Shown piece by piece: positions 1-64,000 of a stretch of 64,000 bases of DNA; positions within the stretch are counted from its first letter, which is position 1, and every line of letters begins with the position of its first letter. Origin of the DNA: Leeia speluncae (GTDB taxonomy: Bacteria > Pseudomonadota > Gammaproteobacteria > Burkholderiales > Leeiaceae). The notes below the pieces were generated by a model. That model did not search any database. It saw only the letters and a program-made list of their open reading frames with translations, and had not been told where the DNA came from. The position numbers and the translations under genes are program-made. The stretch spans positions 62,001 to 126,000 of the forward strand of contig NZ_JAJBZT010000005.1 in assembly GCF_020564625.1 (NCBI RefSeq). Direction: 5' to 3'.

Positions 1-21
1 ACTTAATTCATTGAGGCTATC

Positions 22-876
22 ATGATTCCAAGTTTGCCAGACTCAAAGTTTCTTACGCGTGGCAGAGCGGTTTATGTCACCTTGTTCTTTCTATTTTTAT
101 TACTACCGCTTTCTGTCGTTGCTGTATTTGCATTTAATAACTCACTCTTTCCTACTCCACCATGGAAAGGCTTTACCTTTGATTGGTTCATCGCACATAC
201 AGATGATCGTACCGGCTTATTCTTTGATACCGCGTTATTAACCAGTATTTGGGTAAGCTGCAAGGTCGCTTTTTGGGTAACCGTCTTGTCTGTAACCATT
301 GGTACTGGCAACGCCTTTTTGCTAGAAAGAGCACAGTTCCCCGGCAAAAGCATCTTAACCACCATGATGCTGGTTCCATTGGTGATCCCAGGTGTGATCC
401 TGGGCATCTCGATTCTCTCTTTTGCGAGCCAGATTGCCAACTTCGCTTATGATCAATGGGAGCTAGAATTAGAATGGTTGCGCCCAGGCTTACCTCTCGT
501 GGTAGCGGGTCAGTTTTCCTATATTGTGACGATAGCAACGCTCACGATTGCGGCAAGGTTGAAGCGATTTGACGAATCACTAGAAGAAGCAGCGCTAAAC
601 CTAGGGGCGAGCCGTTTTGCAATATTACGAACAATTACCTTGCCTTATCTAAAACCAGCTATTATTGGTAGTGGAGCCGTTGCTTTCTTGCTCTCGTTCG
701 AGAACTTCAATACAACGCTCATGTTAGTTGGTAGTGATAATCCGCTTACCGTATTAATGTACGGCCGGATGCGTGAAGGTGCCTCACCGGTACTCAATGC
801 CGTGAGCCTGCTACTAATGATGGTCTCAGGCATTGCAGTCGCTCTGATGTACTTCAGGAAACCTCGTCAAAAGTGA
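22..876 (+). CDS. ABC transporter permease, PotC/PhnV-like
   Basis: Inner-membrane permease of a binding-protein-dependent ABC importer. The 284-residue product has about six hydrophobic segments (first at about 15-37). The cytoplasmic EAA loop, which docks the ATPase, is at about residues 189-209 (EEAALNLGASRF...LP). This length and motif fit the second permease of polyamine (PotC) or aminoethylphosphonate (PhnV) type importers. GAGG precedes the ATG. The rest of the transporter should lie upstream, outside the window. Ten bases downstream begins a Na/Pi cotransporter and then a glycerophosphodiesterase, so a phosphorus-containing substrate is an alternative to a polyamine. Family assignment is firm; the substrate is not. 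Confidence 0.85.
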   Translation: MIPSLPDSKFLTRGRAVYVTLFFLFLLLPLSVVAVFAFNNSLFPTPPWKGFTFDWFIAHTDDRTGLFFDTALLTSIWVSCKVAFWVTVLSVTIGTGNAFLLERAQFPGKSILTTMMLVPLVIPGVILGISILSFASQIANFAYDQWELELEWLRPGLPLVVAGQFSYIVTIATLTIAARLKRFDESLEEAALNLGASRFAILRTITLPYLKPAIIGSGAVAFLLSFENFNTTLMLVGSDNPLTVLMYGRMREGASPVLNAVSLLLMMVSGIAVALMYFRKPRQK

Positions 877-886
877 GGGGATTGCC

Positions 887-2572
887 ATGCTGGTACTGAC
901 GCAACTACTCGGCGCAGTTGCCCTATTAATTTGGGGCACTCATATGGTTCAAACAGGGCTAATACGCGCCTGGGGAGGACCTTTACGTAAAGCACTTGGG
1001 CAAAGTGTCAAAAGTCGCTTTACCGCCTTCTTTACTGGCATGGGTATTACCGCCCTGATTCAAAGCGGCACAGCCACTACCTTGATGGTGGCTGGCTTTG
1101 TTGGCCAAGGCTTAATCACCACAGCCGCTGCGCTTCCGATCATTTTAGGGGCGGATGTTGGCTCTAGTTTAGTTGCCCAGTTTTTCTCGCTAAAACTAGT
1201 GTGGCTATCTCCTCTACTCATTCTGATTGGCGTATTGCTCTATCGGGCAAATCGTAGCCAACAAAGTAGACAAGCCGGCAAAGCCACCGCTGGGCTTGGC
1301 ATCATGATGCTCGCCTTGCAACTGATTGGTTCCACGATGGCCCCGATCAGCCATAGCGATGCGATTCAAGTGATTTTCCAATCCATCACTGGCGATACCT
1401 TATTAGATATTTTAGTCGCCGCTTGTTTAACCTTTGTTGCCCACTCTAGTTTAGCGATTGTGCTGTTAGTCGCCACCTTGGTTGGTAATGAAGCACTCTC
1501 CCCCTTGCTTGGGCTAGCGCTCGTATTAGGTGCCAATATGGGCAGCAGCATGAGCCCATTGCTATCTGGCGTCGGGAGCGGTTCAAATGGCAGGCAAGTG
1601 GCGATTGCGAATCTTGTTTTCAAACTATGTGGCATCGCCTTAGTCGCCCCATTTATCAAGCATGCAGGGCCTTGGCTAACCTACTTAGGTGATACACCTG
1701 AACGGCAAGTCTTGCATTTCCACGTTTTATTTAATGTATTTACGGCGGCGGTTTTCCTTTTCCTCAATGTGCCCGTTGCCAATTTATGCGCCAAATTGTG
1801 CAAATCGGCTAACGAATCTCGTCAACCGCATCAAACCAAATATCTAGATGAAGCGGCCTTAGAAAGCCCAGAGCTAGCGATTGCATGTGCGGCGAGAGAG
1901 GCAATGCGCATGGGCGATATGATCGACGAAATGCTTCGTGATACCGAATCAGCCATCTGCGAGAACGATGATGCAGCGACACGTCGCGTGGAAGATAGCG
2001 AGGTGGTCATCGACATCCTCTATAAATCGGTCAAAAACTATTTAATGCGAGTAGAGAGAGATGGACTATCCACAGAAGACAACCAACGCTGGGTAGACGT
2101 GCTTTCATTAACGATCAATCTCGAGCACATTGGGGATGTCATCGACAAAAACCTAATGGATTTAGCTAGACGAAAAATACACAACCAGCGAGTTTTCTCT
2201 GAAACCGGGAATGTAGAAATTCATGACCTGCACCAGCGTCTGATTAGTAACTTACGTCTTGGCCTAAATTTATTTATGCGGCCAGACGTCAAAAATGCAC
2301 AGCGGTTACTAGATGAAAAAACTCAGTTTAATCAACTTGAACGACGCTATGCTGAAAATCATTTGCAACGTCTAGCAGAACAACGCGTGCAAAGTATCGA
2401 AACCAGTAGCCTGCATTTAGATGTCATTCGCGACTTAAAACGGGTAAATAGCCACATTTGTTCTCTGGCATATCCGATTTTGGAAAATGCCGGAAAGCTT
2501 AGTTCGAAGCAGCCACAAGTAGTGATTAAAACAAAGCGATATCCCAAAAGTGCCCATATCAAAGGCGCCTAA
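887..2572 (+). CDS. Na+/Pi cotransporter family protein with C-terminal PhoU-like domain
   Basis: Predicted sodium-dependent phosphate carrier of the inner membrane, NptA/YjbB family. The first ~310 residues hold two inverted hydrophobic repeats with the family's glutamine-serine signatures (QSGTATT near residue 58 and a matching HSSLAI stretch near 185). Residues ~330-540 are soluble and helical, resembling PhoU, which in this family is thought to tune transport. Length (561 aa) is typical. A strong GAGGGG site precedes the ATG. It follows the ABC permease by 10 bases and precedes ugpQ by 35, so the three probably share a transcript. Direction of phosphate movement cannot be told from sequence; YjbB of E. 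coli acts in export. Confidence 0.88.
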   Translation: MLVLTQLLGAVALLIWGTHMVQTGLIRAWGGPLRKALGQSVKSRFTAFFTGMGITALIQSGTATTLMVAGFVGQGLITTAAALPIILGADVGSSLVAQFFSLKLVWLSPLLILIGVLLYRANRSQQSRQAGKATAGLGIMMLALQLIGSTMAPISHSDAIQVIFQSITGDTLLDILVAACLTFVAHSSLAIVLLVATLVGNEALSPLLGLALVLGANMGSSMSPLLSGVGSGSNGRQVAIANLVFKLCGIALVAPFIKHAGPWLTYLGDTPERQVLHFHVLFNVFTAAVFLFLNVPVANLCAKLCKSANESRQPHQTKYLDEAALESPELAIACAAREAMRMGDMIDEMLRDTESAICENDDAATRRVEDSEVVIDILYKSVKNYLMRVERDGLSTEDNQRWVDVLSLTINLEHIGDVIDKNLMDLARRKIHNQRVFSETGNVEIHDLHQRLISNLRLGLNLFMRPDVKNAQRLLDEKTQFNQLERRYAENHLQRLAEQRVQSIETSSLHLDVIRDLKRVNSHICSLAYPILENAGKLSSKQPQVVIKTKRYPKSAHIKGA

Positions 2573-2607
2573 ATAAACAACACCCATTCTGTTTTCAAGG
2601 ACGGTAT

Positions 2608-3354
2608 ATGCAGCAAGCTTGGCCATTTCCTTTTTTAATTGCCCATCGTGGTGGTGGTAAACAGGCACCAGAAAATACGCTCGCAGGCATGATGGAAGCC
2701 ATCAAACAAGGCTATCGTGCAGTGGAATACGATGTAAAACTAAGTGCAGACAATCTTTGCTTCTTATTGCATGACGATACAGTTGATCGCACCACCAATG
2801 GAAATGGATTGGCAGCAACCCAATCTTGGGCAGCGCTATCACAGCTAGATGCAGGCAGTTGGCTAACAGAAGCATTTGCCAATGAACCCTTACCCAGCTT
2901 TGCAACGATTGCGAGTTATTGCCACCATGCGGGATTAGCTTCCAACGTCGAAATCAAACCTTGCCCGGGTAGAGAAGAAGAGACTGGTAAAGCAGTAGCC
3001 TTAGCCGCACAGCAATTGTGGTCGAACCAAACAACTAAACCGCTACTCTCTTCTTTTGCCTACGAATCTTTAGTGGCCGCTAAAGCAGCAGTGCCCGCCT
3101 TACCGTGCGCTTGGCTAATTGAAGCTCCATGGCCAGAAGATTGGGAAGTGAAGTTAAAAGCGATCGATGCGGTATCTTTAAACACAGATGAAGCACTCCT
3201 CACGGAAGCGCGGGTGAAAGCAGTCAAAGATGCCGGATACAAGCTACTTGCCTATACCGTTAACGATGTAGAACGAGCAAAGACGTTACAAGCTTGGGGG
3301 GTAGATGGCATCTTTACTGATGAACTCACGTTGATGCAAAAAGCGTTTAGTTAA
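2608..3354 (+). CDS. ugpQ: Glycerophosphodiester phosphodiesterase
   Basis: Hydrolyses glycerophosphodiesters to glycerol-3-phosphate and an alcohol. The 248-residue TIM-barrel protein shows the GDPD signatures in order: HRGG near residue 13, PENT with the catalytic glutamate near 22, VEYDVK near 40, and LLHDD (general acid/base histidine) near 55. No signal peptide is visible, so it is probably the cytoplasmic UgpQ type. AAGGA sits before the ATG. It is last in a + strand unit with a phosphate carrier and an ABC permease, consistent with scavenging phosphorus from phospholipid head groups, and ends at a shared terminator. Confidence 0.92.
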   Translation: MQQAWPFPFLIAHRGGGKQAPENTLAGMMEAIKQGYRAVEYDVKLSADNLCFLLHDDTVDRTTNGNGLAATQSWAALSQLDAGSWLTEAFANEPLPSFATIASYCHHAGLASNVEIKPCPGREEETGKAVALAAQQLWSNQTTKPLLSSFAYESLVAAKAAVPALPCAWLIEAPWPEDWEVKLKAIDAVSLNTDEALLTEARVKAVKDAGYKLLAYTVNDVERAKTLQAWGVDGIFTDELTLMQKAFS

Positions 3355-3367
3355 TCGCCCCACAAAT

Positions 3368-3397
3368 AAAAAAAGGTGCCTTCACAGCACCTTTTTT
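3368..3397. terminator. Bidirectional terminator between ugpQ and rlmH
   Basis: AAAAAAGGTGC and GCACCTTTTTT form an 11-bp stem around a 7-base loop, with a T run on each strand. It serves two convergent genes. Confidence 0.85.
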
Positions 3398-3418
3398 ACT
3401 TCATCAGAGAAATCATAC

Positions 3419-3889
3419 TTATTCGCGATGATACGGATGGTTATTCAAGATAGACACTGCTCTATATAACTGCTCTGCCAACATCACCCGGGCCAAGCCA
3501 TGCGGTAACGTCATGGGCGACAAAGCAAGCAATTGGTCTGCGCGTTGCTTCACTTCAGGGTCAAGTCCATCCGCCCCACCAATCACAAACGCCACGTCAC
3601 GGCCATCTTGTTGCCAAGCTTCCATTTGCTTAGCCAGATCCATTGTCGTCCAACGGGCACCGCGCTCATCCATCGCCACCAATCTAGCTGACTTTGGCAA
3701 GGCATCTAGAATACGCACCTTTTCAGCCGCCATGACTTGCTCTGCCGTCTTACCACCGACGCGCTTCTCCGGTTTCAGTTCAATGAGTTGCAGCGGCCAT
3801 TCTCTAGGCATCCGCTTTGCGTACTCTTTGTAGCCCTCTTCCATCCAGCCAGGCTGCTTTTGCCCAACTGCCAGTAGCGAAAGTTTCAT
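3419..3889 (-). CDS. rlmH: 23S rRNA (pseudouridine-1915) N3-methyltransferase
   Basis: SPOUT-class methyltransferase that methylates pseudouridine 1915 in helix 69 of 23S rRNA on assembled 70S ribosomes. From the ATG at 3889 the product is 156 residues, the usual length. The knotted SAM-binding part is visible: [13 protein letters not shown] near residue 100, and the C-terminal [22 protein letters not shown] signature of the family (given here in part). An in-frame TTG six bases upstream is less likely as the start. It is the last gene of the minus-strand group containing rsfS and nadD, a common grouping for this gene. Confidence 0.95.
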
Positions 3890-3927
3890 CGGCAAATCCG
3901 TTTCGTTTTTTCTGATTCTCTCGATGA

Positions 3928-4437
3928 TTAAATGCGTTTCAATGGCACCAATTCATCCGCAGACATTTCGTCATACTTTTCCATTGGTTGATGAATCCAA
4001 GGATTATCTTCCAAGAAATCGACAACGTAGTCTGGTTTAAACACAGAGCAGGACTTTTCCCAAATCACCCCTGTTCGCACTTCTTTGATATGCGGGTAAC
4101 GTTGCTTTAACTCTTCCACCACGCGGCGCAGTGTCACACCAGAGTCCACCAAATCATCTAACAACAAAATACGATCGCCCAAGGTGTCGGTCGCCATCGT
4201 AATATGCTCAGAAATCACTAATTGATTTTGCGTTTTACCGTTTGACTCACGATAAGACGAGGTAAACATCACGGCCAATGGGGTATTAAAAATACGCGCC
4301 AACACATCCCCCACGCGTAAGCCACCCCTTGCAATACAAATAATCTGATTAAAGCGCCAGCCTGATGTATACACTTTCAAAGCTAACTGTTCTGTTAAAC
4401 GATGGTACTCATCCCAACTTACATGCAAATCTGCCAT
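3928..4437 (-). CDS. Purine-type phosphoribosyltransferase
   Basis: Type I phosphoribosyltransferase that should transfer a ribose-5-phosphate from PRPP to a purine base (hypoxanthine, guanine or xanthine). The PRPP-binding motif [15 protein letters not shown] is clear near residue 95, and [12 protein letters not shown] near 35 is the conserved basic loop. I place the start at the ATG at 4437 (169 aa), because GAGGA precedes it; a longer version from 4470 has no such site. The C-terminal W-x-H-Q-P segment (WIHQP) resembles archaeal and xanthine/guanine-type enzymes. It is cytoplasmic and lies between rsfS and rlmH, behind a terminator, so it has its own transcription. Substrate preference is open. 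Confidence 0.82.
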
Positions 4438-4494
4438 GTTTTCCTCATTTGATTGGCAAAGCGCAATCACACATTTATCTTTACTTAGACGACA

Positions 4495-4522
4495 AAAAAG
4501 CCGCTCAGTTGAGCGGCTTTTT
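4495..4522 (-). terminator. Terminator after rsfS
   Basis: A 13-bp stem with arms AAAAAGCCGCTCA and TGAGCGGCTTTTT around a tight loop. On the minus strand it ends in a T run, downstream of the proA-nadD-rsfS group. Confidence 0.85.
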
Positions 4523-4539
4523 CTTTGTTCATCCGCACA

Positions 4540-4884
4540 TTAGCGTGGTGTAGAAACCGGCTTCTGGCCGCCCCACAACTGCTCTAAGCTATAGTATTGG
4601 CGAACAGCGGGTTGCATCACATGCACAACCACGTTCCCTAAATCAACCAACACCCACTCACCGTACTTTTCGCCTTCCGTGCTTAGCACTTCAACGCCTA
4701 ATTCTTTCATTTTTACCGCGACATTATTCGCAAGTGCTTTCACCTGACGGTTACTATCACCACTCGCGACAATCAATGCATCCCATAAAGGGCTTAATTT
4801 GCTGACATCTAACACTTGAATATCTTTCGCCTTGATATCTTCAAGTGCATCAATTACCGCCGCTTTCAGCGCATCCAGTTCCAT
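4540..4884 (-). CDS. rsfS: Ribosomal silencing factor RsfS
   Basis: RsfS (YbeB/Iojap family) binds ribosomal protein uL14 and blocks joining of the 50S and 30S subunits when nutrients are scarce. The 114-residue product has the family core: a DVS-L-DALIVASGDSNRQV stretch near residues 27-46 and a GEWVLVDLGNVVVHVM stretch near 70-85. Length is typical. AGGAA precedes the ATG. It starts 17 bases after nadD and ends just before an intrinsic terminator. nadD-rsfS adjacency is widespread in proteobacteria. Confidence 0.95.
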   Translation of the reverse strand: MELDALKAAVIDALEDIKAKDIQVLDVSKLSPLWDALIVASGDSNRQVKALANNVAVKMKELGVEVLSTEGEKYGEWVLVDLGNVVVHVMQPAVRQYYSLEQLWGGQKPVSTPR

Positions 4885-4901
4885 CTAACATTCCTGCCTG
4901 G

Positions 4902-5549
4902 CTATCGATATAGCCGGTTATCTAAAATAAAACGCCGCACAGGTTCAGCCAATAAGCCTTCTGTTCCCTGTTCTGATCGTAACCGAGATCTTAACTCAGT
5001 TGCAGAAACATCTTCGGGCGGCGTAGATAAAACGTATATTTTACCGTGACTTAGCGTTGGTCGACTAGGACTTGTTGCATTTTCTGATAAAAGGTGTGCA
5101 ACCGTTGGATTTAAACCATGGGTTAAATCAGATCCTGGCCTTGCCGCAACGGCTAAATGCGCTAAATCTAGTATGTGTCGCCAATCATGCCATGTATGAA
5201 AATGCGTCAGCGAATCCGCACCCATCAAGAAAACAATGGGCGCAGACGCTCCCAACTCACCTCTTAACTCTGCTAAGGTTTCCACTGTGTAGCAAAACCG
5301 ATCTCGCCTTAGCTCACGGTCGTCTAACAACAACCCCGGTTCGTTACCAATGGTTAACCGGCACATCTCAAGGCGCTGCTCGTTACTCGCAACCGCCTGC
5401 GCACGATGGGGAGGAAACCCCGTAGGGATGACCCGAATGCAATCTTCCGCTTCGTGTAATTGCAGTTCATCTCTTAGGGCGCGAACAATGCGAAGGTGAG
5501 CCAGATGCATGGGGTCAAAGGTACCACCAAAGACCCCTGTTACCGGCAA
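4902..5549 (-). CDS. nadD: Nicotinate-nucleotide adenylyltransferase
   Basis: Converts nicotinate mononucleotide and ATP to deamido-NAD in NAD synthesis. The nucleotidyltransferase signature GVFGGTFDPMHLAHL occupies residues 5-19, with the HxxH-type pair (here H16 and H19), and the second motif STPPEDVSATELRSRLR lies near residue 178. 215 residues is normal. No ATG fits this frame close to the first motif. The start appears to be the TTG at 5549, without a strong ribosome site, 10 bases after the end of proA, so translation may be coupled to proA. The start is inferred; the function is secure. Confidence 0.93.
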   Translation of the reverse strand: MPVTGVFGGTFDPMHLAHLRIVRALRDELQLHEAEDCIRVIPTGFPPHRAQAVASNEQRLEMCRLTIGNEPGLLLDDRELRRDRFCYTVETLAELRGELGASAPIVFLMGADSLTHFHTWHDWRHILDLAHLAVAARPGSDLTHGLNPTVAHLLSENATSPSRPTLSHGKIYVLSTPPEDVSATELRSRLRSEQGTEGLLAEPVRRFILDNRLYR

Positions 5550-5559
5550 CCATGCGGCA

Positions 5560-6816
5560 TTATTGGCGGATATGGCCGTCTCCTAGCACCACATATTTTT
5601 GGCTGGTTAAGCCATCTAAGCCAACTGGTCCGCGAGCATGGATTTTATCGGTAGAGATACCAATTTCCGCCCCTAGTCCATATTCAAATCCATCAGCAAA
5701 GCGGGTAGAGGCATTGACCATCACCGATGCAGAATCCACCTCTCTTAAAAAGCGGCGAGCTTTGGTATAGTTTTCCGTCACGATGCTATCGGTATGATGA
5801 GAACCATATTGATTAATATGGTCAATTGCCTCATCCAACCCAGAAACCACTTTTACAGACAAGATTGGCGCTAAATACTCGGTTCCCCAATCTTCTTCTG
5901 TCGCAGCTTTAATGGTCGTTAAGACAGATAGCGTCAATTCACATCCACGAAGCTCAACTGATTTACTGTTATATAGTTCAGCCAGCTTTGGCAATACTTG
6001 ATCAGCCACGCTGCGGTGAACTAGCAAAGTTTCCATTGTATTGCAGGTACCGTAACGATGTGTTTTGGCGTTATCAGCAATTGGCAATGCTTTAGCAATA
6101 TCCGCTTCGTCGTCGATATACACATGGCAAATACCGTCAAGATGCTTAATCACCGGCACGCGTGCTTCACGGCTAATCCGTTCAATTAAGCCCTTACCGC
6201 CACGAGGCACAATCACATCCACGTATTCCGGCATGGTAATTAGCATACCCACTGCCGCACGGTCGGTGGTTTCCACCACTTGCACCGCATCGCCAGGTAA
6301 GCCTGCAGCTTCCAAGCCTTTACGAATACAATTCGCCAGCACTTGGTTCGCACGGATCGCTTCCGAACCACCACGCAGAATCGTCGCGTTACCAGACTTT
6401 AGGCACAATGCAGCCGCGTCGATGGTCACATTCGGACGGGCTTCATAAATGATACCAATCACGCCAAGTGGCACACGCATTTTGCCGACTTGAATACCGC
6501 TTGGGCGGTAAGACATATCGGTAATTTCGCCAATTGGATCAGCCAAGGTCACAATCTGATGCAAGCCTTCAATCATGGTTGCAATGGCTTTTTCTGACAA
6601 AATCAGACGATCCACCATCGCGGGGTCCAACCCATTTGCCCGAGCGGCATCTACATCTGCTTGGTTCGCTGCAATCAGTTCGGGTTTAGCCAATTCAATT
6701 TCTTTGGCAACCGCGATTAACGCACGATTTTTTTGCATGGTCTCGGCCCGTGCCATCACACGGGAGGCATTACGGGCAGCTTGCCCGAGTTGCTGCATAT
6801 ACTGTTGAACGTCCAT
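5560..6816 (-). CDS. proA: Gamma-glutamyl phosphate reductase
   Basis: Second enzyme of proline synthesis: reduces gamma-glutamyl phosphate to glutamate semialdehyde with NADPH. It is a 418-residue aldehyde-dehydrogenase-fold protein. The catalytic cysteine is in [13 protein letters not shown], and [24 protein letters not shown] near the C-terminus (given in part) is diagnostic. The ATG at 6816 is chosen because GGAAG precedes it; a TTG ten codons upstream is unlikely. It is first in the proA-nadD-rsfS group. proB is not in this window. Confidence 0.95.
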
Positions 6817-6868
6817 AGTGCTTCCGTAGCATTGAAGGATTAACAATTAGGATGCCTAAAAAGGCAAA

Positions 6869-6898
6869 AAACTGCTTAGCTAAATTACCAAGCAGTTT
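6869..6898 (-). terminator. Terminator after the YcgR-like PilZ gene
   Basis: AAACTGCTT and AAGCAGTTT pair around a 12-base loop. On the minus strand the stem is followed by a T run. It lies between the PilZ gene and proA. Confidence 0.75.
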
Positions 6899-6945
6899 GA
6901 CTGATTCTACACAGGAATAAGAAGGATTTCACCCCAAGAAAACAA

Positions 6946-7863
6946 CTAGGCCTCTGCCCGTTCGGCAAGTAGCTTTTGGTTAAGGAAGTTTTGAATCACC
7001 AACTTATCGATAAACTGGACTTCACCAAACTTCACGCCTAAAGCAATCGGTTGTTTCTCGGCATCATTCACATTGATACTTTTTACCGTTGCCTCTAACG
7101 AAATATAGTGATCCGTATCCAGCACATTGACACGAAAAGCCAACGTAATCGGCTGCTCTATTTCGCAGACTTTCTTCATCATATTTAATCTTGCACCATG
7201 CAAGCTAATGTCTGAAATCAAGCACGCGTTTTTGCTTGAATTAAAATCCTCATCGAGCATTTCAAACGAAGCCACAATATTTACGTTCACGCGACTAGCA
7301 CTACGTACATTAATCACCTGCGCTTTTTCAGGGATTTTGAGATGCACATAAGGATATGGTGTCAGTACACTTTTCACTACATAGGTATCGAATGAGTAAA
7401 TCGCGCGCCCAAGAAAGGCGCGAATACGAAAGGGTTGCCCTTCTCGCAATAAAACCAGGCTGCCATTAGCTGATGGAGTCGAAATAATGACGCTACCTTT
7501 ATCATATAGGCCAAATAGTTTGACGTAGTAAGGATTAGCATCATCAGCAGAAGGTAGCACCTGTAAGGTATCACCTAGTTTAAAAGGAATTTGCTCTATC
7601 GAAATAAAGCTAGACTTATCTTGCTTTGCTGGCTCATGCGTTTTTTCATCATCGACGACATCAGGTCGAACAAACCGTCCAGGCTTCCAACGAGAGTCTC
7701 GATACATCCCCAGTTTCAGCAAGGTCTCTAACTGACGCTCAGACTGAATCAACTGCCCTTCTTTCAAGAGAAGCTTATGATCTCTATCAAATACAGGCCA
7801 CTGCAAAACTTTCCCAATTTCAAAGTCTTGCCGGCGTAGCGGCATCAGGTCATTAACAGCCAT
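6946..7863 (-). CDS. PilZ-domain c-di-GMP binding protein, YcgR-like layout
   Basis: Predicted c-di-GMP receptor, 305 residues. The C-terminal PilZ domain has both ligand motifs: RxxxR as RSASR near residue 183, and DxSxxG as DISLHG near residue 222. Before it, residues ~90-175 form a beta-rich region like the YcgR-N domain that contacts the flagellar motor in enterobacteria. The first ~65 residues (beginning LMPLRRQDFEIGKVL) are an extra segment. ATG at 7863 has an AGAG site. It is transcribed alone and ends at a terminator. The motility link is family inference; no flagellar genes are nearby. Confidence 0.85.
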   Translation of the reverse strand: MAVNDLMPLRRQDFEIGKVLQWPVFDRDHKLLLKEGQLIQSERQLETLLKLGMYRDSRWKPGRFVRPDVVDDEKTHEPAKQDKSSFISIEQIPFKLGDTLQVLPSADDANPYYVKLFGLYDKGSVIISTPSANGSLVLLREGQPFRIRAFLGRAIYSFDTYVVKSVLTPYPYVHLKIPEKAQVINVRSASRVNVNIVASFEMLDEDFNSSKNACLISDISLHGARLNMMKKVCEIEQPITLAFRVNVLDTDHYISLEATVKSINVNDAEKQPIALGVKFGEVQFIDKLVIQNFLNQKLLAERAEA

Positions 7864-8029
7864 TCAGAAACTCTCTAGTAACACACGTATCCACGTACTC
7901 TAAAGACACTAAGTCTTGTATAACGCTCATACTACCCATATTTATCAAAATAGGTAAGAAAAAGCAGTTAGGCAATTGATTTTTATAACAAACCTTTGAT
8001 TTTGAGGCTATTATGCCTGCTAATGTTTA

Positions 8030-9058
8030 GTGAAATACGTCAAATACATGTTAAACAAACCTAAAACCCTTGTCCCCATCGACTTTTTAGTTGCGATTGT
8101 TATTTTATTTTTCGTCGTCAAACTTAGGTTGTTACCCGCATTACTTGGCGGTTTGTTAGTACATGAGCTAGTTGCCATGCTCGCACCAAGATTTTGGCGA
8201 GGGACCTTAGAAACAGGGAAAGCCAAATTACTCGTTGTTGCCATGATCGCAACCGCTATCATCACGATTTTGGCGCTCTTTGGATTTGGTTTTATTCTCG
8301 TCATCAAAGGTGGCAGCGGCAATGTCTCCCATCTTCTCCAGAAAATGGCCTCGATTATTTCGGAATCGAGAACCTTTATCCCTGAGTTTTTGTATGGTTA
8401 CATCCCCGTTGATATTAACGAACTAAAAAGCACCATCACTAACTGGCTAAGAGAGCACGCAGATGAATTGCAACTCATCGGCAAAGAAATTGGCGTGGTG
8501 CTTGTTCAAGTACTGGTCGGCATGATTATTGGCGCGTTGATCGCATTGCAAGATATGGTGAGACCAAAGCCACTTGGACCATTGGGCAGCCTCATTCTTG
8601 AACACTTACAACGCTTTTCGAGTTCATTTAGGAATGTGGTATTTGCCCAGATTAAAATTGCGGCGGTAAACGCAACACTCACAGCGGTGTATTTAGCGGT
8701 ATTACTTCCGCTGTTTGGTATTGAATTACCGTTGGTGAAAACCATGGTCATTCTGACCTTCTTATTGGGTTTAATCCCTGTGCTTGGCAACCTCGCCTCC
8801 AACACCATTATTGTCGTTGTGAGCATGAGTCATTCGCCTCAAATTGCAATTGCCTCACTAGCATATTTGGTCATTATTCATAAGCTTGAATACTTCCTTA
8901 ACGCTAAAATCATTGGCCATCGCATTCATGCGGCCTCTTGGGAAATCTTGCTCGCCATGCTCGTCATGGAAGCGATCTTTGGTTTACAAGGCGTGATTGC
9001 TGCGCCGATTTTCTATGCCTACCTAAAAAGAGAACTCACCTTAAAAGGCTTAATTTAA
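8030..9058 (+). CDS. AI-2E family (PerM-type) transporter
   Basis: Polytopic inner-membrane protein of the AI-2E/PerM family (342 aa from GTG at 8030; ATG at 8048 is an equally possible start). Hydrophobic segments lie near residues 15-35, 60-95, 155-180, 215-270 and 290-330, with a hydrophilic stretch between about 100 and 150. The motif PVLGNLASNTIIVVVS near 245-260 and the C-terminal EAIFGLQGVIAAPIFYAYLK (given in part) are typical. Members export peptides, AI-2 or sodium, so a substrate cannot be given. No clear ribosome site is visible. It stands alone, divergent from the PilZ gene. Confidence 0.85.
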   Translation: MKYVKYMLNKPKTLVPIDFLVAIVILFFVVKLRLLPALLGGLLVHELVAMLAPRFWRGTLETGKAKLLVVAMIATAIITILALFGFGFILVIKGGSGNVSHLLQKMASIISESRTFIPEFLYGYIPVDINELKSTITNWLREHADELQLIGKEIGVVLVQVLVGMIIGALIALQDMVRPKPLGPLGSLILEHLQRFSSSFRNVVFAQIKIAAVNATLTAVYLAVLLPLFGIELPLVKTMVILTFLLGLIPVLGNLASNTIIVVVSMSHSPQIAIASLAYLVIIHKLEYFLNAKIIGHRIHAASWEILLAMLVMEAIFGLQGVIAAPIFYAYLKRELTLKGLI

Positions 9059-9155
9059 ATCATTACGTCGACTTCTCTATCGTTTTATCCGGCCAGAACA
9101 CGCATTCTGATAAAGAATGTCGTATGATAAAGAGGTATAGATCAGGAGATGACAA

Positions 9156-9791
9156 ATGAAGGTAGAAACTTGGTGGCTTTTTCTCATGACAACCTTTGTC
9201 ATTTCAGCAACCCCCGGCCCCAACATGCTTTTAGTCATGACACACAGTGTTCGCCATGGTTTCAAAGACTCAATGGCGACGATGCTAGGTTGCATGACCG
9301 CCCTACTGATAATGCTCAGCATCTCTGCCGCCGGCTTAGGCGCATTACTAGAAGCGTGGCCAGTCGTATTTGATACGCTTCGCTGGATAGGCGCGGCTTA
9401 CCTTGCCTGGCTTGGATACAAATGCTGGCGTTCACCGGTTCCAGCAGATGGATCAACAGAAGCTAGCACCCAATTTACGCCAAGTAAGCGCAGCAAAAGT
9501 GCCTTATTCAAACAAGGTTTTCTGATTGCTTCAAGTAATCCAAAAGCACTTGTCTTTGCGGCAGCCTTTTTCCCACAGTTTATTGATACACATCACCCTG
9601 CACTCGGGCAGTTTTCCATATTGTTAACCACATTTGCAGTGGTAGAAGTGGCTTGGTATTTTGTGTATGCAGCAAGTGGTCGCAAAGTGGCCGTACACTT
9701 GCAAAAAGCACCGATTATTAAGTTATTTAACAGAGTGACAGGTGGTGTATTTATGGGGTTTGGTGTTGCCATGGCGGCAGTAAAGCACTAA
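9156..9791 (+). CDS. LysE/RhtB family amino-acid exporter
   Basis: Six-helix exporter of the LysE superfamily, 211 residues. The N-terminal signature ATPGPNMLLVMTHSVRHG near residues 20-37 and the following helix pair (GAAYLAWLGYKCWR) are characteristic of RhtB-type exporters for homoserine, threonine or other amino acids. AGGAG lies seven bases before the ATG. It is a single gene between the AI-2E permease and the carbonic anhydrase fusion. Substrate unknown; neighbours give no clue. Confidence 0.9.
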   Translation: MKVETWWLFLMTTFVISATPGPNMLLVMTHSVRHGFKDSMATMLGCMTALLIMLSISAAGLGALLEAWPVVFDTLRWIGAAYLAWLGYKCWRSPVPADGSTEASTQFTPSKRSKSALFKQGFLIASSNPKALVFAAAFFPQFIDTHHPALGQFSILLTTFAVVEVAWYFVYAASGRKVAVHLQKAPIIKLFNRVTGGVFMGFGVAMAAVKH

Positions 9792-9837
9792 GCGTCATTA
9801 CATAAACCACGCCATCACCGTTGTCTTGAGGTTTTTT

Positions 9838-11049
9838 ATGCTGCGCCGATTCATTCTTGCATCGTTACTATTTACGAGCTTTTCTGCCAATGCGGCTTGG
9901 AAAGCCATTTATAGCAATAATGAAATGACGCTTTATCTAGATGAGGCCACCCAAGAAACCAAAGGGATGGTCGCCAAGGTTTGGACAAGAGAGCGTTATA
10001 GCAGACCTAAACAAGCAGATCCTGGCGACTTTTTCTTTAAAACACTCGCGATTCAGATGCAATACGCTTGTGACAAACGAACACAAACTCCGCTACTCAG
10101 TGTCTATTATGATTTAGCGGATCAGGAAATTAAGCGCCAAAATGGCGATGATAAGGCGCAGCCCATTGTGCCAGGCTCTGTGGACGAAAAACGCTTTAAT
10201 GTCGCGTGTAAAATTAGTCCGCCGACTCCAGTAAAAGAACCAAGTACAGCACCAGCCAAACCTGCCACACCGAAAAAAGCACCTGCCAAACCAGCAACCA
10301 AACCGCCTGTCGTGGCAAAGCCAAAAACAACCGCAGAAAAGCCAGCCTCCGCAGCGCCCAAAATCATGACGCTAGTGGCGCCTGCGCAAGGCAAAACGGA
10401 GCTTTCTGAAGAAGAGCAACTCAAAGCAATTGTCAAAAACCTTGTTAATGACAATACCAGTTACATGAAGTCTCACCCAGCTAGTTTCTTTGACCCCATC
10501 AAAGAAGGTCAGTATCCACGAGCCACCGTGGTTACCTGTGCCGATTCGCGCGTACAAAGTACCGCGTTTGACCAAACACCGGAAGGTGACTTATTCACGG
10601 TCAGAAATATTGGTAATCAGTTTTTTAGCAATCAAGGCTCCATTGAATATGGCGTCCATCATTTAAAAACACCGTTGCTGATTTTCGTTGGCCACTCTGC
10701 GTGCGGGGCAGTAAAAGCGGCGATGGGTGATTACTCTTCGGAATCAAACGCAATCAAAAAAGAGCTTAACTCGCTGACGATCGATAAAAAGAACGACATC
10801 ACTCAAAACGTAGTGTTTAATGTTCATAATCAGGTTAAAGCCGCGAAAAATGTCTTTTCTGAGGAAGTAAAAAAAAAGGAGCTAACGATTCTTGGCGCGG
10901 TGTTTGATTTTAGAGATGATCTAAAAAAAGGCATTGGCAAGTTGACAATCGTTAACTTCAACGGCGAAACGGACGCCAAGAAGGTCGATAAACTCTTAAG
11001 CGCATTAACGAGCGAAAAAGCGGCCCCAAAGAAAACCACAAAGAAGTAA
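9838..11049 (+). CDS. Exported adhesin-E-like domain fused to a beta-carbonic anhydrase
   Basis: 403 residues from the ATG at 9838 (GAGG six bases before; an in-frame TTG lies at 9826). Residues 1-19 are a signal peptide ending SANA. Residues ~20-125 resemble the surface-adhesin E family (WKAIYSNNEMTLYLDEAT, VWTRERYSRPKQ, and PGSVDEKRFNVAC near the end). Residues ~130-175 are a Pro-Ala-Lys linker. Residues ~190-395 are a beta-class carbonic anhydrase with CADSR (C234, D236, R238) and GHSACGA (H286, C289), giving the three zinc ligands and the Asp-Arg pair, so catalysis (CO2 to bicarbonate) is expected. The signal peptide predicts a periplasmic enzyme. Exported beta-carbonic anhydrases are known; the N-terminal partner is the unusual part. 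It has no operon partner upstream. Confidence 0.85.
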   Translation: MLRRFILASLLFTSFSANAAWKAIYSNNEMTLYLDEATQETKGMVAKVWTRERYSRPKQADPGDFFFKTLAIQMQYACDKRTQTPLLSVYYDLADQEIKRQNGDDKAQPIVPGSVDEKRFNVACKISPPTPVKEPSTAPAKPATPKKAPAKPATKPPVVAKPKTTAEKPASAAPKIMTLVAPAQGKTELSEEEQLKAIVKNLVNDNTSYMKSHPASFFDPIKEGQYPRATVVTCADSRVQSTAFDQTPEGDLFTVRNIGNQFFSNQGSIEYGVHHLKTPLLIFVGHSACGAVKAAMGDYSSESNAIKKELNSLTIDKKNDITQNVVFNVHNQVKAAKNVFSEEVKKKELTILGAVFDFRDDLKKGIGKLTIVNFNGETDAKKVDKLLSALTSEKAAPKKTTKK

Positions 11050-11061
11050 GCCTTTCTTTCT

Positions 11062-11496
11062 ATGCATAAATTGCCCATTACAATCCGTGGTTACCATTTA
11101 GATGGTTATGGCCATGTCAACAATGCTCGCTACCTTGAGTTCATGGAAGAAGGCCGTTGGTCTTTATTTCAAGAGTTTGTCGATCTACGTCAGTTAGATC
11201 AGGCAGGAGAAGCCTACGTCGTTGTGAATATCAATATTGATTATCGACGTGCAGCGTCTATGCACGATGAACTCGTACTTCTCACCCAAGTAAGCGCTTA
11301 TAATCGCCGGCATATTTCTGTTGCTCAGCAGATGGTATTTAAAGATAGCGGAAAAGAAGTAATCCGAGCAGAGGTCACCCTTGCATTAATGTCTACCTCC
11401 ACAGGTCGATCCATGGTGATCGAAGGCGCCGTTGCCGAGTTACTCGATAAAATGATTGCAACCAATGAGCACTCCGTAACTGCCGACAACAGTTGA
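11062..11496 (+). CDS. Acyl-CoA thioesterase, 4-hydroxybenzoyl-CoA thioesterase/YbgC type
   Basis: Hot-dog-fold thioesterase, 144 residues, predicted to hydrolyse short or medium acyl-CoA in the cytoplasm. The N-terminal GYHLDGYGHVNNARYLEFMEE (cited in part) carries the catalytic Asp and the H-V-N-N-x-x-Y-L-E pattern of the family. Length is typical. It begins 12 bases after the carbonic anhydrase gene with no obvious ribosome site and runs up to birA. Physiological substrate unknown. Confidence 0.88.
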   Translation: MHKLPITIRGYHLDGYGHVNNARYLEFMEEGRWSLFQEFVDLRQLDQAGEAYVVVNINIDYRRAASMHDELVLLTQVSAYNRRHISVAQQMVFKDSGKEVIRAEVTLALMSTSTGRSMVIEGAVAELLDKMIATNEHSVTADNS

Positions 11497-11531
11497 ATCA
11501 TGACCCAATCCACCAGCCACACAGTAGCCAG

Positions 11532-12509
11532 ATGAATAGCAGCCCTAAACCCCTACTTTTAGACATCCTCAAGAAACTAAATGCAACCCAGTTTGTTTCA
11601 GGGGAGGATTTAGCTGAAATGTTTCAAATCAGCCGGGCGAATATTTCCCTAACGTTGCAACAGGCAAAAACCTTTGGTGTAGACATCCAACGAATCCACG
11701 GTAAAGGGTATCGGTTAGCGACATCCATTGATTGGCTGGATGCCTCGCAAATACAATCGCTAAGACAAGAAACCGGCAGCGTCACCGTGTTACCGGTCAT
11801 CGACTCAACCAATACTTGGATGCTGCAGCATCCTGATGATTTTGAGCATGGTAGTTGCCTGCTCGCGGAATGTCAGACCCAAGGGAGAGGGCGCAGAGGA
11901 CGTCAGTGGACAAGTAGCATTGGGGGCAGCTTAACGTTTAGCCTGCGTTGGGATTTCCCTTTTGGCATTGCCCGACTGTCTGGACTTAGCTTAGCGACTG
12001 GCGTTGCAATCGCACGCGCCTTGCATCGCGTCGGACTAACTAGCGCCCAGCTAAAATGGCCAAACGATATCTTAATCCATAATAAAAAATTGGCCGGCAT
12101 GCTAATTGAAACGCAGGGGGATGCGCTAGGCCCCATTCAAACCATTATTGGCATTGGCATTAATGTTCACCTGACCGCAGAACAAAGAGAAGAAATTGCC
12201 CAGTCGGTGACGGACCTATCTGAACACTTCTCCCACCCACCGTCTCGTAATGCCATTTTGGCGATTTTGTTAGATGAATTACATTCGGTGCTCAAGGTAT
12301 TTACAGAAAAGGGGTTTGCGGCGTTTCAGTCTGAATGGGAATCTTTGCATGCTTGGCAAAACCAACCCGTTTCTATCATGCAAAATACCACGACGATTTT
12401 GCAAGGTATCGTCACCGGCGTGAATGCGGATGGCGCCCTTGTTTTACGGACGCCACACGGCGAAGAAATTGTTCATGCGGGAGATGTTTCTCTACGGAGA
12501 GCATCGTGA
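11532..12509 (+). CDS. birA: Biotin-acetyl-CoA-carboxylase ligase / biotin repressor
   Basis: Activates biotin as biotinyl-AMP and attaches it to the acetyl-CoA carboxylase carrier protein. From ATG 11532 it has 325 residues. An N-terminal winged helix (residues ~10-65, with ISRANISLTLQQAKTFGVDI) means it may also be a DNA-binding biotin sensor. The ligase domain shows GRGRRGRQWTSSIGG, the adenylate-binding loop, and LKWPNDILIHNKKLAGML. A TTG overlapping the previous stop (11493) would add 13 residues. The stop overlaps the coaX start. No bio genes lie nearby to serve as repression target. Confidence 0.93.
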   Translation: MNSSPKPLLLDILKKLNATQFVSGEDLAEMFQISRANISLTLQQAKTFGVDIQRIHGKGYRLATSIDWLDASQIQSLRQETGSVTVLPVIDSTNTWMLQHPDDFEHGSCLLAECQTQGRGRRGRQWTSSIGGSLTFSLRWDFPFGIARLSGLSLATGVAIARALHRVGLTSAQLKWPNDILIHNKKLAGMLIETQGDALGPIQTIIGIGINVHLTAEQREEIAQSVTDLSEHFSHPPSRNAILAILLDELHSVLKVFTEKGFAAFQSEWESLHAWQNQPVSIMQNTTTILQGIVTGVNADGALVLRTPHGEEIVHAGDVSLRRAS

Positions 12510-13270
12510 AGATTCAATCCCCTTACGCCTTGCTATTTGATATTGGCAATACCCGTATCAAGTGGGGCATGTACGATTTAGCCGTGGGGGTGTGGCATAA
12601 AAAAGGGCTCATTGAACACGATGAACTCGCTGATTGGCTCAACAAATATCGACCTATTTTAGATCAGGCCACCTTGATCAAAGGTAGCAATGTATCGACC
12701 TCGCATTTCCAAGAGAAGATCAATCAATCCTCTCATCACACGATCGAGTGGGTCGTGAGTGAAACGGCAAGAGCCAGTGTCATTAATCGCTATGATTTCC
12801 CCAATAAACTAGGTGCAGATCGTTGGTTATCACTCATTGCTGCGCGTTCTGCGCATGAGGGAAATGTAGTGGTGGTAAATGCGGGTACAGCGGTGACGAT
12901 TGATGCGTTAGATGAGTCAGGCGCATTTAGAGGTGGCTTCATTGTGCCGGGCTTGCATCTCATGCGCCAAAGTTTGGCCAAAGGCACGGCGGGGCTACCA
13001 TTACAAGAAGGTGGTTTTGCAAACTACCCAAGCAATACGGGCAACGCGCTTTACACTGGCGCCGTACAAGCCATTGCCGGCGCCATTATGCAAATCGCCC
13101 ATCAGATGCTAAATGATGGCATTCCACCAGGAATGTGCATGCTATCTGGCGGTGATGCCAATATCATTGCCCCGCATTTATCATTACCAGTTACAATCGT
13201 AGAACACCTTGTTTTAGATGGCTTGGCAGTCATCTCACAACATGCTTATTCTTCTATGGGCAAAGAATGA
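12506..13270 (+). CDS. coaX: Type III pantothenate kinase
   Basis: Phosphorylates pantothenate in the first step of CoA synthesis. The open frame extends upstream through birA, but the real start is the GTG at 12506, which overlaps the birA stop (GTGA); GGAG lies just before it. That gives 254 residues, the normal length. Motifs in order: LLFDIGNTRIKWG (phosphate 1, with catalytic Asp), GADRWLSLIAA, NAGTAVTIDAL (phosphate 2), and GGFIVPGLHLM. It is ASKHA-fold, cytoplasmic and translationally coupled to birA and the SPOR gene, an arrangement common in betaproteobacteria. Confidence 0.94.
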   Translation: MKIQSPYALLFDIGNTRIKWGMYDLAVGVWHKKGLIEHDELADWLNKYRPILDQATLIKGSNVSTSHFQEKINQSSHHTIEWVVSETARASVINRYDFPNKLGADRWLSLIAARSAHEGNVVVVNAGTAVTIDALDESGAFRGGFIVPGLHLMRQSLAKGTAGLPLQEGGFANYPSNTGNALYTGAVQAIAGAIMQIAHQMLNDGIPPGMCMLSGGDANIIAPHLSLPVTIVEHLVLDGLAVISQHAYSSMGKE

Positions 13271-13986
13271 AAAAACTATTTGTTTTTGCTTTATTAGCAA
13301 ACCTGGGATTATTTGGTTGGTATCAATTTGGCAGAAAGCCTGAAGCGAAGAACCCTACATCAACCGAACTTCACGCATCACAGGTAAGGGTGATTGCAGA
13401 GTCCGAGATTCCTGCGTCCAAAGAAGAACCCGCATCAGTTGAAGTGCCTGCTAGTGCACCAATAGAACAACCTGCGAGTGCACCAACGCCTACCTCGCCA
13501 GTCGTCGCAGAAACCGCCAGCAAAGAAGTCGCATGTTTTACATTGACGAACCTAAATGACCCAGACTGGAATGCATTTCGTCAAAATTTAAGAACAGCAA
13601 AAATTACCCCTCTACGTCCCGTAGCAGTTGAAACCGCCAGTAAATATTGGGTATACATTCCACCTCAAGGATCTGCAGAGTTGGCACAAAAGAAAGCGGA
13701 TCAGTTAAAAGCCTTTGAAGTGACAGACTACTTCATCATTCAAGATGGCAGTAAATGGCAAAATGCCATTTCATTAGGTATCTTTTCTAGCAAAGAAGCA
13801 GCTGAAAAACAATTGACCAGCCTACAAGCGCAAGGGGTGAAGAGTGCCATTGTGAGACCAAGAGAGCCGATTAGCCGCGTGTGGAGCATGAATTTTAGAA
13901 AACTAGACGAAGCAAAAAGCACGCAATTACGCACCCTAGCCAAGTCTTTAGCAGGCGCATCGCTAAGCAAAGTAAATTGCGAATGA
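13267..13986 (+). CDS. SPOR-domain envelope protein
   Basis: 239 residues with a single N-terminal membrane anchor (about 3-20), a Pro/Glu/Ala/Ser-rich spacer (about 45-85, including repeated PASAP units) and a C-terminal SPOR domain (about 120-200, with YWVYIPPQGSAELAQKKADQ, cited in part, and NAISLGIFSSKEAAEKQLTSLQ, also in part). SPOR domains bind denuded glycan strands at the septum. It overlaps the coaX stop by four bases (ATGA). Its role at the division site is family inference; which divisome protein it works with is unknown. Confidence 0.82.
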   Translation: MKKLFVFALLANLGLFGWYQFGRKPEAKNPTSTELHASQVRVIAESEIPASKEEPASVEVPASAPIEQPASAPTPTSPVVAETASKEVACFTLTNLNDPDWNAFRQNLRTAKITPLRPVAVETASKYWVYIPPQGSAELAQKKADQLKAFEVTDYFIIQDGSKWQNAISLGIFSSKEAAEKQLTSLQAQGVKSAIVRPREPISRVWSMNFRKLDEAKSTQLRTLAKSLAGASLSKVNCE

Positions 13987-13998
13987 GTCATTCGCAGT

Positions 13999-14187
13999 TT
14001 ACAAACTCGTTAGATGCAAATGCGTCAGAATATAAACAACACTGAGAAGAACAAATGCCCAAGCGATTCTATTCACTTGGGCTCTGATTTTTACTTTCCA
14101 CTCCGGTTTGAACAAATGGCTATAAATCACCACAAAGCCAAATAAACCAGCGAGTAAAATAATAAAGCGGGTAAAAACAGCAAGCAC
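13999..14187 (-). CDS. Small two-helix membrane protein, unknown function
   Basis: A 62-residue product with two hydrophobic segments (about 5-25 and 40-58) separated by a basic stretch (KPEWKVKIRAQVNR). It starts with GTG at 14187, six bases after the stop of the next gene upstream on the same strand, so the two are probably co-transcribed. It is convergent with the SPOR gene. I do not recognise the family. The predicted topology and tight spacing support it being real. Confidence 0.55.
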   Translation of the reverse strand: MLAVFTRFIILLAGLFGFVVIYSHLFKPEWKVKIRAQVNRIAWAFVLLSVVYILTHLHLTSL

Positions 14188-14193
14188 AGTTGC

Positions 14194-14553
14194 TTAGTTT
14201 CCAACCGATTTTTTCTGTTGATCCATGACGGACCATGCCTTATCTAAACGACTATCCGCTGCTTTAATCGCAGCTTGCGCATCCTGATTTTTCTTGAGTG
14301 CTAAATCTCGTTTTTGGGTCGCTTCGTCAAATGATTTTTGTGCATCTTGCAGGCGTTTTTTTGCTTTTTGCAAATCATCTTCGGCATCTTCTAACTGCTC
14401 TTGTGTCGCACTGGCTTCGTTTAACTTCATTTCGTGCCAGAGTTGTGCATGTCTTACTTCATCTTCAGCAGGACCAGCAAAAGCTGTTGTCGCACAAATT
14501 AACAACACACTACTCACTAGGATTCCAGCTGGTTTTTTATTGGTCATCATCAT
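14194..14553 (-). CDS. Small exported coiled-coil protein, unknown function
   Basis: From the run of three ATG codons at 14553-14545 the product is 117-119 residues. It has a signal peptide (MTNKKPAGILVSSVLLICA...AFA, cleaved near residue 25). The rest is highly charged and helical (ATQEQLEDAEDDLQKAKKRL and so on) with heptad-like spacing, so it is probably a periplasmic coiled coil. The frame remains open upstream to 14640 but that part does not look like a secreted leader. No known family recognised. Paired with the small membrane protein downstream. Confidence 0.6.
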   Translation of the reverse strand: MMMTNKKPAGILVSSVLLICATTAFAGPAEDEVRHAQLWHEMKLNEASATQEQLEDAEDDLQKAKKRLQDAQKSFDEATQKRDLALKKNQDAQAAIKAADSRLDKAWSVMDQQKKSVGN

Positions 14554-14659
14554 TCGTCTAAATAAATCAAAATAAAGAATTGCCCTAAAATTTATTCCGT
14601 ACGCATGCACAGAAAGCCAGCGCCATGATGCCACAAGCAAAACGGGGTTAAAAGAGGGT

Positions 14660-14917
14660 TTACACTTTTATCAGGAAGGTCGCGTAGTAGCGACCGCTAC
14701 GACGATCAAATCCAGATCGTCTTTCTTTGGCTATTTTTTCCTGCCGTTGCCGACGTTCGCGATATCGGCGACCATCGGGGTCTTTTTCTTGTCCGGTTTG
14801 ATCGCGATCAGAATCAACCACCAAATCAGTGGTGTCGGTAGAACTAGAGACAATCGGCTTTACCTGCCGGGTGCTTGTTTGAATTTGATAGGTTTGTTCA
14901 ATGACATGAATTTTCAT
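14660..14917 (-). CDS. Small basic protein with an RRSGFDRRSG motif, unknown function
   Basis: 85 residues from the ATG at 14917, which has an excellent GGGAGGG ribosome site. An upstream in-frame start at 14956 lacks one. The C-terminal half is very charged (RRYRERRQRQEKIAKERR) and ends in RRSGFDRRSGRYY. Short motifs of the R-x-G-x-D-R-R kind occur in many small proteobacterial proteins of unknown role. No signal peptide or membrane segment. The strong ribosome site argues for expression. Confidence 0.6.
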   Translation of the reverse strand: MKIHVIEQTYQIQTSTRQVKPIVSSSTDTTDLVVDSDRDQTGQEKDPDGRRYRERRQRQEKIAKERRSGFDRRSGRYYATFLIKV

Positions 14918-15118
14918 ATAGCCCTCCCGACTTGTAAAAGAATCAGGAAAATACAAAAAAGGCGGTTATTTACTTGTCAGCAAGCCTATTTCTAGATAAA
15001 TAAGATGTTTAAGCATTTCTACAACCGCTAAAATACAAATGCACACGGCCTGCCCTGATTAAAATATCGGCAGAATGTAAAAATTCTTTAATTTTGCCAA
15101 TTCTCAAATAGAGACACA

Positions 15119-16201
15119 GTGGATACCCCTAAATCGCAAACAAAGGAAAAGCCGAGTTATCTGGCCAAAAAGCGAGACCGTTTTCTGGCAATGTGGAAGC
15201 ATCCGATTTATCGGAAAATTCTTTGGTTTAATGGCTTATTAGTTAGTTTGGTCTTATTGGGCACATTTGGTTATATGTTGCTTGAAGGCTGGTCTTTTTT
15301 TGATAGCCTTTACATGACCATCATCACTTTAGCCACTATTGGCTATGGTGAAACGCACCCACTAGGTGACTCAGGACGCCTCTACACCATGCTGCTCATC
15401 CTCTTTGGATCGGGCGTCATGGTGTATAGCATTACAGGCTTTATTACTTCCCTGTTAGAAGGTGATATTAGAAAGGCACTAAAAAAAATGACCATCGAAC
15501 GCGCAATTTCCGAACTAAATCAGCACATTATTATTTGTGGAAATAGCCAAACCGGAAAATACGCCATTGATGAGTTGAAAAAAACCAAACAAAAATTCGT
15601 GGTCATAGACAACGATCCTGCTCGCCTAGAGAAAATCGATTCCCCGCAGATTCTTTGTTTGCAAGGTGATGCAACGGACGAAAGCGTGTTGATTTCTGCG
15701 GGCGTAGAAAGAGCAACCGGTTTAATCACCACCCTTCACCATGATGCGGACAATTTGTTTGTGGTGCTAACCGCCAGAGGCCTAAACCCTAACATTCGCA
15801 TCATTGCGAAAGCCGTAGAAGAAAGCTCTTTAAAGAAATTAAAACAAGTGGGCGCAGATAGCGTGGTGATGCCGAACATCATTGGGGGACTAAGGATGGT
15901 CTCTGAAATGGTACGTCCATCTGTGGTAACATTTCTCGACATGATGCTTGGCATGTCGAACCAAACGATTAGGGTCGAGGAACTACAGATTCCATCTGGC
16001 TCTCCGGTGATTGGAAAGACGCTTGCCGATTTGCATATATTGCATGAGCCAGACGTGTCATTAGTCGCCATTTTACCGGCCTCAGGCGGAGCGCATCAAT
16101 TTAATCCGCCCGCACAGACTCAGCTTATCGCATTAGACACTCTTATTTTAATTGGGGATGCGAGCCGTATTGCCAACCTCAATAAGCGCTTAGGTCTATA
16201 A
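15119..16201 (+). CDS. Potassium channel protein with RCK (TrkA-N/TrkA-C) domains
   Basis: Ligand-gated K+ channel subunit of the MthK type, 360 residues from GTG at 15119. It has two transmembrane helices (about 33-53 and 88-112) around a pore loop with the selectivity filter TIGYGE near residue 77. A cytoplasmic Rossmann RCK domain follows (IIICGNSQTGKYAIDELKKT, then VIDNDPARL and LQGDATDESVL near 145-195), and a TrkA-C-like domain ends the protein. It is a single gene. The regulating ligand (Ca2+, nucleotide or other) cannot be read from sequence. Confidence 0.9.
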   Translation: MDTPKSQTKEKPSYLAKKRDRFLAMWKHPIYRKILWFNGLLVSLVLLGTFGYMLLEGWSFFDSLYMTIITLATIGYGETHPLGDSGRLYTMLLILFGSGVMVYSITGFITSLLEGDIRKALKKMTIERAISELNQHIIICGNSQTGKYAIDELKKTKQKFVVIDNDPARLEKIDSPQILCLQGDATDESVLISAGVERATGLITTLHHDADNLFVVLTARGLNPNIRIIAKAVEESSLKKLKQVGADSVVMPNIIGGLRMVSEMVRPSVVTFLDMMLGMSNQTIRVEELQIPSGSPVIGKTLADLHILHEPDVSLVAILPASGGAHQFNPPAQTQLIALDTLILIGDASRIANLNKRLGL

Positions 16202-16236
16202 CCTTTTCGCCAACTTATTAGTCACAAGGATCAACA

Positions 16237-17268
16237 ATGGAACTCGTTATTGCTCGCCCGGATGATTGGCATTTACACGTTCGTGATGGCGAAGCCTTAA
16301 AAGCGGTATTACCTCATACAGCAGCTCAGTTTGCTCGTGCAATCATTATGCCGAACTTAAAACCGCCAGTCACCAACACCGAGGCGGCAATCGCTTACCG
16401 CGAGCGCATTTTGGCGGCAGTGCCCGCAGGAATGACATTTGATCCGCTCATGGTGTTGTACCTAACCGATAACACGACTGGGGATGAAATTCGTAAAGCA
16501 AAAGCAAGCGGTATTGTGAAAGCCGTGAAATTATACCCAGCAGGTGCGACCACCAACTCGGACGCGGGTGTAACAGATTTATTGGCAAAATGTGAGGATG
16601 CATTAGCTGCTTTACAAGAAACAGGTATGCCGCTATTGGTTCATGGTGAAGTAACGGATAGCCACATTGATATTTTTGACCGTGAGCGAGTATTTATCGA
16701 CCGCGTGATGGTGCCGCTACTATCAAAATATCCTAAGCTAAAAGTGGTGTTTGAACACATCACCACAGCTGACGCAGCAGAATTCGTGATGGAAGCGCCT
16801 GCCAATATTGCCGCCACCATCACTGCTCACCATTTGTTAATGAACCGCAATGCAATCTTTACTGGCGGCATTCGCCCACACCACTACTGCTTACCTGTGC
16901 TGAAACGTGAAAAACATCGTGTCGCCTTAGTAGAAGCAGCTACTTCAGGTAGCGAGAAGTTCTTCTTGGGTACAGATAGCGCACCACATGCCCAACATAC
17001 AAAAGAAGCAAGTTGTGGCTGTGCGGGTATGTACACCGCACTTTCGGCAATTGAGCTATATGCAGAAGCATTTGAGGCGGCCAATGCGTTAGACAAACTA
17101 GAAGCCTTCGCGAGCTTCAACGGTCCAGACTTTTACCAGCTACCAAGAAATACCGAAACGATCACTCTAGTGAAAGAAAGCTGGACGATTCCAGATAGTT
17201 TGCCATACGGTAACGATGCACTAATCCCGCTAAGAGCGGGTGAGCAAGTCCACTGGAAATTGAAATAA
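16237..17268 (+). CDS. pyrC: Dihydroorotase
   Basis: Zinc amidohydrolase that cyclises carbamoyl-aspartate to dihydroorotate in pyrimidine synthesis. The 343-residue product has the class II pattern: [10 protein letters not shown] near residue 10 (metal histidines), [15 protein letters not shown] with the carbamylated lysine near 100, [18 protein letters not shown], and the Asp of GTDSAPH near 248. AAGGA precedes the ATG. It stands alone between the K+ channel and a PilZ gene on the opposite strand, with a shared terminator. Confidence 0.96.
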
Positions 17269-17288
17269 ATCAAATGTGGTGATGATAG

Positions 17289-17317
17289 AAATGGCTGGCA
17301 AATTGCCGGCCATTTTT
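17289..17317. terminator. Bidirectional terminator, pyrC / PilZ
   Basis: AAATGGCTGGCAA faces TTGCCGGCCATTT with one wobble, followed by a T run on the + strand. It lies between convergent genes. Confidence 0.75.
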
Positions 17318-17793
17318 TATTTAGACAAGGTATTGATAAACTGTCGAATTAAATTTTTCTGGGCATCCGGCAAGTTATTAAATTGCATGCCCACTTTAAA
17401 GCCTTTTGTTGACTGATAGACGCTGTAAACAATTTTTGCGTCCACTTCTAACATCTCTCTTGTTTTCACACCGATCAGTTCTAGCCTCATCCGGCAATAC
17501 TCGTTTGCGACTAGGTTAAATGGTGCGATTACAGATAATCCAGACTCTGAAATATCGATGGACTTCCCTTCAAAGAGACGTCCATTCTGTTGCAGCACCA
17601 GCACCCTTGTCACATACATTTTACGTTGAGCGACGCGTCGCTCTTCCACCGCAGAGGGTTTTGCAGGGGCGTTTTGAACAGGTGCGTCTACCGGCGATGT
17701 CGATGGTCTCCCTAACTCATCAAACGATGCCTCAAGATCGGGGTCATTCAGCAAATTAGCTTCAACTTGCTCATCAGGGGTATCTCTACTCAC
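17317..17793 (-). CDS. PilZ-domain protein
   Basis: 158 residues. The first ~50 are acidic and proline-rich, without a fold signature. The PilZ domain follows, with RxxxR as RVAQR near residue 54 and DxSxxG as DISESG near residue 81, so c-di-GMP binding is likely. The domain continues to the C-terminus (GFKVGMQFNNLPDAQKNLIR, the typical last strand and helix). It is a second, shorter receptor in this window alongside the one at 6946-7863. Output unknown; no secretion or pilus genes adjoin. Confidence 0.85.
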   Translation of the reverse strand: MSRDTPDEQVEANLLNDPDLEASFDELGRPSTSPVDAPVQNAPAKPSAVEERRVAQRKMYVTRVLVLQQNGRLFEGKSIDISESGLSVIAPFNLVANEYCRMRLELIGVKTREMLEVDAKIVYSVYQSTKGFKVGMQFNNLPDAQKNLIRQFINTLSK

Positions 17794-17918
17794 AGCAAAA
17801 CCTTTGTGTAAAACATAAATAGAGGTGACTCATGATTCAGTCTAGCACAGTCACACCACCAATTCTTAATAACAAATTGCAAAGACTTGGCCCCCTACTT
17901 CGTGCTAAAATTAATATA

Positions 17919-18297
17919 GAAGTTCGCCAGACAATCGCTGCCAATGTTTACATTGGGGGAGGAAAGTCCGGGCTCCGTAGGGCAGGATGCCGGCTAACGG
18001 CCGGGCGTTGAAAGACGACGGAAAGTGCAACAGAGAGCTGAACCGCCGATGGCCTCGAAAGAGGATCAGGTAAGGGTGAAAAGGTGCGGTAAGAGCGCAC
18101 CGCAGTCGTGGCAACATGTACTGGCAGGGTAAACCCCATCCGGAGCAAGACCAAATAGGCAGGCGTTGAAGGGGCCCCCCGAGTCTGCGGGTAGGTTGCT
18201 TGAGCCTGTTAGCAATGACAGGCCTAGAGGAATGATTGTCAGTTTAATGTGTCGTAAGATGCATTGAATTACAGAACCCGGCTTATCGGCGAACTTC
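17919..18297 (+). ncRNA. rnpB: RNase P RNA (class A)
   Basis: Catalytic RNA that matures tRNA 5' ends. The ends pair as helix P1: GAAGTTCGCC at 17919-17928 with GGCGAACTTC at 18288-18297. Universally conserved blocks are present: GAGGAAAGTCCGGGCTCC near 17958, ACAGAGAGC-type text after the P5-P7 region, and the terminal ACAGAACCCGGCTTATCGG near 18270. Size (about 379 nt) is normal for a bacterial type A RNA. A T-rich stretch follows from 18296. Short open frames on the opposite strand here are not genes. Confidence 0.97.
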
Positions 18298-18384
18298 TTT
18301 TCCTTTTTCATTGAGTCGCTTCTATTGCCTTCAATAGGCATTCTCATGCAGACTCAAGGTTTTGACCAACAGAATCCTATCTTC

Positions 18385-18978
18385 ATGAGTTCAAAACCCG
18401 CCATTTTTCTTGCATCTAACAGCCCAAGACGACGTGAGTTGCTTACTCAAATTGGCGTACCTTTCACCGCATTTGCACCCGATATTGATGAAACGCCTTT
18501 CGAGTCTGAAAGTGCGGCAGACTACGTGATTCGCATGGCGAAAGAAAAAGCAGAAGCAGGCTGGCGCATGCGAAATGTCACCGGGGAGAATCATAGTTTG
18601 TTACTTGCAGCAGACACGAGTGTCGTTGCCAATGGCAATATTCTAGGCAAACCCATCGATGCGGCGGATGCAATGGCCATGCTGAGCAATTATAGCGGCC
18701 AGTCTCATGAAGTCATGACAGCAGTTGCCGTTACAAATGGCAAACAAACTGTCGTCGAAAATGTAGTGACATCCGTTTATTTCAGGCATTTATCTGAAAC
18801 AGAAATACGGCAGTATATTGAAAGTGGGGAACCGTTTGATAAAGCGGGAGGCTATGGCATTCAAGGCTTAGCCGCACTATTTGTTTCTCACTTAGAAGGC
18901 AGTTATACAGGGGTGATGGGCTTACCCTTATTTGAAACCGGTCAATTACTAGCGCAATTTGGGTATCCAATCTTATGA
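18385..18978 (+). CDS. Maf family nucleoside triphosphate pyrophosphatase
   Basis: House-cleaning pyrophosphatase that hydrolyses non-canonical or UTP/dTTP-type nucleotides. From the ATG at 18385 it has 197 residues and begins at the expected place (FLASNSPRRRELL is the nucleotide-binding loop, residues ~8-20). Also visible: DIDET near 36, ADTSVVANGNILGKP near 75, and the KAGGYGIQG motif near 155. Upstream in-frame starts exist at 18325 (TTG) and 18346 (ATG), but they add residues outside the fold. It overlaps the rng start by four bases. The YhdE subgroup (dTTP/UTP) is likely from its pairing with rng. Confidence 0.92.
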   Translation: MSSKPAIFLASNSPRRRELLTQIGVPFTAFAPDIDETPFESESAADYVIRMAKEKAEAGWRMRNVTGENHSLLLAADTSVVANGNILGKPIDAADAMAMLSNYSGQSHEVMTAVAVTNGKQTVVENVVTSVYFRHLSETEIRQYIESGEPFDKAGGYGIQGLAALFVSHLEGSYTGVMGLPLFETGQLLAQFGYPIL

Positions 18979-20429
18979 ACCAGGAAATTCTGATCAACGT
19001 TACGCCGCAGGAAACGCGCGTCGCAGTCATGGAAGATGGCATCGTCCAAGAATTACATATTGAACGCGAAGCGCAACGTGGTTTAGTCGGTAACATTTAT
19101 CTAGGACAAGTTCGACGAGTCCTGCCAGGCATGCAATCTGCATTCATCGAGATTGGCTTAGAAAGAGCCGCTTTTCTTCATATTGCTGATCTATTTGAAC
19201 AACGCCACCACCCAGACCCTGACCTTCGGATTGAAAAGCTACTTCACGAAGGACAAACGGTGCTTGTCCAAGTGATTAAAGACCCCATTGGTACAAAAGG
19301 GGCAAGACTCTCGACGCAAATTTCATTAGCGGGTCGTTACCTAGTCTTGTTGCCGCAAGAGCATCATATTGGCATCTCTCAGCGCATTGGCAACGATAGT
19401 GAACGAGAGCACCTAAAAGAACGCCTCACCAATTTGCTACCAAGCAATAATCAGCATGGTTATATTTTACGTACGAGCGCAGAAACTGCGACCGATGAAG
19501 AATTAAAATCAGATATTACTTATCTGCAAAAGATCTGGGAAAGCATCCAAGAATCTTCCCGAAAATCTGCCAGCAAAACCTTATTGTTCCAAGATCTTTC
19601 TATGCCATTACGGGTATTACGTGATTTTGTGAACCCAGAAACCAAAGTTATCCGCGTCGACTCGCGCGAGACTTTTGTAAAGATGCAAGACTTTGCCGAG
19701 CAGTTTGTCACCGGCGTGTTGGAAAGAATCAGCCACTATGCAGGGGAAAGACCTGTTTTCGAAACTTATGGCGTTGAAGCGGAAATTGAAAGAGCGTTGT
19801 CTCGACGCGTCAACCTGAAGTTTGGCGGTTACCTCATCATCGACCAAACCGAGGCAATGACGACGATTGACGTCAACACCGGTGGTTTTGTTGGCACACG
19901 CAATTTTGATGACACTATCTTCAAGACAAACTTGGAAGCCACGCTAGCGATTGCCCGCCAATTACGTCTAAGAAACTTAGGTGGCATGATCTTAATTGAC
20001 TTTATCGATATGGAAAGCGAAGAGCACCGTGAAACCGTGCTGGGGGAACTGACCAAAGCGATGTCTAGGGATCGTACGCGTGTCACAATTAATGGGTTTA
20101 CTAACCTAGGCTTAGTTGAATTAACACGTAAACGGACGCGTGAAAGCCTCGCACACATTCTTTGTGAGCCCTGCCCAACCTGCCAAGGCAGAGGTCAAAT
20201 TAAAACGGCCCAAACCATCTGTTACGAGATTTTGCGTGAAGTAGTGAGAGAAGCACGACAATACAATGCAAAAGAGTATCGTGTGCTTGCGTCCCAAGCG
20301 GTGATTGAACTCTTTTTGGATGAAGAGTCTCAAAGCTTGGCACAATTGGCCGACTTTATTGGTAAGCCAATTCGTCTGCAAGTAGAAACGCAATATGGGC
20401 AAGAACAATACGACGTGGTGATTTCATGA
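18975..20429 (+). CDS. rng: Ribonuclease G
   Basis: Endoribonuclease of the RNase E/G family that matures 16S rRNA 5' ends and cuts mRNAs. 484 residues match RNase G rather than the longer RNase E. An S1 domain lies near residues 35-120, a 5'-sensor region follows, and the DNase-I-like catalytic part has the metal-binding aspartates in IDVNTGGFVG (near 300) and LIDFIDME (near 343). CEPCPTCQGRG near 400 is the zinc-link. It is translationally coupled to maf upstream and dgkA downstream (ATGA overlaps on both sides). Confidence 0.95.
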   Translation: MNQEILINVTPQETRVAVMEDGIVQELHIEREAQRGLVGNIYLGQVRRVLPGMQSAFIEIGLERAAFLHIADLFEQRHHPDPDLRIEKLLHEGQTVLVQVIKDPIGTKGARLSTQISLAGRYLVLLPQEHHIGISQRIGNDSEREHLKERLTNLLPSNNQHGYILRTSAETATDEELKSDITYLQKIWESIQESSRKSASKTLLFQDLSMPLRVLRDFVNPETKVIRVDSRETFVKMQDFAEQFVTGVLERISHYAGERPVFETYGVEAEIERALSRRVNLKFGGYLIIDQTEAMTTIDVNTGGFVGTRNFDDTIFKTNLEATLAIARQLRLRNLGGMILIDFIDMESEEHRETVLGELTKAMSRDRTRVTINGFTNLGLVELTRKRTRESLAHILCEPCPTCQGRGQIKTAQTICYEILREVVREARQYNAKEYRVLASQAVIELFLDEESQSLAQLADFIGKPIRLQVETQYGQEQYDVVIS

Positions 20430-20800
20430 AACCCGGAAAAACCGGCCTTACCCGATTAATTCATGCATTTGGTTATTCTGTTGATGGTTTAAAAGCCGGC
20501 TGGCAGCGTGAAGCAGCCATTCGCCAAGAAATTATCGCACTTATAATTCTTTTACCTTTAGGTATCTGGTTACCAGTCGGTATTCCCGTTAAACTGGCTT
20601 TATTAGCTTCGACACTAGCAGTGTTAGTGGTTGAGTTACTTAACTCTGCCGTAGAAGCGGTGGTCGACTTAGCCTCACCCGACCGACATGATTTAGCAAA
20701 ACTAGCCAAAGATTTAGGCAGTGCCGCCGTTTTGATGACACTCATTGTGGCGATAGCGGTTTGGTCCTATGCAGTTTGGCTGGCTTTTGGTACACATTAG
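20426..20800 (+). CDS. dgkA: Diacylglycerol kinase
   Basis: Small trimeric integral-membrane kinase that recycles diacylglycerol to phosphatidate. 124 residues, three hydrophobic helices (about 35-50, 52-68, 100-120), and the conserved EAAIRQE near residue 28 and ELLNSAVEAVVDL near 70 that form the active site. It begins within the rng stop (ATGA). Thirteen bases separate it from the lipoprotein gene that follows. Confidence 0.95.
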   Translation: MKPGKTGLTRLIHAFGYSVDGLKAGWQREAAIRQEIIALIILLPLGIWLPVGIPVKLALLASTLAVLVVELLNSAVEAVVDLASPDRHDLAKLAKDLGSAAVLMTLIVAIAVWSYAVWLAFGTH

Positions 20801-20813
20801 CAGGAGCCCCCCC

Positions 20814-21284
20814 ATGAAACACGTAAGCCCTCTCTCTATTTTAATGAGCGCAATGCTAGCAAGCAGCCTTTTGCTAACCGGTTGTACCACCAGCAAATCG
20901 GGCGATGTGTATAGCCGCAATAGTGCAAGAAGCATTCAAACGGTGGAGACGGGTGTTGTAAAAAGTGTGCGCCAAGTAAAACTAGAAGGCACCAACTCTG
21001 GTGTCGGTACGTTTGGAGGTGCAGTGGTTGGTGGGATTGCTGGCAGCCATGTTGGCGGCGGTGACGGCCGAATTGTCGGCGGTGTAGTGGGATCGATTCT
21101 GGGTGGGATTGTAGGAAACTCGATCGAGAAAAACACCACCCAATCAAACGGGCTAGAAATTACCATTTTACTAGACAATGGTCGTACCATTGCGGTAGTA
21201 CAAGAAGGTAATGACGATATTCGCCCAGGGGATCGCGTCAATGTACTCAGTGGTAATGGCGAAAGCAGAGTAACGCGTAACTAA
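20814..21284 (+). CDS. Outer-membrane lipoprotein, SlyB/Pcp-type with glycine-zipper
   Basis: From ATG 20814 (AGGAG eight bases upstream) it has 156 residues. Signal peptide plus lipobox LLTG-C at about 25, so lipidated at that cysteine. The middle is a glycine-zipper 2TM region (about 65-105: GGAVVGGIAGSHVGGGDGR, then VGGVVGSILGGIVGNS). The C-terminal ~45 residues form a small beta domain (LDNGRTIAVVQEGNDDIRPG). It belongs to the SlyB/PCP lipoprotein family, which stabilises the outer membrane. The frame is open further upstream, overlapping dgkA, but that is not the start. Confidence 0.85.
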   Translation: MKHVSPLSILMSAMLASSLLLTGCTTSKSGDVYSRNSARSIQTVETGVVKSVRQVKLEGTNSGVGTFGGAVVGGIAGSHVGGGDGRIVGGVVGSILGGIVGNSIEKNTTQSNGLEITILLDNGRTIAVVQEGNDDIRPGDRVNVLSGNGESRVTRN

Positions 21285-21301
21285 GTACAACCGCTTCAGG
21301 C

Positions 21302-21337
21302 ATAAAAAAAGGAACCACAGTGGGTTCCTTTTTTTAT
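21302..21337. terminator. Bidirectional terminator, lipoprotein / htpX
   Basis: ATAAAAAAAGGAACC and GGTTCCTTTTTTTAT pair almost perfectly across a short loop. T runs on both strands. Confidence 0.88.
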
Positions 21338-21355
21338 GTGTGTTAACACGAATAC

Positions 21356-22210
21356 TTAATACCGCCCGGCCATCTGCATCAAGCGAGAAACGCGCTCACT
21401 GGTCTCTGGGTGAGTTCTAAATAAGCCCGTAATGCCGCTACCCGACAATGGATTGATAATCATCATCTGCGCAGTTTCCGGGTGTTGTTCTGCAGCCGGC
21501 ATCTGATAACCTTGCGCATAATGCTCAATTTTTTGTAATGCATTAGCTAATGCGACTGGGTCACCGCTAATTTCTGCACCACCGCGATCTGCCTCGTACT
21601 CTCTTGCACGTGAAATCGCCATTTGAATTAGCGTTGCTGCTAGCGGCGCAAAAATCATAATCAGAATCGCTACAATCGGATTTACACTGCGCTCGTCATC
21701 ACGAGAACCGCCGGTGAAGAACATGGCAAAGTTAGCAATCGCGCTGATAGCACCTGCGACTGATGCGCTTAATGTAGAAATTAAGGTGTCTCTATGCTTC
21801 ACGTGCGCTAGTTCATGTGCCATTACCCCGCGCAATTCGCGCTCAGACAACAAACGCATAATACCGGTTGTTGCTGCGACGGCAGCATTCGCAGGGTTTC
21901 GACCGGTTGCAAATGCATTAGGCTGCGCTTCGTCAATGATGTACACCCTAGGCATTGGCAAGCCTGCGCGTTGCGCAAGTTCGGCAACCATTCCATAAAA
22001 CTGAGGGGCTGAATGTGCGTCAACTTCGCGCGCATTGTACATCCGCAATACCGCTTGGTCTGAAAACCAATAGGCCCAGAAGTTCATCCCACCCGCAAAT
22101 AGTAAAGCAATGATGAGACCAGTTGCTCCACCGAGTGACAGTCCAATGACACCGAATAAGGCGGTGATAGCTGCCATCAGTAATGTCGTCTTGAACCAAT
22201 TTCCAATCAT
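21356..22210 (-). CDS. htpX: Membrane zinc metalloprotease HtpX
   Basis: Inner-membrane M48 protease that degrades misfolded membrane proteins. From ATG 22210 (GGAG site) it has 284 residues, the usual length; the frame extends upstream to 22276 without a ribosome site. Four hydrophobic segments: two at the N-terminus and two near 145-165 and 180-205. Zinc motif HELAH near residue 132, with the third ligand in [10 protein letters not shown] near 205. It lies about 62 bases after the fmt stop on the same strand and ends at a shared terminator. CpxR-type control known elsewhere is not visible here. Confidence 0.94.
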
Positions 22211-22272
22211 GTTTGTTACTCCATAAACCGCAACGGCGGCACACTGGTTAGATTGGGTTAAGTGAAAAAAAT

Positions 22273-23196
22273 TCAATCACCTAATTGAAGACCATTCACC
22301 AACTGTTGACCAGCCACTAAGGCTGCCGCTGGCGCTCGCTTACTACCGGCCTTTTGCACCTCTACTAGCCGTAACGCACCCTTACCGCACCCCACGAATA
22401 CATCATTGCCATCTAGTTGAACACGGCCAGCTGCAAGCGCCATTTCAGTGGGTTCGGCCAACCAAATTTTTAATAATTCACCCGCTAGCTTCGTTGCAGC
22501 CCCAGGTGCGGGGTTTAATGCACGAATTTTCCGGGCTAACACCGAAGCATCGTGCGACCAATCTATTAGCGCTTCTGCTTTATCAATTTTAGCAGCATAG
22601 GTTACCCCCTCAGCAGGCTGAACAGTTGGATGAATCTCACCATTCACCCATTTCGGCAGCGTTTCCACAATCGCTTTGCCACCAATTTCAGCCAAACGAT
22701 CATGCAGCAGTGCGGTTGTGTCTTGATCTGTGATGGCTGTTTCATAAATAGACAGCATTGGGCCAGTATCTAGCCCAGCTTCCATTTGCATGATGGTGAT
22801 ACCAGTCGCTGCATCGCCTGACTCAATCGCGCGGTGAATAGGCGCAGCACCGCGCCATCTTGGCAATAGAGAAGCGTGAATATTCAAGCAACCATGTTTA
22901 GGAATATCTAACACCAGTTGCGGCAAAATTAAGCCATACGCCGCAACCACCATCACATCAGCATTTAGCGCGGCCAGTTGCTGCTGGATGGTTTCGTCTT
23001 TTAGAGACAATGGCTGCCATACGTCAATCTGATGTGCTAATGCACACACTTTTACTGGACTAGGCGTTAGCTTCATGCCACGACCTGCAGGTCGGTCTGG
23101 TTGTGTCAAAACCAATACAATTTCATGTCCCGCATCAATCAAGGCTTTTAAGGCGACTTCAGCAAAGACAGGGGTTCCTGCAAAAATAATTCGCAT
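22273..23196 (-). CDS. fmt: Methionyl-tRNA formyltransferase
   Basis: Formylates initiator Met-tRNA using 10-formyl-tetrahydrofolate. 307 residues from ATG 23196 (a TTG 18 bases upstream is less likely). It opens with [15 protein letters not shown]. The folate-site signature includes [20 protein letters not shown] (catalytic Asn and His, near 108-127), and [12 protein letters not shown] follows near 145. The C-terminal OB-like domain is complete. It lies 48 bases after def on the same strand, the classic def-fmt pair. Confidence 0.95.
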
Positions 23197-23244
23197 AGTA
23201 GATTCACACTTCAATCAATATCTAAATGAGTTAGTAGCAAGCGA

Positions 23245-23748
23245 TTACAGATTTTTTTGCTGCTGTTTCTTCAGTTTCTTTAAGATGCGATCCTGCTTTA
23301 GACGAGATAAATGTTCGACAAACACTTTGCCGTCTAAGTGATCGATTTCATGTTGAATGCAAATCGACAAAATTTCGTCCGCATCGATATGAAAGGTTTT
23401 ACCGTTTTTATCTAATGCTTCCACTTTTACTGTGTCAGCCCTAGTGACTTTATCGTAGATTCCGGGCACCGAAAGGCAGCCTTCTTCATATACCCGCTCA
23501 CCGGTTTTCGCCGTCAGTTTCGGGTTGATAAACACCATGGGGGCAGAGTGATCTTCACTCACATCAATCACCACAATGCGCTGATGAATGTTGACTTGCG
23601 TTGCAGCTAAGCCAATCCCATTGGCTTCGTACATCGTCTCTAACATGTCATCAATAATTTTTCGGATCTCATCGTTTACCTCTTTGACAGGTGCTGCCAC
23701 GGTATGTAAACGTTCATCTGGATAGTGAAGAATATTCAGTAAGGCCAT
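23245..23748 (-). CDS. def: Peptide deformylase
   Basis: Iron/zinc hydrolase removing the N-formyl group from nascent proteins. 167 residues from the ATG at 23748. All three motifs are intact: GIGLAATQV near 45, EEGCLSVPG near 90 (metal cysteine), and [12 protein letters not shown] near 133 (two metal histidines and catalytic Glu). The frame stays open to 23802, but the family begins at LLNILHYPD. It is divergent from the LysM gene, the standard arrangement in proteobacteria. Confidence 0.96.
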
Positions 23749-23927
23749 GTTTTTTGTCCATTTAAGGCATTTAAGCTTGGGCAAATGTTGCCTAAGGCGC
23801 AAAATGCATGCAGTATTATGCTATTTATCTGACATAATTAGATAAATTTTGATTTCTGCTATTGTACAGTTGCTGCAGTCACATACAAAATAGGCAATCC
23901 ATTTTAAACCGTTTTTCGGGGCACCCC

Positions 23928-24974
23928 ATGCGGAAGTTACTTGTTTCTTTGTTCATGTCAGTCAGTATTGCCGGTGTTCATGCCGATGATCTGACATTGA
24001 AAAATGGCTACCCTCAGACTTACACAGTCAAAAAGGGCGACACGCTATGGGCGATTTCAGGCAAGTTTCTTAAACAGCCTTGGCGCTGGCCTGAATTATG
24101 GAACCTCAACAAAAGTGATATTAAAAATCCACACTGGATTTACCCAGGCGATTTAATCACGCTAGATTTTGTGAATGGGAAACCTCGCTTGTCTCGGTCA
24201 CGCGGGGCAAAAATGAGTGGTGGCATTGTTAAGCTTAGCCCGCAAGTACGGGTTGAGGGCATGGATAAAGATGCAATCCCTGCGATTCCATCGTCTGTCA
24301 TCGACCCATTCCTGACCCAACCGAAGGTAATTGAAGAAGACGAACTAAAAGACTCTCCTCGCGTCGCAGGTGGTGCAGAAGGTCGTTTAAGCTATGGTCA
24401 ATTTGATTACATTTATGCAACAGGCCTTGCAAATGCAAAAGAGGGCTCTATCTGGCAAATTTACCGCCAAGGTAAAGAGATGGAAAACCCAGACGAAGAT
24501 GCAGAAGATAGCGACTTGGGTTTTGAAGCCATCTATGCCGCTGATGCACGCTTAGATGTTCCTGGTGAAGTTAGCAAATTAACGATTGTGAAAGCAGAAC
24601 GAGAAGTTAGCCAGAGCGATCGCTTAACCCCTGCACCGCAAGCCGAACTACGTAACTATGTTCCTCATCCTGTTGAGCCAGGCTTCAGTGCCCGCGTAGT
24701 AAAAACCTATGCGGACATGGCAGAAGGTGCACAGTACTATATGGTCGTTATCAATAAAGGTACGTCTTCAGGCATGGAAGTTGGTCACGTGATGAAGGTC
24801 TTCAATGCGGGAAGAAAAATCCTGAAAGAAGACAAAAAAGAACCTGATTTGCTAACCCTTCCTGAAGAAGCGGGTACCTTGATGGTCTTTAAAACGTTTG
24901 AAAAGATTTCATACGCTTTAGTCATGGAGTCTTCTCGCCCAATTAAAGATGGTGATATTTTAGGCGCACCATGA
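23928..24974 (+). CDS. LysM peptidoglycan-binding protein
   Basis: 348 residues from ATG 23928. Signal peptide (1-19, ending VHA). A LysM domain follows at about 30-85: YTVKKGDTLWAISGKFLKQP, then WRWPELWNLNKSDIKNPHW and IYPGDLITL. The ~250-residue C-terminal part is conserved next to dprA in many betaproteobacteria but has no assigned activity. It is exported and likely bound to peptidoglycan. It overlaps dprA by four bases (ATGA), so the pair is coupled, although no functional link to DNA processing is evident. Confidence 0.85.
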   Translation: MRKLLVSLFMSVSIAGVHADDLTLKNGYPQTYTVKKGDTLWAISGKFLKQPWRWPELWNLNKSDIKNPHWIYPGDLITLDFVNGKPRLSRSRGAKMSGGIVKLSPQVRVEGMDKDAIPAIPSSVIDPFLTQPKVIEEDELKDSPRVAGGAEGRLSYGQFDYIYATGLANAKEGSIWQIYRQGKEMENPDEDAEDSDLGFEAIYAADARLDVPGEVSKLTIVKAEREVSQSDRLTPAPQAELRNYVPHPVEPGFSARVVKTYADMAEGAQYYMVVINKGTSSGMEVGHVMKVFNAGRKILKEDKKEPDLLTLPEEAGTLMVFKTFEKISYALVMESSRPIKDGDILGAP

Positions 24975-26044
24975 CAGAACAAGAAGCATGGCTTCGATTA
25001 ACGCTGACGCCGGGCCTAGGTCCGGCGTATTTATTGGCACTATTGAAAGCCTTTAAAGACCCTGCTATTGCAGTCGATCAAACCGAATCAACCCTATCAG
25101 CTGTTGTTCCCAAAAAAGTTGCAAAAGCAATTGTAGAACGGCAAGGCACGGACAAGGTGGATGCGCATCTGGCATGGCTGAGTGAACCCAATAATTCACT
25201 CATGACGTTAGCAGATGCAGACTACCCGCCCCTACTTCTCGAAAGCCCTGCTCCGCCACCGCTATTATTTATCAAGGGCAACCGCGCTTTGCTCAACCAA
25301 ACGGCAATTGGTATTGTCGGTAGCCGCCACGCGACCTCTTCTGGAATTGATAATGCAAGGCATTTTTCAGAGGCGTTATCTCAGCAAAAGGTAACGGTGA
25401 TTAGTGGGCTAGCTGCAGGCATTGATACCGCCGCACACGAAGGTGGTTTGTTAGGCCGTGGTAGTACTGTGGCGGTTGTAGGTACCGGTTTAGACCGGGT
25501 GTATCCGGCACAAAATAGAGAGTTAGCACATCGCATCGCTGCTAACGGCGCGATTGTTTCTGAGTACCCTTTAGGCAGCCAACCGCTTGCAGGCCACTTT
25601 CCACAGCGAAACCGAATTATCGCCGGACTATCAAAAGGCTGTTTGGTGGTAGAAGCCACACTGGGCAGTGGATCACTCATTACCGCCAAAGAAGCACTCG
25701 AACAGGGTAGAGATGTCTTTGCGATTCCGGGGTCGATTCATGCGCCGCAAAGTAAAGGTTGCCACTATTTAATTAAGTCAGGTGCGAAATTAGTCGACGA
25801 CGTCAATGACATTTTGTCAGAACTAGCTATTGATCTTCGCCCCGCAGCAAAAACCTTCACTTCGCCAGACTCGCTAACGCAACCAAGCTTCCCTGAGGGA
25901 CTAACGTTTGACCCGGTAGACTTAGATGGGCTTAGCTTAAAAAGTCAGCTACCGATTGCAGAATTAATGCCTCTTTTATTGCAACTTGAGCTAGAAGGTT
26001 GGGTCGAAAGCTTGCCTGGTGGTCGCTATCGGCGGCGAAAATAG
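24971..26044 (+). CDS. dprA: DNA-processing protein DprA
   Basis: Loads RecA on incoming single-stranded DNA during transformation. 357 residues in three parts: an N-terminal helix-hairpin region (LTPGLGPAYLLALLKAF), a Rossmann-like core (GIVGSRHATSSG near 113, SGLAAGIDTAAHEGGLLGRG near 140 cited in full at 20 residues, VVGTGLDRVYP near 165, and GSLITAKEALEQGRDVFAIPG cited in part), and a C-terminal winged helix (about 300-357). Intact, so natural competence is possible, though dprA is widely conserved even in non-competent species. Coupled to the LysM gene. Confidence 0.95.
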   Translation: MTEQEAWLRLTLTPGLGPAYLLALLKAFKDPAIAVDQTESTLSAVVPKKVAKAIVERQGTDKVDAHLAWLSEPNNSLMTLADADYPPLLLESPAPPPLLFIKGNRALLNQTAIGIVGSRHATSSGIDNARHFSEALSQQKVTVISGLAAGIDTAAHEGGLLGRGSTVAVVGTGLDRVYPAQNRELAHRIAANGAIVSEYPLGSQPLAGHFPQRNRIIAGLSKGCLVVEATLGSGSLITAKEALEQGRDVFAIPGSIHAPQSKGCHYLIKSGAKLVDDVNDILSELAIDLRPAAKTFTSPDSLTQPSFPEGLTFDPVDLDGLSLKSQLPIAELMPLLLQLELEGWVESLPGGRYRRRK

Positions 26045-26085
26045 CCTTTCAGAGACATTTTTTGTGCGCTGCCGCGATAAGGGCA

Positions 26086-26115
26086 TTGTGAAAATTTATG
26101 TAATACCGTTACACT
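26086..26115 (+). promoter_or_regulatory. Candidate sigma-70 promoter for topA
   Basis: TTGTGA at 26086-26091 and TACACT at 26110-26115 are spaced by 18 bases. The ~100-base leader that follows holds two hairpins (26123-26139, CGTGCT-CAA-AGCACG; and about 26160-26180). Weak but reasonable match. Confidence 0.35.
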
Positions 26116-26215
26116 GAAAAAAAGAGCGTGCTCAAAGCACGTGCACAAATTAGGGAAAGTGGCTCATCATGAGGGCCACATCAAGTGCGGCTAGATCGAA
26201 AGACGACGGATAAAC

Positions 26216-28507
26216 ATGGCAGCTAATCTGCTGATTGTAGAATCGCCGGCAAAGGCGAAGACCATCAAGAAATATCTTGGTAATGAGTTTGAAGTATTGG
26301 CATCTTACGGCCATGTGCGTGGATTGGTACGCAAAGATGGCTCCGTAGATGTTGATAATGACTTCGCGATGAAATACCAAGTCATTGCCAAAAATAGCAA
26401 GCACGTTGACGCCATTGCAAAGGCGGTCAAAGAGGCTGATAACATTTTTCTGGCAACTGACCCGGACCGCGAAGGGGAAGCGATTTCTTGGCACATCCTA
26501 GAAATCTTAAAAGGCAAACGTCTTACGGTTAACAAACAGATTAAACGCGTGGTTTTCCACGAGATTACCCAGACGGCGATTAAAGATGCAGTAGCGCATC
26601 CGCGAGATATTGCGTTTGATCTAGTCAATGCACAGCAAGCCCGATCTGCGCTAGATTACCTAGTGGGTTTTAACCTTTCTCCATTACTGTGGAGAAAGAT
26701 TCGCCAAGGTCTGTCTGCCGGTCGTGTTCAGAGCCCTGCGCTTCGCCTGATTTGCGAACGTGAGAATGAGATTCGTGCATTTGAAAGCCAAGAATATTGG
26801 TCTGTTCATCTAGATAGCCACAAAGGTCGTACCAAGTTTTCCGCCAAGCTATTTCAACTAGCAGGTAAGAAGCTTGATCAGTTTGATATTAATAGTGCGG
26901 CAATTAATGAAGAAGTACTGGCAAAACTAGCTAACCAGTCAGCTGTTGTTACGCAAGTAGAGAAAAAGCGCAAAAGCCGCTCTCCTGCCGCGCCATTTAC
27001 AACATCTACCATGCTTCAAGAAGCGGGTCGTAAATTAGGCCTAACAGCCGATAGAACGACGCGTGCCGCACAGCAACTTTACGAAGGTATCGACATTGGT
27101 CAAGGGCCAGTTGGTTTGATTACCTATATGCGTACGGACTCGGTCACGCTATCGAACGAAGCGGTTGAGGAAATTCGCCATTATATTGGTAAGAATTTTG
27201 ACGCAGAGAGCTTGCCGAAAGCACCGGTACAGTACAAGAGTAAAGCAAAAAATGCGCAAGAGGCGCACGAGGCAATTCGACCAACTTCCGTTTTCCGAAC
27301 TCCTGAAGCGGTAAAAGGGTTCTTATCTCCAGACCAGTTCAAACTGTATGAAATGATCTGGAAACGTACCATTTCCAGCCAGATGGCACCTGCTAAATTT
27401 GATGTCACCAGCGTTGATATTGAAGTAGGTGCAGGTAATTTATTCCGCGCATCTGGTCAGATTCTAGCATTTGCAGGCTTTATGTCTGTGTACCTAGAAG
27501 ATGAAGATGACGCAGAAGACGAAGACAATGCAAAGTTGCCACCGCTAGAACAAGGTGATCAACTGCCAATCGACAAACTATATGGGGATCAGCACTTTAC
27601 CCAACCACCTCCACGCTTTACTGAAGCGAGCTTGATTAAAGCGCTTGAAGAGTTTGGTATTGGCCGCCCATCGACTTACCCAAGCATTATCACGACGCTA
27701 AAAGATCGTGAATACGTATTGGTTGATAAAAAGCGCCTCACCCCTACTGATACCGGTGAAGTGGTGAATAAATTTCTCACCGAACATTTCACACAGTATG
27801 TGGACTATAACTTCACCGCGAAGTTAGAAGACAAACTCGATGAAATTTCGAATGGTGACCGCGACTGGGTTCCTGTAATGCAGGAATTCTGGAAGGGTTT
27901 CCACAAACAGGTTGAAGAAAAGAAAAACCTGACTCGTGCGGAAGTAACGCATGAGGCATTGGACGAAAATTGTCCGAAATGTGGCAAACAACTCTCGATT
28001 CGTTTTGGTAAGCGCGGCAGATTTGTTGGCTGTTCTGCGTACCCAGAGTGTGACTACACCAGAAGCTTGAATGCTGACCCAAATGAAGTGCCAGAAGATC
28101 CGGTGGAAGTAGAGGGCAGAGAGTGTCCGAAATGCGGAGGCCCACTTGTACTCAAGTCGGGGCAGTATGGAAAATTCTTGGGTTGTAAGAACTATCCAAC
28201 GTGTAAGCATATCGAACCATTAGAGAAGCCAAAAGACACCGGGGTAACTTGCCCTGAATGTAACAAAGGCACGTTGATTGAACGTAAGAGCCGCTACGGC
28301 AAATTGTTCTATAGCTGCAACACTTACCCTGCGTGTAAATACGCAACGTGGAATCCGCCAATAGCAGAAAGCTGCCCGCAGTGTAACTGGCCTGTATTGA
28401 CGATTAAAACCACGAAACGTCGCGGTACGGAAAAAGTGTGCCCACAGAAAGAATGTGGTTACGCTGAAGTGATTGAGCCGCCAGAGGGTAAAGAACCGAA
28501 AGGATAA
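26216..28507 (+). CDS. topA: DNA topoisomerase I
   Basis: Type IA enzyme that relaxes negative supercoils. 763 residues. Toprim domain opens with LLIVESPAKAKTIKKYLG; its acidic motif is ATDPDREGEAISWHI near 80. The catalytic tyrosine is in GLITYMRTDSVTLS near 303. The C-terminus has four zinc-ribbon units (CPKCGKQ near 585, CPKCGGP near 635, CPECNKG near 680 and CPQCNWP near 720), each with paired cysteines. The last one ends in CPQKECGY. Length is somewhat shorter than E. coli TopA, which is normal in this class. It precedes a small secreted-protein gene by three bases. Confidence 0.96.
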   Translation: MAANLLIVESPAKAKTIKKYLGNEFEVLASYGHVRGLVRKDGSVDVDNDFAMKYQVIAKNSKHVDAIAKAVKEADNIFLATDPDREGEAISWHILEILKGKRLTVNKQIKRVVFHEITQTAIKDAVAHPRDIAFDLVNAQQARSALDYLVGFNLSPLLWRKIRQGLSAGRVQSPALRLICERENEIRAFESQEYWSVHLDSHKGRTKFSAKLFQLAGKKLDQFDINSAAINEEVLAKLANQSAVVTQVEKKRKSRSPAAPFTTSTMLQEAGRKLGLTADRTTRAAQQLYEGIDIGQGPVGLITYMRTDSVTLSNEAVEEIRHYIGKNFDAESLPKAPVQYKSKAKNAQEAHEAIRPTSVFRTPEAVKGFLSPDQFKLYEMIWKRTISSQMAPAKFDVTSVDIEVGAGNLFRASGQILAFAGFMSVYLEDEDDAEDEDNAKLPPLEQGDQLPIDKLYGDQHFTQPPPRFTEASLIKALEEFGIGRPSTYPSIITTLKDREYVLVDKKRLTPTDTGEVVNKFLTEHFTQYVDYNFTAKLEDKLDEISNGDRDWVPVMQEFWKGFHKQVEEKKNLTRAEVTHEALDENCPKCGKQLSIRFGKRGRFVGCSAYPECDYTRSLNADPNEVPEDPVEVEGRECPKCGGPLVLKSGQYGKFLGCKNYPTCKHIEPLEKPKDTGVTCPECNKGTLIERKSRYGKLFYSCNTYPACKYATWNPPIAESCPQCNWPVLTIKTTKRRGTEKVCPQKECGYAEVIEPPEGKEPKG

Positions 28508-28510
28508 TGA

Positions 28511-29011
28511 ATGAAAAAGCACTGGTTGCTAGTAATGACTTGTTTAGTGGGGAGTAGTGCGATGGCTGCGAAACCCGTTTTAAATGATCCTTGCTTTCAA
28601 TCGGTGTTTGATAAGACATTATCTGGCTATCACTGGCGCGTATATGAATGCGTGCCTAGTGATAGCAGCGCAGACCCTTCGACTTACTACAAAACCCGCT
28701 TAAGCACGCCACAAGGGCCGAAAATAGACAGCCCGGTATTCACAGCACAACCTCAATTAGAAACGCAGTACAAACTCGTTAAACCAGACGTTTTACTACT
28801 AGACTTTATTGATGAGCGAAATGGCGAAGCTCTTCTTTTGCGCCCACTAATCAAAACGCCCAACTTGTCGATTGCTAGATTTCGTTATTTAACCGGTGAT
28901 GAAGAATCACTGATTGTTCGACAAGACAACGCTTTTCTGACCTTCCTCCCTGCAAAAAACCGGATGCGAATTGAATTAAAACCGGATGGACATTTGTCGT
29001 TAATCAGATAA
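28511..29011 (+). CDS. Exported protein of unknown function
   Basis: 166 residues with a clear signal peptide (MKKHWLLVMTCLVGSSAMA). Two cysteines in the mature part (near residues 28 and 47) could form a disulphide. It looks beta-rich, ending RIELKPDGHLSLIR. AAGGA precedes the ATG three bases after the topA stop, so it is probably read on the topA transcript. I do not recognise a family. A periplasmic location is the only inference. Confidence 0.65.
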   Translation: MKKHWLLVMTCLVGSSAMAAKPVLNDPCFQSVFDKTLSGYHWRVYECVPSDSSADPSTYYKTRLSTPQGPKIDSPVFTAQPQLETQYKLVKPDVLLLDFIDERNGEALLLRPLIKTPNLSIARFRYLTGDEESLIVRQDNAFLTFLPAKNRMRIELKPDGHLSLIR

Positions 29012-29138
29012 AGAATTATCAATTTATTTTTCATCCGCACGCATTATATTTTATAATAATATGCCATTGTAAAATAGCTACCATTTATGCAATCAATTAC
29101 CCCCCACCTTATTACATAGACTGTTATTAAATCAAAAG

Positions 29139-29594
29139 CTACCAGTCCTTTGTCAAGTCACACAACCTCTTAAACTGTTCTGGAAAACGAAGTTTGACAT
29201 CACCATATTGTGGTGCTGCGGTCCAAGGTTTTGCAGTCCCTTCTTTATATTTTTTCCATGCCCATTTGTCTACACCATCAACTGCATCACTATACGTCTG
29301 CTTTTGGCAATTGATGTAGTAGTTATATACAGGCGTTCCTGTAGTTGGCTCATCAGCACCCCCTTCATTAAACGGATATTCCGCCACACTAGGAGAGCCA
29401 TAGTAAGAAATTACGACATAACTTGCCTTAACCACATGCCTACCAATTGCTTCAACTCCAACTAGCACTGCTTGATCAGACCCACCCGATCCTGCATTAA
29501 TGGTTACACCCTTAGGCAGCAAATCAGGAGTCAATTGAACAGCTCGCGCCATATTCGAAAAAACTAAAAATAAAACAAATACAAAAACTCTCAT
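29139..29594 (-). CDS. Exported orphan protein in an AT-rich stretch
   Basis: 151 residues from the ATG at 29594 (GAGG upstream; an alternative ATG at 29606 lacks a site). Signal peptide of about 19 residues ending ARA. The mature protein has a glycine-serine stretch (NAGSGGSDQAVLVG), many Tyr and Trp residues (VYNYYINCQKQTYSDA, WAWKKYKEG) and two cysteines. No family recognised. AT-rich non-coding DNA flanks both sides, and nothing links it functionally to topA or to the amidotransferase. It could be an acquired gene. Confidence 0.6.
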   Translation of the reverse strand: MRVFVFVLFLVFSNMARAVQLTPDLLPKGVTINAGSGGSDQAVLVGVEAIGRHVVKASYVVISYYGSPSVAEYPFNEGGADEPTTGTPVYNYYINCQKQTYSDAVDGVDKWAWKKYKEGTAKPWTAAPQYGDVKLRFPEQFKRLCDLTKDW

Positions 29595-29993
29595 ATCATG
29601 CCTCATAAGAAAATATAACTTTAATATACAATCACAATATAGCTAATTAGCCTTCAATTTACTTTCAAAAAATACTATCCGTAATAAATAAAAGACAAAA
29701 ACATGTTGCCGAACCATTTTTAATGGTTATCAATATACACTTTTTTTTCAACGGCCCGCTTGCCCCATCATTACTATTTCAGATGATGAGATTATATCTA
29801 AATATTTAAATAGCATTAACGATTGCAATTAGCAATTGGTTATTTATGCTAGGCTAGCATTGGCATATATTTAGTCTTGGTCTTCTGGTAAGATGTTAGG
29901 CACTAGGAGAAGTCTAGAAAAGGTAAAATAGGCTATTTCCCCCTCTAAATACCTTTGTCTTGCAATATCCCAGACTGTATTAAAGGACTAGAA
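29595..29993. other. AT-rich intergenic region, 399 bases
   Basis: No open frame with a ribosome site is visible. It contains a small hairpin, AACCATT-TTT-AATGGTT at 29712-29728, with a run of eight T about 15 bases later; a CATCAT/ATGATG pair at 29766-29788; and a perfect 15-base palindrome ATGCTAG-G-CTAGCAT at 29846-29860. The palindrome is about 135 bases before the amidotransferase gene and could be an operator. The 5' part is markedly more AT-rich than the neighbouring genes. Confidence 0.5.
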
Positions 29994-30821
29994 ATGTGCC
30001 AGTTACTCGGAATGAACTGTAATGTACCAACGGATATCGCTTTTTCTTTCCGTGGGTTTCGCCAGCGCGCAGGGGTAACTGATCAGCATAGCGATGGATT
30101 TGGTATTGGCTTTTTTGAAGAAGCAGGTTGTCGCTTATTTTTAGACTATCAGGCGGCAAGTGAGTCTCCTATTGCTCGCATTATCGACCATTACCCAATC
30201 AAATCGATTAATGTAATTGCCCACATTCGTAAAGCAACACAGGGGGTGGTTTCTTTAGCGAATTGCCATCCATTTCAGCGCGAAATGTGGGGGCAATATT
30301 GGTTATTTGCCCACAATGGGGACTTAAAGTCTCTACCGCCAGAACTGGGTAAAGGCCATTTTTATCAGCCTGTAGGTAGCACCGATAGCGAACAAGCCTT
30401 TTGCTATTTACTTGAAAAGTTACGAAGCAAACATGAAAAAATGCCATCTTCAGAGGTGTTGTTTGCTGAATTAAAAGAAATCACGTCTACATTGGCTGAA
30501 TTTGGTGTGTTTAACTTTATCTTGTCAAACGGCAAATTTATGTTCGCACATTGCAGCACGAACTTAAGTTATATTGTCCGTAAAGCACCATTTACCACCG
30601 CCCATCTATTAGACGAAGATGTCACCTTCGACTTTAGTACCGTGACGACCCCAACGGATAGAGTTGCCGTGATTGCGACACTTCCGCTGACCGATAATGA
30701 AACATGGACAAAGTTTGAACCCGACCAGCTCATTATGTTTATTGATGGTGAACCGGTATTAGAGCAAAACTGCCCTCATTCTCGGCCTAGTAAGGCAACA
30801 ACAAACACCTGTAGCAGCTAA
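29994..30821 (+). CDS. Class II glutamine amidotransferase, YafJ-like
   Basis: 275 residues from ATG 29994 with AAAGGA upstream. Cys2 (MCQLLGMNCN) is the N-terminal nucleophile of class II amidotransferases, exposed once Met is removed. RQRAGVTDQHSDGFGIGFF near 25 and AHIRKATQGVVSLANCHPF near 80 are typical, and FAHNGDLKSLP near 115 completes the glutaminase site. No second catalytic domain is fused, so the ammonia acceptor is unknown, as for E. coli YafJ. Transcribed alone; convergent with the next gene. Confidence 0.88.
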   Translation: MCQLLGMNCNVPTDIAFSFRGFRQRAGVTDQHSDGFGIGFFEEAGCRLFLDYQAASESPIARIIDHYPIKSINVIAHIRKATQGVVSLANCHPFQREMWGQYWLFAHNGDLKSLPPELGKGHFYQPVGSTDSEQAFCYLLEKLRSKHEKMPSSEVLFAELKEITSTLAEFGVFNFILSNGKFMFAHCSTNLSYIVRKAPFTTAHLLDEDVTFDFSTVTTPTDRVAVIATLPLTDNETWTKFEPDQLIMFIDGEPVLEQNCPHSRPSKATTNTCSS

Positions 30822-30843
30822 GCTAGGTAGTTTGCGCTGTCCA

Positions 30844-31455
30844 TTATCGACCCACCTGTTTTCTCAGGTGTTTACGGTAGAGTAAGGTCCATGCGGCTAA
30901 CCCGCCCATGACGACGTAAAAAATGACAGGAGATACGATTAACACGGTCTCTAACGGTAAAGTAAACGCTAGACAAACGCGTAAAACACATTCAAAAACC
31001 ATTGCAGACCCCCAGACGAGGGTTAATGTTCGCATCGCAACGTTAGCATTTGTGCTCTCCATTTGCTGCTCAAACCGTTTGGCAGTAGCCTCCCCTTCTC
31101 TTGCGACCATTGCCTTGGCTAAGTAATAAAGCGCCGGTCTTTTTAGCAATAATGTTGCCAGCGCAACCACGCCTAACGCACCGGTGATAAACGACTCTCG
31201 GACCAAAATTAATCGAGGACTACCGCCGAGCCACATGGCGCCGATTGATAACACAATACCAAGTAATGAAACGCCAGAGATGATATCCATTCGGCGATGC
31301 CAGATGAGCTCAACCAAACTCCACACCAAGGGCGGAAGCGCAGACCAAAGGAGCGCCGCCGTTTCGCTAAAGCCTCTATCATGTAATTGGTCATAGATTA
31401 ACCATGGCAATAGGATGCTAATGATTAAATCCAATAACCAGACTTTCTTGCTCAT
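30844..31455 (-). CDS. Integral membrane protein, VC0807-like
   Basis: 203 residues with about five or six hydrophobic helices (near 5-22, 35-50, 58-77, 88-105, 142-165, 170-192). It has a central hydrophilic segment after RPALYYLAKAMVAREGEAT. The general form and the RPALYYLA motif resemble the VC0807 family of unknown function; this match is from memory and tentative. It is divergent from the MocR-type regulator 147 bases away and could be its target. Confidence 0.65.
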   Translation of the reverse strand: MSKKVWLLDLIISILLPWLIYDQLHDRGFSETAALLWSALPPLVWSLVELIWHRRMDIISGVSLLGIVLSIGAMWLGGSPRLILVRESFITGALGVVALATLLLKRPALYYLAKAMVAREGEATAKRFEQQMESTNANVAMRTLTLVWGSAMVFECVLRVCLAFTLPLETVLIVSPVIFYVVMGGLAAWTLLYRKHLRKQVGR

Positions 31456-31527
31456 GTTATGCTGCTCAGTTGTTATTCAATTGTAGTATTTAACGCATCA
31501 ATAGCGTTTTCGTTCACCCATCGTTTA

Positions 31528-31548
31528 ATTGTCTCATATAGCGACAAT
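31528..31548. promoter_or_regulatory. Inverted repeat between the membrane gene and MocR gene
   Basis: ATTGTC-N9-GACAAT, perfect in both arms, about 55 bases before the MocR start. Upstream, CAATTGTAG near 31479 partly repeats the left arm directly. A possible autoregulatory or divergent-promoter site. Confidence 0.3.
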
Positions 31549-31602
31549 GACGTTTGCAGTTAACCGATAGACTTCACCGCTAGGAATATCTGTACCTTCA
31601 TC

Positions 31603-33036
31603 ATGTCAAAACTCCACCGTTACATGGAAATTTCTGAACGTTTGAGTCGTGAGATTCAATCGGGCATTTTACCTGCGGGGGAAAAGGCCCCGTCGTTGCG
31701 TGAAATTACCAAACAGTTTGGAGTCAGTCTGGGAACGGCGCTACAAGCCTATGAGCATTTAGAGAAGCTTGGCTTGCTCCGTAGCGAGCCCAAACGTGGT
31801 TTTTTTGTGAATCGAATCAATCCACCGAGGCTTCCTGAAAAGACGGTACCAATAGCCATTCAACCTGCCGATGTAAAATCGTTACCGCTAGTCGATGAAG
31901 TGCTTCAGCCAACGATTGGGGAAACCGAATTTTCGTTTGCAACGGCAGAACTAGATGTAATTTGGCAACCCGTTCAAGGCTTAGAGAAGGCGTTGCGGGC
32001 TGTCGTTAGGGATGAAATGGCGAGCCTTGGGCAGTATATTTCTAGCCCCGGGCACCCTGCACTACGGCAACAAATTGCCCTCCGCAGTTTTGAATGGGGG
32101 GGTAATTTACATGCGGATGAGGTACTGATTACGAATGGCGCAACCGATGCGCTCTATTTGTCACTACGGGCGTGCACGCAACCGGGCGACATCGTGGCGA
32201 CGGAATCTCCTGCCTATTTTGGATTGTTGCAGTTATTGCAAAATCTTCAACTGCAAGTGATTGAAATCCCAACGGATAGTCAGACAGGGATTGACCTAGC
32301 CGCGTTAGAAGAGGCGTGCCATGCCTTCCCTGTTAAAGCGGTTGTTGTATCTGCTTCTTTTCAGAACCCATTTGGCTTCTCGATGCCAGATTCACACAAG
32401 GCTCAATTAATTACCTTAGCTAACAAACGCGATTTTGCGATTATTGAAGATGATGTTTATGGTGATTTGTTTTTCTCGAATGCTCGGCCTAAGCCAATAA
32501 AAGCATTTGATGACAAGGATCGGGTAATTTATTGCAATTCATTTTCTAAAACGGCGGTGCCGGGTTATCGGCTTGGCTGGTGTGCGACCAATCGCTATTT
32601 ACCACGCATTAAACAGTTACAAATTGAACAAAATATTGCGGTTTCTTCCTTGCCACAATTGGTGATGCATCGCTTTTTACAACAAGGCGATTACAGCAAG
32701 CATCTGCTGCAATTGAGAGAGCGCTTACAACGGCAATTACCAGAGATTATTGAGACGTTACAACAACACATGCCACCGGGTACGCGCGTTAGCCGGCCAG
32801 ATGGTGGGTTTGTACTTTGGCTAGAGTTGCCGGGGCATATTTCGGCGCTAGATGTGTATGTAGAAGCCAAGCAATTGGGAATATTAGTCACACCTGGTGA
32901 TTTATTCTTTAGCCAGTCACCGAAGCGTAATTGCTTGCGTTTAAGCTGTGGATCGCCATTTAGTCTAGAAATGAAAACAGCAATGATGAAACTCAGTGAG
33001 ATTTGTCAAAGTTTACAGTACGCAGGGACTTCATAA
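31603..33036 (+). CDS. MocR-type regulator (GntR helix-turn-helix fused to aminotransferase-like domain)
   Basis: 477 residues. Residues ~5-70 are a GntR winged helix (IQSGILPAGEKAPSLREITK, QFGVSLGTALQAYEHLEKLG). Residues ~110-470 are a fold-type I aminotransferase domain, with the PLP lysine in YCNSFSKTAVPGYRLGW near 315 and IIEDDVYGDLFF near 285. MocR proteins use PLP or its aldimine adducts as effector. Known members control pyridoxine, GABA, taurine or ectoine genes, but none of those lie here, so the target is unknown. It is divergent from the VC0807-like gene. Confidence 0.9.
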   Translation: MSKLHRYMEISERLSREIQSGILPAGEKAPSLREITKQFGVSLGTALQAYEHLEKLGLLRSEPKRGFFVNRINPPRLPEKTVPIAIQPADVKSLPLVDEVLQPTIGETEFSFATAELDVIWQPVQGLEKALRAVVRDEMASLGQYISSPGHPALRQQIALRSFEWGGNLHADEVLITNGATDALYLSLRACTQPGDIVATESPAYFGLLQLLQNLQLQVIEIPTDSQTGIDLAALEEACHAFPVKAVVVSASFQNPFGFSMPDSHKAQLITLANKRDFAIIEDDVYGDLFFSNARPKPIKAFDDKDRVIYCNSFSKTAVPGYRLGWCATNRYLPRIKQLQIEQNIAVSSLPQLVMHRFLQQGDYSKHLLQLRERLQRQLPEIIETLQQHMPPGTRVSRPDGGFVLWLELPGHISALDVYVEAKQLGILVTPGDLFFSQSPKRNCLRLSCGSPFSLEMKTAMMKLSEICQSLQYAGTS

Positions 33037-33204
33037 TACGAAGTATCGTCAAGAAGAGAGTCATGGTAACAGGCGACGTTCGCCAACGTTCCAAGCGTAT
33101 GAATCACTCGGTGTGCCCGTTACCACTTGCAATAGAATATTGTTTTAAATACCACAAAAACAGTAACAGTTTGTAAGAATGAACTAGAACAGATGGTATT
33201 TATA

Positions 33205-33250
33205 GTAATTATCAATTACTTTGATGAAGCAATTTGACGCTTACCGTCAA
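33205..33250. promoter_or_regulatory. Two palindromes upstream of the diguanylate cyclase gene
   Basis: GTAATT-ATC-AATTAC (33205-33219) and TTGACG-CTTAC-CGTCAA (33234-33250) are both perfect. They lie 76 and 45 bases before the GTG start. They resemble dimeric-regulator sites; no factor can be named. The rest of 33037-33294 shows no coding signal. Confidence 0.35.
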
Positions 33251-33294
33251 TGACCATTAGCCTATACCTGCCATACTTTGTTTGAGACTTACTC

Positions 33295-34731
33295 GTGCCG
33301 CAGTTTATTCATAAATATCGCTTAGCATTAATTGTTAGTTTACTGCTGCTAGCTGGGTTTGCACTCCGCACATTTTTTGTTTATCAAAACTCTCGTCACC
33401 AAATTCGCGAAAGTATTATCGAGCAAGGCTTACCGCTCACTGGCGATACGATTTACTCCGAAATCAATAAAGATATTTTACGTCCTATCTTTATTTCTTC
33501 ACTGATGGCACACGATACGTTCTTAAAGGACTGGATCATCAATGGAGAGGGGGACGTGACACAAATAAACCGTTATTTAAAAGAAGTAAAAGATAAATAC
33601 GGAACAGTGAGTAGCTTTTTTATTTCAGAAAAGACCCGCCGCTATTATTACGGCAATGGCGTGTTAAAAACCATTAGTGAGAAGGATCATCACGATGTTT
33701 GGTATTTCAGAGCACGTGCGATGAAAACCGACTACGTGGTAGATGTGGACTCTGACGAAGCTAATCGTGGGCGGTTAACGGTCTTTATTAACCACAGAGT
33801 GGTCGATAGTAACGGCAAGTTTTTGGGGATTACCGGCGTTGGTCTTACGATTGATAAGATCGCTTCTTTTGTTCATGAATATGAAAAGCGCTTTAATCGC
33901 CATATTTACTTTGCGGATAAGCAGGGAAATTTAGTTCTGACCGGGGTTGGGCAACAACTCAAAAATATTTCAGGTCTTAGCAACTATGTTGGTACGATTT
34001 TATCCGCCGATAAAATGCGTGCACCACTCCGATTAGAATACGTAAAAAATCAGCACAATATGCTGTTAAACGTTCGCTACATTCCTGATTTGAGTTGGTA
34101 CTTACTGGTTGAACAAGATGAAACGGAAGCATTAGCAGGATTAAATCGCGACCTTGTTTTGCAAATGGCCACCAGCACGCCGGTGCTCCTACTCATTTTA
34201 GCCATCATCATTATTACGATTCAGAAGAACCAGAACCAATTAAATCATCTGGTTTCTACCGATGCGTTAACGGGATGTTTAAACCGTCACGCTTTCTTAG
34301 CGCGCATTCCTGCTTGGAAAAAACGTTTTCAACGAACATCGAAAGCGCCGCAAGTACTGTTAGTTGACCTTGATCACTTTAAAAATATAAATGATCAGTT
34401 TGGCCACTTAGAAGGGGATGCAGTGTTAAAGCACATCGCCCACTTGTTGCAAGAAGAAGCACACACGAATGAAATGGTGGTGCGCTGGGGTGGTGAAGAG
34501 TTTTTATTATTCCTTCAACGCCCAGATCAAGTGGAAGCAACAGCAGAAAGATTGCGTAAACGGATTGCCAGCCAAGAAATTCGCTTGGGTAGCCACCCCT
34601 TAAAAATCACAGCCAGTATTGGCGCAACAGAATGGCAAGCAGGTGAATCACTCGATCATGTAGTGGCTAGAGCAGATATTGCGCTATACGAAGCCAAACA
34701 TGGCGGACGTGATCAAGTCTGCGTTCGCTAG
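33295..34731 (+). CDS. Diguanylate cyclase with extracytoplasmic dCache-like sensor
   Basis: 478 residues from GTG 33295. TM helix at ~8-26, a ~250-residue periplasmic sensor region resembling a double Cache domain (YYYGNGVLKTISEKDHHDVW, DVDSDEANRGRLTVFINHRV cited as separate pieces), a second TM at ~293-308, and a GGDEF domain at ~318-475. The active-site signature is GGEEF (RWGGEEFLLF), with metal Asp in LLVDLDHFKNIND, so synthesis of c-di-GMP is expected. The product-inhibition I-site (RxxD before the signature) is replaced by HTNE. It lies just upstream of the haem locus but is probably separate from it. Confidence 0.9.
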   Translation: MPQFIHKYRLALIVSLLLLAGFALRTFFVYQNSRHQIRESIIEQGLPLTGDTIYSEINKDILRPIFISSLMAHDTFLKDWIINGEGDVTQINRYLKEVKDKYGTVSSFFISEKTRRYYYGNGVLKTISEKDHHDVWYFRARAMKTDYVVDVDSDEANRGRLTVFINHRVVDSNGKFLGITGVGLTIDKIASFVHEYEKRFNRHIYFADKQGNLVLTGVGQQLKNISGLSNYVGTILSADKMRAPLRLEYVKNQHNMLLNVRYIPDLSWYLLVEQDETEALAGLNRDLVLQMATSTPVLLLILAIIIITIQKNQNQLNHLVSTDALTGCLNRHAFLARIPAWKKRFQRTSKAPQVLLVDLDHFKNINDQFGHLEGDAVLKHIAHLLQEEAHTNEMVVRWGGEEFLLFLQRPDQVEATAERLRKRIASQEIRLGSHPLKITASIGATEWQAGESLDHVVARADIALYEAKHGGRDQVCVR

Positions 34732-34786
34732 ATTAGACATGCCTTTTCCTTACAAAATTTAACTGCAAAAAAGTATTTATTTATAC

Positions 34787-34815
34787 TTGATAATGATAAT
34801 TATTATCATTACAAT
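34787..34815 (+). promoter_or_regulatory. hemP promoter with a Fur box filling the spacer
   Basis: TTGATA (34787-34792) and TACAAT (34810-34815) are separated by exactly 17 bases. A 19-base palindrome AATGATAAT-T-ATTATCATT (34792-34810) matches the Fur consensus and spans the whole spacer. Iron-loaded Fur bound here would block RNA polymerase. The last base of the -10 element is six bases before the hemP ATG, so the predicted start of transcription is the ATG itself. Confidence 0.85.
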
Positions 34816-34821
34816 AATCGC

Positions 34822-35022
34822 ATGAATACTTATCACCCTTCTATCGATGAGCTTGCAGCATCGGTTTCTCGTGCAAAAAACAATGGCGTAGAACAGCGCC
34901 ACCCCGCGCCTGTGTCTAGTACGCAATTGCTTGGCAAAGATGGCGTATTAGAAATATTGCATGATGGCCAGTTATATCTGCTAAGGAAAACCTCGACAGG
35001 TAAGCTCATTTTAACTAAGTAA
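34822..35022 (+). CDS. hemP: Haemin uptake protein HemP/HmuP
   Basis: 66 residues, first gene of the haem locus. The conserved C-terminal half is present: [20 protein letters not shown] then [15 protein letters not shown], the hallmark of HemP/HmuP. In Bradyrhizobium and Burkholderia the homologue is needed for expression of the haem receptor. There is one Met in the frame and no ribosome binding site before it; the Fur-controlled promoter ends six bases upstream, so a leaderless mRNA is likely. The TonB receptor gene follows after 66 bases. Confidence 0.9.
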
Positions 35023-35088
35023 TTTTTAACACACTATTCGCACAAGCCAGCCGCCGCCAGCCAGTGCTACCTGCAAAGGAAAGCAAGC

Positions 35089-37281
35089 ATGCCAACGATG
35101 ACCCGTTTGGCGATGGCACTAAGCATGGCTTGGGGAATATTGCCCGCCTATAGCGCTGATCAGCCAACTCCATCTGAAGATGAAACCGTTTTACTCAAAG
35201 AAGTGACGGTTACTGCGACACGTACCGCACGAAAAGTAGATAACGTCCCGAATACCGTCAGTGTCATTACCAAAGCACAGATCGATGAAAAAGGTGCGCA
35301 GAATGTAAAAGACATGCTCGAAGATGAGCTAGATGTGTCTGTGCGCAGTGCGCCAACCCGCTTTACTGCGGCGGGTGCATCAACAGGACGGGCAGGTAAC
35401 GAGAGCGTCAATATCCGCGGGTTAGAAGGCAACCAAGTGCTGATGATGGTGGATGGGGTTCGTTTACCGAATAGTTTCTCTTTTGGATCGATGGCGACAT
35501 CTAGAGCGGATTTTATCGATATTGAAGGGTTAAAAGCCGTAGAAGTATTGCGTGGCCCGACTTCTACCCAATTTGGTAGCGATGGATTAGCAGGCGCGGT
35601 TAGCTTTAGAACGTTAGACCCAAGTGATGTACTGAAGAAAGATCAAACACTTGGTGGTTATATCAAGACAAGTTACGCCAGCATTGATCAATCGCTAAGC
35701 ACAACAGCGGCGGTTGCCGGCCAAAATGAAGATTGGCAAGGTTTACTAGTGACCAATTATCGTAAAGGTCATGAAACCGAGAATATGGGCAGCGATAATA
35801 GCCAAAACAGTAACCGCACAGCAGCAAACCCGGTGGACTATGATAGCCAGTATGTGCTTGGGAAACTGAAGTATCGCGTCAATGCAGCCAACCAATTAGG
35901 TATTGCGTTTGAAGATCTAAAACGCGATCAAGAGACTGAAGTGTACTCTGCCCGTGCGGTCACAGCGAGTGCGTCAACTAGCGTGATTGATACCGATGCG
36001 ACCGACCACACTAAGCGTCAACGCGTTTCGATCGAACATCAATTTAGTGATGTGAATGCCCCTTGGTTCCAAAAAGCGGAAACCAAACTGTATTGGCAAA
36101 AAGCAGAAGTGAATCAATTCACTACCGAAGATCGCTATACGGCAGCAGATCGCACGAGAGATAACCATTACAAGCAAGATGTTGTCGGGATTTCTAGCTT
36201 ATTTGAAAGCAATTTAAGTGGTGCCGTTAACCAGCGCTTAACCTATGGTTTTGATTGGAGCCAATCGAACCTGTCTAGTTTACGTGATGGAACCGTGGCG
36301 CCGGCTGGTGAAACCTTCCCAAGCAAACCCTTTCCAGATACAAAATACACCCTAGCAGGTGCCTTTATTCAAGATGAAATTGAATTAGGTAAGCTAAGCA
36401 TTATCCCTGGCTTACGATTTGATTCGTACCAGCTAACCCCTTCATCCTCTGGCTATACCGGTACTATTGTTAATTTATCTGATCAAGCGGTAACGCCAAG
36501 ACTAGGGCTTATTTGGAAACTCGACCCAGCCTTCTCGCCTTATTTGCAAGTCGCCAAAGGCTTTAAAGCGCCGACACCAGACCAAGTGAATACCTCGTTT
36601 AGCAATCCGACCTATGGCTATACCAGTGTCGGTAACGCCAATCTAAAAGCGGAACGCGTCAATAGCATTGAGCTGGGTTTACGCGGTAAGACAGATCAAT
36701 TCCGTTATTCGGTGTCCGCCTTTGATAACCGCTACAAAGACTTTATTAGTCAGCAAGTAGTAAGCGGTTCTGGTACGTCGGCAGACCCGAGTGTTTATCA
36801 GTACATCAACCTAGCCAATGCCCACATTCGCGGCCTAGAAGCACGCACTGAATGGAATCTCACTGATAAATGGTCGATGAATGCTGGCTTTGCCTATGCC
36901 AAAGGCGACAGTACAAGCGGAAGCACCACCACCCCACTCGATAGCATTAATCCACTAAAAGTGGTTTGGGGTATTGGTTACGATGCCGGCACGTATGGTG
37001 GTAAAGCAACCATCACACATAGCAAAGCGAAGAAGGCGAATGAAGTAGGTTCCGTAAATGGAAGCGCCCAATTTACCACGCCCGCTTACACCATTATGGA
37101 CCTTTCCCTCTACTGGAAGCCAAGCAAACAACTAACCTTCAATGCCAACTTAAACAACGTGTTTAACAAGAAATACTGGCGTTGGTCGGATGCTAGGGGC
37201 TTAACCGCGAATAGTAGCGTCATTGATGCGTATACCGCTGCCGGACGTAATTTTGTCGTCACGATGAAGTATGACTTCTAA
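35089..37281 (+). CDS. TonB-dependent haem/haemoglobin receptor
   Basis: Outer-membrane receptor, 730 residues, with a signal peptide (1-22, ending YSA). TonB box region DETVLLKEVTVTATRT comes next. The plug domain (about 45-165) has NVKDMLEDELDVSV, NIRGLEGNQVLMMVDGVRLP and VEVLRGPTSTQFGSDGLAGA (20 residues). The rest is a 22-strand barrel ending in FVVTMKYDF with terminal Phe. It fits the TonB-dependent haemoglobin/transferrin/lactoferrin receptor family. AAGGA precedes the ATG. Position between hemP and the haem degradation/transport genes supports haem or haemoprotein as ligand. Confidence 0.92.
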   Translation: MPTMTRLAMALSMAWGILPAYSADQPTPSEDETVLLKEVTVTATRTARKVDNVPNTVSVITKAQIDEKGAQNVKDMLEDELDVSVRSAPTRFTAAGASTGRAGNESVNIRGLEGNQVLMMVDGVRLPNSFSFGSMATSRADFIDIEGLKAVEVLRGPTSTQFGSDGLAGAVSFRTLDPSDVLKKDQTLGGYIKTSYASIDQSLSTTAAVAGQNEDWQGLLVTNYRKGHETENMGSDNSQNSNRTAANPVDYDSQYVLGKLKYRVNAANQLGIAFEDLKRDQETEVYSARAVTASASTSVIDTDATDHTKRQRVSIEHQFSDVNAPWFQKAETKLYWQKAEVNQFTTEDRYTAADRTRDNHYKQDVVGISSLFESNLSGAVNQRLTYGFDWSQSNLSSLRDGTVAPAGETFPSKPFPDTKYTLAGAFIQDEIELGKLSIIPGLRFDSYQLTPSSSGYTGTIVNLSDQAVTPRLGLIWKLDPAFSPYLQVAKGFKAPTPDQVNTSFSNPTYGYTSVGNANLKAERVNSIELGLRGKTDQFRYSVSAFDNRYKDFISQQVVSGSGTSADPSVYQYINLANAHIRGLEARTEWNLTDKWSMNAGFAYAKGDSTSGSTTTPLDSINPLKVVWGIGYDAGTYGGKATITHSKAKKANEVGSVNGSAQFTTPAYTIMDLSLYWKPSKQLTFNANLNNVFNKKYWRWSDARGLTANSSVIDAYTAAGRNFVVTMKYDF

Positions 37282-37295
37282 GTTAGGAGGGAAAG

Positions 37296-37865
37296 ATGGG
37301 ATCGATTCTAGATTTAGCCGTTTTTAAAAAAGAGTGCGATGCGTTTCCGTCGCAGTTTGCTAGCCTGCAGCTCGCCACCGTCAGCGCTTCTGGTGAGCCA
37401 GAGGCAAGCTATGCACCTTTCGTTGAGAAGGATGGAAGATACTACATTTTTGTGAGTGAACTGGCGGCACATACCCACAATCTGCGTCATCACCCGCAAT
37501 GCAGTGCGCTATTTATTGAAGACGAAACCAGCGCCAGCCATGTGTTTGGCAGAAAACGGCTGACGCTTTCTTGCGAAGTGACCCATTGTCCGAGAGACGA
37601 AGCAAAATTTGACGTCGTACTCAATGCATTTGAAGAAAAGTTTGGCCGCTTTATCGAAGTACTTCGAAAACTAGCGGATTTTCATCTGTATGAATTACAA
37701 CCGGTTCGCGGTGCATTTGTGGCCGGATTTGCCAAGGCCTTTGTACTAGAAGGCAATGGACTTTCTGAGTTCCGTCATCGCAATGAAGTGGGACACCAAA
37801 CCACTGGCAAAGCACATCAGTCTGAAATGGACGCACTCGCTGCGCCCAATAGAACTGCGCACTAG
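37296..37865 (+). CDS. HugZ/HutZ-family haem utilisation protein
   Basis: 189 residues of the split-barrel (pyridoxamine-phosphate-oxidase-like) fold. HutZ and HugZ bind haem and degrade it to release iron. Visible are FPSQFASLQLATVSASGEPE (20 residues) near 17 and the conserved C-terminal GAFVAGFAKAFVLEG near 145, followed by HRNEVGH with histidines in the area that ligates haem in HugZ. AGGAGG gives a strong start 15 bases after the receptor stop. It lies in a haem operon, which makes the oxidase-like fold a haem enzyme rather than PdxH. Confidence 0.85.
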   Translation: MGSILDLAVFKKECDAFPSQFASLQLATVSASGEPEASYAPFVEKDGRYYIFVSELAAHTHNLRHHPQCSALFIEDETSASHVFGRKRLTLSCEVTHCPRDEAKFDVVLNAFEEKFGRFIEVLRKLADFHLYELQPVRGAFVAGFAKAFVLEGNGLSEFRHRNEVGHQTTGKAHQSEMDALAAPNRTAH

Positions 37866-37875
37866 GAGTAAGGTC

Positions 37876-38958
37876 ATGACGAATAGAGAAGCGGATTTAG
37901 TGATTCGTGTCGCGGCCTTAAAGCAATCTACCGGCAAACGTTATATCGAAGTGGCCGCAGAACTTGGCTTAAGTGAAGGTGAAATGATCGCAGCTCACCA
38001 GCAACTGCCATCGGATATGAGTGCATTATCTAGCCAAGCGTTATTACCGCGCTGGTCTGAGATTATTCAAGCATTAGAAAGCGTGGGGGAAGTTATGGCG
38101 CTAACCCGCAACCCCGCTTGCGTTCATGAAAAAACCGGCGTCTACCAATTGAAGTCGAATGAATCGACACATATTGGCTTGGTGATTGGAACTGAAATTG
38201 ATCTGCGCCTCTTTTATAAAGAATGGGCGTATGGTTTTGCAGTGACCGATCAGTCCGGCAAAACAGAACAAATTAGTCTGCAATTCTTTGATCATCAAGG
38301 CGTGGCCATACACAAAGTGTATTTAAAACCGACAAGTAATCGGGAAGCTTTTTTTACGTTGGTTAGCCGTTTCCAAAGTGCAGAAAAACTCGTCTTACCA
38401 CCGAAGGCAGCCCTGCAACCAGTTGCCAAAATAGATGCGCCCGATGATCGGATTGATATAAATGGATTTAGAACTGCCTGGCGTAGCCTACGCGACACCC
38501 ATGAGTTTTTTGGCTTACTCAAGCAATTTGGCGTGAGCCGAACACAAGGATTACGCCTAGCCGAACCGGAGTTTGCACAAGCGGTCGATAAATCGAGCAC
38601 CCATCAGATTTTAGAAAGTGCGGCGAGCCTAGGTATCGAAATCATGGTGTTTGTGGTTAACCACGGTGTGATCCAAATTCACACAGGTACGGTGACGAAA
38701 ATTGCGGTAATGGGACCTTGGCTAAATGTGTTAGATCCGGGGTTTAATCTTCATCTAAGAGAAGACCTGATTGCGAATAGTTGGGTCGTTCGTAAACCCA
38801 CCGTTGATGGTTTAGTCACCTCTCTAGAAATTTATGATGAGGCAGGCAATGTCATTGCTATGTTTTTTGGTGCGAGAAAACCCGGCAAGCCTGAGCGTTG
38901 TGAATGGCGTCGTCTGATTGATGGGTTACTAGAGGAGAGCACCTCATGCGCGGCTTAA
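37876..38958 (+). CDS. hemS: Haemin-degrading factor HemS/HmuS
   Basis: 360 residues from ATG 37876 (TAGGAG upstream); the frame runs further back into the hugZ gene but that is not the start. The protein is two repeats of the HemS fold (about 1-175 and 190-350): GEVMALTRNPACVHEKTGVY in the first, and MVFVVNHGVIQIHTGTV with WLNVLDPGFNLHLRED in the second. HemS-type proteins carry cytoplasmic haem and, in ChuS, split it. It overlaps hmuT by 13 bases. With the HugZ-like protein it gives the operon two candidate haem-handling proteins. Confidence 0.9.
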   Translation: MTNREADLVIRVAALKQSTGKRYIEVAAELGLSEGEMIAAHQQLPSDMSALSSQALLPRWSEIIQALESVGEVMALTRNPACVHEKTGVYQLKSNESTHIGLVIGTEIDLRLFYKEWAYGFAVTDQSGKTEQISLQFFDHQGVAIHKVYLKPTSNREAFFTLVSRFQSAEKLVLPPKAALQPVAKIDAPDDRIDINGFRTAWRSLRDTHEFFGLLKQFGVSRTQGLRLAEPEFAQAVDKSSTHQILESAASLGIEIMVFVVNHGVIQIHTGTVTKIAVMGPWLNVLDPGFNLHLREDLIANSWVVRKPTVDGLVTSLEIYDEAGNVIAMFFGARKPGKPERCEWRRLIDGLLEESTSCAA

Positions 38959-39863
38959 AGACTCCTGCGACGCTCCCCCGCTTAGATCGCAGAAGCTTAC
39001 TGCAATATGGCGGAGCCATCAGCTGTTTAACCCTATTGCAACCGCTGACAGAGGCCTTAGCTGCCGGAGCACGTTTGCCCAGTCGTGTTGTGTCGATTGG
39101 TGGCGCATTAACGGAAATGGTGTATGCCTTGGGTGCAGCACCACAGCTAGCCGGGGTGGATACCACATCGCTATTTCCTCAGGCCGCGACGAAATTGCCA
39201 AGCGTTGGTTATGCGCGTGCATTGTCGGTTGAAGGCATTTTATCACTCGCGCCGGATCTTATTTTGGCAACAGAAGATGCGGGCCCTCCCGATGTCATTC
39301 GCAAATTACAATCGGCCAAAGTCAATGTAGCGATTTTACCCGCTAACCATCAATTTGAAGGCATGCTTACCCGCTTCCAAGCGGTAGGCAAATTACTTGG
39401 CAAAGAGGCGCTCGCCAACAAACAGATTCAACAGCTAAAAGCCGACTGGGCGGCTGCGCGCACTCAGATTACTACGGGAACGAGAAGTAAAAAGAAAGTC
39501 TTGTTTGTGCTATCTCACGGCCCTAGCCAGATCATGGTAGGAGGCAAGGAAACCAGTGCAGATGCCATGCTGGACTATGTGGGCATGGACAATGCGATGG
39601 GGAATGTAAGCGGCTATAAGCCCATGACAACCGAAGCCGTCATCGCGGCACAACCAGATATTGTGTTATTTACCAGCCAAGGCTTATCCGCGATTGGCGG
39701 GGTAAATGGCGCATTAAAACTGCCTGGTATTGCTCAGACGCCGGCGGGGAAATCGCAACGGATAGTGTCCCAAGAAGCAATGTTAATGCTTGGGTTTGGA
39801 CCAAGGATGCCGCAAGCGCTTCAAGCACTGGATCAAGTGCTTCAACAATCATTAAAGGCGTGA
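38946..39863 (+). CDS. hmuT: Haemin ABC transporter substrate-binding protein
   Basis: 305 residues, class III periplasmic binding protein. The N-terminal region (RRSLLQYGGAISCLTLLQPL, 20 residues) has a twin arginine followed by a hydrophobic stretch, so it may use Tat or Sec export. The mature part starts RVVSIGGALTEMVYALG, the conserved opening of HmuT, with YARALSVEGILSLAPDLILA near 95 (a tyrosine in this region ligates haem in HmuT/PhuT). GAGGAG precedes the ATG inside the end of hemS. It delivers haem to HmuUV. Confidence 0.92.
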   Translation: MRGLKTPATLPRLDRRSLLQYGGAISCLTLLQPLTEALAAGARLPSRVVSIGGALTEMVYALGAAPQLAGVDTTSLFPQAATKLPSVGYARALSVEGILSLAPDLILATEDAGPPDVIRKLQSAKVNVAILPANHQFEGMLTRFQAVGKLLGKEALANKQIQQLKADWAAARTQITTGTRSKKKVLFVLSHGPSQIMVGGKETSADAMLDYVGMDNAMGNVSGYKPMTTEAVIAAQPDIVLFTSQGLSAIGGVNGALKLPGIAQTPAGKSQRIVSQEAMLMLGFGPRMPQALQALDQVLQQSLKA

Positions 39864-39866
39864 GCC

Positions 39867-40919
39867 ATGCGAGTAGAAGTGATGCAGCGACTATCGCTAC
39901 TGCACTGGTTAAAACTCTCTCCGTGGGCAAGCCTTAGTCTAATGACGCTATGCGCCATTCTCTTTGCCTTACAAGCAGGCGCAGTACCTGTCAGCTTCGT
40001 CGATTGGCAAGCGGGCTGGCAGCATCGCTGGGAGACACTCAACGGTAGCGCATACGTGCTATGGGAAATTCGTTTACCACGGATTTTATTTGCCCTACTG
40101 ATTGGTGCCGTGTTGGGGCTGTGCGGCACGCTAACGCAAGGGTTGTTTCGCAACCCTTTAGCGGACCCGGGTCTACTTGGCATCAGTAGTGGTGCCGCAT
40201 GTGCTGCCGCATTAAGTATCGTTTTCCTCTCTAATTTAGACAGTATTCCTTTTAGCTGGCGACCATGGTTACTACCAGCGACAGCCTTTATCGGGGCGGT
40301 TGGTGTTTGTTTATTGTTAGATCGGTTTAGCCATTGGCTAACCATGGGCTCAATTGCGGGCTTATTGCTGACGGGAATCGCGCTTAATGCGATTGCCGCC
40401 GCGATTCTGGGACTATGCACTTACTTAGCAACAGATGAACAATTACGCAGCCTTTCATTTTGGACATTGGGCTCATTAAGTGCGGCCAACTGGGTATTGG
40501 TAGGCGTCGTAGCGGTACTTCTGATAGGCAGCTTCTTTGCGGTGAAACACTTACTTTCCCAAATGAATGCGCTTGCCATGGGAGAAACCGTTGCCACCCA
40601 TATTGGCATCAATGTGCATCGCTTACGGTTAAAAGTAGTGTTGCTAGTCGCCCTACTCAGCGGGTTTGCAGTTGCATGGTGCGGCATGATCGGCTTTATT
40701 GGATTAATTGCTCCGCATTTAGTCAGAACATTACTTGGCGCAGACTTGCGTACATTAGCACCGCTATCGATGCTAATGGGTAGTGTCCTATTACTGATCG
40801 CCGATACGGCAGCAAGAACCCTCGTCATCCCCGCAGAAATCCCTGTAGGCACCTTTACCTCTTTATTTGGTGCTGCTTTTTTTCTTTCTTTACTCAATAG
40901 CCAACGAAAAATGAGGTGA
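39867..40919 (+). CDS. hmuU: Haemin ABC transporter permease
   Basis: FecCD-family permease of 350 residues with about ten hydrophobic helices. Motifs include IRLPRILFALLIGAVLGLCG near 72, LADPGLLGISSGAACAA near 108, and the C-terminal GMIGFIGLIAPHLVRTLLGA (20 residues) that contacts the ATPase. It begins three bases after the hmuT stop. Together with HmuV it should move haem across the inner membrane. Confidence 0.94.
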   Translation: MRVEVMQRLSLLHWLKLSPWASLSLMTLCAILFALQAGAVPVSFVDWQAGWQHRWETLNGSAYVLWEIRLPRILFALLIGAVLGLCGTLTQGLFRNPLADPGLLGISSGAACAAALSIVFLSNLDSIPFSWRPWLLPATAFIGAVGVCLLLDRFSHWLTMGSIAGLLLTGIALNAIAAAILGLCTYLATDEQLRSLSFWTLGSLSAANWVLVGVVAVLLIGSFFAVKHLLSQMNALAMGETVATHIGINVHRLRLKVVLLVALLSGFAVAWCGMIGFIGLIAPHLVRTLLGADLRTLAPLSMLMGSVLLLIADTAARTLVIPAEIPVGTFTSLFGAAFFLSLLNSQRKMR

Positions 40920-40922
40920 GAC

Positions 40923-41738
40923 ATGAGAGAGTTAGCCAATACATCACCGCCAATTTTGGCAGTCGACAATGTCGGCGTATCGCTTGGTAATGCCACCTTT
41001 GGCCCATTTCAGTTTTCAGTCAGTCGCAAGGAAAGAATCGCCATCATTGGTCCAAGTGGTGCCGGAAAATCGACCCTTCTGAGTTTGATTAGCCGCGAGC
41101 GTCTAAAGGGAGAAGGTCAACTCTTCCTGCACCAGCAAGCCATTGAAGACTACTCTCTTGCCGAACTTAGTCAGATCCGTGCGGTACTGCCCCAGCAACA
41201 TGATGTTGCCTTTGGTTTTGAGTGTAAGTTAATTGTTCAGTTAGGACGGGTCAGTAAACGGTTTGATCCGCAGCTTGGCAAGATTGTCCAATCCGCAGCG
41301 AAGCTAGCCCAAGCAGAGCATTTGCTTAATAGACGATTTGACTCTCTCTCTGGCGGGGAAAAAGCGCGCATCCATCTTGCCCGAGTGTTTGCCCAACTTT
41401 GGGATGTGGAAGGCGGATTGCTATTAGTGGACGAACCGTTGTCCGCACTCGACCCGGGGCTACAGTTATCACTCATGGCGAGTATTCAGCAATTTGTTGC
41501 CGAGCGTGAGCATGGTCTAGTCGCCATCTTGCACGATATGAACCAAGCTATTCAGCACTTCGACCAGATACTGATGATTCAATCGGGTCAGCAATTTGGG
41601 TATTTGCCGGCGTCACCCCTCATTCGCCCCGCCTTAGAAACGCTATACGGCATTCAGTTAGAAACTGCCCTCTCGGAATCTGGCACTAGTCTCTTAGTGC
41701 CAAAGGAAACTCGGCATATGAGCGAGTTAGCCGCATGA
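40923..41738 (+). CDS. hmuV: Haemin ABC transporter ATP-binding protein
   Basis: 271 residues. Walker A GPSGAGKSTLL near 41, Q-loop VLPQQHDVAF near 85, signature LSGGEKARIHLARVFAQL near 140, Walker B GGLLLVDEPLSALD near 165, and the switch histidine in VAILHDMNQA near 200. A GAGGTGAG site lies before the ATG, three bases after the hmuU stop. Its stop overlaps the tonB start by four bases, so the transport and energising genes are coupled. Confidence 0.94.
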   Translation: MRELANTSPPILAVDNVGVSLGNATFGPFQFSVSRKERIAIIGPSGAGKSTLLSLISRERLKGEGQLFLHQQAIEDYSLAELSQIRAVLPQQHDVAFGFECKLIVQLGRVSKRFDPQLGKIVQSAAKLAQAEHLLNRRFDSLSGGEKARIHLARVFAQLWDVEGGLLLVDEPLSALDPGLQLSLMASIQQFVAEREHGLVAILHDMNQAIQHFDQILMIQSGQQFGYLPASPLIRPALETLYGIQLETALSESGTSLLVPKETRHMSELAA

Positions 41739-42496
41739 AAAAGATCCATCGCCCCGTTGCGTTTGCACATGTCAGTAGTCTCGTTTTCCATATTGGCATG
41801 GGTCTATTGATCGTCGCTTGCTTACCGGATGCAAAGTCTGATTATCACAGGTCATCCACTAGCAATCGGTCACTCAACATTAGTTTTGAGATCGAGACAG
41901 TAAAACCATCGGAAGCGCTCGTCCCTGAGCCCCAAACAGATATTCAACCGGAACCAACGAAGGCAGTTTCGCCACATCCCAAACCGCAGACAGCCTTATC
42001 CCACCAGTCTAAACCAGTGGTTGCCTCAACCGTCAATGCCATGGCTCAAACTAGCCACACAATAGAAACGTCTTTGCCTAACCTAACCACGACCGTCAAA
42101 TCGTCAACCAGCAGCAATTCGGTCACCACAGAGAAAACGCAAAGCGTCGGTGTAGAAGCGACTCGTCTTTCTGCTGCAAACACCCCCGCTGCACAGCCAA
42201 GCACGGTCGAGCAGACGATTACAAAAGCCAAACCGGATTATGCGTTCAACCCTAGCCCAAACTACCCTTCCCTACTAAGAGAACAAGGTGTGGGTGGGGT
42301 GGTATGGATTAAAGTCTGGGTGAATGAGGAAGGCAAGCCACGAGAAATTGCGGTTAAAAAAGGGAGTGGTTACCGACTGCTAGATGAAGCGGCATTGGCC
42401 GCAGTAGAACAATGGCGATTCTTTCCTGCAAAGAAAGGCAATGAAACTGTTGCTAGCTGGGTAGAGTTTCCTGTTCGTTTCAGCCTAGATACATAA
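41735..42496 (+). CDS. tonB: TonB family energy transducer
   Basis: 253 residues. N-terminal membrane anchor (about 10-30), a long periplasmic spacer rich in Pro, Thr, Ser and Lys (about 50-165), and a C-terminal TonB domain (about 170-253) with PNYPSLLREQGVGGVVWIKV (20 residues), SGYRLLDEAALAAVEQWRFF (20) and a final strand. It overlaps hmuV (ATGA). No exbB or exbD follows in this window, so it must use a complex encoded elsewhere. It probably serves the haem receptor of this operon and perhaps the siderophore receptor downstream. Confidence 0.9.
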   Translation: MKKIHRPVAFAHVSSLVFHIGMGLLIVACLPDAKSDYHRSSTSNRSLNISFEIETVKPSEALVPEPQTDIQPEPTKAVSPHPKPQTALSHQSKPVVASTVNAMAQTSHTIETSLPNLTTTVKSSTSSNSVTTEKTQSVGVEATRLSAANTPAAQPSTVEQTITKAKPDYAFNPSPNYPSLLREQGVGGVVWIKVWVNEEGKPREIAVKKGSGYRLLDEAALAAVEQWRFFPAKKGNETVASWVEFPVRFSLDT

Positions 42497-42540
42497 CCTC
42501 TCTAGTCGCGTATTGATTGTTAGCCATCCAATCCTGTATC

Positions 42541-42563
42541 GCAACCTAACATCGAAAGGTTGC
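42541..42563. repeat. Inverted repeat after tonB
   Basis: GCAACCT-N9-AGGTTGC, perfect arms, 44 bases after the tonB stop. There is no T run, so it is only a possible factor-dependent or weak terminator for the haem operon. Confidence 0.35.
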
Positions 42564-42619
42564 AACAGAGTATCGAAAAATAAGACATCCATGTCTTTTC
42601 ATTATCCACACATACATAC

Positions 42620-42647
42620 GATAATGAGAATGATTATTACAATCATT
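42620..42647 (+). promoter_or_regulatory. Overlapping Fur-box motifs upstream of the siderophore receptor
   Basis: GATAATGAGAATGATTATT at 42620-42638 matches most of the 19-base Fur consensus. It overlaps AATGATT-ATTAC-AATCATT at 42629-42647, a perfect inverted repeat. This arrangement suggests iron repression of the receptor gene 49 bases downstream. The promoter elements themselves are unclear. Confidence 0.75.
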
Positions 42648-42695
42648 CAATAAAAAATTACTTAATCCTACATTTGCCATTAAGAGCCTTCTAGC

Positions 42696-44897
42696 ATGAA
42701 CTCGCACAAGCCCATTTTTCCCCTTTCCATTTTAGTCGTTGCACTATCAGCGGCCTTTAGCCAGGCTGCATTTGCAGACACAACAACCCCATCTGCGGAA
42801 AACCCTCAGCTAATGGAGACCATTGTTGTTAACCCAAGTGCTGATGCGTCTGCTGAAGGGTTAGTTGCTCCCTATGCAGGGGGGCAAGTCGCCAGAGGAG
42901 GAAAAGTGGGCATTTTGGGGAATCAAGACATCATGGAAACCCCTTTTTCAACAACCGCTTATACCAGCGAGTTAATTCAGGATAAACAAGCCAAAAGCGT
43001 TGGCGATGTCTTGCAAAATGATGCCAGCGTTCGCGTTGCTAGAGGATATGGCAACTTCCAAGAATCTTATGTGATTCGTGGCTTTAGTTTGTATTCAGAT
43101 GATATTGCCTATAACGGGCTATATAGCCTATTGCCTAGGCAGTACATTGCAGCAGAATTATTTGAACGTGTCGAAGTACTTCGTGGGGCATCTGCCTTTC
43201 TAAATGGTGCCGCGCCTGGCGGGAGCGGTATCGGCGGCGCAATCAACTTGCTGCCTAAACGTGCCGGCAATGAAGACTTAAATCGCATCACCACCAGTGT
43301 GTCTACCGGAGGGCAAACCAGTGTGGCTGCGGATCTTTCTCGCCGGTTTGGTGAAGATAAATCGATGGGCATACGCTTAAATGCCGCTCATCGCAGTGGC
43401 GACACCGCAATTGCCAATGAAAACAGCACACTCAATGTGGCTTCTATCGGCCTAGACTGGAGAAACGATCACGCACGCCTATCTGCAGATATTGGTTGGC
43501 AAGAAAATTTATTAAAAGCCCCTCGCCCTAATGTCACGCTAGGATCTAGTGTGACAATCGTCCCTGCTGCGCCAGATAGCAGCAGTAACTATGCACAACC
43601 ATGGAGTTACTCAAACGAAAGAGATGTATTTGGGACTGTCCGTGGCGAATACGACCTAAGCGACCAATTAACTGCGTGGGGTGCATTAGGCATGCGACAA
43701 AGCAATGAAAGCAACTCGCTTGCCAACCTAACCGTGAATAGTAATGACGGTAGTGGTACCGTTTATCGATTCGATAATACCCGCAAAGATAACATCCTAA
43801 CTGGAGAGGCTGGCATTAGAGGCAATCTAAATACAGGTAGCATTGCTCATGAATGGACTGTTGCGACTAGTTTTTTCCATCAGGAAACCAGCAATGCCTA
43901 TGCAATGGACTATAACAACACACTCGCAACGAACTTGTACTCGCCAACTACCTATGCACAACCAGGTTTTAGCGGCAGCACCTACTATGGCAACCAGCTT
44001 GCAAACCCAGAAAAAACCGCCGAAACCAATCTATTTAGCTTGGCGATTGGAGATACCCTCTCTGCGTTTGATGACAAGTTAAAAGTCACACTAGGCGCAA
44101 GACAGCAGCAAATCAAGGTGGCCAACTGGGCCTATACTACCCATGCACCACAAGCCACATACGATAAGCAACGGTTAAGTCCCCTGACAGGCGTCGTCTT
44201 CCGCGTGACCCCATCTACCTCACTATACGCTAATTATGTAGAGAGCCTTGCGCAAGGCCCAACCGCCCCATCAGGCACCACCAATGTCGGACAAATGTTC
44301 GAACCATATGTCTCTAAGCAAAAAGAAATTGGCGTGAAATGGGATACCGGTAGCACAGGCGTGAGTTTGGCAGCTTATTCAACCACCCGCCCTCGCGGTT
44401 ATACCAATGCGAGCAATGTCTATGCCATTAGTGGGGAGAATCGTCACAAAGGTGTCGAACTGAATTGGTGGGGCGAACCCAAAAAAGGAATTCGCATCTT
44501 AGGTGGGTTGACCTATACCGATGCCCGTCAGATGGCAACCGGCTCAAGTAGTACGGAAGGCAAACAAGTGATTGGTGTCGCCAAACATCAGGCGACGATT
44601 GGTGCAGAATGGGATGTACCAGGGGTCTCTGGCCTGACACTGGATGCACGAGTAACCAAAGTAGGCAGTAGCTATGCCAACACCAGCAACACGCTCAAAG
44701 TCCCTGGATGGACACGTCTAGATTTGGGGGCTCGTTACATTACAGAAATAGGCGGAAAGCTCACCACATGGCGCCTTCGTCTAGACAATGCGACGAATAA
44801 ATCTTACTGGGCATCCGTTGGTGGCGCATCAGACGCTGGTTACCTAACGGCAGGCGCGCCAAGAACACTTACGCTATCTGCGAGTATGGAGTTCTAA
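42696..44897 (+). CDS. TonB-dependent siderophore receptor
   Basis: 733-residue outer-membrane receptor. Signal peptide of about 27 residues (ending AFA), TonB-box-like LMETIVVNP, and a plug domain with VGDVLQNDASVRVARGYGNF (20), ESYVIRGFSLYSDDIAYNGL (20) and VEVLRGASAFLNGAAPGGSG (20). This is the pattern of ferric-siderophore (FhuA/FpvA/FepA-like) receptors. The barrel ends in TLSASMEF with terminal Phe. The plug motif FLNGAAPGGSGIGG is typical of hydroxamate or catecholate receptors, but ligand choice is not readable. No siderophore synthesis genes lie here, so a foreign siderophore is likely. Confidence 0.92.
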   Translation: MNSHKPIFPLSILVVALSAAFSQAAFADTTTPSAENPQLMETIVVNPSADASAEGLVAPYAGGQVARGGKVGILGNQDIMETPFSTTAYTSELIQDKQAKSVGDVLQNDASVRVARGYGNFQESYVIRGFSLYSDDIAYNGLYSLLPRQYIAAELFERVEVLRGASAFLNGAAPGGSGIGGAINLLPKRAGNEDLNRITTSVSTGGQTSVAADLSRRFGEDKSMGIRLNAAHRSGDTAIANENSTLNVASIGLDWRNDHARLSADIGWQENLLKAPRPNVTLGSSVTIVPAAPDSSSNYAQPWSYSNERDVFGTVRGEYDLSDQLTAWGALGMRQSNESNSLANLTVNSNDGSGTVYRFDNTRKDNILTGEAGIRGNLNTGSIAHEWTVATSFFHQETSNAYAMDYNNTLATNLYSPTTYAQPGFSGSTYYGNQLANPEKTAETNLFSLAIGDTLSAFDDKLKVTLGARQQQIKVANWAYTTHAPQATYDKQRLSPLTGVVFRVTPSTSLYANYVESLAQGPTAPSGTTNVGQMFEPYVSKQKEIGVKWDTGSTGVSLAAYSTTRPRGYTNASNVYAISGENRHKGVELNWWGEPKKGIRILGGLTYTDARQMATGSSSTEGKQVIGVAKHQATIGAEWDVPGVSGLTLDARVTKVGSSYANTSNTLKVPGWTRLDLGARYITEIGGKLTTWRLRLDNATNKSYWASVGGASDAGYLTAGAPRTLTLSASMEF

Positions 44898-44902
44898 ATC
44901 GC

Positions 44903-46045
44903 ATGATGATAGCGAAGTGGTTTAATTCCTCTTCGGCACTCAAGAAATGGACCTGGCTGCACAAATGGAGCAGCTTGGTCTGTACCTTGTTTATGCTGAT
45001 GCTCTGTATCACCGGTTTACCGTTGATTTTTTTTCATGAAATTGCCGAAGCAACAGGCACCATTGTGTCCGCGCCAAACATGGCGGTGGATGCACCAAGA
45101 GCCAATCTGGATCAGGTATTAGCCGTTGCTCAAAGTCGCTACCCTGACAAAAAGCCTATGTTTGTTTCTCAAGATGAAGAGGATGACCGTGCTTGGTTTA
45201 TTACTTTAGCCAATCCAACGGTTCCTGTGAGTGGTTACAAACAAGTCGCCGTCGATGCTCGTACTAGCCAAGTGCTAAATGAACCACCGCTGGAAGGTGG
45301 CTTCATGAACATCATGCTCTCCTTGCATGTCGATTTGTTCGCGGGCTTACCGGGCATGATATTCCTTGGCGTGATGGGCATATTGTTTGTCATTTCCCTG
45401 GTTTCCGGGGTGGTACTTTACGCCCCCTTTATGCGGAAGTTGGCATTCGGTGAAATTCGCCAGCATCTTAGCACTAAAACTCGCCGCTTAGACTTACACA
45501 ATTTCCTAGGCATACTTACCTTGGCGTGGTGCTTAATTGTCGGCACAACAGGGGCCATTAATTCATTTGGCGATTTGTTAGTAGATCATTGGAAAGAAGA
45601 TCAATTAGCCAGCATGATTGCCCCTTATAAGGGTAAACCAGCCCCAGCCAAGTTAGGTTCATTTGATGCGGCCATGAAAAGTGCTCTCGCTGCAGAACCC
45701 AATTTAGCGCTGCAATTTGTCGCCTTCCCGGGAACCACTTTCTCTAGCCCCTACCACTACACCTTTTTTATGCGTGGAAATGAGGCTTTTTCCAAACGGC
45801 TGTTAAAACCCGTACTGGTAGATGCCAGCACCAGCCAACTTACCGATACGCGAACGCTGCCATGGTACTTTTATGTGCTAAAGATTTCTCAGCCACTGCA
45901 CTTTGGTGACTATGGTGGGTTGCCAATGAAAATACTCTGGGCCTTACTAGACCTCCTACTGATTGTGGTGTTAATTAGCGGGCTCTATCTCTGGGTGGTG
46001 AAATATCGCTCTCAAAGCAGAAAGGTCATCCCATGCGCACCGTAA
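44903..46045 (+). CDS. PepSY-associated membrane protein, possible ferric-siderophore reductase
   Basis: 380 residues with four main transmembrane helices (near 20-42, 150-172, 203-225, 345-368) and a large periplasmic part between the first two. HKWSSLVCTLFMLMLCITGLP and the histidine-bearing LHVDLFAGLPG and LDLHNFLGILTL are typical of the PepSY-TM family. Its members, such as PiuB and FoxB, sit beside siderophore receptors and reduce or release iron from ferrisiderophores. It starts five bases after the receptor stop and overlaps the next gene by 13 bases, so the three form one operon. Enzymatic role is inferred. Confidence 0.88.
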   Translation: MMIAKWFNSSSALKKWTWLHKWSSLVCTLFMLMLCITGLPLIFFHEIAEATGTIVSAPNMAVDAPRANLDQVLAVAQSRYPDKKPMFVSQDEEDDRAWFITLANPTVPVSGYKQVAVDARTSQVLNEPPLEGGFMNIMLSLHVDLFAGLPGMIFLGVMGILFVISLVSGVVLYAPFMRKLAFGEIRQHLSTKTRRLDLHNFLGILTLAWCLIVGTTGAINSFGDLLVDHWKEDQLASMIAPYKGKPAPAKLGSFDAAMKSALAAEPNLALQFVAFPGTTFSSPYHYTFFMRGNEAFSKRLLKPVLVDASTSQLTDTRTLPWYFYVLKISQPLHFGDYGGLPMKILWALLDLLLIVVLISGLYLWVVKYRSQSRKVIPCAP

Positions 46046-46254
46046 AGCACCCAACAAAGGGCCATCAACATCATTGGGGAATATGGAAATGGCCTGTCGG
46101 CATCGCAGCGGCGACAACCTTCACATTAGTTGGTGCGTTGTTTGAAGATGACGGCTGGTTAGATGTAGGCTGTGCGATTGTCTTAGGGGCGACGGTTGCG
46201 CTAGGGGTTTGGTGTTGGTTAATTCGTCCACGTATTAACCACAGCGCCAAATAA
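46033..46254 (+). CDS. Small membrane protein of the siderophore operon, unknown function
   Basis: 73 residues, two hydrophobic segments (about 20-38 and 46-65). The N-terminus is histidine-rich (KHPTKGHQHHWGIWKW). It starts inside the last codons of the PepSY gene and ends just before an intrinsic terminator, so it is the last gene of the unit. No family recognised. The histidine cluster and its neighbours suggest a metal or haem-related accessory role, which is inference only. Confidence 0.7.
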   Translation: MRTVKHPTKGHQHHWGIWKWPVGIAAATTFTLVGALFEDDGWLDVGCAIVLGATVALGVWCWLIRPRINHSAK

Positions 46255-46260
46255 AGCCAT

Positions 46261-46297
46261 AAAAAAGCACTTGATCCGTTAGGACAAGTGCTTTTTC
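46261..46297. terminator. Bidirectional terminator after the siderophore operon
   Basis: AAAAAGCACTTG and CAAGTGCTTTTT form a perfect 12-bp stem with an 11-base loop and T runs on both strands. It is shared with the convergent ferritin-like gene. Confidence 0.9.
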
Positions 46298-46330
46298 TTT
46301 CTCCACTAGTTCAAATACTGAACAAGTCGA

Positions 46331-46786
46331 TTATTCTTTGTACGGCGCAGTATCACCAGGACGGCGAAGCATTTTGTTCACTTCGTCTAGGTGCAACTCT
46401 TCTTGCACAATCATTTCTCGCGCATATTCTTCTAGCAAGACAGATTCGCCTTCCGCGATTTTCAGCAGGTCATAATATGCATTCAATGCATTGGTTTCAT
46501 GCGCCAAGCTCTCACGCAAAATATCACCAATATCATGCTGCTCGGTTTCTAGTAATTGGCCAATTTTCAATGATGGGTGGCCGCCGAGCAAGGTGACTAA
46601 CTCACCCGCTTTGTGTGCGTGCGCCAAGCTTTCATCGGCATTGCCTTTTAACCAAGAAACGATAGGAATACGGTTATAACCATAAACCATTAATGAATAG
46701 TGGGTATAGCGAACCACGCCAGCAAGCTCTAACTCCATAATCCGGTTTAGCGCTTCAATGGCTTGTTCTGTTTTTTTTGATTTCAT
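46331..46786 (-). CDS. Ferritin-like/bacterioferritin-type protein
   Basis: 151 residues from ATG 46786 (GGAGA six bases upstream; an ATG at 46798 lacks a site). Four-helix-bundle pattern with metal-ligand candidates: MELELAGVVRYTHYSLM near 18, ADESLAHAHKAGE near 50, LAHETNALNAYYDLL near 95, and IVQEELHLDEVNKML near 127. It is most like the proteins annotated as bacterioferritin in betaproteobacteria. The haem-ligand Met of classical Bfr is not evident, and the second-helix Glu sits one residue away from the usual ExxH spacing. Iron storage is the likely role, convergent with the iron-uptake genes. Confidence 0.82.
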   Translation of the reverse strand: MKSKKTEQAIEALNRIMELELAGVVRYTHYSLMVYGYNRIPIVSWLKGNADESLAHAHKAGELVTLLGGHPSLKIGQLLETEQHDIGDILRESLAHETNALNAYYDLLKIAEGESVLLEEYAREMIVQEELHLDEVNKMLRRPGDTAPYKE

Positions 46787-46890
46787 TGGGTTCTCCATTA
46801 CGTTTTGGGTAATTGATCAATTTGTACCAATCATTTGGAGGATAGTCTAGACAAAAAGTTTTGCCTAGTTAATTTACTTAGCTTTATTTT

Positions 46891-47409
46891 TTAAGCGCTA
46901 GATGCTTTCTTTACAAAAAGGCGCTTCAGCCATTGAATGGAATAGTGTTTCCTATCCCAGAAACAAGCTAGCACTGCCAATACAACCGAGAGACGTCCCC
47001 AGTCATGCAGAAAAAAGAAATAAGGCTCATACCAAAGCCAAGTATTGCCTAAGTAGACAAGGTACTCGCTCAATATAGATGCCGCTGTGAATAACCATAT
47101 CACCAACAGCAAACCCATCTTCACAACCGTTCTCAAACGGCTAGGTGCCCGCCAAACTTTCTCGACACCGGTGAATATCAGCAAGAAAATCACCACAACA
47201 GGAAACGAGAGGAAAAAGATAGATAATGGTAAAGTGATCCAAGTGAAGATGCCTTGCCCAGCCACCATATCCCATTCGCCCATCACAGAGTTGGCGACTG
47301 CACCGATTACAAATATTTCGATCGATACCAACATCCACAGCATACGGGGCCAAAAAATAGACGCAGCGATGTTATTTAGCAAACGTTTGACGCCATTTCT
47401 ATTTATCAC
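46891..47409 (-). CDS. Membrane protein of unknown function
   Basis: 172 residues with four hydrophobic helices (about 22-42, 58-82, 95-115, 128-150) and basic ends (N: MINRNGVKRLLNN; C: KRLFVKKASSA). It includes a Trp/Tyr-rich loop (NTWLWYEPYFFFLHDWGR). No family recognised. A perfect palindrome TTGTGC-GACTT-GCACAA lies 16 bases upstream of the start. It is monocistronic and divergent from the OsmC gene. Confidence 0.6.
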   Translation of the reverse strand: MINRNGVKRLLNNIAASIFWPRMLWMLVSIEIFVIGAVANSVMGEWDMVAGQGIFTWITLPLSIFFLSFPVVVIFLLIFTGVEKVWRAPSRLRTVVKMGLLLVIWLFTAASILSEYLVYLGNTWLWYEPYFFFLHDWGRLSVVLAVLACFWDRKHYSIQWLKRLFVKKASSA

Positions 47410-47425
47410 ATGAATGCCCTAACTC

Positions 47426-47442
47426 TTGTGCGACTTGCACAA
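47426..47442. promoter_or_regulatory. Palindrome TTGTGC-N5-GCACAA upstream of the 172-residue membrane gene
   Basis: Perfect 6-5-6 inverted repeat, 16 bases before the minus-strand start at 47409 and far from the OsmC start. Possible operator; factor unknown. Confidence 0.35.
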
Positions 47443-47534
47443 CTGTTTAATCACTCTATTGACAGAGATAATTGGATAAATATCCGTCGATTCTACCAAA
47501 CGAACACCTATGACATTTCCCTAAACTATCTTTA

Positions 47535-47562
47535 TTTACAACCTACCAGAATCATGTATTAA
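47535..47562 (+). promoter_or_regulatory. Candidate promoter of the OsmC gene
   Basis: TTTACA (47535-47540) and TATTAA (47557-47562) with a 16-base spacer, about 57 bases before the ATG. Confidence 0.4.
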
Positions 47563-47619
47563 TGCAAGCAGTGGCAAGCTAATTAGCCTGCTGAAGCGTT
47601 CAAAATAGAGGGGAAAACA

Positions 47620-48003
47620 ATGCCGGTCATTGTGAAAAAAGGGAATGGTACATTCCAGCAGCACATCCAGATAGACAACCATTCCTTGGTTGCCGATGTA
47701 CCCGTCAATTTAGGTGGCGACGATCAAGGCCCGCAACCGCATGATCTATTGGCGGCGGCCTTAGGTAGTTGTACCGCCATGACGATTGTCATGTACGCCA
47801 AACGAAAAGAAATGGCGCTAGACGATGTAGAAGTATCGGTTAGCCAAACCATGATAGCGGGTACTCATCTATTTACCCGCCACATTCATTATATTGGCAA
47901 TCTCAATGCGGAAGAAAAAGCTCGCCTAACCGAGATCGCCAATAAATGTCCGGTACACAAAACACTCACTAGCACGATTCAAGTCGTTACCGATTTTAGC
48001 TAG
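47620..48003 (+). CDS. OsmC-family peroxidase-like protein
   Basis: 127 residues. OsmC/Ohr proteins reduce organic hydroperoxides with two conserved cysteines. Both are present: Cys in LGSCTAMTIVMYAKRK near residue 51 and Cys in IANKCPVHKTL near 110. The short length and the PQPHDLLAAALGSC lead-in fit the YhfA/OsmC-like branch rather than Ohr. GAGGGG precedes the ATG. Its last bases overlap the convergent EamA gene by eight. Confidence 0.88.
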   Translation: MPVIVKKGNGTFQQHIQIDNHSLVADVPVNLGGDDQGPQPHDLLAAALGSCTAMTIVMYAKRKEMALDDVEVSVSQTMIAGTHLFTRHIHYIGNLNAEEKARLTEIANKCPVHKTLTSTIQVVTDFS

Positions 48004-48886
48004 CATTTGCGCGGTTTACCCACCATGCACTGACCATGATTAGGCATCCCCCCAGCCACGCAATCATGGTCAGTTCCTCTCCTAAAAATAGCACCGCAAA
48101 CAAAGCCCCCCAAAATGGCTCGCTACCCAGAAGCACAGCGACCTTAGCAGGTGAGGTGTTCGCCAAAGCGCGGTTCATGGCGTAAAAGGCAAATAGCGTA
48201 CAGGCGAGTACCAGATAAACAATGACGATCCAAAAGTTGGCTTGCGTCGGCAAGGTAATTTGCCCCTTAGCTTGCACTAACCAACACATTAAGCCCATCG
48301 CTCCCACCATCATCGATTGCACGGCCGTAAGCCCTAGCTGATCTGGCTGATATTTCTTAGCACAGTGCGTGACGAGGCATCCTTGAAACGCACGGAGCAC
48401 CGCCGCGATTAGCATGAGCGCATCACCAATATTCCAATGATCGCTGACCCCACCGGTTAAGCACCACGTCCCGATGAACGCCACACCTGCCGCCCACCAA
48501 CAGGAGTTCACCGGACGCTTTTTCATCCATAGCCACTCCACCGGTAACGTAAAGATCATGCATAGGCTAATTAGAAATGCCGCACGGCTTGCCGTGGTGT
48601 GTGCCACCCCACCAATTTCGGCCATAAAAATAGCAAATAGACCCACCCCCACAGGCCACCCAGCCTGCCAACAACGCCATTGCACCCTACGTGGCAAGCG
48701 CATGAAATAGGGGGCTAAAATAGCGGCGGTAAGTAAGAATCGAACTGCAATAAGCCCCATCACGGAAATAAACAGTAAGGAGTATTTGCTACTGCCGTAG
48801 CTCGTCCCCCACACAATGGCAGTGAGTAACAGCAGTAGTCCATCCCATTTCACCGAAGAGCTAACGTTGGCGGTGATCGCTTTCAT
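47996..48886 (-). CDS. EamA/DMT-family transporter
   Basis: 296 residues from ATG 48886, which overlaps the stop of the upstream dehydratase gene (ATGA) and has GGGAGG. Ten hydrophobic helices in two EamA repeats (about 10-140 and 150-290); the second ends with the typical LLGSEPFWGALFAVLFLGEE (20 residues). DMT exporters of this kind often release amino acids or metabolites. Translational coupling to a serine/threonine dehydratase suggests a related substrate, but this is inference. Confidence 0.88.
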   Translation of the reverse strand: MKAITANVSSSVKWDGLLLLLTAIVWGTSYGSSKYSLLFISVMGLIAVRFLLTAAILAPYFMRLPRRVQWRCWQAGWPVGVGLFAIFMAEIGGVAHTTASRAAFLISLCMIFTLPVEWLWMKKRPVNSCWWAAGVAFIGTWCLTGGVSDHWNIGDALMLIAAVLRAFQGCLVTHCAKKYQPDQLGLTAVQSMMVGAMGLMCWLVQAKGQITLPTQANFWIVIVYLVLACTLFAFYAMNRALANTSPAKVAVLLGSEPFWGALFAVLFLGEELTMIAWLGGCLIMVSAWWVNRANAS

Positions 48887-49821
48887 TTTGCCTCCCGTTT
48901 CCATTGGCGAATTTGTTCAATATCGGCAGTAACACCACCACACACAATCACCAACACACGCTGATAATGTTCCAACACAGGCGAAGATTCGTACGCAATG
49001 GCCAATGCCGCCCCACAAGCGGGTTCGACTAACATGCGGTGATCGAATAAAAACTGATCGCATGCTGATAATGCAGCTTGGTCGGAGACTAACCGAGAGA
49101 TCACAGGACGTTGTTGCGTCCATTCAAATGCAGCATGAGCGACTTTTCTCGCGCACAAAGAGGTTGCGACTGTTTGGGTAATATTGATTTCAACGGGGCT
49201 TCCTGCAGATATCGCTGCGTTTAATGAGCCCGCCCCTACCGTTTCCACCGCAATTATCGGGACATTTGCCCAATCATTTCTTTGCATCCCTTCCGCGACA
49301 CCCGCCAGTAAACCACCTCCCCCCACCGCGAGCACGACTGCATCGGGGGTTAACCCAGATTTCGCCACTTCATCGATCATACTGGCATGCCCCTCCCACA
49401 GCAGAGGGTCATCAAATGGATGAATAAATGCCACGCCCTCTTCAATCAAGGTTTCTGCCAGTGCATTGGCCTCATACCAACTTTTGCCATGCACAATGAC
49501 CTCTGCCCCTTCTTGTTTCAGGAAATGGATCGCTCGCTTAGTGGTGGTTTCTGGCACCACAACAGTCACTGGCACCCCCATCTCTTTTCCCGCATAAGCC
49601 ACCGCCAAACCCGCATTTCCACCGGAAGAAGACACAAATTTGGTGGCCCCTTTATTTTTCCAGACAGTACACGCGTGGCCAATCCCTCTAATTTTGAATG
49701 AGCCCGGTGGCTGTAAGTTTTCCAGTTTTAGCCAAACTTCTCGGTTATTCGCACGAGAAAGCGGCGCAGAGCGAAGTAATGGGGTCTCGATATGTAAAGG
49801 CATGGCCACATCCAAATTCAT
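48883..49821 (-). CDS. PLP-dependent serine/threonine dehydratase-like enzyme
   Basis: 312 residues, fold type II PLP enzyme. The PLP lysine is in PPGSFKIRGIGHA near 42, the substrate loop SSSGGNAGLAVAYAG near 63, and the phosphate-binding glycine loop LAVGGGGLLAGVAEG near 165. CGGVTADIEQI near the end has the Cys/Gly pair of serine dehydratases. It likely deaminates L-serine or L-threonine to pyruvate or 2-oxobutyrate. It could start at ATG 49821 or ATG 49803. Divergent from a LysR gene and coupled to the EamA exporter. Confidence 0.88.
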   Translation of the reverse strand: MNLDVAMPLHIETPLLRSAPLSRANNREVWLKLENLQPPGSFKIRGIGHACTVWKNKGATKFVSSSGGNAGLAVAYAGKEMGVPVTVVVPETTTKRAIHFLKQEGAEVIVHGKSWYEANALAETLIEEGVAFIHPFDDPLLWEGHASMIDEVAKSGLTPDAVVLAVGGGGLLAGVAEGMQRNDWANVPIIAVETVGAGSLNAAISAGSPVEINITQTVATSLCARKVAHAAFEWTQQRPVISRLVSDQAALSACDQFLFDHRMLVEPACGAALAIAYESSPVLEHYQRVLVIVCGGVTADIEQIRQWKREAK

Positions 49822-49888
49822 TTCATTCTCAGATAGGGCTACTGTATATTTTTGCCAATTATTCGTTAATCCTATTTTTTATCACTTC

Positions 49889-49911
49889 ATTTATGCCAAA
49901 ATGGCACAAAT
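49889..49911. promoter_or_regulatory. Near-perfect inverted repeat between the dehydratase and LysR genes
   Basis: ATTTATGCCA-N3-TGGCACAAAT, one mismatch in ten pairs, 26 bases before the LysR start and 67 bases before the divergent dehydratase start. A good candidate for the LysR regulator's operator. Confidence 0.55.
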
Positions 49912-49937
49912 AGACTCCACAGAAAAAAGAATCCCGT

Positions 49938-50870
49938 ATGCTGCCGCAAAAATTGATTTACGCGCATTTAAGTGAGCTAGCACTGTTTGTCCAAGTAGTC
50001 GATGCTGGCTCGTTTAGCGCCGCTAGCAGAGCAACCGGACAAACCCCGTCGGCAATTAGTAAGCAGATCAAAAAACTAGAAGAAGTACTGCAACTACGCT
50101 TATTTGAAAGAAGTACGCGGCAAATTCGGCTAACTGAAAGCGGGCAAGAGATTTGTCTACATGCCAGAAAAATCACCGCGGCAGCCCACTCGATTATGGA
50201 AAGCTCTGTCAGGCAAACCACCATGGTGGAAGGCTTAGTCAGGATTTCTGCCCCCAAAGCCATTGCTAGACAATTGGTTCACCCCCTACTCCCTACACTA
50301 TTAAAAGCCTACCCGCATTTACAGCTAGATTTATTAGTCAGCGATGAGCCGATTGATATGATTAGTGGCGGTGTAGATATTGCTATTCGACTAGGCGAGC
50401 CGCCGCTAGGCGTTGTAGCAAGGCCACTCTTTGCTGTCGAAACCGTGCTTTGTGCTTCGCCCATGTATTTAGAACAACACGGCACACCTCAGCACCCTGA
50501 GCAACTTGCGCAGCATAGTTGCTTACATCTAGGCGTCTACCCAGATGATGCGGTGTGGACATTTCAAAATGAGCATCATAAAGCACGCGTATCGGTTCAG
50601 GTGAAAGGCCGTTACGCCTCAAACCATAGTGAAGTTCGACGCGAAGGTGCGCTAGAAGGGCTTGGCATCGCACGGTTACCGCACTTTACCGTGACCCATT
50701 ATTTAGCAAGCGGCGAATTAGTGCGGGTGTTACCTAGTTGGAAAATGCTGGGGCATTATCAGGGGACGAGTTGGCTACTCTATAGCGCAGACAGATACCG
50801 AACACCCAGAGTCCGTTTAGTGGTAGATACGCTCTTAGCACATATTGGGGGAAGGCAAGATCTAAGTTAA
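49938..50870 (+). CDS. LysR-family transcriptional regulator
   Basis: 310 residues. N-terminal winged helix (about 8-70): ALFVQVVDAGSFSAASRATG then QTPSAISKQIKKLEEVLQLR, followed by the long linker helix and two effector-binding lobes (about 95-300). The shape and the RLFERSTRQIRLTESGQ motif match the common CrgA/DsdC-like branch of LysR proteins. It is divergent from the dehydratase-EamA pair, the usual sign of a local regulator, with an inverted repeat in between. Effector unknown; serine or threonine is a reasonable guess. Confidence 0.92.
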   Translation: MLPQKLIYAHLSELALFVQVVDAGSFSAASRATGQTPSAISKQIKKLEEVLQLRLFERSTRQIRLTESGQEICLHARKITAAAHSIMESSVRQTTMVEGLVRISAPKAIARQLVHPLLPTLLKAYPHLQLDLLVSDEPIDMISGGVDIAIRLGEPPLGVVARPLFAVETVLCASPMYLEQHGTPQHPEQLAQHSCLHLGVYPDDAVWTFQNEHHKARVSVQVKGRYASNHSEVRREGALEGLGIARLPHFTVTHYLASGELVRVLPSWKMLGHYQGTSWLLYSADRYRTPRVRLVVDTLLAHIGGRQDLS

Positions 50871-50873
50871 CGG

Positions 50874-51923
50874 TTAACCCGCGTAATCGTCATCATCGGT
50901 GACGGGCAACAGATCATCAGGCAGTGGTTTGTTTAACTGGATAAGCGCATCCATCATCATTTCTTGCGGGTTTGGTGTATAGCCAACAAAGGTCGATGAA
51001 CAAATACCCACCTTGAGGGTTAGATCGATTAGTTCATCGCCCACCAAACAGGGAAGCATGCCTGTCGCTTCATGCAGTTTGCCCCAAATCTCTGCGGTTT
51101 TGATCGCATCAGACTCCGGCAGCACCACCATAAAAGAGTCAAAATCATACACACCAATAGAATCAAATGACCGTGTTACGGAACGGATATTGCGCACCAC
51201 ATCCAAGGTAGCACTGGCCGTAAACGCATCACCATATTGCGCTTGTAAAGCCGCCATATTTTCGATTCTCACCATCATTAACGATAAGGCACGTTGATGG
51301 CGGTAGGCCCTATTTACCTCTCGATTCAGCACATCGATAATCGCCGTCTTATTCCAAATATTTAGATAGTTGTCGAGTAAACTACGCCGTTCTGCTTCAT
51401 CGATTACTTCTAACATTTGCGTCTGGACTTCACTTAGGGTGCGCAATTTCATCACTTGCTCGACCCAAACGCCCAAATCTTTAAGCGTTAGCTTTTCTTG
51501 GTGAGTTAATTTGCGCCGCTGATGATCCACAATACAAAGCGTTCCCAAACGGAAACCTTCGCTGTTTTTAATCGGATAACCTGCGTAAAAAACAATATGG
51601 GGCGCACCGGTAACAAAGGGATTGCGGCAAAAACGAGGATCTTCTCTCGCGTCTTCCACCATCATGACGTCATCACTCAAAATGGCATGCGTACAAAAAG
51701 ATAGGTTTCGCTCGGTTTCTCTAATCGGCAAACCAATACAAGATTTAAACCATTGACGCTCTTCATCTAGCAAGGTGATCAGCGCAATCGGTACTTGAAA
51801 ATAGCGTTGTGCAACACGCGTTACACGGTCAAACACCTCTTCATCTGGTGTCGCAAGAATCAACATCCTTTTTAATGATGCGAGACGTTCTGATTCATTG
51901 GGCGCCAAAGGCACGGACTGCAT
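50874..51923 (-). CDS. GAF-domain protein with degenerate GGDEF domain
   Basis: 349 residues. GAF domain at about 20-165, with NLSFCTHAILSDDVMMVEDA (20 residues) and PFVTGAPHIVFYAGYPI, the style common in bacterial two-component-linked GAF proteins. A GGDEF-like domain follows (about 185-330), but the active-site position reads YDFDSF instead of GG(D/E)EF, so c-di-GMP synthesis is not expected. AGGAA precedes the ATG. The acidic tail DDDDYAG ends it. Convergent with the LysR gene, three bases apart. Probable role: signal sensor or scaffold. Confidence 0.82.
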   Translation of the reverse strand: MQSVPLAPNESERLASLKRMLILATPDEEVFDRVTRVAQRYFQVPIALITLLDEERQWFKSCIGLPIRETERNLSFCTHAILSDDVMMVEDAREDPRFCRNPFVTGAPHIVFYAGYPIKNSEGFRLGTLCIVDHQRRKLTHQEKLTLKDLGVWVEQVMKLRTLSEVQTQMLEVIDEAERRSLLDNYLNIWNKTAIIDVLNREVNRAYRHQRALSLMMVRIENMAALQAQYGDAFTASATLDVVRNIRSVTRSFDSIGVYDFDSFMVVLPESDAIKTAEIWGKLHEATGMLPCLVGDELIDLTLKVGICSSTFVGYTPNPQEMMMDALIQLNKPLPDDLLPVTDDDDYAG

Positions 51924-52001
51924 GTAACATTCCTATCCATTAAGGGTAATGATAAATAGATACTCCTATTAAAATTTAGCAGACAAACAGTTTTTTGTCA
52001 T

Positions 52002-52033
52002 AAAAAAAGCCCGCCAATTTGCGTTGACGGGCC
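52002..52033 (-). terminator. Terminator after the agmatinase gene
   Basis: GCCCGCCAA and TTGACGGGC with one G-T type mismatch. On the minus strand the stem leads into a T7 run. Confidence 0.75.
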
Positions 52034-52054
52034 ATCTTTACAATTCGACTTTTA

Positions 52055-53038
52055 TTAAACCGCAGAAGCGACCTTTTTATTACGCATCACACAGAGTAAA
52101 TCCTGTGCGATATGCGCAGCAGCAATCGCAGTAATCTCGCTTTGATCGTAAGACGGAGAGACTTCTACTACATCCATCCCGATGAGGTTCACTTGCTCCA
52201 TGCCCCGAATAATCTCTAACGCTTGCGCAGAACTTAAACCACCCGCAACAGGCGTGCCGGTACCCGGTGCAAAAGCAGGGTCTAAGCAATCAATATCAAA
52301 GGTTAAGTAGGTTTGGTGTTCACCCACAATTTCCTTTACCTTTTTCACCACTGCTTGCGGGCCATTCGAATGCACCCACTGCGCATCTAGCACATTCATC
52401 CCCATAAAATCATCATTCCATGTTCGAATACCAATTTGCACCGAACGCTTAGGATCGATCAGCCCTTCTTGAATGGCTTTATAAAACATCGTGCCGTGAT
52501 TTAAGCTATCTGGTGAATCATCTGGCCAGGTATCGCAATGCGCATCAAAGTGAATCAAACTTAATGGTGCGCCATATTGTTCTACATGCGCCTTAAGTAG
52601 TGGATAGGTGATGTAATGATCACCGCCAAACGTCAGCATCGTTGCCCCAGAAGCAAGGATGGTTCTCGCATGTTCCACAATGCTATTCATGATGGTATGT
52701 GGGTGATGCGCATCAAACCAGCAATCGCCATAATCCACCACGGCTAGATCATCAAACGGATCAAAGCCCCATGGGTAAGGTTTTAGCTCGGCCAACTGTA
52801 CACTCGCCGCACGGATCGCAGCGGGGCCAAGCCGAGCACCCGGGCGAAAGGTGGTGGCTAAATCGAGCGGTACACCGCTAATTACCACATCGGCACCGGT
52901 TAAGTCCCTAGTGTAATTACGGCGCATAAAACTCAGCACGCCAGCGTAAGTATTTTCAATGGAACTACCATACAGACTAGTACGGCGAATCGCGCCATCA
53001 CCATATACCGGATCTTTGGGTTGATTGGGTTGCGTCAT
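52055..53038 (-). CDS. speB: Agmatinase-family ureohydrolase
   Basis: 327 residues. Hydrolyses agmatine to putrescine and urea if truly SpeB. Manganese-binding motifs of the arginase fold are complete: GGDHYITYPLL near 145, IHFDAHCDTWPD near 167, and TFDIDCLDPAFAPGTGTPVA (20 residues) near 245 with the GG that follows. The N-terminal arm of ~40 residues is longer than in E. coli SpeB. AAGGTAAG precedes the ATG. A putrescine-type binding protein gene precedes it on the same strand, supporting a polyamine role. Guanidinobutyrase or guanidine hydrolase activity is an alternative within this family. Confidence 0.85.
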   Translation of the reverse strand: MTQPNQPKDPVYGDGAIRRTSLYGSSIENTYAGVLSFMRRNYTRDLTGADVVISGVPLDLATTFRPGARLGPAAIRAASVQLAELKPYPWGFDPFDDLAVVDYGDCWFDAHHPHTIMNSIVEHARTILASGATMLTFGGDHYITYPLLKAHVEQYGAPLSLIHFDAHCDTWPDDSPDSLNHGTMFYKAIQEGLIDPKRSVQIGIRTWNDDFMGMNVLDAQWVHSNGPQAVVKKVKEIVGEHQTYLTFDIDCLDPAFAPGTGTPVAGGLSSAQALEIIRGMEQVNLIGMDVVEVSPSYDQSEITAIAAAHIAQDLLCVMRNKKVASAV

Positions 53039-53079
53039 TTCAGCTTACCTTTTTTATTCGTTTGATTGATGATGAAGCA

Positions 53080-54177
53080 TTACTTAGCAGATTTAAAGCG
53101 ATAGAAAAATTGTTGGCGTTTTAGCTGATACGCTTGCGGTGCAGACACGGATAACGCCAATTGGCGAATAGTGTCTGCGGGTAGATAAATTTTAGGATCA
53201 TTGCGAATTTCAGGCCTCACGAATGCCGTTGCCGCCCCATTAGGATTCACAAACGATAGAAAGTTAGTTGTCTCCGCGGCAACTTTCGCTTCCATCATGT
53301 AGTTAATAAACCGATGGGCGTTATCAGGATGCGGCGCGTCTTTAGGAATGGCCATCATATCCATCCAGGCAGGAATCACTTGCTTCGGCAGCAGATAAGT
53401 CACGGTATCTTTACTGCCGACTTCTTTCGCCCGTTTTGCCGCTGTATACGCATCACCAGAATACATCATGGCCACGCACACATCGCCACCGCCAACAGGG
53501 TCTATCGGTGTCGAGTTAAACAAGCGAACATCCGCTCTGGCGGGTTGAATGACCTTCATCGCCGCATCGAGTGCCGTTAAATCAAACTTGCCACCGACAA
53601 GGCTTTTTCCTTGATACGCCAGCGCCATATTGCCAACATCCGTCGCCGCATCTAGGTAAGAAATTCCACATTTTTTTAGTTTGCTGGTGTAACGCGCATC
53701 AAATAGCAAAGCAAGCGGGTCTGCAGGCATTGGCATGCCCGCTAATGCCGCTTTTACCGCAGCAGGGCGAATCGCCACGCCAACCGTTCCCCAAACATAA
53801 GGCACACCATATCTGTTACCGGGGTCTACATCTGATGCTTTTCCCATCACGTTGCCATCTAAATTATGATAATTCGTCAGCTTCTTTTTATCGATGGGTA
53901 GATATAGCCCTGCCGCAATCTGCTTACTCACAAACTCCGAGGCAGGAAACACCACATCGTAACCGCTACGACCGGTTAACAATTTGGCTTGTAAGACTTC
54001 ATTACTTTCAAACTTATCATAGATGATTTTAATACCGGTCTCTTTGGTAAAACGACTAAGCGCATCTGGCGCAAAATAATCTGCCCAAGCAAAAATATGT
54101 AACTCTGGCATTTCAGCGGCCTGCGTCACAGCAGATAACCCCGATAGCACCATTGCAGCGATTAAACGTAATTTCAT
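53080..54177 (-). CDS. Polyamine ABC transporter substrate-binding protein, PotF/PotD-like
   Basis: 365 residues from ATG 54177, where GGAGAGGG gives a strong site (the frame stays open upstream to 54222). Signal peptide of about 20 residues ends TQA. The mature part opens ELHIFAWADYFAPDALSRFT (20 residues), the PotF/PotD signature, with YDVVFPASEFVSKQIAAG near 85 and WGTVGVAIRP near 140. It binds putrescine or a related polyamine in the periplasm. Its permeases and ATPase are not adjacent. It sits 41 bases upstream of speB, so the two probably share a promoter, with a divergent LysR gene. Confidence 0.9.
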   Translation of the reverse strand: MKLRLIAAMVLSGLSAVTQAAEMPELHIFAWADYFAPDALSRFTKETGIKIIYDKFESNEVLQAKLLTGRSGYDVVFPASEFVSKQIAAGLYLPIDKKKLTNYHNLDGNVMGKASDVDPGNRYGVPYVWGTVGVAIRPAAVKAALAGMPMPADPLALLFDARYTSKLKKCGISYLDAATDVGNMALAYQGKSLVGGKFDLTALDAAMKVIQPARADVRLFNSTPIDPVGGGDVCVAMMYSGDAYTAAKRAKEVGSKDTVTYLLPKQVIPAWMDMMAIPKDAPHPDNAHRFINYMMEAKVAAETTNFLSFVNPNGAATAFVRPEIRNDPKIYLPADTIRQLALSVSAPQAYQLKRQQFFYRFKSAK

Positions 54178-54290
54178 CCGACCCTCTCCATTTGGTCTAT
54201 ATTGATCCGCCTCATTAGCCAAACTATTAGCAGATAGCCTCTACCTACCCATACATCGCTAACAAATGAGTGACATAACATGAATTTACG

Positions 54291-54319
54291 TTGACTCTCT
54301 ATCTCGAGACAATTAGCAT
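54291..54319 (+). promoter_or_regulatory. Candidate sigma-70 promoter of the second LysR gene
   Basis: TTGACT (54291-54296) and TAGCAT (54314-54319) with a 17-base spacer, a good consensus fit. Transcription would start near 54326, six bases before an inverted repeat. Confidence 0.55.
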
Positions 54320-54331
54320 CACTGACACCCA

Positions 54332-54348
54332 TATTAGTTTTTCTAATA
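54332..54348 (+). promoter_or_regulatory. Inverted repeat overlapping the LysR gene's translation start region
   Basis: TATTAG-TTTTT-CTAATA is perfect and ends three bases before the ATG. It has the T-N11-A form expected of LysR sites. Placed downstream of the promoter, it could act as an autorepression site. No ribosome binding site is visible between it and the ATG. Confidence 0.5.
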
Positions 54349-54351
54349 CCA

Positions 54352-55218
54352 ATGAAGCCATTACTCCCACTCCCTCTTTTACAAGCATTCGAAGCGGCTG
54401 CCCGCCTAAAGAACTTTTCAAAAGCAGCAGATGAGATGGGTATTACGCAGTCGGCAATCAGCCAGCAAGTGAGAAAACTAGAAGATTTTGTTGGGCAAAC
54501 CTTATTTACCCGATCAGGGAATGGCGTCGGCTTATCCGCCGCAGGGGAAGTACTATTTCAATCGGTTTATCAATCGCTACAACTGCTCAACCATGGATTA
54601 GAGCGTATTGAGCCGTATCGCGACCCGGCATCCGTCATTATTAACGTCCCAGCCGATGTCGCACATGGATGGTTGATTCCCAAATTACCACAACTGCGAA
54701 AAACCTTTCCCTCGCAAGAAATCTGGCTAACCATTCAAGAAACAACTGAAACGATCGACAGAATTGATGTAGACATTGCGATCACCCGTAAGCCCATCTT
54801 TCAAGAAGAGATTGAATGCACGCCATTATTAGAAGATGAATATATTGCCGTGTGTAGCCGGGAATGGGAGGCAGACCTCACCAGCAAAGGCTACCCCGGC
54901 ATCTTGAACCATTCACCGCTACTATGCCTAGAACGTGATCCAACCTGGGGCGGCTTATTGGCAAGATCACAAAAAATTCATTACCAGCGCAGCATCACAA
55001 GTGACGACCCAAGGGTGTTGCTCGACGCTAGCTTACAATCTGCAGGCATCGCCTATTTGCCGAGACTCCTGTGCTTACCCTACTTAGCCACTGGCAAGCT
55101 CATTCACCTATCTCAAATCCCCTCTCAACTACGTGGCAGACTCTGGATTGCTAGGTCTCTACAACTACCTCGCACACCGATTGTAAATGAGGTTTTTGAT
55201 TGGCTAGCCGCAAATTAG
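54352..55218 (+). CDS. LysR-family regulator, GcvA-like
   Basis: 288 residues. Winged helix at about 5-65: LPLLQAFEAAARLKNFSKAA (20) and DEMGITQSAISQQVRKLEDF (20), the pattern of GcvA-type LysR proteins. The effector domain spans about 90-285. It is divergent from the PotF-like/speB pair, so it likely controls polyamine genes, with agmatine or putrescine as a candidate effector. Translation appears to start without a Shine-Dalgarno sequence; an inverted repeat occupies that position. Confidence 0.9.
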   Translation: MKPLLPLPLLQAFEAAARLKNFSKAADEMGITQSAISQQVRKLEDFVGQTLFTRSGNGVGLSAAGEVLFQSVYQSLQLLNHGLERIEPYRDPASVIINVPADVAHGWLIPKLPQLRKTFPSQEIWLTIQETTETIDRIDVDIAITRKPIFQEEIECTPLLEDEYIAVCSREWEADLTSKGYPGILNHSPLLCLERDPTWGGLLARSQKIHYQRSITSDDPRVLLDASLQSAGIAYLPRLLCLPYLATGKLIHLSQIPSQLRGRLWIARSLQLPRTPIVNEVFDWLAAN

Positions 55219-55314
55219 TTTTTTACTATCGAATTATTATTTACAATCAATTAGACCTATCATAATTCTCTCCGTAGACTTGCTCCATATTCACCGGAAA
55301 CGAAGGAGCACACC

Positions 55315-55392
55315 ATGTCTATCCGTACCCCAAAACATACTTACCAAACCTCTTGGTTAGAAACCTTGGCTGCACTTGCACAAGCTTACTAA
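55315..55392 (+). CDS. 25-codon ORF with strong ribosome site upstream of catalase
   Basis: The ORF starts ATG TCT ATC and ends TAA at 55392. The product begins MSIRTPKHTYQTSWLE and ends LAALAQAY; its second half would form an amphipathic helix. AAGGAG lies eight bases before the ATG, a better site than that of many genes here. It is 33 bases before the catalase ATG. A weak promoter (TTTACA at 55240-55245, TAATTC at 55263-55268) lies upstream. It may be a leader peptide or a small protein; no known family is recognised. Confidence 0.45.
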   Translation: MSIRTPKHTYQTSWLETLAALAQAY

Positions 55393-55425
55393 TTGAATTC
55401 ACATAATAAATAGAGAGAACAGATC

Positions 55426-56901
55426 ATGACTAAGCCAACACAATGCCCAGTAATGACCACCAGCGCAGGTGCGCCGATTGCGGATAACCAGAATAGTTTG
55501 TCAGCCGGCCCACGTGGCCCATTGTTAATGCAAGACTGGCAATTAATTGAAAAGCTAGCACATCAGAATCGCGAACGTATTCCAGAGCGCGTTGTGCATG
55601 CAAAAGGCTGGGGCGCCTACGGTACATTAACCATTACAAATGACATTAGCCAATACACCGTTGCAAAAGTCTTTAGTGAAATAGGGAAGAAAACCGAACT
55701 GATTGCACGTTTTTCTACCGTTGCGGGCGAACAAGGTGCGGCAGATGCAGAAAGAGATGTGCGCGGCTTCGGGATTAAGTTTTATACCGAAGAAGGTAAC
55801 TGGGATTTGGTGGGTAACAACACACCGGTATTCTTTATTCGTGATCCGTTGAAGTTCCCAGACTTTATTCGCACCCAAAAACGCCACCCTGCGACAAACC
55901 TTCGCTCGAATACCGCCGCATGGGATTTCTGGAGCCATAGCCCTGAATCGCTTCATCAAGTCACCATATTGATGAGTGATCGTGGTATTCCGGCTAGCCC
56001 ACGCTTTATGAATGGTTACGGCAGCCATACCTTTAGCTTCTGGAATGCAAACGGCGAACGTTTCTGGGTGAAGTTTCACTTTAAAACGAAGCAAGGCCAA
56101 CATACCTTGAGCAATGAAGAAGCGACTGCGATCATCGGTAAAACGCGTGAAAGTTACCAAGAAGATTTATACGGCGCAATCGCTCGTGGCGACCATCCCA
56201 AATGGACGATGTACGTACAAGTGATGCCAGAAAAAGAGGCCGAAACCACACCGTACAACCCATTTGATTTGACCAAAGTATGGCCACATAGCGATTACCC
56301 ATTGATTGAAGTCGGTGTGATGGAGCTAAACCGCAATGCGGCGAACTACTTTGCCGAGATCGAACAACTCGCGTTGTCACCATCTAATATTGTGCCGGGC
56401 ATTGGCTTTAGCCCAGATAAAGTATTGCAAGCCCGTGTGTTTAGCTACGCAGATGCGCACCGTTATCGCTTGGGAACGCACTACGAGAGTTTACCGGTTA
56501 ACCGTCCGAAATGCCCGGTTCATCACTATCACAAAGATGGCTCGATGAACCCTTACGGACAAGATTATGCGCAAATGACAGGACACCCAGATGCGTATTA
56601 CGAACCCAATAGCTTTGGTGGGGCGACTCAAAACCCTGCGGTGGCAGAACCACCGTTGGCGATTAACCTCGAAGCAGCGCGTTGGAATCATCGTGATGCA
56701 AGTGGATCGGGAGATGACTATTACAGCCAGCCTCGCGCCCTTTGGAAATTGTTTGATGCAGCACATCAGGCACGCGTTTGCGCCAACATTGCTGGCAGTA
56801 TGGCTGGGGTACCAGATTTCATCGTAGAACGTGCATTAGCCCACTTCGATCAAATTGACCCTGCTTACGGTGCTGGAATTCGAAAAGCACTAGGCAAATA
56901 A
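55426..56901 (+). CDS. katA: Monofunctional haem catalase
   Basis: Decomposes hydrogen peroxide. 491 residues, a small-subunit (clade 3) size. Distal histidine in [13 protein letters not shown] near 56, asparagine in [18 protein letters not shown] near 127, and the proximal haem tyrosine in [14 protein letters not shown] near 335. NADPH-binding residues are plausible around PVHHYHKDG. No C-terminal flavodoxin-like extension. GAGAGA precedes the ATG, just downstream of a 25-codon ORF. It is the last gene before an inverted repeat and is probably induced by peroxide or iron, though no OxyR site could be identified with confidence. Confidence 0.95.
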
Positions 56902-56907
56902 CTAGCA

Positions 56908-56949
56908 CACGCCCCTCTTAATGCGAGTAAGCAGCATAAGAGGGGCGTG
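56908..56949. terminator. Long inverted repeat after katA
   Basis: CACGCCCCTCTTA and TAAGAGGGGCGTG are perfect 13-base arms around a 16-base loop. There is no T run, so it is a probable but not classic terminator. Confidence 0.5.
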
Positions 56950-57010
56950 GCTAATAGTCGCCACCACGTAGCGCTTACAGTACAATTGCATACCTTCATG
57001 ACAAGGAAGT

Positions 57011-57637
57011 ATGCAATTGATCAGCATCTATCAGTTAAAACCCGCCTTTCAGTCACTTTTACGCCCTTTTGTTCGCCAACTAGCGGCCATTGGCGTGACA
57101 GCCAATACAGTCACCCTCTTCGCCTGGCTGATTTCCGTCTTGCTGGGTACTTTTCTATTTTTTGCCAAACCGGCAGCACATTGGTTTTTACTCGTCCCGC
57201 TGTGGATGCTACTTCGCATGGCGTTAAATGCCGTGGATGGCATGCTAGCGAGAGAGTTCAACCAAAAAAGCGCCCTCGGTGCGTACTTGAATGAACTCAC
57301 CGATGTAGTAGCGGATGCCGCCCTCTTCCTTCCTTTTGCCCTCATCTCTCCATTTAGCGTGTGGTCGGTTGGTGTGGTCATTTGGCTAGCAGCCGTTTCT
57401 GAAATGACGGGCGCGCTTGGCCCGATGATTGGCGCCCCCAGACAATACGATGGCCCAATGGGGAAGAGCGATCGCGCGTTTATTTTTGGCTTATTAGGCT
57501 TATTAATCGGCTTAAACATCCCTCTGCCACAATGGGTGACATGGGTGTTGCCGGCATGTGCGCTGCTCATGGTGCTAAACATCGTTAACCGAATTCGTAG
57601 TGGTTTACGACATAGCCAATCCGCTAGCAAGCAATGA
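57011..57637 (+). CDS. CDP-alcohol phosphatidyltransferase family protein, YnbA-like
   Basis: 208 residues with about six hydrophobic helices. The CDP-alcohol signature occupies about 73-102 as NAVDGMLAREFNQKSALGAY (20) then LNELTDVVAD. Two of the usual aspartates are asparagine (NAVDG and LNELTD), the same variation I recall in the YnbA/YnbB group, where it seems characteristic. It should join a CDP-diacylglycerol to an alcohol to make a phospholipid; the alcohol is unknown. AAGGA precedes the ATG. It is the first gene of a three-gene unit with an acyltransferase and a CDP-diacylglycerol synthase. Confidence 0.85.
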   Translation: MQLISIYQLKPAFQSLLRPFVRQLAAIGVTANTVTLFAWLISVLLGTFLFFAKPAAHWFLLVPLWMLLRMALNAVDGMLAREFNQKSALGAYLNELTDVVADAALFLPFALISPFSVWSVGVVIWLAAVSEMTGALGPMIGAPRQYDGPMGKSDRAFIFGLLGLLIGLNIPLPQWVTWVLPACALLMVLNIVNRIRSGLRHSQSASKQ

Positions 57638-57647
57638 GGAAACCGCC

Positions 57648-58262
57648 ATGATCAATCGCTTCATTGCTGGTGGATTTTGCTGGTTTGCGCGTTTACTCAC
57701 TGGCTTAACCGCCAATTGGATCGGCACCGAACCCAACAAAGTAGCACGAATCTACTACGCCAATCACAGTAGTCATGGTGACTTTTTGCTCATCTGGGCC
57801 AGCCTACCAGATGTGCTTCGCCCCTATACCCGCCCCGTCGCTGGTAAAGATTATTGGGACAAAGGGCCAATTCGTCGCTTTCTTATCCAGCAAATTTTTC
57901 ATGGCGTCTTGCTAGATAGAAGCAACCCGCGCGAAGCAGCAAAGGGGCTGGATGTAATGGCCAAAGTGCTAGATGGTGGGGAATCGCTCATTTTATTCCC
58001 GGAGGGCACCCGCAATCAGGGGACCGAACTCCAACCGTTTAAAGGTGGTATCCACCATTTAGCGCAACTCCGGCCAGAAATCGAGTTAGTCCCCGTCTGG
58101 ATTGAAAACATTGGCAGGGTCATGCCAAAAGGCACCTTTGTACCCGTGCCACTGCTATGCAGCATCCGGTATGGTGCGCCACTGTTACTCCAAGAAAATG
58201 AGTCGAAAAAAGAATTCCTGACTCGCCTAGAAAATGCCCTCAAGGCACTTTCCGCCCAATAA
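57648..58262 (+). CDS. 1-acyl-sn-glycerol-3-phosphate acyltransferase-like
   Basis: 204 residues from ATG 57648 (GAGGAAA upstream; an earlier in-frame start lies inside the previous gene). Acyltransferase motif I is NHSSHGD (HX4D) near 44, and motif III is FPEGTRNQG near 117. It could esterify a lysophospholipid during synthesis or repair. It begins ten bases after the YnbA-like gene and is followed by the CDP-diacylglycerol synthase within ten bases. Confidence 0.88.
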   Translation: MINRFIAGGFCWFARLLTGLTANWIGTEPNKVARIYYANHSSHGDFLLIWASLPDVLRPYTRPVAGKDYWDKGPIRRFLIQQIFHGVLLDRSNPREAAKGLDVMAKVLDGGESLILFPEGTRNQGTELQPFKGGIHHLAQLRPEIELVPVWIENIGRVMPKGTFVPVPLLCSIRYGAPLLLQENESKKEFLTRLENALKALSAQ

Positions 58263-58272
58263 TGTAGAGAAA

Positions 58273-59223
58273 ATGATGCTCGATACCTTGTTAGCCAATC
58301 CGGTCTCCCAAATCTTTGTTGGGGCGTTTGCCTTACTCATTATTTTTAGTGCCATTGGCGCTGGTTTAAAATGGGGAATAGCCAAAGGCAAACCGCATAA
58401 TGTCATTGATAATATGAATAGCCGCACCAAAGCTTGGTGGGTGATGGTCGGGTTACTTGCCGTCACTTTTTGGCAAGGTCGCAATGCCATCATCGCATTA
58501 TTTGCGCTGATTTCTTTTCAATGCCTGCGAGAATACCTATCACTTATCCAAACCAGACGTGGCGATTACCGTGCCATGTTGTGGGTATTCTTTTGCTTCT
58601 TACCCCTTCAGTATTACCTTATCTGGGATGACTGGTATGGTCTCTATAGCATCTTCATTCCGGTCTACGGCTTTTTGCTTTTGCCAATCTCTGCGTCCCT
58701 TGGCAAAGACGTCACCCAATTTTTAGATCGCGCAGCAAAAATCCAATGGGGGCTGATGATCTGCGTGTACTGTCTATCGCACATTCCTGCGCTGCTTACC
58801 TTGCATATCCCCGGCTATCCACGCCCAGAACTGCTGATTCTATTTTTGCTGTTTGTGGTGCAGTCGAGCGACGTGTTCCAGTACGTGTGGGGGAAGCTAC
58901 TCGGCAAACACAAACTCTCCCCTGCTATTTCGCCCTCTAAAACGGTAGAAGGGTTAATTGGCGGCGTATTTACCGCGACCTTAGTTGGCATGTCACTCTG
59001 GTGGGCCACCCCATTTACACCGCTTCAAGCTGCACTAATTGCACTCACCATTAACATCCTTGGTTTCTTTGGTGGTTTTGTTCTTTCTGCCATCAAGCGT
59101 GATCGGGGCGTAAAAGACTGGGGGGATCTAATTGAAGGCCATGGCGGCATGTTAGACCGGGTCGATTCGCTCAGCTTTGCGGCACCAGTGTTCTTTCACA
59201 TCATCCGTTACTGGTGGGTTTAA
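58273..59223 (+). CDS. Phosphatidate cytidylyltransferase (YnbB-like)
   Basis: 316 residues from the ATG at 58273 (a second at 58276). Makes CDP-diacylglycerol from phosphatidate and CTP. Eight or so hydrophobic helices. The signature SPAISPSKTVEGLIGG near 225 and KDWGDLIEGHGGMLDRVDS near 288 are the CdsA-type motifs with the metal and CTP ligands. Its partners upstream form the other steps of phospholipid head-group exchange, mirroring the E. coli ynbAB pair. Confidence 0.9.
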   Translation: MMLDTLLANPVSQIFVGAFALLIIFSAIGAGLKWGIAKGKPHNVIDNMNSRTKAWWVMVGLLAVTFWQGRNAIIALFALISFQCLREYLSLIQTRRGDYRAMLWVFFCFLPLQYYLIWDDWYGLYSIFIPVYGFLLLPISASLGKDVTQFLDRAAKIQWGLMICVYCLSHIPALLTLHIPGYPRPELLILFLLFVVQSSDVFQYVWGKLLGKHKLSPAISPSKTVEGLIGGVFTATLVGMSLWWATPFTPLQAALIALTINILGFFGGFVLSAIKRDRGVKDWGDLIEGHGGMLDRVDSLSFAAPVFFHIIRYWWV

Positions 59224-59317
59224 GACAGATTGTTACAAGCCGTCACAAAATGTCATTTGAATTTTTCACGCCGCCTTATTAGCATACCAATCAAAGAAAA
59301 ACGGCGGGACGGGAAAG

Positions 59318-60316
59318 ATGAAACGGATACACACCTACTTGGTTGGCGGCTTAATTAGCTTAGTTAGCCTTGTCTCTATCGCAGGGCCACTAAGAGACCT
59401 CATTGCAGAGCGGGTAAAAGAGCGACGCGAAACAAGGCAAAACGAAGCAAGCGCGGGCAGTACCACCACAGTAGAGATGCGTTTTGATGGCAGAAACCGC
59501 ACGTTTACCATCCATCTTCCCAAAGGATATAACCCATCCAAAAACACTCCGCTAGTACTGGCATTTCATGGTGGCGGCGGTAGCATGGAATTTATGGGCA
59601 AGGACAGTAACTATCACCTGATTAGCAAAAGCGATAGTGCCGGTTTTATTCTCGCCTTACCCAATGGCGTCGGTACAATTGGCGACAAACTTGCCACTTG
59701 GAACGCAGGCCGCTGTTGCGGTAAAGCCAGAGATGAAAACGTGAATGATGTGGGCTTTGCCAAAGCCGTTGTCGAATACATGAAGCAGCACTACAGCGTG
59801 GATGCTCGCCGCGTCTACGCCATCGGGATGTCTAACGGTGGGATGATGAGCCACCGTCTAGCCTGCGAAGCGAGTGATGTCTTCACCGCCATTGCATCTG
59901 TTGCCGGCACCGACAATACCACTAGTTGCAATCCAAGCCGCCCTATCCCGATTCTGCACATCCACGCCAAAGATGATGATCACGTACTGTATAACGGCGG
60001 CGCAGGCGAAGGCGCCTTCAGAGACGAATCGAAAGTCACCGACTTCACCTCTGTGCCACAAACCATTAACAACTGGGCAAGCCGAAATCGCTGCTCTTCT
60101 GCCCCCGCTAAACGTACCCTCACCGTTGCAGGCGCGTACTGTGAAGATCGTACCGGCTGCGCAGGCGATGCGACGGTCAGACTCTGCGCTACCGACACGG
60201 GCGGGCACTCTTGGCCGGGCGGCGGGCAAACCCGATCAGACAAAGCTGGCCCCAGCCAAGCCATTTCAGCGAATGACGAGATCTGGAGGTTTTTTGGTCA
60301 GGTGCCGATGAAGTAA
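59318..60316 (+). CDS. Exported PHB-depolymerase/feruloyl-esterase-type hydrolase (LpqC-like)
   Basis: 332 residues with an N-terminal signal or anchor (about 5-24). Alpha/beta-hydrolase with nucleophile serine in YAIGMSNGGMMSH near 172, oxyanion loop LVLAFHGGGGSMEF near 82, aspartate in HIHAKDDDHVLY near 216, and histidine in TDTGGHSWPGG near 290. Several cysteines (CC near 130, C near 265 and beyond) suggest disulphides. Members act on polyhydroxybutyrate, feruloyl or other esters; the true substrate is not known. It is a single gene after the phospholipid operon. Confidence 0.88.
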   Translation: MKRIHTYLVGGLISLVSLVSIAGPLRDLIAERVKERRETRQNEASAGSTTTVEMRFDGRNRTFTIHLPKGYNPSKNTPLVLAFHGGGGSMEFMGKDSNYHLISKSDSAGFILALPNGVGTIGDKLATWNAGRCCGKARDENVNDVGFAKAVVEYMKQHYSVDARRVYAIGMSNGGMMSHRLACEASDVFTAIASVAGTDNTTSCNPSRPIPILHIHAKDDDHVLYNGGAGEGAFRDESKVTDFTSVPQTINNWASRNRCSSAPAKRTLTVAGAYCEDRTGCAGDATVRLCATDTGGHSWPGGGQTRSDKAGPSQAISANDEIWRFFGQVPMK

Positions 60317-60432
60317 AACGATACTGCCGCAATAATCAAACATTCAGCTTTCAAATGTCTTATAGCACTGGCATTTTTTAAAACATCCTCTACACTTAGT
60401 CCATTGTATTAATCAAATGTACTTTGGACTAA

Positions 60433-62247
60433 GTGGCAACCCTCATCCCCAACCTCAATAGCAGCCTTGGCAGAATGACCAATGGCGAAAAACGTTTCGC
60501 ACGCCGATTAGAATCGCTACTAGAAGAAGATTACCTTTGCTGGTACGACGTTACCGTTGGCGTCAAACGTCGGCGCCCTGACTTTCTGATTCTGAATCCG
60601 CATCGCGGTCTGCTTGCGCTGGAAGTCAAAGACTGGAAGCGCGACAGTATTTTGCGAATTGATCCGCAATTAGTCGAAGCAAACTTTAATGGCAAACTCG
60701 TCAAAGAACCGAATCCGCTATTAAAAGCACGTGACTTTATTCAAGTAACTGGGGAAGCATTAAAAGCAGATCCACTCCTGTGCTTTCCACCGGATAGCAA
60801 ATACGCAGGCAAGCTTTGCATGCCGTACGGTCATGGGGTTGTGCTGCCAAATATTACCCGCTCTGTTTTCGATCAGTCCGGTTTAGCAGAAGTGCTTACC
60901 TCACACTTAGTCATTTGCCAAGATGAAATGACAGAGTCCGTAGAAGCAGAAACCTTCCAGCAAAGACTGTGGCAAATGTTCAGCCAACCATTCCGCTGCA
61001 TGCTCACGCTCCCGCAAATCGACCGTATCCGCTGGCGGCTTTTCCCCGATGTGCGCATTAGCGCACATCAGGGATCGTTATTTGAGAGCGCCACCCAAAT
61101 TGCCGACGCAAGCGCCTTGCCTGAGTTAGTTCGCGTGATGGACATTCAGCAAGAACAACTCGCCAGAAGCCTAGGCGAAGGGCATCGTGTTATTCATGGC
61201 GTGGCAGGCTCTGGCAAAACCATGATTCTTGGCTACCGTGCAGAATATTTGGCAAAAACCGCTACCAAGCCGATTCTCATCTTGTGTTTTAACCGTGCCC
61301 TCGCCCAAAAACTAAGCGTCTGGATGGCAGAAAAAGGATTATCGCAAAACGTCGTCGTGCGCACCTTCCACCGCTGGTGTCAGGATATGCAAACCACCTA
61401 CCAGTTAGCCAAACCGCCGGCGGGAGATGGTTATTACGATGCACTAGTGCAAACCGTGATTGATGGCGTCAATCAGAAACAAGTCCCAGCAGGGCAATAC
61501 AGCGCCTTACTCGTTGATGAAGGACATGATTTCCAGCCAGAATGGTTCCGGCTGATTGTGCAAATGGTCGATCCAGACAGTAATGCGCTGATGGTGTTAT
61601 ACGATAGTGCTCAGGATATTTACCAAAAACGCCGCAAGAATAAATTCAGTTTTGCCAGCGTAGGTATTCAGGCGGTGGGGCGTACCACTATCTTGAAACT
61701 CAATTACCGAAATACAGCAGAAGTGCTCGCGGTTGCTCATGCGTTTGCCAGTGAAGTCATGACGCCTGAAGAGGCAAGCGAAGATGGCACACCACTGGTT
61801 TCACCAGAAACCGCAGGCAGACACGGCCCCGTACCAGAGTTTATCCAGTTACCCACCTTTAATAGTGAAGTCCGCTATTTGGCAGATCGTTTTACCGGCG
61901 CCCATGCGGATGGACTACGGTGGGAGGACATGGCGGTGCTAGCCTATAGCAACCGCCACCTCGATCAAATTCTCGATATGTTCAAATCGTCCAACATCCC
62001 GGTCAAAAAAGACCAAACGGACGCAGGCGTTTCTCTGCTCACCCTACACAGCAGCAAAGGACTAGAGTTTCCCCTAGTCGGGATCGCCGGGATTGGAGAA
62101 TTACCCTACGCCAGCCACGATGCTGCAGAACAAGCACGGGTACTGTATGTTGGGATGACGAGGGCAATGGATCAATTGGTGATGACGAGTAGCAAGGAAT
62201 CAGAGTTTAGCGAGAAGGTGCGCGCTGTGTGTAGCAGCATTTCGTAA
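60433..62247 (+). CDS. NERD-domain superfamily I helicase
   Basis: 604 residues from GTG 60433 (ATG 60475 is an alternative). N-terminal NERD nuclease-related domain (about 15-130) with RRRPDFLILNPHRGLLALEV (20 residues) and KDWKRD, where the D-x-E/V-K core fits a PD-(D/E)XK nuclease. A UvrD-like helicase follows: Walker A GVAGSGKTMILGYRA near 257, DEGHDFQPEW (Walker B-like) near 361, LLTLHSSKGLEFPLVGIAG near 538 and VGMTRAMDQLVM near 576. It is a probable DNA repair or defence enzyme. It is monocistronic and convergent with polA, with no partner gene. Confidence 0.88.
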   Translation: MATLIPNLNSSLGRMTNGEKRFARRLESLLEEDYLCWYDVTVGVKRRRPDFLILNPHRGLLALEVKDWKRDSILRIDPQLVEANFNGKLVKEPNPLLKARDFIQVTGEALKADPLLCFPPDSKYAGKLCMPYGHGVVLPNITRSVFDQSGLAEVLTSHLVICQDEMTESVEAETFQQRLWQMFSQPFRCMLTLPQIDRIRWRLFPDVRISAHQGSLFESATQIADASALPELVRVMDIQQEQLARSLGEGHRVIHGVAGSGKTMILGYRAEYLAKTATKPILILCFNRALAQKLSVWMAEKGLSQNVVVRTFHRWCQDMQTTYQLAKPPAGDGYYDALVQTVIDGVNQKQVPAGQYSALLVDEGHDFQPEWFRLIVQMVDPDSNALMVLYDSAQDIYQKRRKNKFSFASVGIQAVGRTTILKLNYRNTAEVLAVAHAFASEVMTPEEASEDGTPLVSPETAGRHGPVPEFIQLPTFNSEVRYLADRFTGAHADGLRWEDMAVLAYSNRHLDQILDMFKSSNIPVKKDQTDAGVSLLTLHSSKGLEFPLVGIAGIGELPYASHDAAEQARVLYVGMTRAMDQLVMTSSKESEFSEKVRAVCSSIS

Positions 62248-62252
62248 ACGAC

Positions 62253-62294
62253 GCCCCCCAATCTTTGCGATGCTACACACAAAGATTGGGGGGC
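62253..62294. terminator. Bidirectional terminator, NERD-helicase / polA
   Basis: GCCCCCCAATCTTTG and CAAAGATTGGGGGGC are perfect 15-base arms with a 12-base loop. No long T run, but it is a strong stem between convergent genes. Confidence 0.65.
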
Positions 62295-62298
62295 TCTC

Positions 62299-63999
62299 TC
62301 AATGCGCCGCTTCCCAGTTTTCACCGACTCCCACTTCTGCCAGTAGCGGTACGCGCAAGCTAGCAGCACCGGCCATCAGTTCTGGCAGTTTGGTTTTTAC
62401 CAATTCAAGTTCTGCATCTGGCACTTCCAGCACCAGTTCATCGTGTACCTGCATAATGAGGCGGGTGGTGAGTTTTTCTGTGGTTAGCCAACTATCCACC
62501 GCTATCATCGCGAGTTTGATCAGGTCGGCGGCGGTGCCTTGCATTGGGGCATTGATCGCAGCACGTTCGGCACCTTGGCGGCGCATCACGTTAGCGGCTT
62601 TGATTTCTGGTAACCATAGCCTACGGCCAAATACCGTTTCGACATAGCCTTGGTCTCGTGCGGCATGGCGGGTGCGCTCCATATAGTCTTTTACGCCAGG
62701 GTAGCGTTGGAAGTAGCGGTCGATAAAGCCTTGCGCGGTGCCACGGTCAATTTCTAGCTGAGAAGCCAGTCCAAAAGCGGACATACCGTAAATCAGGCCG
62801 AAGTTAATGGTTTTAGCGTAGCGGCGCTGGTCGCTCGTCACCTCCTCTACCGCCACACCAAACACTTCGGATGCCGTTGCACGGTGCACATCCTGCCCAT
62901 CGGCAAACGCAGCCAACAGCCCAGGGTCTTCCGACAAATGCGCCATGATGCGGAGTTCGATTTGCGAATAGTCGGCACTCACTATCTGGTAGCCAGCCGG
63001 GGCAACAAACGCTTCACGAATACGGCGACCTTCTGCAGTACGCACCGGAATGTTCTGCAAGTTAGGTTCGTTGCTAGACAAGCGGCCTGTCACCGCTACT
63101 GCTTGCGCGTAGTTGGTGTGTACACGGCCGGTCGCAGCATTGACCATTAGCGGCAGTTTATCGGTGTAAGTCGATTTCAGTTTGCTGAGCGTACGGTTTT
63201 CCAGCAGCAGTTTCGGTAGCGGGTAATCTAGTGCCAGTTTTTGCAGCACTTCTTCATCGGTAGAAAAACCACCACTCGCGGTTTTCTTTACATCCTTGGT
63301 CGGGATGCCCAACTTTACAAACAAGATTTCCTGCAGCTGTTTTGGCGAATTCAGGTTAAACGGTTGCCCGGCAATCTCATATGCTTTTTGCTCTAACTCC
63401 AGCAAACGAGTGCCGATTTCATGGCTTTGACGTGCCAACTTGCCGGTATCTAGCAATACGCCTTGGCGTTCTATTCGGCACAAGATTTCTGACACTGGCA
63501 ATTCTAGCTGGCGATAAACGTAGTCCAGTTCTTTCGATTTGTTGAGTGATGCTTGGAAATGCTGCACCAGCCGCAAGGTGATGTCAGCATCTTCTGCCGC
63601 ATACTTGGCTGCGTCTTCAATACTCACTTGGGCAAACGGGATTTGCTTCGCGCCTTTGCCGCAGAGTTCTTCGTACTTTATGGTGGTTTCGCCCAGATAC
63701 TTCTCGGCCAAATCATCCATATTGTGTGGCTCGTTACTGGCCAGCACGTACGATTGCAGCATACTGTCTTCTGCCACACCGCCCAGCGTAATGCCGTGGT
63801 TGGCAAATACGTGGCGATCGTACTTCAGGTTTTGGCCAGCTTTCGGGTACTGATTGCCTTCTAGCCAAGGACGCAAGGTAGTTAGTACTTTGTCTAACGC
63901 AAGTTGCTCGGGTGCGCCGGGGTAGCTATGCCCAATCGGGATATACGCAGCTTCGTAAGGCGTCACCGCAAAAGAGATTCCGACAATTCGTGCGACCAT
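62299..63999 (-). CDS. polA: DNA polymerase I, C-terminal part (runs off the window)
   Basis: At least 566 residues; the 5' end lies beyond position 64000. The visible Met at 63999 is internal (MVARIVGISFAV follows the DxE motif of the 3'-5' exonuclease domain). Exonuclease pieces NLKYDRHVF and AAEDADITLRL are intact, so proofreading is likely. The polymerase domain has motif A VSADYSQIELRIMAHLSEDP (20), motif B RRYAKTINFGLIYGMSAFG, and motif C MQVHDELVLEV. It ends NWEAAH as expected. The 5'-3' exonuclease domain is outside the window. Confidence 0.95.
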   Translation of the reverse strand: MVARIVGISFAVTPYEAAYIPIGHSYPGAPEQLALDKVLTTLRPWLEGNQYPKAGQNLKYDRHVFANHGITLGGVAEDSMLQSYVLASNEPHNMDDLAEKYLGETTIKYEELCGKGAKQIPFAQVSIEDAAKYAAEDADITLRLVQHFQASLNKSKELDYVYRQLELPVSEILCRIERQGVLLDTGKLARQSHEIGTRLLELEQKAYEIAGQPFNLNSPKQLQEILFVKLGIPTKDVKKTASGGFSTDEEVLQKLALDYPLPKLLLENRTLSKLKSTYTDKLPLMVNAATGRVHTNYAQAVAVTGRLSSNEPNLQNIPVRTAEGRRIREAFVAPAGYQIVSADYSQIELRIMAHLSEDPGLLAAFADGQDVHRATASEVFGVAVEEVTSDQRRYAKTINFGLIYGMSAFGLASQLEIDRGTAQGFIDRYFQRYPGVKDYMERTRHAARDQGYVETVFGRRLWLPEIKAANVMRRQGAERAAINAPMQGTAADLIKLAMIAVDSWLTTEKLTTRLIMQVHDELVLEVPDAELELVKTKLPELMAGAASLRVPLLAEVGVGENWEAAH

Positions 64000-64000
64000 G

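Follow-up and report, generated by a model that had tools for sequence, protein, structure and literature searches.

The heme uptake locus and its first gene

The 64,000-nt stretch of Leeia speluncae DNA that was analysed, referred to here as the window, contains a heme uptake locus on the forward strand whose first gene is hemP (34822..35022), encoding a protein of 66 aa. In a profile search, residues 31-66 of this protein match PF10636 at 52.1 bits against a cut-off of 25, and the gene sits beside heme receptor and heme transporter genes, the location characteristic of the HemP/HmuP family. Against PRK10183, an NCBIfam equivalog that forms a narrower group inside PF10636 and that we take to stand for YdiE, it scores 55.9 bits, short of the cut-off of 77. 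The protein is a HemP relative that falls outside this equivalog. A weak second PF10636 match is present in the same genome (G000:C6:94031-94117; L054), within a 419-aa frame and barely above the cut-off at 25.9 bits.

Following hemP on the same strand is a TonB-dependent heme/hemoglobin receptor gene (35089..37281; TIGR01785 and TIGR01786 both above cut-off), preceded by the SD-like sequence AAAGGAAAG (35075-35083, recognised by eye). The gap between the two genes carries CAAGCCAGCCGCCGCCAGCCAG (35043..35064, forward strand), which resembles the motif termed HPRE that is described before chuR of C. violaceum; two GCCAGCC units, at 35046 and 35056, are similar to the published site, and the motif lies 24 nt before the receptor ATG, compared with 26 nt for the HPRE before chuR (PMC9131926). 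The remainder of the locus (37296..41738, forward strand) encodes a PNPOx-fold protein (start 37296), HemS (37756), a periplasmic binding protein (38946), a FecCD permease (39867) and an ATPase (40923). In its listed form the HemS open reading frame shares about 110 nt with the end of the gene before it, so the true HemS start is probably further in. At gathering scores, Rfam gave no match near hemP; elsewhere in the window, positions 17919-18301 hold a class A bacterial RNase P RNA (321.7 bits).

A predicted Fur-overlapped promoter abutting the hemP start codon

Upstream of hemP, the nearest gene, which encodes a GGDEF protein, ends at 34731, 90 nt ahead of the hemP ATG. By direct reading and by promoter scan, the best promoter in this interval consists of a -35 hexamer TTGATA (34787..34792), a 17-nt spacer (34793-34809), a -10 hexamer TACAAT (34810..34815) and the 6-nt discriminator AATCGC (34816..34821), all on the forward strand. 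The arrangement is the one described in an earlier note on this DNA, in which the promoter ends six bases 5ʹ of the ATG at 34822. The conventional +1 is the A of this ATG, and the C at -1 with the A at +1 fits a pyrimidine-purine start. Because the -10 ends 6 nt before the ATG, the 5ʹ end of the hemP mRNA is predicted to coincide with the A of the start codon or to lie 1-2 nt from it, making hemP a candidate leaderless cistron.

The promoter matches 10/12 consensus positions and is the best of seven promoter-like sites in 3 kb; since 6.2 such sites are expected by chance, the match by itself is weak evidence. The scoring matrices hold E. coli values. The window has 2402 ATGs on its two strands, and that of hemP alone attains its promoter score (12.8) at a gap of 5-8 nt from the -10; dinucleotide shuffling of the 90 nt ahead of the ATG produced an equally good promoter at this gap once in 2000 trials.

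The same note had found no Shine-Dalgarno (SD) sequence and no other Met in the frame, and both observations hold. The SD pairing energy at hemP is +2.8 kcal/mol, compared with a mean of -2.8 at the first starts of 62 long open reading frames in the window; M1 is the sole Met, and the open frame upstream of it contains no ATG, GTG or TTG. The gene has two sequence features of leaderless mRNAs, an AUG start and a -10 in the place of an SD (gap 6). In the predicted fold of the leaderless form, the first 21 nt are unpaired, an ordinary start structure that is not more open than those of shuffled sequences (z about 0).

Overlapping this core promoter, as expected of a Fur-repressed promoter, is the Fur box GATAATGATAATTATTATC (34789..34807, forward strand), which agrees at 18/19 positions with the classical Fur consensus and is the top Fur match of the window, scoring 27.6 where 29 is the maximum. 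A second register lies at 34795-34813 (score 19.3), and a 9+1+9 palindrome at 34792-34810 spans the spacer, in agreement with the earlier description of a 19-base Fur palindrome over its whole length. A second strong Fur box in the window (42620-42638, score 23.0) lies ahead of a TonB-dependent siderophore receptor gene (42696-44897; TIGR01783 above cut-off), whose ATG, unlike that of hemP, is 57 nt past its box.

Recurrence of the geometry across the order

Protein-only searches gave few relatives (12/60 genomes; one locus), so the Pfam profile was used instead. Of 399 genomes from the same order, taken to be Burkholderiales in GTDB's sense, 151 had a PF10636 match. The 151 hemP loci analysed are most, though not all, of the profile matches in the order. 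For each, the 260 nt ahead of the PF10636 domain were searched for the highest-scoring Fur box, and the best sigma-70 site overlapping that box was chosen, blind to the start codon; the gap was then measured between the end of the -10 and the nearest in-frame ATG lying 4 nt or more downstream. A Fur score of 9 and a promoter score of 8 were reached by 68 loci, termed scorable; among the other 83, 45 lacked a usable box or start, and in 38 no more than a weak promoter overlapped the box.

The scorable loci form two groups. The gap is 5-10 nt in 38 of the 68, with the mode at 6-7 (14 loci at 6, 16 at 7 and 6 at 8), and the remaining 30 have longer predicted leaders (gaps of 12-100, fullest around 30-35), a pattern that is stable over 12 threshold pairs. 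These counts are not independent, because the genomes are related; taking one locus per genus, which only lessens the non-independence, leaves 26 leaderless-type (gaps 6-9) versus 23 leadered. Leaderless-type loci span 16 families, or 15 families and 37 loci without L156 of family f8, a doubtful call because an equal-scoring promoter lies at gap 36. Every locus taken from families f1, f5, f11, f21 and f51 is of this type. Two loci of family f43, L102 and L140, have a leaderless look through another box (gaps 6 and 9, in a looser listing that takes gaps down to -2); they were counted as weak promoters, outside the 68.

That the ATG beside the -10 is the real start is suggested by its reading frame: at gaps of 5-9, it is in frame with hemP 37 times and out of frame once. 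Moreover, 29 of the 38 leaderless-type loci have no other in-frame ATG before the domain, and 12 of the 38 have no other in-frame ATG, GTG or TTG there at all. Strong SD sequences (-4 kcal/mol or lower) occur in 0/38 leaderless-type and 8/30 leadered loci, and the mean SD energies are +0.53 and -2.24 kcal/mol, respectively (Mann-Whitney p = 7e-5). The -1 base is C or T in 34/38 leaderless-type versus 20/30 leadered loci (p = 0.03). Absence of an SD proves nothing alone, since families f15 and f34 have hemP genes without a clear SD behind apparent leaders of about 30-45 nt.

Within the genus, genome G001 (locus L052) has TTGCAT-17-TATCAT-7-ATG and no SD. Its best match to the receptor is only 36 percent identical, and a third genome of the genus, G002, gave no PF10636 match. 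By eye, the Fur repeat reaches about one hexamer nearer the ATG in the window than in G001, and the distance from -10 to ATG stays at 6-7; in these two sequences, such constancy despite a shifted repeat fits selection on that distance. The earlier note had named a ribosome site and later start codon conserved in close relatives as evidence against a leaderless start; the comparison instead found no SD in G001, the same geometry in 38/68 loci and no strong SD in any of those 38.

The geometry is scarcer outside the order, where it was found in 2/19 scorable loci compared with 38/68 inside (Fisher p = 5e-4). This outside set comprised 50 loci plus E. coli ydiE, of which 47 gave a result and 19 passed both thresholds; one member, L218, actually belongs to the order and is below the thresholds. 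The two positive loci, L207 (gap 8) and L247 (gap 6), suggest either separate origins or an older trait.

The geometry also appears to set hemP apart from other genes behind Fur boxes. Among 16 such genes with a good promoter, drawn from the loci found for the own-genus genomes G000-G002 and 11 other genomes of leaderless type, none had leaderless geometry; in this control, the open reading frames were picked mechanically and only two hemP loci were recognised among its loci. One of these Fur-box genes, L188, comes from the same genome as the window and carries an SD of -11.8 kcal/mol. HPRE-like pairs show no tie to the leaderless class, being present at 16/43 loci with gaps of 5-10 versus 21/63 others, with gap class assigned by the start-blind rule and no promoter cut.

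The promoter elements and their spacing, the lack of an SD and, in relatives, the recurrence and the frame constraint are direct observations. Judged by sequence comparison, a leaderless hemP under Fur gating seems to be a design that recurs in about 15 families and is specific to this gene.

Alternative promoters and starts

Another promoter, TTAACT-17-TATACT (34759..34787, forward strand), lies further upstream and could be the working one. Fur would then bind downstream of its -10, over the +1, and hemP would have an AU-rich, SD-less leader of about 28 nt and be translated by unstructured-leader initiation. In its favour are its 9/12 consensus positions and 11.2 bits, and the hemP genes of f15 and f34 that have apparent leaders without a clear SD, where the Fur box has a TATAAT at its upstream edge. 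It nevertheless scores below the leaderless promoter (11.2 versus 12.8) and has no equivalent in G001, where the second-best hemP promoter is TTGTAA-17-GAAAAT; what recurs in the 38 loci, moreover, is the spacing between -10 and ATG. We consider this reading unlikely.

Less probable still is a very short leader of about 5-10 nt, near-leaderless in function, made from TTTATA-18-TATCAT (10.4 bits, predicted leader 6 nt) or from a TATTAT -10. TATCAT is the commonest -10 among leaderless-type relatives and serves as the -10 in G001, but in the window it has a poor -35 and a longer spacer, and it ends 12 nt short of the ATG, a spacing that only one of the 68 loci shows. The rival promoters, TTAACT-17-TATACT and TTTATA-18-TATCAT, could act alone or jointly with the main promoter. 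Translation from the GTG at codon 31 or from a non-standard codon, with the ATG incidental, is very improbable: the open frame does run 30 codons further upstream, and hemP starts are error-prone, as S. meliloti HmuP proved 14 aa longer than annotated (PMC10117765), but that extension consists of the Fur box, the GTG has no SD ahead of it (by eye), and the 37 to 1 in-frame bias argues for the adjacent ATG.

A model for leaderless, Fur-gated expression of hemP

The comparative sequence evidence supports the proposal, first made for this locus in the earlier note, that hemP is read from a leaderless, Fur-gated mRNA. Probably, a Fur-gated promoter of the sigma-70 type yields a leaderless hemP message read from its 5ʹ-terminal AUG, with the receptor cistron leadered and bearing an HPRE-like site. 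When iron is present, Fur would lie across the spacer between -35 and -10 and shut out RNA polymerase, as suggested by the position of the box and by the regulation of chuP-lacZ by Fur in C. violaceum (PMC9131926). When iron is absent, the promoter would open, giving a heme-locus mRNA, presumably co-transcribed, that lacks a leader. Its first cistron, hemP, may then be read by the 5ʹ-terminal-AUG pathway, with initiation of the 70S type; in E. coli, a 5ʹ-terminal AUG is able to bind 70S ribosomes and initiate translation (PMC4965119), and AUG alone serves as a 5ʹ-terminal start (PMC4611024). The next cistron, encoding the heme receptor, would have an ordinary leader, and HemP made from the leaderless cistron may act on that leader at CAAGCCAGCCGCCGCCAGCCAG, given how closely this motif resembles the HPRE before chuR.

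The earlier suggestion of a direct coupling between iron control and start-codon use through leaderlessness fits only in part. A missing leader would alter how the message is translated; it would leave iron sensing as it is, with transcription gated by Fur in the usual manner. More tentatively, and with somewhat less than even confidence, leaderless hemP may be a selected trait over much of the order, retained as the Fur repeat and -10 shift, and one that distinguishes hemP from the other members of the Fur regulon. The effect would be translation from a 5ʹ-terminal AUG and escape from leader-acting controls, such as iron-sparing sRNAs or HPRE-type regulation, while the target receptor keeps its leader.

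Relation to known systems

Leaderless mRNAs and Fur promoters are each well known, but their conserved combination at hemP was not found in the open-licence literature, nor was any report of a leaderless hemP. Two experimental parallels come from B. cenocepacia. In strain J2315, transcription of 72 genes starts exactly on the start codon and that of 42 others within 10 nt of it, and 24 of these transcripts are tRNAs; like hemP, the leaderless genes have an AT-rich promoter motif directly upstream instead of an SD (PMC4603805). The main text of that report does not mention hemP or BCAL2297, and its account describes no Fur-controlled leaderless gene (PMC4603805). At B. cenocepacia hemP/brrF, as here, a 19-nt Fur site lies directly upstream, and the transcription start was mapped there by differential RNA-seq; that locus differs in hosting the sRNA BrrF, and the published description gives no leader length and makes no leaderless claim (PMC7377471).

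The C. violaceum chuPRSTUV operon, too, begins with a hemP-type gene; its HPRE stands before the receptor gene, and co-transcription and control of the promoter by iron and Fur are reported there; it differs in that the account of the operon gives no transcription start and does not use the word leaderless (PMC9131926). Like hemP, E. coli ydiE (PF10636; L233 4570-4616) has a Fur box near its ATG, an A/T-rich stretch and no SD, but its promoter is weaker (7.7 bits) and the predicted gap of 15 places it outside leaderless geometry by the gap rule.

Proteobacterial leaderless genes usually come to light singly when start sites are mapped; the leaderless geometry of this one small regulator spans about 25 genera, with leadered cousins as a built-in control. 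Together, leaderless and leadered hemP would make a clean test case for why a gene drops its leader and whether this affects translation under iron starvation. The geometry also carries a warning for annotation, since a gene whose promoter abuts its ATG and that has no SD is easily mis-started. At one further hemP locus, L025 (reverse strand, G190), an in-frame ATA occupies the leaderless position by eye, possibly as an AUA start or a decayed start; the earliest standard start codon there, a GTG, lies at a distance of 34 nt from the -10.
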